Part shown: in pieces, positions 1-39,177 of the stretch
Layout of the letters: each line of letters begins with the position of its first letter
Numbering within the stretch: position 1 is the stretch's first letter
Source of the DNA: an uncultured Bacilli bacterium
Lineage (GTDB): Bacteria; Bacillota_I; Bacilli_A; RF39; UBA660
Length of the DNA: 39,177 nucleotides
Assembly (NCBI GenBank): GCA_944332265.1
Contig: CALVJQ010000013.1
Location: 1 to 39,177, forward strand
Direction of reading: 5' to 3'
Notes under the pieces: generated by a model
The model's database searches: none
What the model was told of the DNA's origin: nothing
Seen by the model: only the letters and a program-made list of their open reading frames with translations
Program-made: the position numbers and the translations under genes

Positions 1-28
1 GGAGTTCAGACGTGTGCTCTTCCGATCT
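1..28. other. Illumina TruSeq adapter remnant
   Basis: Bases 1-28 read as the reverse complement of the standard Illumina read-2 adapter, which begins AGATCGGAAGAGCACACG; the window ends this block with GCTCTTCCGATCT. It is untrimmed library sequence and not genomic. Genuine sequence starts at base 29, and this is a contig end. Confidence 0.97.
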
Positions 29-90
29 TATATTATATAGTATTAATTATTAGTTATATTAAATAACTATTTATTTTCATATTTCTTTGG

Positions 91-119
91 TTGTAATTAT
101 GAAATATGTAAGGTATAAT
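91..119 (+). promoter_or_regulatory. Putative sigma-A promoter of tig
   Basis: TTGTAA (91-96), a 17-base spacer and a perfect TATAAT (114-119) lie 27 bases before the chosen tig start. The AT-rich DNA before it (29-90) also holds a 7-bp inverted repeat (TAGTTAT 51-57 / ATAACTA 63-69), possibly a weak terminator of a gene beyond the contig end. Confidence 0.5.
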
Positions 120-146
120 ATTGAAAGCGAAAGGAAGAAGTGGAAA

Positions 147-1400
147 ATGAAAAATGTACACGATATAGAAATTGAAATTAAAGGTAAAGAATGGGAAGAA
201 ATATTAGATTCTACTTTTAAGAAAAAAAATAAAGATTTAAAAGTAGATGGTTTTAGAAAAGGTAAATGTCCTAAGAATATTTATTTACAAAAATTTGGTA
301 TTGAATCTCTTTATATGGATGCAGTTGATGTAGCTTGTGGTAAAGCTTATACTGATGCTTTAAGAGAAAATAATTTATTACCTGTTTGTGAACCAAAAAT
401 GGATGTAAAAGAAATTGATAAAGATCATGTTAAATTTACTTTTACAATTATTACTAGACCTGAAGTTAAGTTAGGTAAGTATAAAGATTTAGGTGTTAAA
501 AAAGATGAAGTAAAAGTAAGTAAGAAAGAAATCGATGCTGAAGTGGCTAGATTGTGTTCAAGATTCGCTGAAATTGTAGTTAAAGAAAATGGCGAAGTTT
601 TAGAAGGAAATACAGCTGTTATTGATTTTGAAGGATTTGTTGATGGTGAAGTTTTAGAAGGCGGTAATGGTTCTAATTATCCATTAGAGATCGGTTCTCA
701 TACTTTTATTCCTGGTTTTGAAGAAGGACTTGTAGGAATGAAGGTAGGAGAAACTAAGGAATTAAATTTAAAATTCCCTAGTGAGTATACTAAAGAATTA
801 GCTAATAAAGATGTTAAATTTAAAGTTACAGTAAGAGAAATTAAAGAGAGAGTTTTACCTGAATTAAATAAGGATTTTTATGCTGATTTAGGATATGAAG
901 ATATTGAAACTGAAGAAGACTTTAGAAAAGAAGTAAAAAAAGTTATTGAAGAAAGAAAAAAAGAAGAAGTTAAAAATAAATATTTAGATGATGTTTTAGA
1001 AGCAGCATCTAAGAATATGGAAGTTTCAATTAATCCAGAAATAATTGATGATGAAATTCATAGAATGATTAATCAATTTGGCGATCAATTAAGAATGCAA
1101 GGTTTATCAGTAGATCAATACTTACAATTTACTGGATTAAGTCATGAAGATTTGCATAAGCAAATGGAACCAGAAGCTACAAAAAGAGTTAGATATCGTT
1201 ATTTAATTGAAGAAGTTGCTAATGCTGAAAAGATTGAAATTAGTGATGAAGATGCTAATAGTGAAGCTTTAGATATGGCTGCAAATTATGATGTTAGCAA
1301 AGAAGAATTCTTAACTCATTTTGGTGGTTTAGAAGTTGTTAAATACGATATGAGAATGCGTAAAGCATTAGAAATCTTAGGTGGTGAAGAAATTAAGTAA
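147..1400 (+). CDS. tig: Trigger factor, ribosome-associated chaperone/prolyl isomerase
   Basis: Trigger factor binds the ribosome at the peptide exit and folds nascent chains. The 417-residue product has the N-terminal ribosome-binding domain with the signature GFRKGKCPK at about residues 35-43. An FKBP-type isomerase domain follows at about 150-230 (VIDFEGFVDGE, then IPGFEEGLVGMKVGE), and then the charged helical C-terminal chaperone arms. The frame is open further upstream from a TTG at 87, but that would add 20 residues foreign to the family and overlap the promoter. The ATG at 147 has an AAGGAAG site about 10 bases ahead and gives the usual protein start. It is followed by its own terminator. 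In Bacillus tig also sits just before clpX and the lon genes, and lon is two genes downstream here. Identity is secure. Confidence 0.97.
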   Translation: MKNVHDIEIEIKGKEWEEILDSTFKKKNKDLKVDGFRKGKCPKNIYLQKFGIESLYMDAVDVACGKAYTDALRENNLLPVCEPKMDVKEIDKDHVKFTFTIITRPEVKLGKYKDLGVKKDEVKVSKKEIDAEVARLCSRFAEIVVKENGEVLEGNTAVIDFEGFVDGEVLEGGNGSNYPLEIGSHTFIPGFEEGLVGMKVGETKELNLKFPSEYTKELANKDVKFKVTVREIKERVLPELNKDFYADLGYEDIETEEDFRKEVKKVIEERKKEEVKNKYLDDVLEAASKNMEVSINPEIIDDEIHRMINQFGDQLRMQGLSVDQYLQFTGLSHEDLHKQMEPEATKRVRYRYLIEEVANAEKIEISDEDANSEALDMAANYDVSKEEFLTHFGGLEVVKYDMRMRKALEILGGEEIK

Positions 1401-1425
1401 TTGAGTATTTCAATTACTTTTTTTT
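1398..1425 (+). terminator. Rho-independent terminator after tig
   Basis: Perfect 8-bp stem GTAATTGA (1398-1405) / TCAATTAC (1411-1418), loop GTATT, then seven T residues. The left arm begins within the tig stop codon. Confidence 0.9.
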
Positions 1426-1435
1426 ATGAAAAATA

Positions 1436-1444
1436 TGTTATAAT
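1436..1444 (+). promoter_or_regulatory. Extended -10 promoter
   Basis: TGTTATAAT, an extended -10 element with no clear -35 box, lies 11 bases beyond the tig terminator and 30 bases before the next start codon. The same layout recurs across the window. Confidence 0.6.
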
Positions 1445-1474
1445 AATATTATTAATAATATATAGGTGATTTTG

Positions 1475-2557
1475 ATGGCAAAAAAGAAGACAATAAAAAA
1501 AGATAATAAAGAAGTAGTAAAAAATAAAGAGTTTATTAAAGTTCAAGATGAAATAAATAAAGAATTAGTTAAAGAAAAAAAGGATATTGAAAAAAAGAAG
1601 AAAAGTAATGGAACTTATTTGTTTATAAAAGCTTTTTTAAATAAGATTAAAGAAGATAAGTTGTATTTATTTTCGTTTATTATTACTGTAGCTTTTTTAT
1701 GTATTTTTTCTTTTAATAAGTTAAAAGAAACAGAAGGCTATTATGATCGCAAAGAAAATACGGAAACTAATGAAAAGGGTGTTACACCAACGGTAGATAC
1801 AAATTTAAATAAAAAAGATGAGGATGAAAAAGTAGAAGAAGAATTAAATATAGATGACTATATTGGAATATATTCTCGTGAGATTACTATGTCATCGCCA
1901 ATAGTTTTAAATGATACTTGCAGTATTTCGACTTATAAGTTGGTTTATCAAATAAAGAAAGATGAAACAATTACAAAGTATTTAGTTAATGATTGCTTAG
2001 GTACAGTTCTTATGTGGAATGCGAAGTTACAATATGTAACAAGTGGAGGAGCTAGATATATTAGTGCTAATGAAATTAATTATTTGTTTTCAGCTACTAA
2101 TATGAGGGAAGTTGATGGTGAAACCTATAAAAAAGATGAAAGTATTAAATCACTTAAAGAAGAATTAAAGATTAAAGATATTGATATTACTTTTGATAAA
2201 GATAATATTATATTAGCAACTAATGAGGATTTAATTTTATTAAAAGGAAATGTTATTGTTTATCAATTGAAAGATAAATATACAAATAATGGGGGAGACT
2301 TAGAGAAGAGAGTATATAAAAGTAAAGAAGATATGACATATAAATTTATTGTTTTTACAAATAATGAGGAGAAAGTATGTTATACGACAGAAGAAATTAG
2401 TAATGAAGATTTTACTGATGGAGATTTATATAAAATTTATTCAATTAAATATAATAGAAAAAAAGAATCTTTTGATGATTCACAAGAATTAGTAACTCGT
2501 CTTAAGAGTGCAGGTTGTGATGTATATGAAGAAGATTTGAAATTATTACAAGAATAA
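1475..2557 (+). CDS. Membrane-anchored extracytoplasmic protein of unknown function
   Basis: I do not recognise a family in this 360-residue product. The first about 60 residues are very Lys/Glu-rich and probably cytoplasmic. One hydrophobic helix (LYLFSFIITVAFLCIFSF, about residues 64-81) follows, then an acidic linker and a C-terminal domain of about 230 residues predicted outside the membrane. That domain has four cysteines (in NDTCSIS, VNDCLG, EKVCYTT and SAGCDVY), which could pair as disulfides. The GTG at 1466 is open in frame, but the ATG at 1475 has AGGTGAT five bases upstream and is preferred. It is a single-gene unit between terminators at 1398 and 2610. The location between tig and lon suggests nothing specific about function. 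Confidence 0.75.
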   Translation: MAKKKTIKKDNKEVVKNKEFIKVQDEINKELVKEKKDIEKKKKSNGTYLFIKAFLNKIKEDKLYLFSFIITVAFLCIFSFNKLKETEGYYDRKENTETNEKGVTPTVDTNLNKKDEDEKVEEELNIDDYIGIYSREITMSSPIVLNDTCSISTYKLVYQIKKDETITKYLVNDCLGTVLMWNAKLQYVTSGGARYISANEINYLFSATNMREVDGETYKKDESIKSLKEELKIKDIDITFDKDNIILATNEDLILLKGNVIVYQLKDKYTNNGGDLEKRVYKSKEDMTYKFIVFTNNEEKVCYTTEEISNEDFTDGDLYKIYSIKYNRKKESFDDSQELVTRLKSAGCDVYEEDLKLLQE

Positions 2558-2609
2558 TTAGTAATAAATATAATTTATACGATTTATAAAATGATTTTAT
2601 GGATAAGGA

Positions 2610-2643
2610 AATAACGAAAATGAGAAAATTCGTTATTTTTTTT
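2610..2643 (+). terminator. Rho-independent terminator
   Basis: Perfect 9-bp stem AATAACGAA (2610-2618) / TTCGTTATT (2629-2637) with a 10-base loop and a T tract. It closes the 1475-2557 unit. Confidence 0.85.
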
Positions 2644-2663
2644 GTAAAATTCCGTAAAATTGA

Positions 2664-2692
2664 TAGACAAAAAAAACAGAAGTATATATAAT
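2664..2692 (+). promoter_or_regulatory. Putative sigma-A promoter of lon
   Basis: TAGACA (2664-2669), a 17-base spacer and TATAAT (2687-2692), 31 bases before the lon ATG. No CIRCE-like heat-shock operator is visible around it. Confidence 0.6.
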
Positions 2693-2723
2693 AATTTTTA
2701 TGTTAATCTTGAGGAGGCGAAAC

Positions 2724-5045
2724 ATGAAAAATAATTTACCTGTAATGCTTCTAAAAAAAATAGTCCTTTTACCTTTTCAGGATGTTAGACTTGATTTAAA
2801 TAATGATATTAGTAATAAAGTAATAGATTTAGCATTGAATAAGCATGGGGGAGAAATTTTGATTGTTTGCCCAATTGATCCTTATGAAGAAGCTCCAGAT
2901 GTATCTGATTTACCAGCAGTAGGAGTAGTAGGGAAAATTAAAAGTAAGTTAGAATTACCTAATGGTAATTTAAGAATTGTAGTTAGTGGATATAAAAGAG
3001 TTAAAATCTTAGAGTATGTTAATGAAATTTCTGATGGTGATATTTTAAAAGCTCATACTATGGAAATTGAGTTGCCAAAATTTGATGAAGTTGAAGAAAC
3101 TACTTTGAGAAGAAAGATTTTAGAATTATTAAATGATTTTATTGAATGTTCTTCCGTTATTAGTAATAGTGTTTTATCTAGTATTAAAGATATAAATGAT
3201 ATTGATAAAGTAACTGATATTATCGTTTCTTTTATGCCATTTACAATAGAAAAGAAGCTTATGTATATGCAAGAAGTTAATCCGTTGCATAGAGCTAATG
3301 CTTTAGTTTATGATTTATCAGTGGAGTTGCAAATAGCACAATTAGATTTAAAATTAGACGATGCTTTAAGAGAAGATTTTGAACAAAATCAAAAAGAATT
3401 TGTTTTAAGAGAAAAATTAGAAGAAATAAAAAAAGAATTAGGGGAAATGGATTTTAAAGATGAGCTGATTGGTGATTATTTAGAAAGAATAAATAATTTA
3501 AAATGTGATGGGCAACTAAAGAATAGATTGGTAAATGAAGTTAAAAAATTAGATTATACTAACGAAGCTAGTCCAGAAGTAAGTACAATTCGTAATTATT
3601 TAGATTTGGTATTGAATTTGCCTTTTGGTATTTATAGTGAAGATGAAACTGATTTAGATGTTATTAAAAAAAGTTTAGATAATACGCATTATGCTTTAGA
3701 TAAAGTAAAAGATCGTATTATTGAGTATATAGCTGTTAAGACGCGTAATAAGAATTTAAGAAGTCCTATTATATGTTTGGTTGGTCCTCCTGGAGTTGGT
3801 AAAACATCTTTAGCGATGGGAATTGCTTCTAGTTTAAAGAAAGAATTTTATAAAATTAGTGTTGGTGGTTTAAATGATAGTGCTGAATTAAATGGACATC
3901 GTCGTACTTATATTGGAGCTAGTCCAGGAAAAATAATTCAAGCGCTAGAAAAATGTGGAACTAGTAATCCTTTATTATTAATTGATGAAATAGATAAGAT
4001 GGTAAAAGATTACAAAGGAGACCCAGCATCGGTTTTATTAGATATTTTAGATCCTGAACAAAATGGAAGGTTTATTGATAATTATGTAGAAGAACCTTTT
4101 GATTTATCTCAAGTTATGTTTATTTTAACTGCTAATTATGAAGAAGATATTCCCGAAGCTTTATATGATCGTTTAGAAATTATTGAGCTTTCTAGTTATA
4201 CAGAATTTGAAAAATTAGATATTGCAAAGGAATATTTAATTCCAATGATATATCAAGAACATTTGGTTTGTAGTAAAGAAATAAAATTTAGTAATGATAT
4301 TATTATGGAAATTATTAATCGTTATACTAAAGAAGCTGGAGTTCGTGATTTACAACGTAATTTAAGTACTATTGTTAGAAAAATAGTTACTAAATCTGTT
4401 AAAGAAGCTAATTCTCCAATAAAAGTAATTGTTAAGAAAAGTGATTTACAAAAATATTTAGGACCATATAAATATGATATTGGGAATGATGCTTTATCGC
4501 AGAATGTTGGGTTAGTTAACGCTTTAGCTTATACACCAATGGGTGGAGTTGTTTTACCGATTGAAGTAACAATGTATGATGGTAAAGGAGAATTTAAAGT
4601 TACAGGAATGCTTGGTCAATCAATGGACGAATCGGTTAGTGTAGCTTTAAGTTATATAAAGAGTAAAAAGGATGAATTTGAAGTTAATGATTATTACTTT
4701 ACTAATAAGGATATTCATATTCATTTTTTAGAAGGAGCAGTAAAAAAAGATGGACCTTCAGCAGGAGTTTCTATTACTACTTCATTATTGAGTTTATTTT
4801 TAAAAAAAGAAGTACCACGAAATATTGCAATGACAGGAGAAATTTCATTACGTGGAGATATTTTAAAAGTTGGTGGTTTGAAAGAAAAAATAATTGGAGC
4901 TTATAATGATGGAATTAAGAAAATCTTTGTTCCATATAGTAATTCTTGTGATTTAGAAGAAATTCCTAAAATAGTTAAAGATGAAATAAAAATAGTCTTA
5001 GTTAAGAATTATAAAGAAATATTTAAAGCAATTTTTAGTAATTAA
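2724..5045 (+). CDS. lon: ATP-dependent Lon protease (LonA type)
   Basis: Cytoplasmic AAA+ serine protease that degrades misfolded and regulatory proteins. The 773-residue product has the full LonA layout. There is an N-terminal LON substrate domain, a coiled helical linker, an AAA+ module with Walker A GPPGVGKTS and Walker B LLLIDEIDK, and a C-terminal S16 peptidase. The peptidase has catalytic Ser in KKDGPSAGVS and catalytic Lys in GGLKEKIIGA. Length is that of LonA (about 770-800); LonB is membrane-anchored and shorter. The ATG at 2724 follows GAGGAGG (2711-2717) and replaces an open TTG/ATG extension at 2700 that overlaps the leader. It has its own promoter and terminator. Confidence 0.98.
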   Translation: MKNNLPVMLLKKIVLLPFQDVRLDLNNDISNKVIDLALNKHGGEILIVCPIDPYEEAPDVSDLPAVGVVGKIKSKLELPNGNLRIVVSGYKRVKILEYVNEISDGDILKAHTMEIELPKFDEVEETTLRRKILELLNDFIECSSVISNSVLSSIKDINDIDKVTDIIVSFMPFTIEKKLMYMQEVNPLHRANALVYDLSVELQIAQLDLKLDDALREDFEQNQKEFVLREKLEEIKKELGEMDFKDELIGDYLERINNLKCDGQLKNRLVNEVKKLDYTNEASPEVSTIRNYLDLVLNLPFGIYSEDETDLDVIKKSLDNTHYALDKVKDRIIEYIAVKTRNKNLRSPIICLVGPPGVGKTSLAMGIASSLKKEFYKISVGGLNDSAELNGHRRTYIGASPGKIIQALEKCGTSNPLLLIDEIDKMVKDYKGDPASVLLDILDPEQNGRFIDNYVEEPFDLSQVMFILTANYEEDIPEALYDRLEIIELSSYTEFEKLDIAKEYLIPMIYQEHLVCSKEIKFSNDIIMEIINRYTKEAGVRDLQRNLSTIVRKIVTKSVKEANSPIKVIVKKSDLQKYLGPYKYDIGNDALSQNVGLVNALAYTPMGGVVLPIEVTMYDGKGEFKVTGMLGQSMDESVSVALSYIKSKKDEFEVNDYYFTNKDIHIHFLEGAVKKDGPSAGVSITTSLLSLFLKKEVPRNIAMTGEISLRGDILKVGGLKEKIIGAYNDGIKKIFVPYSNSCDLEEIPKIVKDEIKIVLVKNYKEIFKAIFSN

Positions 5046-5059
5046 AAATTGTTTTTTTT
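5029..5059 (+). terminator. Terminator overlapping the lon stop codon
   Basis: Stem CAATTTTTA (5029-5037) / TAAAAATTG (5043-5051) with loop GTAAT and eight T residues. The stem contains the last lon codons and the stop at 5043-5045. Confidence 0.8.
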
Positions 5060-5086
5060 CATATTTTTTATTAGGAGGCTATTGTG

Positions 5087-5731
5087 ATGAGACATATTAT
5101 ACCTTTTAGCAAAGAAATTGTATTTAAAACAAATATTGCTACTATTACCAGTATTTCTTTAGAACATGAAGAAAAAATATTTGATGGTGAAGTTAATGGA
5201 GATTTTATTATTTTTGGGGATTATAAAGTACATAGTGATACAACAGAAAAAGAATTATTTAAATATCGTTTACCTTTTACGACTTTAATTCCTGATAATA
5301 TTATAAAAGACTCTGTTAAGATTGAAATTGTTGATTTTAATTATGAAATAATTGATAAGGATGTTTTAAAAGTAGATATTTCTTTTTCCTTAGAAGGAAA
5401 TTTAAAAGAAGAGGTTGAAATGGTTGAAGAAGATAGAAAGTATGAAAAAGAACTTGATCAATTTTTAGATAATATTATAGAAAAAGAAGAAGATATTAAA
5501 GAAGTAAGAGAAGATAAAGAAGAAATAAATGAACCACAAGAAATAGAAGTAAAAAAAGAAGATAAAGATGAATATATTACTTATCATATACATATTGTAA
5601 AGGAAGAGGAAACAATAGAAGTTATTATGAAAACTTATGGAGTAAGTCTTGATTATTTAAAAGAATATAATGATATTTCAAATATTAATGTAGGAGATAA
5701 GATTATTATTCCCCAAGTTAAGGATGAATAG
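5087..5731 (+). CDS. spoVID: SpoVID-like spore coat morphogenesis protein (SPOCS + LysM)
   Basis: In Bacillus, SpoVID sits on the forespore surface and helps the coat encase it, working with SpoIVA and SafA. The 214-residue product has an N-terminal beta-rich domain (about 1-105) with the spacing of SPOCS domains: an ISLEHEEKIFDGEVNGDF region, a FGDY turn, LPFTTLIPD, and IVDFNYEII. A long Glu/Lys-rich linker (about 106-163) follows, then a C-terminal LysM domain (about 164-214: YHIHIVKEEETIEVIMKTYG through VGDKIIIPQ). Bacillus SpoVID is about 575 residues, so the middle region is mostly missing. ATG 5087 has AGGAGG eight bases ahead; GTG 5084 is the alternative. Overlap with a ysxE-like gene matches the Bacillus spoVID-ysxE pair, the strongest support for the name. 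Confidence 0.78.
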   Translation: MRHIIPFSKEIVFKTNIATITSISLEHEEKIFDGEVNGDFIIFGDYKVHSDTTEKELFKYRLPFTTLIPDNIIKDSVKIEIVDFNYEIIDKDVLKVDISFSLEGNLKEEVEMVEEDRKYEKELDQFLDNIIEKEEDIKEVREDKEEINEPQEIEVKKEDKDEYITYHIHIVKEEETIEVIMKTYGVSLDYLKEYNDISNINVGDKIIIPQVKDE

Positions 5732-6596
5732 AAGTTTAGATGTTTTTATTAAATTATATAAACCATATGAAATTAGAAGAATTAATAGTGTTTATGTATT
5801 TAAGACAATGAATGGTAATTATGTATGTAAATGTAATCCTAAGATTGATTATAATAAGTTATATAATTATTTATATAGTAGGGGATTTAATTATTTACCT
5901 ATATTATCATTAGATAGTAGAGATGATATGGCTGTTTTTAATTATGAAGATGATGTTGTAATTGATACTTATCAAAAAGGTGTTGATTTGATTAAACTAG
6001 TTGCTTTATTGCATTTAAAAACTAGTTATTTTAAGAATATAACTAGTGATAAATATAAAGAAGTTTATGATAATATTACTAGTAATTTGAAGTATCTTGA
6101 TGATTTATATAATAAAATGTTTAATACCTTTTTATATGAAGATTACTTTGTACCAAGTCATTATTTATTTTTGCGTAATTTTAGTTTAGTATATAATGCT
6201 ATTCAATATAGTTTGAATGAACTTGATAATTGGTATTCTTTAATTAAAGATAAGAATCGAGAAAGAATAGTTTTAGTACATAATAATTTAAGATTAGATC
6301 ATTTATTAAAAAATAGTAATGAATATTTAATTAGTTGGGATAATTATACTTATGATACTCCAGTATTAGATTTATATCATTTTTATTTAAATGAGTGGAT
6401 GAATGTTGATTTTAAGAATATTTATAATGTTTATAACGATACTTTTAGTTTACTTGAAGAGGAAGATAAGTTATTTAAGATATTAATAAGTATTCCTTAT
6501 AAAATTGATTTAGGAGAAGATGAGTATTTAAATTGTCGTAAAGTAAGAGAAATGATTAATTATTTAAATAATTCTTGGAATTTTATTAGTACTTAG
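5724..6596 (+). CDS. ysxE: YsxE/CotS-like spore coat protein, degenerate kinase fold
   Basis: The 290-residue product resembles the aminoglycoside-phosphotransferase-like family that includes YsxE and CotS, spore coat-associated proteins. The C-terminal lobe shows LVHNNLRLDHLL where active kinases have an H-G-D-x-x-x-x-N loop, then ISWDNYTYDTPVLDLYHFY where the family has a metal-binding D and a conserved D-L. The catalytic Asp position is Asn here, so phosphotransfer is doubtful; Bacillus YsxE, from memory, also departs from the motif. The start ATG overlaps the end of spoVID by 8 bases, with AAGG directly before it, so translation probably depends on coupling. Family assignment rests on these motifs plus synteny. 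Confidence 0.7.
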   Translation: MNRSLDVFIKLYKPYEIRRINSVYVFKTMNGNYVCKCNPKIDYNKLYNYLYSRGFNYLPILSLDSRDDMAVFNYEDDVVIDTYQKGVDLIKLVALLHLKTSYFKNITSDKYKEVYDNITSNLKYLDDLYNKMFNTFLYEDYFVPSHYLFLRNFSLVYNAIQYSLNELDNWYSLIKDKNRERIVLVHNNLRLDHLLKNSNEYLISWDNYTYDTPVLDLYHFYLNEWMNVDFKNIYNVYNDTFSLLEEEDKLFKILISIPYKIDLGEDEYLNCRKVREMINYLNNSWNFIST

Positions 6597-6791
6597 TATG
6601 GCCATAATAATTTAAAAAGACATATGAATAATAAAAAGCATTCAATTAAAAGAATTATAACATTAAAACGAAGTGGTAAAATTAGAGTAATAATAGTTTG
6701 ATAAAAGATTAGAATACTTAAAAAAAGAATTGAAAGAAGTAAAAATAGGGAGTTTTTAGGATACATAGAATCACCTATTATAAAATATGTT
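6597..6791 (+). other. ysxE 3' tail without a convincing gene
   Basis: No recognised gene is present. The ysxE reading frame continues open for 34 codons past its TAG stop to a TGA at 6699-6701. That stretch is strongly basic (for example NNKKHSIKRIITLKRSGKIR) and contains an ATG at 6624 with no clear ribosome-binding site. The terminator for ysxE comes only at 6792, so the stretch is probably transcribed. It could be a decayed C-terminal tail or chance open frame in AT-rich DNA. Confidence 0.3.
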
Positions 6792-6818
6792 AAAGAAACT
6801 TTAAATGTTTCTTTTTTT
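6792..6818 (+). terminator. Terminator of the spoVID-ysxE unit
   Basis: Perfect 8-bp stem AAAGAAAC (6792-6799) / GTTTCTTT (6807-6814), loop TTTAAAT, followed by T residues. Confidence 0.8.
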
Positions 6819-6858
6819 GTGATAATATATTATTAGAATAAAAGATATGGTGATTGAA

Positions 6859-7776
6859 ATGGGTAAGAGATTTTATATTTTATTATTTGTAATTATGAGT
6901 GCTTCAGCTTTATTACTTAGTTTATCTTATGCTAGCGAATCTGGGAGAAATGATGAAGTAGCTTTAGCGGAAATTAATAAAGATGAATATCGTGTTATCT
7001 TTTCTAATAGTAAAAAAGTAGATACAAAAGATAATAATAAAATAGAATTTGGAATAATTAATAAAAGTGATGAAATTAATAATTTTGCTTTGGTACTAAA
7101 TAGTGATGATAAAGTATTAGATGATTTATATTATTCTATTAATAGTGGAAGTAAAGAAACTGTTACTAATGGAATGATTAATTTAGGTGAAGTTCAAGCT
7201 TTTGGAACTGAGGGGGATTTTAATTTTTATAGTATTGAAATTAGTAGTAATAATGATTATGAATTTAATTTAGATGTTTTACCTGTTGATGTTAATTTAC
7301 TTAGTAGTTATATAAAAAGGAGTAAGCAAGTTTATTTAGATAGTGTAGGTAATATTCGTTATTATGGGGAAAATGTTAATAATTATTTAAATTATAATAA
7401 TCATTTATATCGTATTATAGGAATTGTTGATGGTAAAATTAAGTTGTTAGATACTACTGATAAAGGATTAGGTATTTTTAATGTTAGTGATCAATATCCT
7501 TCTTTAGATGATTATTTAAGTAGTTTTACTAATCGTAAATTAGAAGTGAATGAAGTGTTAAATAAACGTAGTTGGATGACTGAAATAAGGGATTATTGGC
7601 TTGTTGATAATAATAGTGATAATGTGTATGGGGCAACTGATACTGATGGAGTTATTTCAGTTATGAAAAATGTTGGTTTATATCGACGTAATGTAGTTAT
7701 ATTAGATGATATTTATAATGTAAGTAATGGTGATGGAACTATTCTTCATCCTTATGAGGTGACTTATGGTAGTTAG
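6859..7776 (+). CDS. Secreted or membrane-anchored protein with NNHLYRI domain
   Basis: The 305-residue product begins with a signal peptide or anchor (RFYILLFVIMSASALLLSLS, about residues 3-22). A beta-rich region of about 100 residues follows, then a domain starting at YLNYNNHLYRIIGIVDG and ending at NGDGTILHPYEV. The same start and end patterns occur in the product of 11028-12020, so the two share a domain common in secreted proteins of low-GC gut Firmicutes. I cannot give its function. The frame is open from ATG 6847, but GGTGAT directly before ATG 6859 decides the start. The gene overlaps the next by 11 bases, and the two probably form one operon ending at the hairpin at 8351. Confidence 0.7.
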   Translation: MGKRFYILLFVIMSASALLLSLSYASESGRNDEVALAEINKDEYRVIFSNSKKVDTKDNNKIEFGIINKSDEINNFALVLNSDDKVLDDLYYSINSGSKETVTNGMINLGEVQAFGTEGDFNFYSIEISSNNDYEFNLDVLPVDVNLLSSYIKRSKQVYLDSVGNIRYYGENVNNYLNYNNHLYRIIGIVDGKIKLLDTTDKGLGIFNVSDQYPSLDDYLSSFTNRKLEVNEVLNKRSWMTEIRDYWLVDNNSDNVYGATDTDGVISVMKNVGLYRRNVVILDDIYNVSNGDGTILHPYEVTYGS

Positions 7777-8284
7777 TAAGCAATTAAAAAAGCAAATAGT
7801 TATTGAAGTTGTAGCTTTAATTTTCTTAATAGGAGTTTTGATATATGCTTTTTTTGCAATTAAAAAGAATGAAGAAAATAAAGTAACTAATTTAGATGGA
7901 ATGGTCGTTGTAATTGATGATTCTAAAGTTACTAAATTAAAGGGATTATCTGATGGAGAAGGCTTAGAAGAAGATGGAACTACTTATACAATAACTAATA
8001 ATAATAAAAGAAAAGTTGATTATAAAGTAGTTATTTTTCCTGATATTCATGATGAAGAAGTATTAAAGCAAGTAAGAGTTAGTATTAATGATTTATATAT
8101 TGAAGATTTAACTGATTTAGAGAGGTTAAATGGTGGTTATATAATAGCTTCTAATTCTTTAGATTCAGGATTTACTGATATGTATTTAATTAAGTATTGG
8201 TATAAAGATAATAGTAATAAAGAGGTTTTAGAAGAAAATATTGAATTTGAATATCGTTTAGTTAAAGAATCTGGAGAGAAATAA
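7766..8284 (+). CDS. Small membrane-anchored extracytoplasmic protein, unknown
   Basis: A 172-residue product with one N-terminal membrane helix (IVIEVVALIFLIGVLIYAFF, about residues 10-29) and an outside domain of about 140 residues predicted to be beta-rich (GTTYTITNNNKRKVDYKVVI). That region has the look of immunoglobulin-like or TasA/camelysin-like sandwich strands, but the match is too weak to name. The ATG lies inside the end of the upstream secreted-protein gene, with GAGGTGA three bases ahead, so the pair is translationally coupled and likely works together at the cell surface. The 3' end overlaps the convergent ylbJ-like gene by 23 bases. Confidence 0.65.
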   Translation: MVVSKQLKKQIVIEVVALIFLIGVLIYAFFAIKKNEENKVTNLDGMVVVIDDSKVTKLKGLSDGEGLEEDGTTYTITNNNKRKVDYKVVIFPDIHDEEVLKQVRVSINDLYIEDLTDLERLNGGYIIASNSLDSGFTDMYLIKYWYKDNSNKEVLEENIEFEYRLVKESGEK

Positions 8285-9098
8285 AGACTAATATAGCATA
8301 TATAATAAAATGATATAAACGATATTTTATATATTGTTTGTATTTAATAGAAGTATCATTTATGATACTTTTTATTTGGAATTCTATACATAGTCCACAT
8401 GTTGATATAGTTATAATACTACATAGTAATTTTATATTTAGAGGAAGATTAGTTATTATAAGATAGTTTAGAGATGATGTTAATTCTAAAAAACTTAATA
8501 TAATAGCTTTAATTATTTTATTATCAATTAAGTTTATTGGTAATGTATTAAAAAAGATGATAGTTCCAAGAATGATTATAAGTGTATTTATATTACGAGA
8601 AATGCTTTTTATTATAATATTAATAATATTATAATTTTTTTTATGAATGTTTAATTTAGGTGGGTTTAAATAAATAGTAAGAATAAGATTAGTTAAGATG
8701 TTACATATTATAAGAATGAGGACAATTTTTATTTGAAATATGTTTTTTAGGATATTGTATGTAAATAAAAGTGAAGTATATTTAGTGATACTTAAGTATT
8801 TAGTTATATCTTCTTTATAGTTTGATAGGAGATGAGCGTTAGTTGGGGAACCAGAAATAATACTTATTATATATATATAATTTAGATGAAGATATTTATT
8901 TATATAATATGGAATATTGCTATTATATATTAAATCAACAATAATAAGGGTAGGATATAAAGTGGGGATTATTTTGGTAAGCCAAATATCTATAGAATAT
9001 ATTATTTGTGTTTTTAGATATATATTATATTTTAGACAGTAGATGAAATAAAATATAGATATTGTAAATACTAAAAAATCTTTTTTGATATTTTTCAT
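8262..9098 (-). CDS. ylbJ: YlbJ-like sporulation integral membrane protein
   Basis: A 278-residue, almost wholly hydrophobic protein with about seven or eight membrane helices. Family-like features are an early IIPTLYPTLIIVDLI segment, the SGSPTNAHLL loop, FLELTSSLNYLI and a late TCGLCIEFQ segment. These correspond to conserved stretches of YlbJ, a mother-cell membrane protein needed for heat-resistant spores in Bacillus. The chosen ATG (9098) has GTGGAG ahead; a GTG at 9110 overlaps that site. In Bacillus ylbJ and ylbL are also near neighbours; here they are divergent with 40 bases between them. The 3' part overlaps the upstream plus-strand gene and contains that unit's terminator. Confidence 0.72.
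   Translation of the reverse strand: MKNIKKDFLVFTISIFYFIYCLKYNIYLKTQIIYSIDIWLTKIIPTLYPTLIIVDLIYNSNIPYYINKYLHLNYIYIISIISGSPTNAHLLSNYKEDITKYLSITKYTSLLFTYNILKNIFQIKIVLILIICNILTNLILTIYLNPPKLNIHKKNYNIINIIIKSISRNINTLIIILGTIIFFNTLPINLIDNKIIKAIILSFLELTSSLNYLIITNLPLNIKLLCSIITISTCGLCIEFQIKSIINDTSIKYKQYIKYRLYHFIIYAILVFISLQIL
8351..8373 (+). terminator. Plus-strand terminator embedded in ylbJ coding sequence
   Basis: Perfect 8-bp stem AAGTATCA (8351-8358) / TGATACTT (8363-8370) with loop TTTA and a T tract on the plus strand. It serves the 6859-8284 unit but lies inside the convergent ylbJ reading frame, where it encodes part of SIINDTS. Confidence 0.75.
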
Positions 9099-9114
9099 AT
9101 TTAACTCCACTTAA

Positions 9115-9123
9115 TGATATAAT
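9115..9123 (+). promoter_or_regulatory. Extended -10 promoter of ylbL
   Basis: TGATATAAT followed after exactly six bases by GGTGAT (9130-9135) and ATG 9139. The transcript would begin at or just before the ribosome-binding site. Confidence 0.6.
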
Positions 9124-9138
9124 AATTATGGTGATATA

Positions 9139-10149
9139 ATGTTTAATAATATTTATGAAAGAATTAAGGCGTTTATGAAGGATTATGGATTCTTTTTTAT
9201 TGGTTTAACAATAATTTTTATTATGGCATTTGTTAAAATCCCTTATGAAGTTAGTATGCCTGGGGGAATAATAGATTTAGGTAATAGAGTTAAAATAGAT
9301 GGGGAAGGAGTCGAGATAGAAGGGTCTTTTAATATGGCTTATGTTTCTGTTGCTCAAGGAAGTATACCTCATGCTTTACTTTCTTTTATTATTCCTGATT
9401 GGGATTTGGATCCTATTAGTGATGTTACTTATGAAAATGAAACTATTGAAGAAGCTAATGAGAGGGAAAAATTACTTTTATTACAAAGTAAGAATTTTGC
9501 AACTGTAGCAGCTTTAGATGCGGCTGGAATTAATTATGAGATAGCTAATAAAGTGAATTATGTTGTTTATATTGATGAGAAAGCTGATACTGGTATTCAA
9601 GTTGGAGATAATATAATAAAGTGTAATGGTAAGGAAATTTTGAGTATTGATGAAATACCTGATATAATAGATAATGAAGAAATTGGGAATAAAGTGTCTT
9701 TTACAGTATTAAGAGATGATAAGGAAGTAGAGACATATGGAATTGTATATGAAGATGATAATAAGAAATTAATTGGAATCTCTGCAATTACAATATTTGA
9801 TTTAGATAGTGATAAAAAGGTGGAAATTTCTTCAAAGTCTTCAGAAAGTGGCCCAAGTGGGGGGTTAATGATGTCATTGATGGTTTATAATGCTTTAACT
9901 AATCAAGATTTAACACAAGGAAAGAAGATTGTTGGAACAGGAACTATATCTTTAGATGGTAGTGTTGGAGAAATTGGTGGAGTTAAGTATAAGGTTATGG
10001 GGGCTTATAAGGCTCATGCTGATGTGTTTTTTGTACCTGAGGGCAATTATGAAGAAGCTATTAAAATAAAAGAAGAGAAAGGCTATGATTTAGAAATAGT
10101 GAAAGTTAAAACACTAAAAGATGCTATTGATTATTTGGAGGGATTGTAA
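9139..10149 (+). CDS. ylbL: YlbL/SepM-type PDZ-S16 membrane protease
   Basis: A 336-residue protease with one N-terminal membrane anchor (FFFIGLTIIFIMAFV, about 18-32). A PDZ domain follows at about 125-205 (DTGIQVGDNIIKCNGKEI), then a C-terminal Lon-type S16 peptidase domain. Catalytic Ser lies in ESGPSGGLMMSL and catalytic Lys in GGVKYKVMGA. Relatives are Bacillus YlbL (DdcP, which removes a DNA-damage checkpoint inhibitor) and streptococcal SepM (which trims a competence pheromone). The active site faces outside in this topology. ATG 9139 has GGTGAT three bases ahead. It is followed without a gap by an HD-domain gene, so the two are co-transcribed and end at the hairpin at 10754. Confidence 0.93.
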   Translation: MFNNIYERIKAFMKDYGFFFIGLTIIFIMAFVKIPYEVSMPGGIIDLGNRVKIDGEGVEIEGSFNMAYVSVAQGSIPHALLSFIIPDWDLDPISDVTYENETIEEANEREKLLLLQSKNFATVAALDAAGINYEIANKVNYVVYIDEKADTGIQVGDNIIKCNGKEILSIDEIPDIIDNEEIGNKVSFTVLRDDKEVETYGIVYEDDNKKLIGISAITIFDLDSDKKVEISSKSSESGPSGGLMMSLMVYNALTNQDLTQGKKIVGTGTISLDGSVGEIGGVKYKVMGAYKAHADVFFVPEGNYEEAIKIKEEKGYDLEIVKVKTLKDAIDYLEGL

Positions 10150-10755
10150 ATGAATTACTATGATACTAATTTAATTAAGTATATTGATTCTTCGATTGTT
10201 TTGCATCCTTTATTTGATGATTGGATGTTAATAGTTGAAGAAATATTGTTAAGTGATGAATTTCAAAAAAGGAAAATCTTTATGCATCATCATAATATGA
10301 GTGTTTGGGATCATTCTATTTTAGTATCTTTTCGTTCTTATGAATTTGCAAGAATTGCTCATGCAGATGAAAGAATATGTGCTATTGCTGGTTTATTACA
10401 TGATTTTTATAGTCAAGCATGGATTAGTACTCCAGAAATTGAGGAATTGGAGAATGGAAAATATGCAACTTTAATGAAGGAGAAAAAACCATTTTATAAA
10501 ATGCATGGATTTACACATGCTAAAGATGCTTCTTTAAATTATGTTAAATATTTTCCGCAATTAGAAAATAAGAAAATAACTAATTCAATAAAGAGGCATA
10601 TGTTTCCTTTAAATATAATACCTCCAAGATATAAAGAAGGATTTATTATTACTTTAGTAGATAAATTTAATAGTGTTCATGAGCTTCCTAGTTTAAGAAT
10701 TGTACCAAAGATGGTAATTAATAAAGCTAGTAAGTTGTTTATTAAAAAAGATTAA
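10150..10755 (+). CDS. HD-domain metal-dependent phosphohydrolase
   Basis: A 201-residue soluble protein of the HD superfamily, which hydrolyses phosphoester bonds in nucleotides or similar substrates using bound metal. Visible ligands are His in HHHNMSVWDHS (about 46-56), the His-Asp doublet in GLLHDFY (84-85), a later His in KMHGFTHAKD, and a final acidic segment LVDKFNSVHE. The substrate cannot be told from sequence. The ATG directly follows the ylbL stop codon, with GGAG and GGGATTG just upstream, so the two genes form an operon. A function in the same stress response as YlbL is only a guess. Confidence 0.8.
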   Translation: MNYYDTNLIKYIDSSIVLHPLFDDWMLIVEEILLSDEFQKRKIFMHHHNMSVWDHSILVSFRSYEFARIAHADERICAIAGLLHDFYSQAWISTPEIEELENGKYATLMKEKKPFYKMHGFTHAKDASLNYVKYFPQLENKKITNSIKRHMFPLNIIPPRYKEGFIITLVDKFNSVHELPSLRIVPKMVINKASKLFIKKD

Positions 10756-10785
10756 CTCCTTGACGTCAAGGAGTTTTATTTTTTT
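10754..10785 (+). terminator. Strong terminator after the ylbL operon
   Basis: Perfect 22-base palindrome: AACTCCTTGAC (10754-10764) / GTCAAGGAGTT (10765-10775), followed by TTATTTTTTT. It overlaps the stop codon of the HD gene. Confidence 0.9.
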
Positions 10786-10795
10786 AGTATATTTA

Positions 10796-10824
10796 TTGAT
10801 ATATATAATTATTTCCTTTAAAAT
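10796..10824 (+). promoter_or_regulatory. Sigma-A promoter of the micropeptide gene
   Basis: TTGATA (10796-10801), a 17-base spacer and TAAAAT (10819-10824), directly downstream of the preceding terminator and 26 bases before the 26-codon ORF. Confidence 0.6.
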
Positions 10825-10850
10825 ATTAAACGTATGTTGGGAGATATTTT

Positions 10851-10931
10851 ATGAATATAAAAACAAGAGAGAGAATTTTATTAATTTTATTTTTATTAGT
10901 AATTGCTGTTTTAATTACTTTTAGTGTATAA
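10851..10931 (+). CDS. 26-residue single-helix membrane peptide
   Basis: A short ORF starting MNIKTRER and continuing with an unbroken hydrophobic helix of 18 residues (ILLILFLLVIAVLITFSV). The few charged residues are all at the N terminus, so the helix should insert with N-in topology. It has a complete set of expression signals in only 160 bases: a -35/-10 promoter (10796-10824), GGGAGAT about six bases before the ATG, and a perfect terminator at the stop codon. I know of no family. A membrane-complex regulator or a small toxic peptide are both possible. Confidence 0.6.
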   Translation: MNIKTRERILLILFLLVIAVLITFSV

Positions 10932-10959
10932 AACTAATAATTATTAGTTTTATTTTTTT
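10930..10959 (+). terminator. Terminator of the micropeptide gene
   Basis: Perfect 22-base palindrome AAAACTAATAA (10930-10940) / TTATTAGTTTT (10941-10951), then A and seven T residues; overlaps the stop codon. Confidence 0.85.
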
Positions 10960-10973
10960 AAAATTTATATAGA

Positions 10974-11002
10974 TTGATTTTTTCTTAATGATATTTTATA
11001 AT
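10974..11002 (+). promoter_or_regulatory. Sigma-A promoter
   Basis: TTGATT (10974-10979), a 17-base spacer and TATAAT (10997-11002), 25 bases before the ATG of the next surface-protein gene. Confidence 0.65.
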
Positions 11003-11027
11003 TAATATGATATAGGAGAGTATAATT

Positions 11028-12020
11028 ATGAAGAAATTTAATCCAGAAAAAGAATTAGATAATTTAAAAAAAAGTAAAAAACAAGCTTTTAATCGTAGTA
11101 TATTAAGTAATATGTATGTTCCTTTATTAATAATAGGTTGTTCTTGTTTAGCTTTATTAGGTGCTACTTTTTCTTTAAAATTAACTGATGAAGCTAAAAG
11201 TGAATTTTTAATAAATGTAGAAATTATTAATGGAAAAGATTCTTCTTATAAAAGATATGTTAAAGAAGGAGCTTTTGCAACAACGATTACAAGTGATAAT
11301 TCTTTTGGCTCTATAGAATGTAGTACTGGTAATTTAAATTATGATCCTTTAACTAATACGTTATCTTCTCCTTATATTAATCAAAATACTAATTGTGTTT
11401 TAGCTTTTATGGATGATCAAGTAAAAAGTTTAGAATATGAGAATTTAAGTAAGACTAGTGATGAACTAGGAGAATCTTATTATTATAAGTTAGATGCTGA
11501 TAATAATTATGTAAGATTAAATAATATGTTATTTAGAATTGTTAGAATAAATGGAGATGGAACTTATCGTCTTATGTTAGATGATAATATATTGTCTTCT
11601 ATATATGGAAATAATTCTTCTTATGTTGGTAGTTCTTTAGAAAGTACTTTAAATACTTGGTATATGCAGAATTTTGCTAATTCAAGTTATGTTGTAGAGA
11701 ATCCTTATGATATATTTGAAGTTTTAGAAATTGGAGATAATTTTATTAATTTTAGTGGTTATTCTAATAGATATGTTGGAACATTAAGTGTTAATGAAAT
11801 GGCTCTTATTAGTGAAGATGTTAGTAAGGAGTTAAATGTTGGAATAGGAATGTATTTAATGAATACTAATGGTGATGATAAAGCTTATGCTTATCAAGAT
11901 GGTAAGATTACTTTAGTACCTTTAAATACCCAATTAGTAGTAAGACCAGTTATTAATATAAAAGGAAATTTAGTAGGTAGTGGGAAAGTAAATGATCCTT
12001 ATATTTTAGAAGAAGATTAA
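11028..12020 (+). CDS. Membrane-anchored surface protein with NNMLFRI domain
   Basis: A 330-residue protein with a basic cytoplasmic N terminus, one membrane helix (MYVPLLIIGCSCLALLGATF, about 29-48) and a large outside region. After a beta-rich segment of about 110 residues comes a domain beginning YVRLNNMLFRIVRINGDG (about 161-178) and ending VVRPVINIKGN, then GSGKVNDPYIL. These boundaries match the domain in the product of 6859-7776. Proteins of this type are frequent in AT-rich gut Firmicutes, but I know no assigned function. The start has GGAGAG upstream. It is a single-gene unit with its own promoter and terminator, placed directly before mutS. Confidence 0.75.
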   Translation: MKKFNPEKELDNLKKSKKQAFNRSILSNMYVPLLIIGCSCLALLGATFSLKLTDEAKSEFLINVEIINGKDSSYKRYVKEGAFATTITSDNSFGSIECSTGNLNYDPLTNTLSSPYINQNTNCVLAFMDDQVKSLEYENLSKTSDELGESYYYKLDADNNYVRLNNMLFRIVRINGDGTYRLMLDDNILSSIYGNNSSYVGSSLESTLNTWYMQNFANSSYVVENPYDIFEVLEIGDNFINFSGYSNRYVGTLSVNEMALISEDVSKELNVGIGMYLMNTNGDDKAYAYQDGKITLVPLNTQLVVRPVINIKGNLVGSGKVNDPYILEED

Positions 12021-12033
12021 TTCTTCTTTTTTT
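12008..12033 (+). terminator. Terminator overlapping the stop codon
   Basis: Seven-bp stem AGAAGAA (12008-12014) / TTCTTCT (12021-12027), six-base loop containing the stop codon, then a T tract. Confidence 0.65.
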
Positions 12034-12043
12034 ATTTGAAATT

Positions 12044-12052
12044 TGTTATAAT
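12044..12052 (+). promoter_or_regulatory. Extended -10 promoter of mutS
   Basis: TGTTATAAT, 18 bases before the mutS ATG, directly after the preceding terminator. Confidence 0.6.
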
Positions 12053-12070
12053 AAGGAACGTGATGTAAAG

Positions 12071-14611
12071 ATGAAAAGAAGCGAAGTAGATAGAAGTAAA
12101 TTAAGTCCAGGTATGAAACAATATATGGAAATTAAAGATCAATATCCTGAAGAATTATTATTTTATCGTTTAGGAGATTTTTATGAATTGTTTTTTGAAG
12201 ATGGTATTTTATGTAGTAGAGAATGTGAATTAACTTTAACTAGTAAGAATGGTGGATTAGAAGAGAGAATTCCAATGTGTGGAGTTCCTTTTCATAGTGT
12301 TAGACCTTATATAGAAAAATTAGTAAATAAAGGGTATAAAATTGCTATATGTGAGCAATTAGAAGACCCTAAAACAGCTAAAGGAATGGTTAAAAGAGGA
12401 GTAGTTCAGGTTATTAGTAAAGGGACTGTTGTAGATTATGAAATGCTTAAAGATTATGATAATAACTATATAGGAAGTGTATTAGATTTTACTAATTTAT
12501 ATACAATTACATATAGTGATATATCTACTGGTTCTTTATATATAATGGATATACCTAAAGATAAAGATAAGTTAATTAATACTATCTTAAGTCTTAATTT
12601 AAAAGAAGTAATATTATTAAATAGTGATGATAGTGAATTAGTTAATTTACTTAAAGAATCTTATAATATAGAAGTTAGTATAAGTAGTGAATATTTAGAA
12701 AATAGTTATGAATATTTATATAAAGATATTAAAGAAATGAGATATATTTTAGGTATTAAGCATTTATTATTTTATTTAGTTGTTAAACAATTAAAAAGTG
12801 TAGACCATATAAATCAAGTTGAAATAGTACATCCTGATGAATATTTAGAGATGGATGTTCATACTGTTCGAAATTTGGAATTATTTGAAACATTAAGATT
12901 AAAAGAGAGAACTTATAGTTTAATATGGTTACTTGATAAGACAAAGACAGCTATGGGAAGTAGATGTTTAAAGAATTGGTTAGCTAATCCTTTAAAAGAT
13001 AAAAAGATGATTTTAGAACGATATGATATGATTGATAAATTAAGAAATGAATTTATTATAAAAGAAGAATTAGCAGAGATGTTAGATAATGTTTATGATT
13101 TAGAAAGATTATGCGGAAAGACTATTTGTGGTAATTTAAATGCTCGTGATGTTTTACAAATTAAAAGAAGTATTGGGATATTACCTAGTATTCAAGAGAA
13201 GATTAATAAATTAGGATTTAATATTATATTAAAAGATGAAAGTCGATTATATGATTTATTGGAAAAAGGAATTTATGAGACTCCACCTATAGGACTTAAA
13301 GAAGGTTATTTAATAAAAGATGGATATAATAAAGAATTAGATGAATTAAAAGAAATTCGTAGTGGAGGAAAAGAGTTTATTGCTAGTTTAGAAGAACAAG
13401 AAAGAGAGAGGACAGGAATAAAGACTTTAAAAGTCGGTTATACTAAAGTTTTTGGTTATTATATTGAGATTAGCAAAGGGGCTTTAAATCAAGTAAAAGA
13501 TGAATATGGATATGAGAGAAGACAAACCTTAACCAATTGTGAAAGATTTATTAGTCCGTTATTAAAGGAAAAAGAAGCTTTAATATTAAATGCTGAAGAA
13601 AAAATAATTGAACTAGAATATAATTTATTTATGGCTATTAAAGAGGAGATTAAAAAAGAAATATTTAATCTTAAGGCGATTGCTCGTGATTTAGCAGCTT
13701 TAGATGCTATTATTAGTTTGGCTACTTGTGCTGATTTATATGGTTTTGTTCGTCCAGAAATTCTAGATGAACGAAGAATTGAAATTGTTGAGGGACGTCA
13801 TCCAGTAGTTGAGAAGGTATCTAAAAGTGAATATGTTGCTAATGATTGCTTTATGAGTGAAGAGGTTAATACCTTACTTATTACTGGACCTAATATGAGT
13901 GGTAAATCGACTTATATGCGCCAATTAGCAATAATAATAATTTTGGCTCAGATTGGATCTTTTGTACCTGCTAAAGTAGCTAAATTACCTATTTTTGATA
14001 AAATATTTACAAGAATTGGGGCTTCTGATGATTTAGTTTCTGGGGAATCTACTTTTATGGTAGAAATGATGGAAGCTAAAAATGCTTTAGTTAATGCTAC
14101 AAGTGATTCATTAATATTATTTGATGAATTAGGTCGTGGAACAGCAACTTATGATGGAATGAGTTTAGCACAAGCAATTTTAGAATATGTAAATAAAACA
14201 ATTAAATGTAAGACTTTATTTAGTACTCATTATCATGAACTTACGGCTTTAGATCATTTAGAGGGAATAAAAAATATTCATGTTGAAGCATATGAAAAAG
14301 ATGGAAATGTAACGTTTTTACATAAGGTAAAAGATGGAGCAGTTGATAAAAGTTATGGTATTCATGTAGCTAAATTAGCGGGAATGCCAAAAAGTCTACT
14401 TGATAGAGCAAATGAAATATTAAAATATTATGAAGATAATGATAAAGATGCACCAGTAAATACAGGAACTCAAGTATCATTTCAATTTGATAATATAGTT
14501 AATAGTCCTGTTTTAGATCGATTAAAAGAAATTGATCCTTTAAAATGTACACCAATGGAAGCAATTAATCTGTTATATGAACTTAAGGAGTTATCAAAAA
14601 AAGATGTATAA
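12071..14611 (+). CDS. mutS: DNA mismatch repair protein MutS
   Basis: MutS dimers clamp DNA, detect mismatches and recruit MutL. The 846-residue product has the mismatch-reading motif GDFYELF (Phe37 and Glu39), connector and core domains, a clamp, and the C-terminal ABC ATPase. Walker A is TGPNMSGKST (about 606-615), with ILFDELGRGT as Walker B and STHYHEL as the His switch. The C-terminal tail ends with a short helical segment as in full-length MutS1. The ribosome-binding site is weak (AAGGA 13 bases away, or GTGAT nearer). The next gene starts inside its stop codon region, but that gene is not mutL. Confidence 0.98.
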   Translation: MKRSEVDRSKLSPGMKQYMEIKDQYPEELLFYRLGDFYELFFEDGILCSRECELTLTSKNGGLEERIPMCGVPFHSVRPYIEKLVNKGYKIAICEQLEDPKTAKGMVKRGVVQVISKGTVVDYEMLKDYDNNYIGSVLDFTNLYTITYSDISTGSLYIMDIPKDKDKLINTILSLNLKEVILLNSDDSELVNLLKESYNIEVSISSEYLENSYEYLYKDIKEMRYILGIKHLLFYLVVKQLKSVDHINQVEIVHPDEYLEMDVHTVRNLELFETLRLKERTYSLIWLLDKTKTAMGSRCLKNWLANPLKDKKMILERYDMIDKLRNEFIIKEELAEMLDNVYDLERLCGKTICGNLNARDVLQIKRSIGILPSIQEKINKLGFNIILKDESRLYDLLEKGIYETPPIGLKEGYLIKDGYNKELDELKEIRSGGKEFIASLEEQERERTGIKTLKVGYTKVFGYYIEISKGALNQVKDEYGYERRQTLTNCERFISPLLKEKEALILNAEEKIIELEYNLFMAIKEEIKKEIFNLKAIARDLAALDAIISLATCADLYGFVRPEILDERRIEIVEGRHPVVEKVSKSEYVANDCFMSEEVNTLLITGPNMSGKSTYMRQLAIIIILAQIGSFVPAKVAKLPIFDKIFTRIGASDDLVSGESTFMVEMMEAKNALVNATSDSLILFDELGRGTATYDGMSLAQAILEYVNKTIKCKTLFSTHYHELTALDHLEGIKNIHVEAYEKDGNVTFLHKVKDGAVDKSYGIHVAKLAGMPKSLLDRANEILKYYEDNDKDAPVNTGTQVSFQFDNIVNSPVLDRLKEIDPLKCTPMEAINLLYELKELSKKDV

Positions 14612-15122
14612 TAAAAATTATTTTTATGGAATTACTGATCTGTTACATTTTAATGTGTATGCATCTTTATTAAAAAATCATATTATAAAAGAAGAACGAG
14701 TTATTATAAAAGTTTTTAAAAAGAATACAGAAGTAGTTATTATAGAAACTAATAATTTTAAAGATACGATTATAAAAGATACAAGAAAAGATAAAAATAG
14801 TGATTTAATGGAATTTGATTTAACTTTTTTAAAAACTTTGGAACGTTATTATTCGGATTATGAGATACCAGGAATGATTTATGAATATATAGAAGGTATT
14901 GGAGCTTGGTATAAAGTTATTATTCCTGGTTTTAAACCAAATGATAAGTTATTACATCCTTTTTATTTAAAAGGTAAAGTTAGTCGTTCTTTTTTGGAAA
15001 AATATGCAAAGAATGAAGAAGAATTAAATAAATTATATAAATTTTATGATATCACGAAAGGTTTAGTTAAGTTTAATGAGCCTAGAATGATAAAAAAACT
15101 ATTCTTAAAGTTAGAAGAATAG
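14604..15122 (+). CDS. Unknown protein translationally coupled to mutS
   Basis: A 172-residue protein I do not recognise. It is soluble, with no signal or membrane helix. The N-terminal part alternates charged and branched residues (ERVIIKVFKKNTEVVII), suggesting beta strands, and contains a YEYIEGIGAWYKVIIPGF stretch. The C terminus is helical. The frame is open from 14577, but the ATG at 14604 is chosen: it overlaps the mutS stop by eight bases (ATGTATAA) and AAGGAG lies 13 bases ahead inside mutS. Such overlap means translation follows mutS, so a role with MutS or as a cotranscribed passenger is possible. Its last codons form one arm of the terminator. Confidence 0.65.
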   Translation: MYNKNYFYGITDLLHFNVYASLLKNHIIKEERVIIKVFKKNTEVVIIETNNFKDTIIKDTRKDKNSDLMEFDLTFLKTLERYYSDYEIPGMIYEYIEGIGAWYKVIIPGFKPNDKLLHPFYLKGKVSRSFLEKYAKNEEELNKLYKFYDITKGLVKFNEPRMIKKLFLKLEE

Positions 15123-15129
15123 TTTTTTT
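15092..15129 (+). terminator. 15-bp terminator of the mutS unit
   Basis: Perfect 15-bp stem between 15092-15106 (seven A then ACTATTCTT pattern) and 15115-15129 (AAGAATAG then seven T), loop of eight bases. Both arms lie largely within the last codons and stop (15120-15122) of the upstream gene. Confidence 0.85.
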
Positions 15130-15130
15130 A

Positions 15131-15139
15131 TGCTATAAT
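15131..15139 (+). promoter_or_regulatory. Extended -10 promoter
   Basis: TGCTATAAT, two bases after the preceding terminator and 28 bases before the next ATG, which has AGGAGG at 15155-15160. Confidence 0.6.
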
Positions 15140-15167
15140 AGATATATTAATTTTAGGAGGTACTCTT

Positions 15168-16271
15168 ATGAATGAAAGATTAATAGATATTTTAAGTAAT
15201 AATGATAATTTTAAAATAGATTTTATTAGTAGAGGTCAATTTAATGTTGGAGATATAGTTTATGCTAAAAGATATGAGAAAAATAGTGATAAGAAGAAAT
15301 TGCCTGTTGGTCATAGAGAAGGAGCTTATTTAATTATAAATGGTTCTAATGGTGAATATTTAGCTTTATATGGAACTAGTATTTTTCCAGCTAATGAAAA
15401 AGAAAATGATTATTATACTTTATCAATGAAAGATAGTGGATTAGATAAAAATTATTATTTTTTATATAAGTATGCAGCGAGATTAAAAGAACATTTAATA
15501 AAAAGAAAAATGTTTAGTATAGATAATAATGAATTATTAGAAGTAAAGAGTCGTGTAGAAGCAATAATTAGTCGTTCTAAATTATTATTAGAAGTTAATA
15601 AAGAGTTAGATAGATATCCTTTATTATCTGGTGATATTTTTATTTCTGAAGGAGTTAAATATTTATATTTAGATAATAAGGATGAAAATAATATATGGGT
15701 ACTTCCTTTAGTAAATAAAAAAGGAGTAGAAATACATTATCAAGATAATATAGGTTATATTGATTATTCATTATTACAAAGTAGAGAATTAGAAGATTGT
15801 TATCATCGTATAGGTTTTGTTTTTGGTAAGCAGTTAGATAATATATTAAATAATGTTATTTTACCTAAGAATGAAAGTAAAACAAATGATGATAGTAGAG
15901 ATAATATAGAGAAAGTATTACCTAAAATAAAGAAACAAAGTAGAAGAAAGAAAATAGGGGTTTTAGATAATGATGATTCAGTAGATAAAATTAATTTTGA
16001 TTATGTTGGTATGATAGTTAAAAGAAAAGATAGTATGAAAGAATATATTATTATTTATAAGAATAGTGATTATATTGTAATGTTAGATAAGAATAAATAT
16101 ATTAATGGAGAATATTGTTTAGAAGTTGCTACGCAAAAAGATATAGAAAAAGTTGCTTATGTTTCTAATAAATCTTTTTTAGAAATATTAAAATCTTTAC
16201 AAGGTAAGTATAGTAGTTATTTTTCTGTTAATTATATTTATTCTTTAAGAAAAGTTATTGAAAATAGTTAA
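15168..16271 (+). CDS. Unknown 367-residue protein with repeated barrel-like strands
   Basis: No family recognised with confidence. It is soluble and without signal peptide. Three segments look alike: VGDIVYAKRYEKN...HREGAYLIING (about 27-60), SGDIFISEGVKYLYLDN (about 154-172) and VGMIVKRKDSMKEYIIIY (about 279-297). Each begins with a Gly-(Asp/Met)-Ile turn and runs into strands, like small SH3/PemK-type barrels. The first is the closest to the MazF/PemK pattern, but no RNase active site can be claimed. A lysine/arginine-rich linker (KIKKQSRRKK, about 252-261) precedes the third. It stands alone between the mutS unit and nusB, with an excellent AGGAGG site. Confidence 0.6.
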   Translation: MNERLIDILSNNDNFKIDFISRGQFNVGDIVYAKRYEKNSDKKKLPVGHREGAYLIINGSNGEYLALYGTSIFPANEKENDYYTLSMKDSGLDKNYYFLYKYAARLKEHLIKRKMFSIDNNELLEVKSRVEAIISRSKLLLEVNKELDRYPLLSGDIFISEGVKYLYLDNKDENNIWVLPLVNKKGVEIHYQDNIGYIDYSLLQSRELEDCYHRIGFVFGKQLDNILNNVILPKNESKTNDDSRDNIEKVLPKIKKQSRRKKIGVLDNDDSVDKINFDYVGMIVKRKDSMKEYIIIYKNSDYIVMLDKNKYINGEYCLEVATQKDIEKVAYVSNKSFLEILKSLQGKYSSYFSVNYIYSLRKVIENS

Positions 16272-16302
16272 AATTATTTATATTTAAATATATTGAAGTT
16301 TA

Positions 16303-16311
16303 TGTTATAAT
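16303..16311 (+). promoter_or_regulatory. Extended -10 promoter of nusB
   Basis: TGTTATAAT, 22 bases before the nusB start; no terminator was found between it and the previous gene. Confidence 0.55.
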
Positions 16312-16333
16312 TTCTTCTGTGAGGTGCATTAAG

Positions 16334-16735
16334 ATGGGAAAGACTAGAAGTGAATTAAGAGAAAAAGCAATGGTTATTTTATATCAAATGGATATTTTGA
16401 AAAGTAATAAGGTTGATTTTAATATAGAAGAGTTAATTTCGGAAAATTTAGAAATAGATAGTGAATTTGTTAGAAACTTAGTTTATGGTGTTATTACGCA
16501 TATGGATCAATTAAATGAGTTAGCTAATCAAAATATGAAAGATTGGTCGATTGAAAGAATAGATAAAACAGGAGCTGCTATTTTAAGAATAGGGTTATAT
16601 GAAATATTATATGAGGAAGATACTCCTAATATAGTAGCAATTAATGAAGCGGTTGAATTAGCTAAAAAATATAGTGATGATAATGTTCGTAAGATAATTA
16701 ATGCTGTTTTAGATAAAGTAAGTAATGAAAATTAA
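16334..16735 (+). CDS. nusB: Transcription antitermination factor NusB
   Basis: NusB binds the boxA RNA with NusE (ribosomal protein S10) to keep RNA polymerase processive on rRNA operons. The 133-residue, all-helical product begins MGKTRSELREKAMVILYQMD, the typical NusB start, and has the conserved C-terminal signature DKTGAAILRIGLYEILY followed by VAINEAVELAKKYSDDNVRKIINAVLDKV. The frame is open from GTG 16319; GAGGTG (16321-16326) seven bases before ATG 16334 fixes the start. It shares a bidirectional terminator with the convergent def gene. Confidence 0.97.
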   Translation: MGKTRSELREKAMVILYQMDILKSNKVDFNIEELISENLEIDSEFVRNLVYGVITHMDQLNELANQNMKDWSIERIDKTGAAILRIGLYEILYEEDTPNIVAINEAVELAKKYSDDNVRKIINAVLDKVSNEN

Positions 16736-16764
16736 AAAAAGTTACCTTTCAGGGTAACTTTTTT
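16735..16764. terminator. Bidirectional terminator between nusB and def
   Basis: Arms with A6-GTTACC (16735-16746) and GGTAAC-T6 (16753-16764), six-base loop. The A tract on one side and T tract on the other let it end transcription on both strands; it touches both stop codons. Confidence 0.85.
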
Positions 16765-17329
16765 AGATAGAACGATATTTTTCTTGATTTTTGTATGGGT
16801 TTTTAGGATCGATATGGTCAGTAAATAAAATACCATCTAGATGATCCATTTCATGTTGGAAGCCAACTGCTAGTTCTTCACGAACGCGTATATCATATTT
16901 TTCGCCGTTTTCGTTATATGCTTCAATAGTCATACGAGCATGTCTTGGGACAATACCACAAGTAGGACGATTTATACTTAAGCATCCTTCGCCTTCACCA
17001 ATATAAATCATTTCTTCTGATGCGCTTTTTATTTTGGGATTTATAACGATATATCTTTTGAATTTTCCTTCTTCAATTTCTTGAGCTAATACGAAGATTC
17101 TTTTAGGAACGCCAATTTGAATATAAGAAAGGCCCCAACCAGCACGTAGATCATATTTTTCACGATATTCTTCGATTTGAGACATTTCTAAGTATTCTAA
17201 CATATCATTGATGTTTTTTTTGTCTTCGTTTGATAATGGGAATGTTACTTCCTTGCTTTTCATTCTTAGTTTTTTATTTTTTTCATCTAATATTGTTATA
17301 TTAGGTAATTTACGTGTCTTTTTATTCAT
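16763..17329 (-). CDS. def: Peptide deformylase
   Basis: Removes the formyl group from the N-terminal methionine of new proteins with a bound metal ion. The 188-residue product has the three family motifs: GWGLSYIQIG (motif 1, with Ser replacing the common Ala), EGCLS (motif 2, metal-binding Cys) and QHEMDHLDG (motif 3, two metal-binding His and catalytic Glu). The inserted loop between motif 1 and 2 fits the type-2 Gram-positive enzymes. GGTGAT (17339-17334) four bases before ATG 17329 decides the start over an upstream ATG at 17359. GC content is clearly above the surroundings by eye, as in other well-expressed genes here. Confidence 0.96.
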   Translation of the reverse strand: MNKKTRKLPNITILDEKNKKLRMKSKEVTFPLSNEDKKNINDMLEYLEMSQIEEYREKYDLRAGWGLSYIQIGVPKRIFVLAQEIEEGKFKRYIVINPKIKSASEEMIYIGEGEGCLSINRPTCGIVPRHARMTIEAYNENGEKYDIRVREELAVGFQHEMDHLDGILFTDHIDPKNPYKNQEKYRSI

Positions 17330-17365
17330 ATGTATCACCAACGAAATACATTTTATCAAAAAATT

Positions 17366-17406
17366 GAAAAAAAGACAAATTAAAAGGACTTTTTGTCCTT
17401 TTAATT
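17366..17406 (-). terminator. Terminator of the 55-residue membrane-protein gene
   Basis: Perfect 12-bp stem AATTAAAAGGAC (17378-17389) / GTCCTTTTAATT (17395-17406) with a five-base loop. The T-rich tail is on the minus strand, and the stem includes the stop codon of the 17401-17568 gene. Confidence 0.85.
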
Positions 17407-17568
17407 GTTATTCCAATTCCAACCTGCGCCGATTATTATAACTAATAGAATAAATAGAACAATCCAAATGGCAGCACCAATACCACCACCATTAGTGTAT
17501 CCTACATAGCCACATGTTGGAGTTGCATTATAGTTACCATAGTAACCATTATTTCCATAGTAATACAT
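17401..17568 (-). CDS. YjcZ-like 55-residue tail-anchored small protein
   Basis: A 55-residue protein with a Tyr/Asn/Gly-rich N-terminal half (MYYYGNNGYYGNYN, then GYVGYTNGGG) and one C-terminal membrane helix (AAIWIVLFILLVIIIGAGW) with a short WNWNNN tail. This arrangement matches the YjcZ-type tiny membrane proteins of Bacillus, several of which are made in sporulating cells. AGGAGG lies seven bases before the ATG and a strong terminator follows, so the gene is very likely expressed, alone. The family name rests on layout and the glycine-to-hydrophobic pattern, not a full alignment. Confidence 0.72.
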   Translation of the reverse strand: MYYYGNNGYYGNYNATPTCGYVGYTNGGGIGAAIWIVLFILLVIIIGAGWNWNNN

Positions 17569-17701
17569 TTAATAACCTCCTTTATGTATCTAGTATATTT
17601 TATTAAAAGGTGTATAATTTTGACATTAAAAATAGTTAATTTTTTTAATTAACTTTTTAACTCTTTATTTATATGGTATTATTAAAATAGGAGTGAAAAT
17701 A

Positions 17702-18859
17702 ATGAAAAAAGTTTTTAGTAATTTAAATTTTGTTTTATTATTATTAATGATTATTTACTCTGCATTTGGGTTACTTATGATTTTTTCAGCTTCTAGTGTA
17801 GCTGCTGTATTAAGATATCAAGTACCTACTAATTATTTTTTTATTAGACAATTAATTTGGTTAGTATTAGGTTATTTTGCGGGACTTGTTATTATACATA
17901 TTCCGACCAAATTTTATAGATTTTTTAGTAAAATTGCAATGTTTGTTATTTTGCTATTACTTATATTTTTATTTGCAGCTGGACATATTGCTGGTGGAGC
18001 ACAAAGTTGGTATGAGTTTGGCTTTTTAAATTTTCAACCAACAGAACTTGCTAAATTAATATTAATAGTTTATTTAGCAGTTTATTATCATCGAATAGCT
18101 TCTAGAAAGAAAATAACTTTATGGAATATGATTTATCCCTTATTGATATCTGGAACTATTTTTGTTTTGATAGCTATGCAGCCGGATTTTGGAGGAGCTT
18201 TTATTATATTTTTGATTACTGCTTTGATATTTTTTTCTTTACCAATTGCTAAGAGACATAAACATACGATATATAAAATAGGGATTTTTGGTGTTATTTT
18301 GATTGTTTCGCTTTTATTATTTTTGGGGAAATCTATTTTACAATCTTATCAAATAAGTCGTATTTTAAATTTTACTAATCCTTGTCAAAGATATAGTGAT
18401 GATACTGGTTATCAGGTATGTAATGGTTATATTGCTATTCATAATGGAGGATTAACGGGTGTTGGATTAGGTAATAGTACGCAAAAATATTTATATTTAC
18501 CAGAATCACATACTGATTTTATATTTCCTATAATATGTGAAGAATTGGGTTTAATTGTTGGTATATTAGTTGTTTGTGGTTATTTTGTGATGCTTTTTGT
18601 AATTTTAAATATTGCTAAAGAGACAGATAATTTACGTAATAGTATTTTAGCTTATGGAATATTTGCTTATTTACTTGCTCATATATTAATTAATTTATTA
18701 GGTGTTTTAGGTTTAATTCCTTTAACTGGAGTTCCTTTACCATTTTTAAGTTATGGTGGTTCATATAATCTTTGTGTAGTTGTAGCTCTCTTTATTGTTC
18801 AAAGAATTAATATTGAAAATAAAGATGGAAAGTTAAGAAAGAAAATAGAAAATTTATAA
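17702..18859 (+). CDS. ftsW: FtsW/SpoVE-type SEDS peptidoglycan polymerase
   Basis: SEDS proteins polymerise glycan strands from lipid II, with a partner class B penicillin-binding protein. The 385-residue product has about ten membrane helices and the family hallmarks: GLTGVGLGNSTQK, then LPESHTDFIFPIICEELG with the essential Asp, and a late PLPFLSYGGS. GLGNS...YLPE...HTDF is the FtsW/SpoVE form rather than RodA. Between helices 7 and 8 it carries two Cys (TNPCQRYSDDTGYQVCNGY) that could form an external disulfide. With other sporulation-type genes nearby, SpoVE cannot be excluded. AGGAG eight bases before ATG 17702 decides the start over GTG 17693. Confidence 0.92.
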   Translation: MKKVFSNLNFVLLLLMIIYSAFGLLMIFSASSVAAVLRYQVPTNYFFIRQLIWLVLGYFAGLVIIHIPTKFYRFFSKIAMFVILLLLIFLFAAGHIAGGAQSWYEFGFLNFQPTELAKLILIVYLAVYYHRIASRKKITLWNMIYPLLISGTIFVLIAMQPDFGGAFIIFLITALIFFSLPIAKRHKHTIYKIGIFGVILIVSLLLFLGKSILQSYQISRILNFTNPCQRYSDDTGYQVCNGYIAIHNGGLTGVGLGNSTQKYLYLPESHTDFIFPIICEELGLIVGILVVCGYFVMLFVILNIAKETDNLRNSILAYGIFAYLLAHILINLLGVLGLIPLTGVPLPFLSYGGSYNLCVVVALFIVQRINIENKDGKLRKKIENL

Positions 18860-18884
18860 AGTATCTTTTTAGATACTTTTTTTT
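18858..18884 (+). terminator. Terminator after ftsW
   Basis: Perfect 9-bp stem AAAGTATCT (18858-18866) / AGATACTTT (18871-18879), loop TTTT, T tract; begins within the stop codon. Confidence 0.9.
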
Positions 18885-18944
18885 ATTTTTATAAAGGAAG
18901 ATGATAGATGAAGATTGTATATATATAAAGAAAGGTGGGATTAG

Positions 18945-19649
18945 ATGAATTTTTTAGATGAAGATAAAATTAAATATATAAAATGGGGTTTATTATTTTT
19001 TGTTTTTTTCTCGTTAATGAGTATTAATTGTTATCAAGTTTATTTACTTAGTAGAGAAGAAGATAATAATGATATTATTTTAGAAAATGAAGTAAAAGAA
19101 GAAGTGGTTGCAGAAAAGAAGGAAGAAGTTATAGAAAAAGTTAAAGTAGATATTAAAGGTGCTATTAAAAAACCGGGAGTTTATGAATTAGATAGTAATA
19201 GTATCATAAATGATGTAATTAAGTTAGCTGGAGGATTAAAAACAAATGCTTCTACAAAGTATTTAAATTTAAGTAAAAAAATTCTTGATGAAATGGTTAT
19301 AAATATATATACAGAATCAGAAGTTAAGAAAATGAAAGAACCGGTAGATGTTTGTGAAGTAAAAGATCAGGACTTAACTAATTGCGATGATGCAACTATT
19401 ATTGTTACTAATCCAGATAGTAATAAAGATATAAGTAATAGTAATGAAGTAGTAGATAATAAAGTGTCGATTAATGACGGAACTAAAGAAGAACTTATGA
19501 CTTTATCAGGAATTGGTGAAGTAAAAGCACAAGCTATTATTGATTATCGTAATAAGAATGGTAAATTTAGTAAGATAGAAGATTTAATGAATGTTTCGGG
19601 AATAGGAGAATCTACTTATAACCAGATTAAAGACAATATTAAATTATAA
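18945..19649 (+). CDS. comEA: ComEA, DNA receptor of the competence uptake machine
   Basis: ComEA binds double-stranded DNA outside the membrane and hands it to the ComEC channel. The 234-residue product has one N-terminal membrane helix (YIKWGLLFFVFFSLMSINCY, about 6-25), an acidic/lysine linker, and an SLBB domain (about 65-128, VDIKGAIKKPGVYELD). A Ser/Asn/Asp-rich spacer follows, then a C-terminal helix-hairpin-helix DNA-binding domain (about 174-234) with two hairpins, TLSGIGEVKAQAIIDYR and NVSGIGESTYNQI. GGTGG precedes the ATG. The comEC frame begins inside its last codons, the usual comEA-comEC operon. Confidence 0.95.
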   Translation: MNFLDEDKIKYIKWGLLFFVFFSLMSINCYQVYLLSREEDNNDIILENEVKEEVVAEKKEEVIEKVKVDIKGAIKKPGVYELDSNSIINDVIKLAGGLKTNASTKYLNLSKKILDEMVINIYTESEVKKMKEPVDVCEVKDQDLTNCDDATIIVTNPDSNKDISNSNEVVDNKVSINDGTKEELMTLSGIGEVKAQAIIDYRNKNGKFSKIEDLMNVSGIGESTYNQIKDNIKL

Positions 19650-21699
19650 ATTATTTTATGTCTTTTTAAGTGCTTTTTTAATTATATATATAATTGGAGC
19701 TTTTTTATTAAATAGAAATAGTTCTATATATAGTGAGAAACAGAATAGATTTTATTTACAAATTAATAAAGTAGTAGATAAAGGGAACCGACTTAGTATT
19801 ACTTTTGATGGGGAAGAAATGTTAGTTGGAACTTTATACTTAGATAATCTAGAAGAAAAAGAAAATATACTTGATGATTTATTATATGGGGCATATGTTT
19901 TAGTAGAAGGAGAACTTATTAAACCATATAATAATACGATACCTAATAATTTTAATTATAAGAGTTATCTAAGTAATAAGATGATATATTATCAATTAAA
20001 GATAGATAATATTAAAGTAATTAAAGAATCTAATAATATTATTTATAAATTAAAGAATAAAATTAATAAGAGGATTTTAAAGATAGATAAAACAGGCTAT
20101 TTAAAGGCTTTTATATTAGGTGATAATTCTTTAATAGATGATATGGTATATGAATCTTATCAAAGTATTGGAATTACTCATTTATTTGCTTTATCAGGAA
20201 TGCATGTTAGTTTACTTAGTGGGATAATTTTAAAAGGTTTAAAGAAAGTAAATAATAAGTTAAAGTATTTAATAGTTATTATAGTTTTAATTAGTTATGG
20301 TTTTATAGTAGGGTATCCTGCTAGTATAAAAAGAGCTATTACTTTTTTTATTATAGCTAGTATTAATAAGATATTTAATTTTAAGTTATCTACTTTAAAG
20401 ATATTATTTATAACTGTTTTTATTTTAATTTTTTTAAATTATAAAATAATTTATGATATTGGTTTTTTATACTCAGTTATAACTGTTTTTGGTATTTTTT
20501 GGGGAAGTAATTTTATAAAAAGTGAAAATATAATATATAGTTCTTTTAAGTTAAGTTTGGTAGCTTTTTTATTTAGTTTACCTATTACTTTGGCTTGCTT
20601 TTATGAAATTAATATATTAAGTATTATATATAATATGTTTTATATCCCTTTTGTAAGTGTTATTTTATATCCTTTTTGTTTACTTACTTTTATATTACCA
20701 TTTTTAGAAAAAATATTAGTTTTATTAATTAAAGTAATGGAAAATATTAGTCTTTTTTTAAATAATATTGATTTTTTTAAATTATATTTAGATTTTAATA
20801 TAGGAGAGATTTTATTATTTTATATTTTGTTATTAGTTATACTTAGATATAATAGATTTAAATATTTTATATTATTATTTTTAATAGTATTTATTGATCT
20901 TATGATTCCTTATCTTGATAGTAGTTTATATGTATATTATTTAGATGTTGGTCAAGGAGATTCTTCTTTAATAATTACGCCTCATTTAAAGGAAGTGATA
21001 TTAATAGATACAGGGGGTAAATTAAGTTTTGATACAAAGTTAGAGGGAGATAAGAGTTATGTAAGTGAGGGAACTTTATCTTTGCTTAGGTCTTTAGGAA
21101 TAAATAAAATTGATTATTTAATTTTGACTCATGGAGATTATGATCATATGGGAGATGCAATATATTTAGTTAATAATATTAAAATTAATAAAGTGATATT
21201 TAATTGTGGAGAATATAATGATTTAGAAAAAGAATTAATGGAGGTATTAGAACAAGAGAAAATTAATTATTATACTTGTATAAATGAATTAGACATTAAT
21301 AAAAATAAAATATATTTTTTAAATTCGGATATTTATGATAATGAAAATGACAATTCTAATGTTATTTATTTTAATTTTTATAATAATAATTTTTTATTTA
21401 TGGGAGATGCAGGCATTGATAAAGAAAAATATATATTAGATAATTATAATTTAGAAAATATTGATTTTTTTAAGGTTGGACATCATGGTTCAAAGACAAG
21501 TAGTAGTAAAGAATTTGTTAATATGATTAATCCTAAATATAGTTTAGTAAGTGTAGGAAGAAATAATAGATATGGTCATCCTAATGAAGAAGTACTAGAT
21601 ATATTAAGAGATAGTAAAATATATAGAACAGATGAAAATGGGACTATTAAGTTACAGATAAAAAATAATAAAGTAAATATTAATTTGTTTGAACCATAA
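19618..21699 (+). CDS. comEC: ComEC DNA-uptake channel, apparent AUA start
   Basis: ComEC forms the membrane channel that takes up single-stranded DNA. The product has an N-terminal OB-like region, a competence core of many helices (GITHLFALSGMHVSLL), and a C-terminal metallo-beta-lactamase domain (YLDVGQGDSS, LTHGDYDHMGD, FMGDAG, VGHHGSKTSSS) that may cut the incoming strand. The first ATG is at 19819, but the frame is open back to 19606 with no ATG, GTG or TTG. The upstream codons encode the expected N-terminal helices (NYKLFYVFLSAFLIIYIIGA). ATA 19618 has AGGAG nine bases ahead (19604-19608) and gives 693 residues; ATA 19636 is an alternative. A base error at the start codon is also possible. 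Starting at 19819 would delete the first helices. Confidence 0.9.
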   Translation: MTRLKTILNYKLFYVFLSAFLIIYIIGAFLLNRNSSIYSEKQNRFYLQINKVVDKGNRLSITFDGEEMLVGTLYLDNLEEKENILDDLLYGAYVLVEGELIKPYNNTIPNNFNYKSYLSNKMIYYQLKIDNIKVIKESNNIIYKLKNKINKRILKIDKTGYLKAFILGDNSLIDDMVYESYQSIGITHLFALSGMHVSLLSGIILKGLKKVNNKLKYLIVIIVLISYGFIVGYPASIKRAITFFIIASINKIFNFKLSTLKILFITVFILIFLNYKIIYDIGFLYSVITVFGIFWGSNFIKSENIIYSSFKLSLVAFLFSLPITLACFYEINILSIIYNMFYIPFVSVILYPFCLLTFILPFLEKILVLLIKVMENISLFLNNIDFFKLYLDFNIGEILLFYILLLVILRYNRFKYFILLFLIVFIDLMIPYLDSSLYVYYLDVGQGDSSLIITPHLKEVILIDTGGKLSFDTKLEGDKSYVSEGTLSLLRSLGINKIDYLILTHGDYDHMGDAIYLVNNIKINKVIFNCGEYNDLEKELMEVLEQEKINYYTCINELDINKNKIYFLNSDIYDNENDNSNVIYFNFYNNNFLFMGDAGIDKEKYILDNYNLENIDFFKVGHHGSKTSSSKEFVNMINPKYSLVSVGRNNRYGHPNEEVLDILRDSKIYRTDENGTIKLQIKNNKVNINLFEP

Positions 21700-21703
21700 A
21701 ATA

Positions 21704-21712
21704 TGTTATATT
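21704..21712 (+). promoter_or_regulatory. Extended -10 promoter
   Basis: TGTTATATT, five bases after the comEC stop and 23 bases before the next ATG. Confidence 0.5.
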
Positions 21713-21735
21713 AGAAATATAATGGAGTTGATATT

Positions 21736-23457
21736 ATGAATGCGGAAGAAGTTTTAAAATATTTAATAGATAATAATAGTTATGTAGAAAGCTCTTTAGT
21801 AGATGGTTTTATCAATCCTTTAAGAATAAAATATCTTCCTTTAGATGTTTTAGAATATTGTGTTATTAATAAAAAAGTTCAAGAAAAAATAATGACTTTA
21901 GGAGATAATGAACTTATTGTTTTAAGTAATATTATTAATTATGCTAAAAGTTTAAATCAAGATTGGATTCCTTTAGCTGCTAATTTTATTCATTTTTTAG
22001 AAAATGGTTGTTATAGAAAGTTAGTTAATGATATAAAAAGAGAAGGAGTTCTTTTAGAATTAATTTCGAGTTTATTGTTTTTAACTAATAATTCACAAAA
22101 TTATTTTCATATTGATAGTTTAGAAGATTTAAAAAATATTGATAATATAAGGAATTTAAAATTAAGAGAAATAAGTAATACAAATGATCCAAATAGTATT
22201 TTATTGGTAAAATATGGAATTTCTTATGATAAAGCATATAATTATTATAAGAGATATGGCAAAGATGTAATTAAACTAAATGATACAATTGAAAAAAGTT
22301 TTTTGTTAGATATTAAAGATATTATTGAAGGAAAAGGGACTATTAAAGAATTATGTGATGATTATAATTTTCTAAATAATATTGATTCTAGATTACGTAA
22401 TAGTTTTGCTAATATTTATAATAAATGTCTATATAATATAAAGGAAGAAAATTATTTAACGAGTATTAATTATAATAAAAAAAGTATTCCTCTTTATGAT
22501 GCTGGGGTTAATTTTATGATGGCTATATATTCTTATGGTGTTGGAAGTGATTTGGATAGACCTATTAATTATAAAGATGATTGGTTAAGACCAAGAGTAA
22601 GTGTTGATTATATGTGTAATTCAATTATAAATAGTCTTAATATGAAAATATCAATTAAACATTGTGTATTTGGTTTTGCTTCTTTTCAAGCTAATGATTT
22701 GGCTTTATTAAGTGCTAATGATTTAGGAACAGGAAATATTTATGGAGATGTTAATGTTACTAATCCTTATTATAGTGATAAATTGATTGCTGATGTGGAA
22801 TTTAGAGTACCTGATGAGTTAATAAAAAATACAAGACTTACTAATAATGAAGTATATCGAGTACGAAGAAGAAATAATAATGGTAAATTAGAAAAAATAC
22901 TACCTGATTATATAGTTTATTTTAAAAAAGATGATTATTTTAGTGATGATAAAATATGGCTAGAAAGTATTAGAGCAGCTGATAATTTTAATATACCGAT
23001 TGTATTGGTTGATTGTGAAAAGTGTTTAATAGATAGTATTAAAAGAATTGATGATAAAATGCAAGAATTTGAGTGTTGTTATGATAATATAACAAGTGTT
23101 TTAGATGTGATTGAAATGATTTATTCTCTTAGAAGTGGTTATAGGATTGCAAATAATTTACTTGATAAATATTTAAATCTTGAAAAAGTATATTCTTATG
23201 TTTATCGAATAATTAAACATTTTGAAAAGATGGCAGAATTAACACCGAGAATTGCTATTCAAGGGATTAATAATATCTTGGATGTATTAGATATGGAATA
23301 CGATAAAATATTGAAATCTCCTTATTGGTTTTCTTATGCTAAAAAACAAGGCTATAATATTGATAAACCAATTGGTCTTATTGATTATTTAAATAATTTA
23401 AAAAAGAAAATTGAAGAAGAATTAAAACAAAATGAAAAAGAGAATATTTTAAATTAG
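21736..23457 (+). CDS. Large conserved-looking protein of unknown function
   Basis: A 573-residue soluble protein without signal or membrane helix. I cannot name a family. The N-terminal third is helical and hydrophobic at regular intervals (IPLAANFIHFLENG); a middle part has GISYDKAYNYYKRYGKDV. The most conserved-looking part is about 375-440: NNEVYRVRRRNNNGKLEKILPDYIVYF, then AADNFNIPIVLVDCEKC. I have the impression that a similar arrangement (charged strand, P-D-Y, later IPIV-V-D) occurs in uncharacterised Firmicutes proteins, but no function follows. It lies between comEC and holA, genes that are usually adjacent, with its own promoter and terminator. Confidence 0.6.
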   Translation: MNAEEVLKYLIDNNSYVESSLVDGFINPLRIKYLPLDVLEYCVINKKVQEKIMTLGDNELIVLSNIINYAKSLNQDWIPLAANFIHFLENGCYRKLVNDIKREGVLLELISSLLFLTNNSQNYFHIDSLEDLKNIDNIRNLKLREISNTNDPNSILLVKYGISYDKAYNYYKRYGKDVIKLNDTIEKSFLLDIKDIIEGKGTIKELCDDYNFLNNIDSRLRNSFANIYNKCLYNIKEENYLTSINYNKKSIPLYDAGVNFMMAIYSYGVGSDLDRPINYKDDWLRPRVSVDYMCNSIINSLNMKISIKHCVFGFASFQANDLALLSANDLGTGNIYGDVNVTNPYYSDKLIADVEFRVPDELIKNTRLTNNEVYRVRRRNNNGKLEKILPDYIVYFKKDDYFSDDKIWLESIRAADNFNIPIVLVDCEKCLIDSIKRIDDKMQEFECCYDNITSVLDVIEMIYSLRSGYRIANNLLDKYLNLEKVYSYVYRIIKHFEKMAELTPRIAIQGINNILDVLDMEYDKILKSPYWFSYAKKQGYNIDKPIGLIDYLNNLKKKIEEELKQNEKENILN

Positions 23458-23516
23458 GTACTTTATTAATAATTATTCATATTATATAGTATCATTAGCT
23501 AATGTTTAGATAGATT

Positions 23517-23540
23517 GAAAGAAGGTATCTTCTTTCTTTT
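23517..23540 (+). terminator. Terminator of the 573-residue gene
   Basis: Perfect 8-bp stem GAAAGAAG (23517-23524) / CTTCTTTC (23529-23536), loop GTAT, four T residues. Confidence 0.8.
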
Positions 23541-23546
23541 GGTTTA

Positions 23547-23555
23547 TGATATAAT
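23547..23555 (+). promoter_or_regulatory. Extended -10 promoter of holA
   Basis: TGATATAAT, six bases, then AGGTGAT (23562-23568) and ATG 23573. The predicted mRNA leader is only about a dozen bases. Confidence 0.65.
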
Positions 23556-23572
23556 TGATATAGGTGATATAT

Positions 23573-24535
23573 ATGGATAATATATATTTAATAAGTTCTT
23601 CTAGTTATCGTTTAATGGAAGATGAAATAAAAAAAATAGTTAAAAATAATATATATAGTACGTTTGATTTAAATGCTATAACGATAGATGAAGTATTAGA
23701 TGAAGCTCTTTATTTTTCTTTATTTGATGAAAAAAAATATATTGTAGTTAAAAATGCTACAATATTTGGAAGTAGTCGAAAAAAAAGTGATGAAGAAGAT
23801 AAAGTTTCACGTAAAGATACTAGATTACTTAGTTATTTAGAAGATCCTAATTATAATACGGTTCTTATATTTACTATTAATGGAAAAATAGATAGTAAAA
23901 AGAAAATATGTAAAATAATAAAAGAAAAATATCATTTAATTCAAATAGATGATTTAAAAGCTAAAGATATTATGAGTAGAGTAGATAAGTCTTTTAAAGA
24001 AGATGGTTATAAATGTGATAGTTCTATTATATATTCGATTATAAGTAGTTGCTCTAATAATTATGATTTAGTGATGAATGAAGTTGATAAAATTAAATTA
24101 TATTATGGGAGAGGCTGTAATGTTAAAAATAGTGATGTCTTAAATATTACAAGTCGAGTTATTGAAGATAATAATTTTAAATTTATAGATTCAATAATGA
24201 ATAAAAAAATGAAAGAATCTTTTAAAATTTTTGATGACTTAATGTTACAAAAAGTTGAACCAATTATGTTACTAAGTATGTTGGCTAAAGAGATTAGAAA
24301 TACTTTATTAGTTAAGAAAATGATAAGTAATAAGAATAAAAGTGAAATGATGAAACTGTTGGGAATAAATTATGATTTTATGATAGATAAATTAATTAAT
24401 AATAGTTATTCTTATAAAGAAAGGGAATTAGAAGAATACTTAGTAGATATTTGTGATATGGATTATAAAATTAAGACAGGGAAAATTAGTAATCGATTAG
24501 CTTTAGAAATGATTATTATGAAAATATGTAAATAA
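23573..24535 (+). CDS. holA: DNA polymerase III delta subunit
   Basis: The delta subunit opens the sliding clamp within the clamp loader. The 320-residue product has the expected three-domain form. There is an N-terminal AAA+-like domain without a working P-loop (IYLISSSSYRLMEDEIKK ... DEALYFSLFDEKKYIVVKNA), a lid region (KAKDIMSRVDKSFKEDGYK), and a C-terminal helical collar (VEPIMLLSMLAKEIRNTLL ... YKIKTGKISNRLALEMIIMKI). comEC-holA order is standard in Firmicutes, though a foreign gene separates them here, and rpsT, often next, is absent. ATG 23573 follows AGGTGAT; GTG 23564 is part of that site. Confidence 0.92.
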   Translation: MDNIYLISSSSYRLMEDEIKKIVKNNIYSTFDLNAITIDEVLDEALYFSLFDEKKYIVVKNATIFGSSRKKSDEEDKVSRKDTRLLSYLEDPNYNTVLIFTINGKIDSKKKICKIIKEKYHLIQIDDLKAKDIMSRVDKSFKEDGYKCDSSIIYSIISSCSNNYDLVMNEVDKIKLYYGRGCNVKNSDVLNITSRVIEDNNFKFIDSIMNKKMKESFKIFDDLMLQKVEPIMLLSMLAKEIRNTLLVKKMISNKNKSEMMKLLGINYDFMIDKLINNSYSYKERELEEYLVDICDMDYKIKTGKISNRLALEMIIMKICK

Positions 24536-24562
24536 AAAAGTTTCTTTGATGAAACTTTTTAT
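24535..24562. terminator. Bidirectional terminator between holA and rnhC
   Basis: AAAAAGTTTC (24535-24544) / GAAACTTTTT (24551-24560) with loop TTTGAT and T tracts readable on both strands; it overlaps both stop codons. Confidence 0.85.
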
Positions 24563-25518
24563 TTTTTTATTTTTTCTAAGATTTTATTTGTATTTTTAAA
24601 ATTTAATTTAGCTATTTCATTTAATATATTTTGACCGTATTTTTTTACAAGAGTAGCTCCTACTTCATCAACTAAAGAAGATGCTCCTAGGGGAATTTCT
24701 ATATTGAAACGATTTGATAATTTTTTCATTTCTTTTAAAAAGATATAACGACTAATAATAGAAGATGCAGCAACACTCATACATTGGTCTTCAGCTTTAG
24801 TTAAGAAGGTTATATTTGTTACTCTTTCTTTAGTATTAGCTAAATGAGCATAATAGGCTTTAGGGTTTTCAAACTGATCAACAACTATTTTAGTATTAGT
24901 GATATTTTCTTTTTTTATAACAGATAAAAGACATTTATTATGAAGAATAGCTTTTACTTTATTCATATTAAATTCACTTGTATGATAGCTATTATATTCT
25001 TCGTTAGTTAAAATAATTGTTGTATGAGGGATTCTTTTTATAATAGCTGGAGCTATTTCAATTATTTTTTCATCTGTTAGTTTTTTAGAATCACGGGCTT
25101 TAAGTTCTTGCATAAAAGTTATATCTTCTTTTGAGACATAAGAAGCTGTTACAACAAGGGGACCGAAATAGTCACCAGTACCAACTTCGTCTGATCCTAC
25201 AGTTGATTCATTGATGAAGATTTTTTTTTCGTTATTTTTTTCTTTTTTTTCCTTAGTAGGGGTTGAATCAATATTACGATTATTTATAATTCGTTCTTGT
25301 TCAATCCAATAAGATGCTTCAATATCAGCTCCTATACCTTGAAACATAACTTTTCCTGATTCGTAAAGCGTAGTTACACAATCGAAATCTTTTACTTGAA
25401 AAATAGCATATGGTGGAGTTTTTTCGCAGCGACGATCATAATAGTGTTTTATCATTAATTCTTTTATATTATCGCTAACTTTAAAAACTATTGTTACAGG
25501 TTTAAAAGTGTTTTTCAT
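24559..25518 (-). CDS. rnhC: Ribonuclease HIII
   Basis: Cuts the RNA strand of RNA-DNA hybrids. The 319-residue product has the N-terminal TBP-like substrate domain characteristic of HIII (about 1-90) and a Lys/Glu/Asn-rich linker. The catalytic domain follows with GSDEVGTGDYFGPLVV (catalytic Asp and Glu), KARDSKKLTDEKI, a VVDQFENP strand and a later AEDQCMSVAASSIISRY with the remaining acidic residue. GAGGTGA (25529-25523) four bases before ATG 25518 sets the start. It is divergent from cvpA; Bacillus also has rnhC close to cvpA. Confidence 0.96.
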   Translation of the reverse strand: MKNTFKPVTIVFKVSDNIKELMIKHYYDRRCEKTPPYAIFQVKDFDCVTTLYESGKVMFQGIGADIEASYWIEQERIINNRNIDSTPTKEKKEKNNEKKIFINESTVGSDEVGTGDYFGPLVVTASYVSKEDITFMQELKARDSKKLTDEKIIEIAPAIIKRIPHTTIILTNEEYNSYHTSEFNMNKVKAILHNKCLLSVIKKENITNTKIVVDQFENPKAYYAHLANTKERVTNITFLTKAEDQCMSVAASSIISRYIFLKEMKKLSNRFNIEIPLGASSLVDEVGATLVKKYGQNILNEIAKLNFKNTNKILEKIKK

Positions 25519-25605
25519 AAGTTCACCTCTTTTTAATATTATCATATTTTTATTCCAAAATCATCTTTATTATAATATAATTAGTATAGAGTAGGTGATT
25601 TTTAA

Positions 25606-26355
25606 ATGGTATTATTTTCATTAAATTTTAATGATCCAGTAGTGGCGATTGTTAATATAGTTATTATTTTATATATTTTATTAGAAATAATTGCAGGTTA
25701 TAAGAAAGGCTTTTTAGAAAGTAGTATTCGTTTTTTAGGTTTTATTTTAGCTATTATAGGAGCATATATATTAAAAAATCCTTTGTCAGTATTAATGTAT
25801 ACTCATTTACCTTTTTTTAAGTTGGGAGGCTTATTTAAAGGGGTTTCAGCTTTAAATATTATAATATATGAATTAATTGCTTTTATTTTAGTATTTATTG
25901 TTTTAATGGTAGTTATTAAGATAATAGCTAAATTAACAGGTTTAGTTGATCGTTTATTATCTTTGATTTTTATGTTAGGTATACCGGGAAAAATCTTAGG
26001 AGCGATTGTTGGATTTATAAAAGCTTTAGTAATTTTGTATTTTGTGTTATTTTTCTTTAGATTTGGTTGTAATTTATTTGGATATAGGATGAAGGATTCT
26101 CTTGCAACAGATATTGGTTCTTTACCAGTTTTAAATCAAGCTTTTGGTGATACTTTGAATTCTTTAGATGAAATTACTTCTTTAGCTTTAGAGTATGAGG
26201 ATACTAAGGATAAGGATGAATTTAATCAAAAGACTATTGATATTTTATTAAAGTATAAAGTTATAACAGAAGATAATTTACAAATATTAATAGATAATGG
26301 TAAAATAAAAGTCGATTATGAAGGAGAGATTGATTATGTTAAAAATATTGAATAA
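25606..26355 (+). CDS. CvpA-family membrane protein
   Basis: A 249-residue protein with four hydrophobic segments in the first 160 residues and a cytoplasmic-type acidic tail. The region AGYKKGFLESSIRFLGFILAII (written here in part as GYKKGFLES) and the later LIFMLGIPGKILGAIVGFIKAL fit the CvpA/colicin V production family, known in Bacillus as YshB, whose molecular role is unclear. GTAGGTGAT precedes the ATG. In Bacillus rnhC, zapA, yshB, polX and mutS2 follow each other; here zapA, polX and mutS2 are missing. It overlaps trxA by 20 bases. Confidence 0.85.
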   Translation: MVLFSLNFNDPVVAIVNIVIILYILLEIIAGYKKGFLESSIRFLGFILAIIGAYILKNPLSVLMYTHLPFFKLGGLFKGVSALNIIIYELIAFILVFIVLMVVIKIIAKLTGLVDRLLSLIFMLGIPGKILGAIVGFIKALVILYFVLFFFRFGCNLFGYRMKDSLATDIGSLPVLNQAFGDTLNSLDEITSLALEYEDTKDKDEFNQKTIDILLKYKVITEDNLQILIDNGKIKVDYEGEIDYVKNIE

Positions 26356-26629
26356 TGAAGTAGACTTTGATAAAGAGATTAAAAATGGTAAGTGGTTGGT
26401 AGATTTTTATGCAGAATGGTGTGGTCCATGTAAGATGTTAGCTCCTATTTTAGAAGAATTAGCTAGTGAGTATAATATATTAAAGGTAGATACTGATAAA
26501 TGTCCTAGTATTGCAATGAAGTATGGAATTATGAGTATTCCTACATTAATTGTATTTAATAATGGAGAGAAAGTTAAACAAAGTATGGGTTATATGCCTG
26601 CAGATGATATTCGTGAATTAATGAAATAA
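26336..26629 (+). CDS. trxA: Thioredoxin
   Basis: Cytoplasmic thiol-disulfide reductase. The 97-residue product has the active site FYAEWCGPCKM, the conserved Asp in VDFYAEW, and the cis-proline loop SIPTLIVF. Slightly short compared with the usual 104-108 residues, mainly at the N terminus. The frame is open from 26318, but ATG 26336 has AGGAGA about eight bases upstream. It overlaps the cvpA 3' end, so the two are coupled. In Bacillus trxA is followed directly by uvrC; here 3.5 kb of accessory genes separate them. Confidence 0.95.
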   Translation: MLKILNNEVDFDKEIKNGKWLVDFYAEWCGPCKMLAPILEELASEYNILKVDTDKCPSIAMKYGIMSIPTLIVFNNGEKVKQSMGYMPADDIRELMK

Positions 26630-26665
26630 AAAGTTTAGGGGTTCCTAAACTTTTTATTATTTTTT
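26625..26665. terminator. Bidirectional terminator between trxA and fic
   Basis: Perfect 15-bp stem: AATAAAAAGTTTAGG (26625-26639) / CCTAAACTTTTTATT (26644-26658), loop GGTT. It ends trxA on the plus strand and the Fic gene on the minus strand. Confidence 0.9.
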
Positions 26666-27844
26666 GGGAGCGGTTGTATATTTTTTATTTGGTTCTCTCA
26701 AGCCTAAAACTAGTGTTTTTGTATTCTTTGGAGTTTTTAGTTGCTCGCTTAAACCTAGTTCGTCTGGATCTATTCCTTTGGCTTTACGATAAGCAGATAT
26801 CATTTCTGTTAATGTAACGCTTGATAATAGGTATATGAAGTCACCTAAAGTTTTATAGTCGTATTCTGCAATACATTTTATATATATGTCATGCATTTCT
26901 GGAGTTATTAATATAGGAGCTAATTTATTAGCAATTAGGTTCCTATTTAAAATAATACGTCCTGTTCGGCCATTTCCGTCTTCGAATGGATGGATTCTTT
27001 CAAATTGAATATGAAATTTTGCTTCGCGCTCACAAATTGCTTTTAGATGATTTATTTTTTCTTCTTCAGTATTTATTCCTTCTATGAATGAAGGAATTTC
27101 TTTAGCCCATTCATTGTTATATATATAAAGTAATTCTTGAATTTTGTTTGGCACCAATTCTTTAGGACATGTACTAAAAGTACTTCCAATAATACAATTA
27201 TCTATTCTTTTGAATCCTGTTGATAATCCTGTTTCGTTGTTTACTAAGCTATTTATTTTTATTATTTCTGGAATTGTTAATTCATCTAGGGTAAGAGCAT
27301 ATGCAAATGCTTCATTATTTCCTTTTTTTAGATTTCTTGCTTCATTATCAGCAATTACTTTTTTAGTTATTATTTGATAAAGAAGAAGGACACGGTCGTA
27401 TAAAGTTTCTTCTTCATATGAGGCGCCTGTAAGTTTTCCTGATTTTCTAGCTTGTTCAAGTTCTACTTTATTTCTATATGGTCTTATAGCACCTTGAAAG
27501 TATGGGTAAAAGCTTTCAATAGTTGGCGTTTCATTATCGTCTATAGCGCTTTGTTCTTGTCTTGTAGGCATCCCAAAATGATGAAGAGCTTGGGCTACTT
27601 CGTTGTAGCGTTGTTCTAATAATTTAAGTTCTTCTTCATTGCCATTATTTAGGATATATGAATATGTTGAATTTTCTTCGTTTGCAAATTCATTTAATTG
27701 TTGAGTATATTTTTTCCCTTCATTAAATACTTTTTCAAATGATAAACTGCTGTGTGCAAAAGATTCACCAAATATATTGCGCATGTAAGAATTAAAAAAG
27801 TTTGCATTAAAATCAACGTTTGCAATTCTTATAATTTTTGGCAT
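26657..27844 (-). CDS. Fic-domain protein (putative AMP transferase)
   Basis: Fic proteins transfer AMP or related groups from nucleotides onto hydroxyl side chains of target proteins. The 395-residue product carries the complete motif HPFEDGNGRTGR (catalytic His, phosphate-binding loop), preceded by ETGLSTGFKRIDNCIIG and followed by helices typical of Fido domains. An N-terminal region of about 170 residues is helical and unassigned. I looked for the self-inhibiting (S/T)xxxE(G/N) helix and found no clear copy, nor a separate antitoxin gene. AGGGGGT precedes ATG 27844. It lies at the start of an accessory block between trxA and uvrC. Target unknown. Confidence 0.92.
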   Translation of the reverse strand: MPKIIRIANVDFNANFFNSYMRNIFGESFAHSSLSFEKVFNEGKKYTQQLNEFANEENSTYSYILNNGNEEELKLLEQRYNEVAQALHHFGMPTRQEQSAIDDNETPTIESFYPYFQGAIRPYRNKVELEQARKSGKLTGASYEEETLYDRVLLLYQIITKKVIADNEARNLKKGNNEAFAYALTLDELTIPEIIKINSLVNNETGLSTGFKRIDNCIIGSTFSTCPKELVPNKIQELLYIYNNEWAKEIPSFIEGINTEEEKINHLKAICEREAKFHIQFERIHPFEDGNGRTGRIILNRNLIANKLAPILITPEMHDIYIKCIAEYDYKTLGDFIYLLSSVTLTEMISAYRKAKGIDPDELGLSEQLKTPKNTKTLVLGLREPNKKYTTAPKK

Positions 27845-27872
27845 TATTTTTACCCCCTTTTTTACATAGTTC

Positions 27873-27901
27873 ATTCTAGCATAGATATATTTTTAGGTCA
27901 A
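27873..27901 (-). promoter_or_regulatory. Sigma-A promoter of the Fic gene
   Basis: On the minus strand, TTGACC (27901-27896), a 17-base spacer and TAGAAT (27878-27873) with an upstream TG, 28 bases before the ATG. It is one of the best consensus promoters in the window. Confidence 0.7.
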
Positions 27902-27946
27902 ATTTATGTTTGGTTATAAAAAAATATTTGCAAATACTTTATTTTA

Positions 27947-27955
27947 TGATATTAT
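27947..27955 (+). promoter_or_regulatory. Extended -10 promoter of the nitroreductase gene
   Basis: TGATATTAT, six bases, then GGTGAT (27962-27967) and ATG 27973; TTGCAA 16 bases upstream may be the -35 box. Confidence 0.6.
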
Positions 27956-27972
27956 TAAGATGGTGATAGAAT

Positions 27973-28497
27973 ATGTTACTCAGTGATGTGATTGAATCTC
28001 GTAGAAGTATACGCAAATACAAGAGTATCATATTAGAGGAAGAGACCTTGATGAAAGGTATTCTTGCCGGTGTAAAGGCTCCAAGTGCCCACAATAGACA
28101 ACCTTGGAAGTTTAAAATTCTGAGTACATCTGAGAAAAATTCTATTGCCCAAGTATTAGAAGACAAGACTAGAGACATTCCCGGGCATACCGGTCCGCAT
28201 ACGGCTGGGATTATTAGGAACGTTCCCCATGTAATAATGGTTTTTATCGATAACGATGTCGCTGAGGATCGTGATATGGATATTATCTCTATAGGTGCTT
28301 GTATTGAAAACATGATACTCGCGTATACAGATATGGGTTTAGGTACTATCTGGATAGGTAATACTAACCTAATAAGTAATGAAATTAAGGAGATTCTAAA
28401 TGTCCCTTATGAAACTGTTTCATGTGTAGGTGTGGGTCTACCAGATCAGTTCCCTAAGGCTAGACCAAGAAAGGACATAAGGGATGTTATGGTATGA
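27973..28497 (+). CDS. Nitroreductase-family FMN oxidoreductase, atypical composition
   Basis: A 174-residue flavoenzyme of the nitroreductase family. FMN-binding elements are visible: ESRRSIRKY at residues 8-16, KAPSAHNRQPWKF at about 35-47, and GLGTIWIG near 120. The substrate cannot be assigned; several members reduce nitro compounds, quinones or flavins. Base composition differs strongly from its neighbours: individual 60-base rows reach about 40-48% G+C (for example CCCGGGCATACCGGTCCG near 28180). It uses codons such as CCC, CCG, AGG, GCC and CTC that are rare elsewhere in the window. Promoter, ribosome-binding site and terminator look native. Recent acquisition from a higher-GC donor is the simplest reading. 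Confidence 0.92.
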   Translation: MLLSDVIESRRSIRKYKSIILEEETLMKGILAGVKAPSAHNRQPWKFKILSTSEKNSIAQVLEDKTRDIPGHTGPHTAGIIRNVPHVIMVFIDNDVAEDRDMDIISIGACIENMILAYTDMGLGTIWIGNTNLISNEIKEILNVPYETVSCVGVGLPDQFPKARPRKDIRDVMV

Positions 28498-28535
28498 AAA
28501 ATACTATATCGATTAAAGATATAGTATTTTTCTTT
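28497..28535. terminator. Terminator between nitroreductase and yigZ
   Basis: Perfect 14-bp stem AAAAATACTATATC (28497-28510) / GATATAGTATTTTT (28518-28531), seven-base loop, T-rich on both outer sides; probably used from both directions. Confidence 0.85.
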
Positions 28536-28539
28536 TGGT

Positions 28540-28893
28540 TTAAATATTTTTAGATGCTTCGTTAGCAGCTTCACTATAAGCTCTAATTAAGCCACCAGCT
28601 CCTAGTTTTATTCCTCCAAAATAACGAATAACAGCAATTAAATGATTATTTAATTCTTTTCTTTCTAAGATGTTATAAATAGGAAGACCTGCAGTATTAG
28701 ATGGTTCTTTATCATCACTTTTTTTGGCTGTGTTATTTATTTTATAAGCATAGGGAATATGACGAGCTTTTTTATGTTCTTTTTTTAACGATTCAATAAT
28801 ATTTTTAGCTTCTTCTGGTGAGGAGATTTCATAACATAATCCAATAAATTTGGATTTTTTTATTTCAATTATAGATTCTTTTAATAATTTCAT
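28540..28893 (-). CDS. YigZ/IMPACT-family protein, N-terminal domain only
   Basis: A 117-residue protein of the YigZ/IMPACT (UPF0029) family, thought to interact with translation or stress factors. Family blocks are KSKFIGLCYEI near the start, ARHIPYAYKI, DDKEPSNTAGLPIYNILE, and RYFGGIKLGAGGLIRAY. Bacterial members are usually about 200 residues with a C-terminal ferredoxin-like domain. That domain is absent, the protein stopping soon after the last IMPACT block. The frame ends at a clean stop followed by a shared terminator, so it is either a naturally short form or an old truncation. GAGGTGA precedes the ATG. Confidence 0.88.
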   Translation of the reverse strand: MKLLKESIIEIKKSKFIGLCYEISSPEEAKNIIESLKKEHKKARHIPYAYKINNTAKKSDDKEPSNTAGLPIYNILERKELNNHLIAVIRYFGGIKLGAGGLIRAYSEAANEASKNI

Positions 28894-28912
28894 AAGTTCA
28901 CCTCGTAGAAAT

Positions 28913-28921
28913 ATTATAACA
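28913..28921 (-). promoter_or_regulatory. Extended -10 promoter of yigZ
   Basis: TGTTATAAT on the minus strand, eight bases before GAGGTGA and about 20 before ATG 28893. Confidence 0.6.
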
Positions 28922-28948
28922 TATATTGTTTTTATATCGTTTAACTTG

Positions 28949-28957
28949 TGTTATAAT
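28949..28957 (+). promoter_or_regulatory. Extended -10 promoter
   Basis: TGTTATAAT 26 bases before the ATG at 28983; divergent from the yigZ promoter only 28 bases away. Confidence 0.55.
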
Positions 28958-28982
28958 TATCGAAGATAAGGTGTTGAGATTT

Positions 28983-29216
28983 ATGCAAGAAGATGTAAAA
29001 AAGTTTTTAAGTATGTTTGAAGGCGAAAAAATAGCTGATATATTTAAGAAGTTCGATTTGGATATTGATGATTTTGCTGATGATTTTTCAGCATTCCTTC
29101 AGCGTAGGGAAAAAATACATAATGAATATTTTTCTTTTGTAGATAAATATATTAATGATGAAGATTATAAAAATATTTTTAGAGATTATGCAACAGGTTT
29201 GATAAGTATCGAGTAG
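28983..29216 (+). CDS. Unknown acidic helical protein, probably truncated by frameshift
   Basis: A 77-residue ORF beginning MQEDVKKFLSMFEG, rich in Phe and Asp/Glu, helical, with no recognised family. AAGGTG lies nine bases before the ATG at 28983; an upstream in-frame start at 28926 covers the promoter and is rejected. Near its end (about codon 72) the coding-like quality moves to the -1 frame, which reads on to a stop at 29324-29326. One extra T in GGTTTG (29196-29201) would join the two into a protein of about 114 residues. It is thus likely the first part of a broken or frameshifted gene. Confidence 0.5.
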   Translation: MQEDVKKFLSMFEGEKIADIFKKFDLDIDDFADDFSAFLQRREKIHNEYFSFVDKYINDEDYKNIFRDYATGLISIE

Positions 29217-29326
29217 ATGAAATTTTAAATATGATATTGAAACGTCGTGACGATGCTATATTCAGTATGGAAGAATTTATTGAAGAACTACGAGAAATGA
29301 AGAAGAGTGAAGGAGTTACACTATGA
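29183..29326 (+). pseudogene. Out-of-frame continuation of the 28983 gene
   Basis: The -1 frame relative to 28983-29216 is open from 29183 and reads ...FDKYRVDEILNMILKRR and then a strongly helical EEFIEELREMKKSEG end. It looks like real coding sequence and has an internal ATG at 29231, but no good ribosome-binding site there. Its TGA stop overlaps the next start by four bases (ATGA), with AGGAG (29311-29315) placed for that start. That coupling suggests this frame was the translated 3' end of an intact gene. Alternative: an independent 31-residue peptide from 29231. Confidence 0.5.
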
Positions 29327-29534
29327 TGAATGAAAAAGAAAAATTACTTTCTTTAAAAGAAAGTTTAGAAATAGTAAAAAATATGATAATAATAGAGAAT
29401 TTAACTATATTGATTATTTATTAAATAATGAAAATGATGATTTAAATAAACCAGTATCTTCTGAATTGTTTACAAAAATGGTTCATGGTACAATAACTTC
29501 TTATACTGATACTGAGAAATCGTTAAAAAAATAA
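29323..29534 (+). pseudogene. Unknown small gene with -1 frameshift at an A6 run
   Basis: It starts at ATG 29323 (or 29326), seven bases after AGGAG, and reads MMNEKEKLLSLKESLEIV before drifting into a stop at 29422. From 29382 the -1 frame reads YDNNREFNYIDYLLNNENDD and on to a stop at 29532, followed directly by a terminator. One extra A in the run at 29376-29381 would restore a protein of about 70 residues. The site A-AAA-AAT is also a possible -1 slippery heptamer, so regulated frameshifting is not excluded, but a mutation or assembly error is simpler. No family recognised. Confidence 0.55.
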
Positions 29535-29560
29535 AACTGTATTTCAAGTACAGTTTTTTT
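29533..29560 (+). terminator. Terminator of the frameshifted pair
   Basis: Nine-bp stem AAAACTGTA (29533-29541) / TACAGTTTT (29549-29557), loop TTTCAAG, T tract; overlaps the 29532-29534 stop. Confidence 0.8.
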
Positions 29561-29600
29561 TATTTTTTGATTGATACTACATAAAAATATATATGTTTTA

Positions 29601-29609
29601 TGATATAAT
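29601..29609 (+). promoter_or_regulatory. Extended -10 promoter of the phosphatase-uvrC operon
   Basis: TGATATAAT, six bases, AGGTGAT (29616-29622), ATG 29626; the same compact arrangement as at holA, ylbL and the nitroreductase gene. Confidence 0.65.
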
Positions 29610-29625
29610 ATTGTAAGGTGATAAT

Positions 29626-30099
29626 ATGTATAATATTCTATTTGTATGTTATGGAAATATATGTAGAAGTCCTATGGCAGAGATGATTTTTAAAGATATT
29701 ATTTATAAAAATAATAAAAGATATATGCTTAGTTGTGTATCAAGAGCCACTAGTATGGAAGAAATAGGTAATGATATATATCCACAAGCCAAGGATAAGT
29801 TAAAAGAAAAAGGTATCACTTGTGAAAATCATCGTGCAACTTTATTGAAAAAAGAAGATTATAAATTATATGATTTAATAATAGTTATGGAAAATAGAAA
29901 TAAAGAAGATGTTTTAAGAATTGTTGGGGATGATATTAATAATAAAGTTCATTTATTATTAGAATATACTGATAATTTAAGAGAAATAGATGATCCTTGG
30001 TATACGGGTGATTTTGATAAAGCATTTGATTTAATATATGAAGGTTGTGTAGGCTTATATAATTATTTAGTTAATAAGGGGGATTATGATGAAATTTAA
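29626..30099 (+). CDS. Low-molecular-weight protein tyrosine phosphatase
   Basis: A 157-residue LMW phosphatase. The phosphate-binding loop CYGNICRSPMAE starts at residue 8 (CX5RS: nucleophile Cys and binding Arg), and the general acid Asp is in DDPWYTGDF (about 125-133). In Bacillus the residue before the second Cys of this loop separates YwlE (Thr, phosphoarginine) from YfkJ (Ile, phosphotyrosine). Ile here favours phosphotyrosine, an inference from that single position. It overlaps uvrC by 11 bases and leads an operon that runs through the rnfD-like gene. Confidence 0.93.
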   Translation: MYNILFVCYGNICRSPMAEMIFKDIIYKNNKRYMLSCVSRATSMEEIGNDIYPQAKDKLKEKGITCENHRATLLKKEDYKLYDLIIVMENRNKEDVLRIVGDDINNKVHLLLEYTDNLREIDDPWYTGDFDKAFDLIYEGCVGLYNYLVNKGDYDEI

Positions 30100-31861
30100 A
30101 GATAAGTTATCTTTAGTTCCTCATAAACCTGGTTCTTATCAAATGAAAGATAAGAATGGAACAATAATATATGTAGGAAAAGCTAAAGATTTAAATAAAA
30201 GATTATCTTCATATTTTAATCGTGTACATACGGGAAAAACGGCTAAGATGGTAAGTTTAATTGATGATTTTCAATATATTGTTGCTTCATCAGAGTTAGA
30301 AGCCTTTATTATTGAAATTAATTTAATTAAAGAGTTTAATCCTAAATACAATATAATGCTTACAGATGATAAAAGTTATCCTTATATTGAATATATTAAA
30401 GAACCTTATCCACGATTAAAAGTTTCGAGATATTTAAATATTAGAAAGAAAGATGGGAAGAAGTTATTTGGACCATATCCAAATGCCTTTGCTGCTCGAA
30501 AAATAGTTAATTTGTTGAATCGTTTATATCCGTTAAAGAAATGTGAAGGTAAACCAAAAGAGGTTTGTTTATATTATCATATAGGAGAATGTTTAGGATA
30601 TTGTAGTAAAAAGATTGATCAAGAGAAAATTAAAGATATGGAAAATGAAATTTTATCTTTTTTAAGAGGAAATGATGAAATATTAAGAAATAAGATAATG
30701 GATAAAATTAAGAAATATAGTGAAAGTCTTAATTATGAAATGGCTCTTGATTTAAAAAAAGAATTAGAATACATTGATGTCGTTTTAGCAAAACAAAAAG
30801 TTGAATTACATGATTTTATTAATCGTGATGTTATTTCCTATTATGTAAATAATGGGTATATATCAATTGAAATATTGTTTATACGTAATGGTAAATTGTT
30901 AAATCATAAGAATGTTATTTATCCATTACATTTAGATATTTTAGATGAAGTAGAAAATTTTATTATTCAATTTTATTCACGAAATGAAGTACCAAAAGAA
31001 ATACTTGTCCCTGAACAAATAAGTATTAATAATATTAGTAATTTTATTCAAAGTAATATACTTTGTCCACAAAAAGGAATAAAAAAAGATTTACTTAAAA
31101 TGGCTTATGATAATGCTAAGTTAAATTTGAATAATAAATTTGAAGAAATAATAAAAAACGAAGAGCGTACTAGTAAAGCTAACGAAGAATTAGCTAAATT
31201 ATTAAATATGGATTCTATATATCGAATAGATGTTTTTGATAATTCAAATTTATTTGGGAGTTTTGCTGTATCTGGAATGGTTGTTTTTATTGATGGTAAA
31301 CCAGCTAAAAATGAGTATCGAAAGTATAAAGTTTCATTAGATGTTAATGATGATTATAATACGATGAAAGAGATATTATATCGTCGTTATCAAAGAGCAT
31401 TAGTTGAAAGAAGTATGTTACCAGATTTAATTATTGTTGATGGGGGAGAGAATCAAATAAGAGCTGCACTTGATATTATGGATTTATTAAATTTGCAAAT
31501 TAAAGTTGTAGGACTTAAAAAAAATGATAAACATAGAACTAATGACTTGATTTCTTCTGATTTAAGTGTTATTAATATAGATAGAATGAGTAATGTATTT
31601 CATTATCTAACAAGGATGCAAGATGAGGTACATAGATTCACAATTAATTATCATAGAACACTTAGAAGTAAAGGAAGTATTAGTAGTGTTTTAGATGATA
31701 TTGAAGGTATAGGTCCAGCTAGAAAGAAACAATTAATAAAGAAATTTGGTAGTATAGCGAAAATTAAAGATGCGCCATTAGAAGAATTAGAAGAAATACT
31801 ACCACGTAATGTGGCAGAAGAATTAAAAAAATACTTAGAGAGTAAATATGAAAAAGAATAG
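30089..31861 (+). CDS. uvrC: UvrABC system nuclease subunit UvrC
   Basis: Makes the two incisions in nucleotide excision repair. The 590-residue product has the N-terminal GIY-YIG nuclease (PGSYQMKDKNGTIIYVGKAK), a Cys-rich pair (KKCEGKPKEVCLYYHIGECLG, cited in part as CLYYHIGECLGYC) and a UVR domain (about 190-235). An RNase H-like nuclease follows (DVFDNSNLFG and IIVDGGENQIRAA with catalytic Asp residues), then C-terminal helix-hairpin-helix motifs (DDIEGIGPARKKQLIKKFGS). ATG 30089 is best spaced from AAGGGGG; ATG 30086 is the alternative. It begins inside the phosphatase gene. In Bacillus it follows trxA directly. Confidence 0.98.
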   Translation: MKFKDKLSLVPHKPGSYQMKDKNGTIIYVGKAKDLNKRLSSYFNRVHTGKTAKMVSLIDDFQYIVASSELEAFIIEINLIKEFNPKYNIMLTDDKSYPYIEYIKEPYPRLKVSRYLNIRKKDGKKLFGPYPNAFAARKIVNLLNRLYPLKKCEGKPKEVCLYYHIGECLGYCSKKIDQEKIKDMENEILSFLRGNDEILRNKIMDKIKKYSESLNYEMALDLKKELEYIDVVLAKQKVELHDFINRDVISYYVNNGYISIEILFIRNGKLLNHKNVIYPLHLDILDEVENFIIQFYSRNEVPKEILVPEQISINNISNFIQSNILCPQKGIKKDLLKMAYDNAKLNLNNKFEEIIKNEERTSKANEELAKLLNMDSIYRIDVFDNSNLFGSFAVSGMVVFIDGKPAKNEYRKYKVSLDVNDDYNTMKEILYRRYQRALVERSMLPDLIIVDGGENQIRAALDIMDLLNLQIKVVGLKKNDKHRTNDLISSDLSVINIDRMSNVFHYLTRMQDEVHRFTINYHRTLRSKGSISSVLDDIEGIGPARKKQLIKKFGSIAKIKDAPLEELEEILPRNVAEELKKYLESKYEKE

Positions 31862-31877
31862 AAATGTGGTGTTTTAG

Positions 31878-33002
31878 TTGAAACTAACTTATAAGTTTAA
31901 TAATGATGAAAAAAGATTGGATATTGAAAGACTTGATTATTTGTCTCCTCTTGATACGGAAATATATGTTCGTGAGGGAGATACTATATATGTAAAAGAT
32001 GGGGATTATTTATATATTAATCAACTTATTAAAGAATCTACTAGTGGAATAAAGACTTATGCGACGATATCTGGGACTGTAGAGTTAAAAGATGGAATTA
32101 TTAAAGTAATTAATGATAAGTCTGATTCTTCTTTTGTTAGTGAAGAAGCAGTTAGTAAGATAGATGAAGTTAAGAAAGAAGAAATTATTAAAAGATGTGA
32201 ATCTTTGGGAATTGATTATGAGAATAAACTTATTGTAAACAAATTAAAAGGTAATAGTCGTTTATTGATTGTCAATGCTATGGATGTTGAGCCTTATCAA
32301 TTTAATAATAATTATTTGTTTCAGGATAATGTGTCTATTTTATTGGATACTATTAGTTTAATATCTAAGAGATTTAATATAGATGCTTATTTATTACTTA
32401 ATAAATATGATGATAATAACGTTAATGCTGTTAAGAAAGTTATTAGAAATTATTCTGATATTAATTTAAAAGTTATAGAAGATGTTTTCCCTTTTAATAC
32501 TAATCAATTAGTAGTTAAGAAGTTTTTTAAGGAATATAAGTATGATGATATATTATTTTTAGATACTTTTGCTTTATATAAAATATTTTATGCAATAAAA
32601 AATGGTTTACCTGTATCAGAAAGATATATTACTGTTAATTTGGGAGATCCTAATAAAGCCTATGTTATTAAGACTAAGTATGGTGCTAATGTCGGAGAAA
32701 TGATTAAGGAAACTATTAAGGTAGATTTTATTGATAAAGATATTTATTTAAATAATTTTATGCGTAAAGTAAAATGTGATAATTTAGATTCACTTATTGT
32801 AACAGATAATATTAAATCAGTCTTTATCTTTCCTAAGGAAGATATTCTTCCATCTAAGTGTATTAAATGTGGTAAATGTGTAGATATATGTCCAGTAGGG
32901 ATTAATCCTTTGGCTAAGAAACTTGATTCAGCTTGTATAAGATGTGGATTATGTAATTATGTCTGTCCAGCTAATATTAATTTAATTAGTAAGGAGAAAT
33001 AG
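31878..33002 (+). CDS. Divergent RnfC-like iron-sulfur protein, TTG start
   Basis: RnfC is the peripheral NADH- or electron-input subunit of the ion-pumping Rnf complex. The 374-residue product keeps the RnfC order: an N-terminal sandwich domain (about 1-85), LLIVNAMDVEPYQFNNNYLF (family form: IVNGAECEPY), an SLBB-like part, and two C-terminal 4Fe-4S motifs, CIKCGKCVDICPVGINP and CIRCGLCNYVCPANI. The GGAGFP flavin-binding loop expected before the VEPY segment is missing, and the protein is shorter than usual, so NADH/FMN binding is doubtful. The only start is TTG 31878, 16 bases after uvrC. It is followed by an rnfD-like gene after one base; rnfA, B, E and G are not in the window. Confidence 0.8.
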   Translation: MKLTYKFNNDEKRLDIERLDYLSPLDTEIYVREGDTIYVKDGDYLYINQLIKESTSGIKTYATISGTVELKDGIIKVINDKSDSSFVSEEAVSKIDEVKKEEIIKRCESLGIDYENKLIVNKLKGNSRLLIVNAMDVEPYQFNNNYLFQDNVSILLDTISLISKRFNIDAYLLLNKYDDNNVNAVKKVIRNYSDINLKVIEDVFPFNTNQLVVKKFFKEYKYDDILFLDTFALYKIFYAIKNGLPVSERYITVNLGDPNKAYVIKTKYGANVGEMIKETIKVDFIDKDIYLNNFMRKVKCDNLDSLIVTDNIKSVFIFPKEDILPSKCIKCGKCVDICPVGINPLAKKLDSACIRCGLCNYVCPANINLISKEK

Positions 33003-33003
33003 A

Positions 33004-33918
33004 ATGGAAAAGGGTTTTTTTAAGAAAAATAAGATATTAGGAATTAATTTATTATATATATTAAGTGTTCTTCCTTTAATTATTTTTGGCTTTTATAAAA
33101 ATGGAATTGTTGTATATCAACATGATTTTATATCTTTGTTGTTGGCTTTACAATATTTAATTATTCCGATAGTAATTATTATTTTAAGTTATGTGTTTGA
33201 AACTTATTATTATATGGGAACTAAGAAAGAGGAAGATACTAATAGTGTAGTTAATTCAATTGTTCCTTATGTAAATGTTTTATGCTATTTAGTTTGTGCA
33301 CCAAATGATTATTTATGGTTAACTATTCCTTTAATTATTGTTTTAGATGTCTTACTAAAGTTTATCGATAGTAAATTGGCAATTAATCAAATTGCATTAT
33401 TTAAAGGAATATTATTTGGAGTTATGACTTTAATGAATAATTTAAATTATGCTAATTTATATGAAGCTAGTTTAAGTAGTCAAGTAACTGATCCAGCTAT
33501 GTTATTTATTGGGAATGGTATAGGAGCTATTGGTGTAACTAGTTCTTTATGTGCTCTTATTGGTTATATTATTTTATTATTTAATTCTTATTATAAAAAG
33601 GATATTCCAATTGTTGCTTTTATAGGTTATGCAATAGTTAGTATTATAATGTATTTTGTTGGAGGATTAAGTTTTAATGATATTTTAGTAAATACTTTTA
33701 ATAGTGGTTTATTATTTGCTTTAATATATGTTGCTTCTTTATCGACAGCTACACCAGTAATACGTAGTGGACGAATTATTTATGCTTTATTAGTTGGTGT
33801 ATTATGTGCGATTTCAGTTAACATTTTAAATATGGATATTGGTGTATATATAGTTATACTTGTTTTAGGATTATTATCACCTATATTTGATAAGTTTAAA
33901 TTGTCTTTAGGAGAATAA
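33004..33918 (+). CDS. RnfD/NqrB-like integral membrane protein
   Basis: A 304-residue protein with about nine or ten membrane helices. The stretch [20 protein letters not shown] resembles the G-x-IGETSALA-x-LIG segment of RnfD. The end [19 protein letters not shown] then [20 protein letters not shown] matches the R-x-G-R-I-x-(F/Y)-(G/A) and final ILL-x-N-x-x-x-P-L-(I/F)-D region of RnfD/NqrB. I could not place the covalent-flavin threonine with confidence. It starts one base after the rnfC-like stop, with GGAG upstream, so the two are coupled. Together they look like a reduced two-subunit redox module. Confidence 0.75.
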
Positions 33919-33937
33919 CAATTGTTATTCTTTTTTT
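33912..33937 (+). terminator. Terminator of the uvrC-rnf operon
   Basis: Perfect 20-base palindrome AGAATAACAA / TTGTTATTCT (33912-33931), containing the stop codon, then a T tract. Confidence 0.85.
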
Positions 33938-33938
33938 A

Positions 33939-33968
33939 TTGGACTTTTTAGCTATTATTAATTATAAT
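33939..33968 (+). promoter_or_regulatory. Sigma-A promoter of queA
   Basis: TTGGAC (33939-33944), 18-base spacer, TATAAT (33963-33968), 24 bases before the queA ATG. Confidence 0.6.
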
Positions 33969-33992
33969 TGTAGAGGTATTGGAGATGATTTT

Positions 33993-35039
33993 ATGGATAT
34001 AGAATTATTTGATTATGAATTACCTAAAGAGTTAATTGCTCAAACACCGCTAAAGGATCGTAGTTCTTCTAGATTATTAGTTTTAGATAAGTATAGTGGT
34101 GAAATTGTTCATGAACATTTTACGTCTATTATAGATTATTTGCATAAAGGAGATGTCTTAGTTTTAAATGATACTAAGGTTATTCCAGCTAGATTAATTG
34201 GGGTTAAAGAAGAAACAGGTGCTGTTATTGAGTTATTGTTACTTAAAGATTTGGGTAATGATGTATGGGAGTGTTTATCTAAACCAGCTAAAAGATTAAA
34301 AATTGGGACTATTGTTACTTTTGGAAATGGCGAGTTAAAAGGGAAAGTTGTTTCTAAGTATGATGAGGGATTAACTCATGTTAAATTGTTATATAATGGT
34401 ATTTTAATGGAAATATTAGATAGATTAGGAACGATGCCTTTACCTCCTTATATCCATGAAAAGTTAGAAGATCAATCAAGGTATCAAACAGTTTATGCGA
34501 AAAATATAGGAAGTGCAGCTGCACCAACTGCAGGTTTACATTTTACTAAAGAATTATTAAAGAAAATTGAAGATAAAGGAATTATTATTACTTATGTTAC
34601 TTTGCATGTTGGTTTAGGTACTTTTAGACCTGTAGAGGTTAATAATATATTGGATCATCATATGCATAGTGAATTTTATGTTATGAATGATGATACTGCT
34701 AATATTTTGAATAAAGCTAAAGAAGAAGGACGTCGTATTGTAGCAGTTGGAACAACTAGTACTAGAACTTTAGAAGCAGTTGCTTCTACTAATAATGGAA
34801 AGTTTATAGCTACAAGTGGTAATACAGAGATATTTATTTATCCAGGATATGAATTTAAAGCGATAGATTGTTTAATTACTAATTTTCATTTACCAAAGAG
34901 TACTTTAGTTATGTTAGTTTCTGCTTTAGCTGGAAGAGAACATATTTTAGCTTCTTATAAAGAAGCTGTTAGAGAAAAATATCGATTCTTTTCTTTTGGT
35001 GATGCGATGTTTATTACAAATGATCTTAATAAAGACTAA
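33993..35039 (+). CDS. queA: S-adenosylmethionine:tRNA ribosyltransferase-isomerase
   Basis: Adds the cyclopentene precursor from S-adenosylmethionine to 7-aminomethyl-deazaguanine in tRNA, the second-last step to queuosine. The 348-residue product starts [17 protein letters not shown] and carries [12 protein letters not shown], the [13 protein letters not shown] block, THVKLLYNG, and the C-terminal [17 protein letters not shown]. Normal length for the family. The frame is open from 33939, which would cover the promoter; GGAGATGAT just before ATG 33993 decides the start. tgt, the first tRNA step of this pathway, lies 3 kb downstream, with a cell-wall gene between them. Confidence 0.97.
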
Positions 35040-35049
35040 GAAGATAGAT

Positions 35050-35079
35050 TTGACCTCTTTTCTTTTTATATGTTAAGAT
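35050..35079 (+). promoter_or_regulatory. Sigma-A promoter of the GH25/LysM gene
   Basis: TTGACC (35050-35055), 18-base spacer, TAAGAT (35074-35079) preceded by TG, 30 bases before the ATG. No hairpin terminator was found after queA. Confidence 0.55.
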
Positions 35080-35109
35080 ATTCTAATATATGAAAAAGGG
35101 GGGATACTT

Positions 35110-36993
35110 ATGGAAACAAGAATTAGGAAGATATTTAGTCATACTTTAGCTAAAGTTTGTCGTAAAAGTAAGAAAATAACTGCTTTTATTTTAACTTTCT
35201 TTATTGGTACAGGTGTTGCAAGGGCAACTGGGGCTTATTTAGAACGTAGTGATCATTTAGTTACTTATGGAGTTAGTTCTACTTTGGAAAATGAAGTTGG
35301 TTATGATGATATTAGTGTTATTTATAATAATAAAGTTTATTCTAATGATTTTGTTGTTTTACATATTAGTAATAAAGATTTTCAAGATATATCGCTTTTA
35401 CGTGCTAAGTTAAAGAAATGTAATGATGCTAGTATTTCTGTAAGTTTAGTTTTGGATACTAATGCTAGTACTTTAAGTGATATATATAAAGATGTAGATT
35501 TTTTACAATCAGTAATTAAAGAATATAAAATAGATTTACCTATATATTGTAATATTAATAATATAATGACTAATGATAAACTTAATAATGCCCAAAAGGG
35601 AGCGTTAGTTCAAGCTTTTATTGATAAAGCATCACGTAGTAAGATGTTTTTAGGTTTATATGGTAATGATTCTATTTTAAATGATTTTAATAATTATATT
35701 TTTGATATTACTTCTTATGATTGTTTTTTAGTTATGGATAGTGGTGAGCGTAAGTATAATGGAACTACAACTATTATGCAAGATTTATCTGGTAATATTA
35801 CAGCTTCTAGTGATTTATCTTTAGTAATTAATAATAGTGATTTAAATAATGCTTCTAAATTAGTTTATAGTTCTTTATATAAAGTTTGTAGTGGAGATAC
35901 TTATGCTTCATTAGCTTTAAAATATGGTTTATCTGTTGAAGATTTAAAGAATTATAATTCTAATTTGGGTAAAGAATTAGAAGTAGGAGATATTATTAAG
36001 ATTCCAAATATGTATGTTACTTATGATACATTAAAAGATGAAGTTCAGTATAATTATGCTATTGCTAGAGGTATAGATATTTCTGATTATCAAGTTAATT
36101 TAGATTGGAATAGAATAAAAGAAACTTCAGAATATGTAATTGTTGAAGTGGCTAGAGACCCTGTTAATTATCTTGATAATGAAGGAGAATATATTGATGA
36201 AGCTCCTAATATGATAAAAAATACTTTAAATAATAATATTGACTTAGGTTTGTATTTTTGTGTATCTAAAGATATGAATATGGAAGTATTTAGAAATCGA
36301 TTAACTAATTATTTGAATAAATTGATGAATGATTTAAAAGGAATGAATATAGATTATAGTAAGATACCTATGTTTTTAGATTTTGAAATTTATTATAGTT
36401 ATAATGATTATTATGGTTTATTACAAATATTTGAAGAAGTAGGTAAGGAGTATGGTTTTACTAAATTTGGAATATATGGTAATCAATCTACTTTGCGTAG
36501 TATAAGTAATAATATGGAAGAGAAACACGGAATATTATTAAAAGATGCTGGTTATTTAATTTGGGAAGCTGGAGGACCTCAGTATTCAGCAGATGAACAT
36601 AATGACCCGGGAATTAAACTTGATGAATTACAAGAAGTAGAAACTAAGAAAGATGAGGAAGTAGGTTATATTCCTGATTTAATTCAAGTTACTAATGTAT
36701 GTACTGATACTGGGGCTAGTAATCATGCAAATCATTGCGATGTAAGTTATTTATATACTAAAGATATATTTGGAAATGAATTACCTATGCAAGAGGATTT
36801 ATTAGATGTATATGAAATTAATTTAAATAATTATCCTAATATTTCTTTTTATGATATTGGAACTTTTTTAGATATGTTATCAGAGAAAATCTTCTTAGCT
36901 ACTGGATCTTTAGTTACTTTATGCATTTTAGCTATTGGATCTTATAGCATGGTAGTTGGTGTTTATCGTAAACAGAAAGTAAAGAAAAAATAA
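35110..36993 (+). CDS. Membrane-anchored GH25-like/LysM/GH25 cell-wall protein
   Basis: A 627-residue exported protein. After a membrane segment (KITAFILTFFIGTGVARATG, about 22-41) come three parts. The first is a GH25-like domain (about 60-235) whose acidic strand reads LPIYCNINNI instead of the active P-x-x-L-D-x-E form. The second is a LysM peptidoglycan-binding domain (about 255-299, CSGDTYASLALKYGLS). The third is a second GH25 domain (about 315-565) that keeps GIDISDYQ, the catalytic strand PMFLDFEIY, and FGIYGNQS. A C-terminal helix (ATGSLVTLCILAIGSYSMVV) precedes a basic tail, so both ends are membrane-anchored. Likely a muramidase acting on peptidoglycan, with the first copy probably inactive. 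AGGGGGG precedes the ATG. Confidence 0.85.
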   Translation: METRIRKIFSHTLAKVCRKSKKITAFILTFFIGTGVARATGAYLERSDHLVTYGVSSTLENEVGYDDISVIYNNKVYSNDFVVLHISNKDFQDISLLRAKLKKCNDASISVSLVLDTNASTLSDIYKDVDFLQSVIKEYKIDLPIYCNINNIMTNDKLNNAQKGALVQAFIDKASRSKMFLGLYGNDSILNDFNNYIFDITSYDCFLVMDSGERKYNGTTTIMQDLSGNITASSDLSLVINNSDLNNASKLVYSSLYKVCSGDTYASLALKYGLSVEDLKNYNSNLGKELEVGDIIKIPNMYVTYDTLKDEVQYNYAIARGIDISDYQVNLDWNRIKETSEYVIVEVARDPVNYLDNEGEYIDEAPNMIKNTLNNNIDLGLYFCVSKDMNMEVFRNRLTNYLNKLMNDLKGMNIDYSKIPMFLDFEIYYSYNDYYGLLQIFEEVGKEYGFTKFGIYGNQSTLRSISNNMEEKHGILLKDAGYLIWEAGGPQYSADEHNDPGIKLDELQEVETKKDEEVGYIPDLIQVTNVCTDTGASNHANHCDVSYLYTKDIFGNELPMQEDLLDVYEINLNNYPNISFYDIGTFLDMLSEKIFLATGSLVTLCILAIGSYSMVVGVYRKQKVKKK

Positions 36994-37020
36994 AAGATAC
37001 CTTGTGGTATCTTTTATTTT
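36987..37020. terminator. Bidirectional terminator, GH25 gene and 37014 gene
   Basis: Perfect 15-bp stem AAAATAAAAGATACC (36987-37001) / GGTATCTTTTATTTT (37006-37020), loop TTGT; contains both convergent stop codons. Confidence 0.9.
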
Positions 37021-37910
37021 GACCAAGCACTAACTTTTTTATCAGGAAAGAATCTTTTTTGGTAATCTTGTTCTAAACGACGTATATCATCATTATAATA
37101 TCCTATTTCTTCAGTTGCTCTTTTTTTAATAATAGGAATTCTTGATTCTTCTTCATATATTCTTAAAATATTAAGTTCTGGGTCAGTAATATTAATAAAG
37201 AAAGCTAGTTGTTCGGCTAATGTATTTAATTGAAGACGTCTTTTTAAACTTATAATATTATAAGCGGTTGTATTTGGTGTTGTTTCATAATTTACTTTAG
37301 CTAAATAATAACTAGCAATAAGAGTTATTTTAGCGAAGTCTTCATCCGTAATAGTACTAAAGTCTTTTACATTAGCTGCATATTCAAGAATAGTATTTAA
37401 ATAATTTTTCTTGATGTTATTTTTAAATTCTTTGGTAAAACGGCGACTTAGAATAGATTCGAATCTTAATAAGCGATGATTACTGATGCCGACTTTACGG
37501 CGTATTGTTTCGATAAAATCTGCTATATTAGTATTTCTTTTTGTAATTTCTTTTTCTTGTTCTTCTTCAGCCATTTGGTTGATATCATCTAATGAAGGAA
37601 TATCATATCGTAAAAAAGCATTAAATATTTCTAAATTAGGATCAACTGTAGTAATTAAAAAAAGTACTTTTTCATCAAATGTTTTATATTTAAATGATGT
37701 TTTTGGTTCTGTTAAGTATAATAGAGCTTGACGATATAAACCAATATTTTCATCTAGGTAATTTTTTCTAGATAAATAATTATTTTTAAATATTTGAGCA
37801 TCAGTTTCTATTTCTTTTTTACGATTTAAGTCAATGTTTTGATAATTTTTAAAGTCACGACTTCTTTCAAAGAATTTTCTTTCTAAATCAGTTATTGATA
37901 ATTGATACAT
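37014..37910 (-). CDS. Unknown helical cytoplasmic protein
   Basis: A 298-residue soluble protein with no signal peptide or membrane helix, and no family I recognise. It is rich in Lys, Arg, Glu and Asn, and predicted almost entirely helical, with a probable coiled-coil start (ITDLERKFFERSRDF) and a second charged stretch near the middle (MAEEEQEKEITKRNTN, about 113-128). Two segments, FLITTVDPNLEIFNAFLRYD and FFINITDPELNILRIYEEE, resemble each other and may mark a duplicated half. The RBS is GGGG about six bases before the ATG. It stands alone between the GH25 gene and tgt, in divergent orientation to tgt. Confidence 0.7.
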   Translation of the reverse strand: MYQLSITDLERKFFERSRDFKNYQNIDLNRKKEIETDAQIFKNNYLSRKNYLDENIGLYRQALLYLTEPKTSFKYKTFDEKVLFLITTVDPNLEIFNAFLRYDIPSLDDINQMAEEEQEKEITKRNTNIADFIETIRRKVGISNHRLLRFESILSRRFTKEFKNNIKKNYLNTILEYAANVKDFSTITDEDFAKITLIASYYLAKVNYETTPNTTAYNIISLKRRLQLNTLAEQLAFFINITDPELNILRIYEEESRIPIIKKRATEEIGYYNDDIRRLEQDYQKRFFPDKKVSAWSK

Positions 37911-37979
37911 TATTTTTCCCCCTCTTTGGTATTTGTTATTATACTTATATTTTTTTAAAATGCAAGTTTCTTATATATA

Positions 37980-37988
37980 TGTTATAAT
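37980..37988 (+). promoter_or_regulatory. Extended -10 promoter of tgt
   Basis: TGTTATAAT, 26 bases before the tgt ATG. Confidence 0.6.
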
Positions 37989-38002
37989 TTATGATGTTGT
38001 AA

Positions 38003-39172
<1,170 letters not shown>

Positions 39173-39177
39173 TTTCT

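Follow-up and report, generated by a model that had tools for sequence, protein, structure and literature searches.

Can two subunits of the Rnf complex be kept and used by a cell that has none of the others? The complex is usually regarded as a pump that is either complete or absent, a view against which a separable pair of RnfC and RnfD goes. A candidate for such a pair lies in the 39,177-nucleotide stretch of DNA analysed here (the window), part of a genome of 1.42 Mb in 48 contigs that is 90.6% complete and belongs to an uncultured member of the Bacilli, similar in size and context to RF39-type gut lineages. The electron route of Rnf leads from an FMN on RnfD to a riboflavin within RnfD, and then through two clusters of RnfC to the FMN and NAD on RnfC; RnfD holds RnfC with its N- and C-terminal arms (PMC9588780, PMC11889175).

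The gene pair and its cofactor sites

Both genes are found on the forward strand, in a run that includes a low-molecular-weight phosphatase gene (29626-30099; Pfam LMWPc match) overlapping the start of uvrC (30086-31861), the latter an ORF call named from its sequence and synteny rather than from a family scan. The RnfC-like gene (C; 31878-33002, 374 aa) begins 16 nt after the end of uvrC with a TTG codon, preceded by a weak Shine-Dalgarno sequence, and is followed by the gene of an RnfD/NqrB-like membrane protein (D; 33004-33918, 304 aa). At the junction between them (32991-33006, forward strand), an AAGGAG Shine-Dalgarno motif within the 3' end of C sits 7 nt 5' of the ATG of D (33004-33006), which is placed one base past the TAG stop codon of C (33000-33002), and translational coupling of both genes is probable from this arrangement. 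An intrinsic-terminator-like hairpin follows (33909-33939, forward strand), with the stem GGAGAATAAC-AATT-GTTATTCTTT and then a T-run; its energy was -9.2 kcal/mol (z -3.43), and none of 200 shuffles was equally stable. A consensus terminator scan did not list this hairpin, probably on account of its AT-rich stem. The next gene 3' of the terminator, queA (33993-35039, forward strand), constitutes a separate unit with a promoter-like match ahead of it (33940-33968). Both reading frames are real, and ORF calls and hairpin energy agree with the first-pass annotation, which had placed the pair in the uvrC operon with a terminator after it. Elsewhere in the window, positions 35110-36993 encode a 627 aa membrane-anchored protein with a LysM domain, a weak glycoside hydrolase family 25 match and a C-terminal membrane segment, and a yigZ/IMPACT-like ORF, which adjoins uvrC in many relatives too, is found on the minus strand (28540-28893).

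C is composed of a barrel-sandwich domain, a Nuo51-like domain and a C-terminal bis-[4Fe-4S] domain. It matched the TIGR01945 rnfC model (E 1.5e-21, 76.5 bits) and the RnfC chain 7zc6_C of the PDB (E 2.8e-15), and an AF2 model built from the reduced-class alignment (pLDDT 90) had RnfC 9eri_C as its best Foldseek match (E 6e-25, TM 0.84). C is therefore an RnfC homologue by domain order, fold and its two 4Fe-4S motifs, yet it does not reach the TIGR01945 cut-off of 245.95. The CxxCxxCxxxCP pattern appears twice, as CIKCGKCVDICP (residues 328-339, 32859-32894, forward strand; Cys 328/331/334/338) and as CIRCGLCNYVCP (residues 353-364, 32934-32969, forward strand; Cys 353/356/359/363). The four Cys of each motif are invariant, all eight being kept in 74/74 aligned C homologues and in the 37/37 that are loop-less. 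At the position of the canonical GxGGxxFPT flavin/NADH loop (32205-32246, forward strand), the alignment showed LGIDYENKLIVNKL instead, and the flavin loop was present in none of the 37 loop-less pairs. In a 32-row subset of the reduced-class alignment, with a mean column identity of 40% for C (35-40% for the pairs), the invariant columns were the eight Cys, flanking Gly/Pro residues and, in the barrel domain, S65, G66 and N79. In addition, the reduced class conserves N292, where the canonical residue is G.

D scored 72 bits against PF03116 (NQR2_RnfD_RnfE), over the gathering cut-off of 27.7, and 47.4 bits against TIGR01946 rnfD, below the cut-off of 207.05. Its AF2 model, also built from the reduced-class alignment (pLDDT 91), showed a ten-helix urea/ammonium-transporter-like fold with RnfD 9eri_D as best PDB match in Foldseek (TM 0.75). 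By score and fold, D is a member of the RnfD/NqrB family, and it ends after this domain, with no further Pfam domain. Motifs, alignment and family matches of both proteins, together with their gene order, bear out the first description of the locus as an RnfC-like protein with both 4Fe-4S motifs intact and no flavin loop, coupled to an RnfD/NqrB-like membrane protein.

The flavin-site residues of D were mapped through alignments onto those named in PMC11889175 and PMC9588780, from which the residue roles were taken, the FMN-bearing Thr being T156 in A. woodii and T153 in C. tetanomorphum. The D of the window shows a gap at the FMN-attachment Thr and a Leu at the riboflavin Asp, and keeps the riboflavin Asn position. 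Among relatives, 18/19 genomes with RnfA/E but 0/37 of the loop-less kind have the FMN-attachment Thr; of the two riboflavin ligands, D249 was found in 19/19 versus 13/37, and N123 in 19/19 versus 32/37. The losses hence go beyond that of the C loop noted at first, with a D devoid of the FMN-attachment Thr and mostly of the riboflavin Asp. Retention of the Asn123 equivalent in most loop-less pairs and of Asp249 in some of them would accord with a D in which riboflavin, bound non-covalently, or a quinone is still at work, the pair being a one-way, NqrB-like conduit that leads from cluster C-2 into the membrane; NqrB uses this site region for its quinone (PMC11889175). However, the window has Leu in place of the Asp, and the Rnf of A. 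woodii lost its activity when one or the other residue was mutated (PMC11889175); we regard such a conduit as very unlikely.

The reduced class also has conserved residues of its own in D, Y197-K198-K199 (33592-33600, forward strand; conserved in 30/37, 34/37 and 30/37, respectively), where canonical RnfD has I-K-W, in a loop predicted from RnfD topology to face the cytoplasm. This loop, predicted to face C, and an electron path across D that is no longer present could suggest a reversion of D to a urea/ammonium-channel-like pore, gated by C with its clusters acting as a sensor of redox or Fe-S status. Urea transporters, Rh and Amt were indeed the next Foldseek matches of D after Rnf/Nqr, but these matches are weak (E 0.01-1, TM ~0.45) and expected of any RnfD, and RnfD itself is dry and not ion-conducting (PMC11889175), so a redox-gated channel or transporter of this kind seems rather unlikely.

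Genome-wide family searches were carried out for the remaining components. The genome of the window encodes a single PF03116 gene, and searches of it gave 0 matches for RnfA/E (PF02508), 0 for RnfB (PF04060), and none for FMN_bind/RnfG (PF04205) or ApbE (PF02424). The absence of RnfA, B, E and G, first remarked at the locus, consequently extends to the whole assembly, and a full rnf operon elsewhere in it, of which the pair might be a decaying copy, was ruled out by these searches. An assembly gap was likewise rejected as the reason for the missing RnfA/E, because about 97 related genomes share the same absence. Participation in flavin transfer, which had been proposed for the pair, found no support, there being no FMN_bind domain, ApbE or covalent-flavin site. 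Genes for PFOR and an [FeFe]-hydrogenase are present, so that reduced ferredoxin is likely available in the host.

Distribution across the order

RnfC-profile, RnfD, RnfA/E, RnfB, ApbE and hydrogenase searches were run on 241 genomes of the same order, 125 of which encode an RnfD-family protein. RnfA/E was detected in 19/241 and RnfB in 18/241, all 18 being carriers of RnfA/E too. Another 11 genomes have a strong RnfD without RnfA/E, about 97 from 31 genera, the window's included, have a weak RnfD with C (two of them added from a C-adjacent D found on fetching the locus sequence), 8 have a C remnant alone, and 106 have neither C nor D. ApbE, which attaches FMN, follows the strong form, with 24/30 strong-RnfD genomes versus 2/97 weak-RnfD ones (Fisher p 3.5e-18, relatedness ignored). 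In the RnfA/E group, D is usually ~470 aa or longer, and a scanned example carries the RnfG FMN_bind domain at its C end. This D-G fusion is retained in the absence of RnfA/E in five genomes; in the two neighbourhoods checked, ftsK and recX come after it rather than rnf genes. Full-length RnfD proteins of ~460-600 aa were seen at loci L063-L086 of the order, with a C-end RnfG-type FMN_bind fusion in the scanned examples.

Wherever the sequence of a relative extends to both sides, C immediately precedes D on one strand, and linkage of the homologues was conserved in every relative inspected. The order uvrC-C-D recurs among them. In other orders of the same class, genomes with a C-profile match mostly encode an RnfC of canonical length, and 74/80 of those tested also have RnfA/E; within this sample, the reduced C-D form is characteristic of the order.

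Two loci deserve separate mention. In L188 (G010; 4569-7568, minus strand), one degenerate RnfA/E homologue of 189 aa comes after C and D; the D of this locus is devoid of the flavinylation Thr, searches for RnfB and ApbE found none, and the locus is possibly an intermediate stage. In G206 (L183), an apparent fusion of D with a giant protein was discarded as an artefact, the added part consisting of a stretch of N.

Selection and stages of loss

In the three closest pairs of genomes, NG86 dN/dS ratios were 0.09-0.25 for C, 0.15-0.33 for D and 0.04-0.13 for uvrC; more distant pairs gave values of up to ~0.5 (C) and ~0.6 (D), which are unreliable, with synonymous sites nearly saturated. C and D are thus maintained by purifying selection and are not decaying. 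The lineage is genome-reducing, and uvrC evolves more slowly than either gene (omega 0.04-0.13 vs 0.16-0.25), which would favour functionless leftovers of an rnf operon lost not long ago. Against this, the pair is intact across the ~97 genomes and 31 genera, with invariant Cys, omega well below 1, pairing kept and class-specific residues; dN/dS and distribution rule out pseudogenes, and decay is extremely improbable. Stripped of flavins and pumping parts yet still maintained by selection, the pair must serve a purpose different from the textbook Rnf one.

An RnfC tree calculated without the flavin-loop columns showed the RnfA/E-bearing genomes scattered, and forcing the RnfA/E carriers to one side of a branch was rejected (AU p=0.0004), from which a repeated loss of A, B and E appears probable, although transfer would also be consistent with the scatter. 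The loop-less RnfC forms fell mostly into one strongly supported clade. Repeated independent loss of the flavin loop, hinted at by a quick tree, was set aside, as a single clade is not rejected (AU p 0.67) and has the higher likelihood.

The eight genomes with C alone (L175-L182; e.g., L175:5002-5847) encode an RnfC remnant of 271-281 aa with no cluster domain, flavin loop or D, directly behind uvrC in 7/8 of them, and a Pfam scan of the remnant at E 0.001 matched no family. Loss of both cluster domain and D in the remnant clade supports the view that these two would form one functional unit. The remnant is nevertheless under strong purifying selection (dN/dS 0.06-0.10 among five of the eight), and hence a protein derived from RnfC can be kept by selection for a task that is not redox. 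Such a role, structural or regulatory as in NqrA, could be extended to the pair itself, with the barrel-sandwich/SLBB domains serving for protein-protein or ligand binding and the clusters being structural; the cofactor-less remnants, the NqrA precedent (PMC11889175) and the invariance of S65, G66 and N79 are in line with it. However, the reduced class keeps 8/8 Cys without exception, together with D, a poorer fit to a purely structural role, and we consider it unlikely for the pair.

A single order offers a series from full C-DG-E-A-B to C-DG, then C-D whose flavin sites are partly kept, C-D free of flavin and C alone. This series shows which Rnf parts are dispensable and which retained, and that the RnfC clusters and RnfD are separable, with their own use.

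Proposed role, known systems and neighbouring genes

The pair cannot be an Rnf-type Na+/H+ pump nor a ferredoxin:NAD+ oxidoreductase, because it has no A/E for ion translocation, no B for ferredoxin input, no G as carrier of FMN and, in C, no NADH/FMN site. As judged from the sequences, both flavin ends of the Rnf route are gone, and the cluster wire and its anchor remain. The reading that we favour, with moderate confidence, is that of a minimal flavin-free Rnf derivative acting as a membrane-anchored bis-[4Fe-4S] electron relay and not as an ion pump. RnfC would have been reduced to a cytoplasmic bis-[4Fe-4S] protein, anchored on the membrane, presumably by direct contact, by an RnfD-type ten-helix protein without covalent FMN. 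With its clusters occupied, the pair would behave as a membrane-tethered, ferredoxin-like relay, and low-potential electrons might be exchanged between soluble ferredoxin, PFOR or hydrogenase and an acceptor in or near the membrane whose gene lies elsewhere. This is supported by the invariant cluster Cys, the C-D linkage, the near absence of ApbE, the loss of flavin sites, the low dN/dS, the folds, the class-specific residues, and the PFOR and [FeFe]-hydrogenase of the host. Several points speak against a relay: no partner or acceptor gene is consistently linked among the neighbours, a wire without a membrane cofactor offers no obvious path across the membrane, and the L175-L182 relatives retain C without any cofactor. 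A broader and more doubtful idea, to which we nonetheless give some room, is that Rnf shed its pump parts to leave, as the flavin-free pair, an Fe-S-gated channel or transporter, or another new membrane redox device, which was then kept throughout the order, with cofactor-less RnfC as the terminal stage.

The surroundings of the pair vary among relatives, with uvrC, an AP endonuclease (nfo-like) or a yqeH-like GTPase on the 5' side and dnaG-rpoD-trmK, queA-tgt or ftsW on the 3' side; these neighbours are housekeeping genes, and no recurrent redox partner gene was found beside the pair in relatives. The first-pass annotation had suggested a reduced electron-transfer pair with ferredoxin- or thioredoxin-type partners. 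Its core stands, with a reduced C-D form without the rest of Rnf, conserved linkage and selection, whereas flavin transfer and the thioredoxin link find no support: trx appears near uvrC in ~10 loci, upstream of it and in a housekeeping context that varies, but many pair-bearing relatives have no trx nearby. Ferredoxin-type partners are plausible, given the PFOR and [FeFe]-hydrogenase of the genome. The [FeFe]-hydrogenase is commoner in genomes with the weak pair than in those with neither gene (40/97 vs 22/106, p 0.002), a weak association in which relatedness was ignored.

Several known systems resemble the pair in part. With the Rnf complex (RnfABCDGE) of C. tetanomorphum and A. woodii it shares homologous RnfC and RnfD, their folds, the two C-terminal 4Fe-4S clusters and the position of C directly before D; it differs in the absence of A, B, E, G and ApbE, of the FMN/NADH loop in C, and, in D, of covalent FMN and usually of a complete riboflavin site. 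The two-subunit NQR/RNF-like systems (Meheust et al. 2021, PMC8238504; PMC10979944) are also two-gene simplifications with an NqrB/RnfD-type subunit without the flavinylation Thr, but they have a flavinylated NqrC/RnfG-like subunit and a PF00175 NAD-binding domain fused to the membrane domain, and are found in flavinylation clusters; here, PF04205 is absent from the genome and PF00175 from D, and the cytoplasmic position is occupied by an Fe-S RnfC. NqrA of Na+-NQR is, like C, an RnfC homologue with cofactor loss anchored to an RnfD homologue (NqrB), but it has no Fe-S clusters and works in a six-subunit pump, whereas the pair kept the clusters and lost the flavins. RnfC has also been recruited outside Rnf as an electron module, as PrdC of proline reductase and as RnfC2 of type III MTHFR; unlike these, C lost the flavin/NADH site and stays paired with RnfD. 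RnfC2 is described as a soluble NADH-binding module (PMC8760232). A search of the open-access literature for incomplete, partial or truncated Rnf or RnfCD returned no flavin-free C-D pair, which is weak evidence of absence. In MAG-based metabolic models, the pair should not be annotated as an Rnf complex, nor should ion pumping be inferred from it.

Other loci showed particular arrangements around the pair. In L112 and L141, the pair and an [FeFe]-hydrogenase are ~5 kb apart, and the interval holds lgt, a Pyr_redox_2 protein and rubrerythrin. In L107, L108, L118 and neighbouring loci, the stretch from D to dnaG repeatedly contains SpaA/thioester-domain surface proteins and a sortase, and is probably an insertion hot spot.
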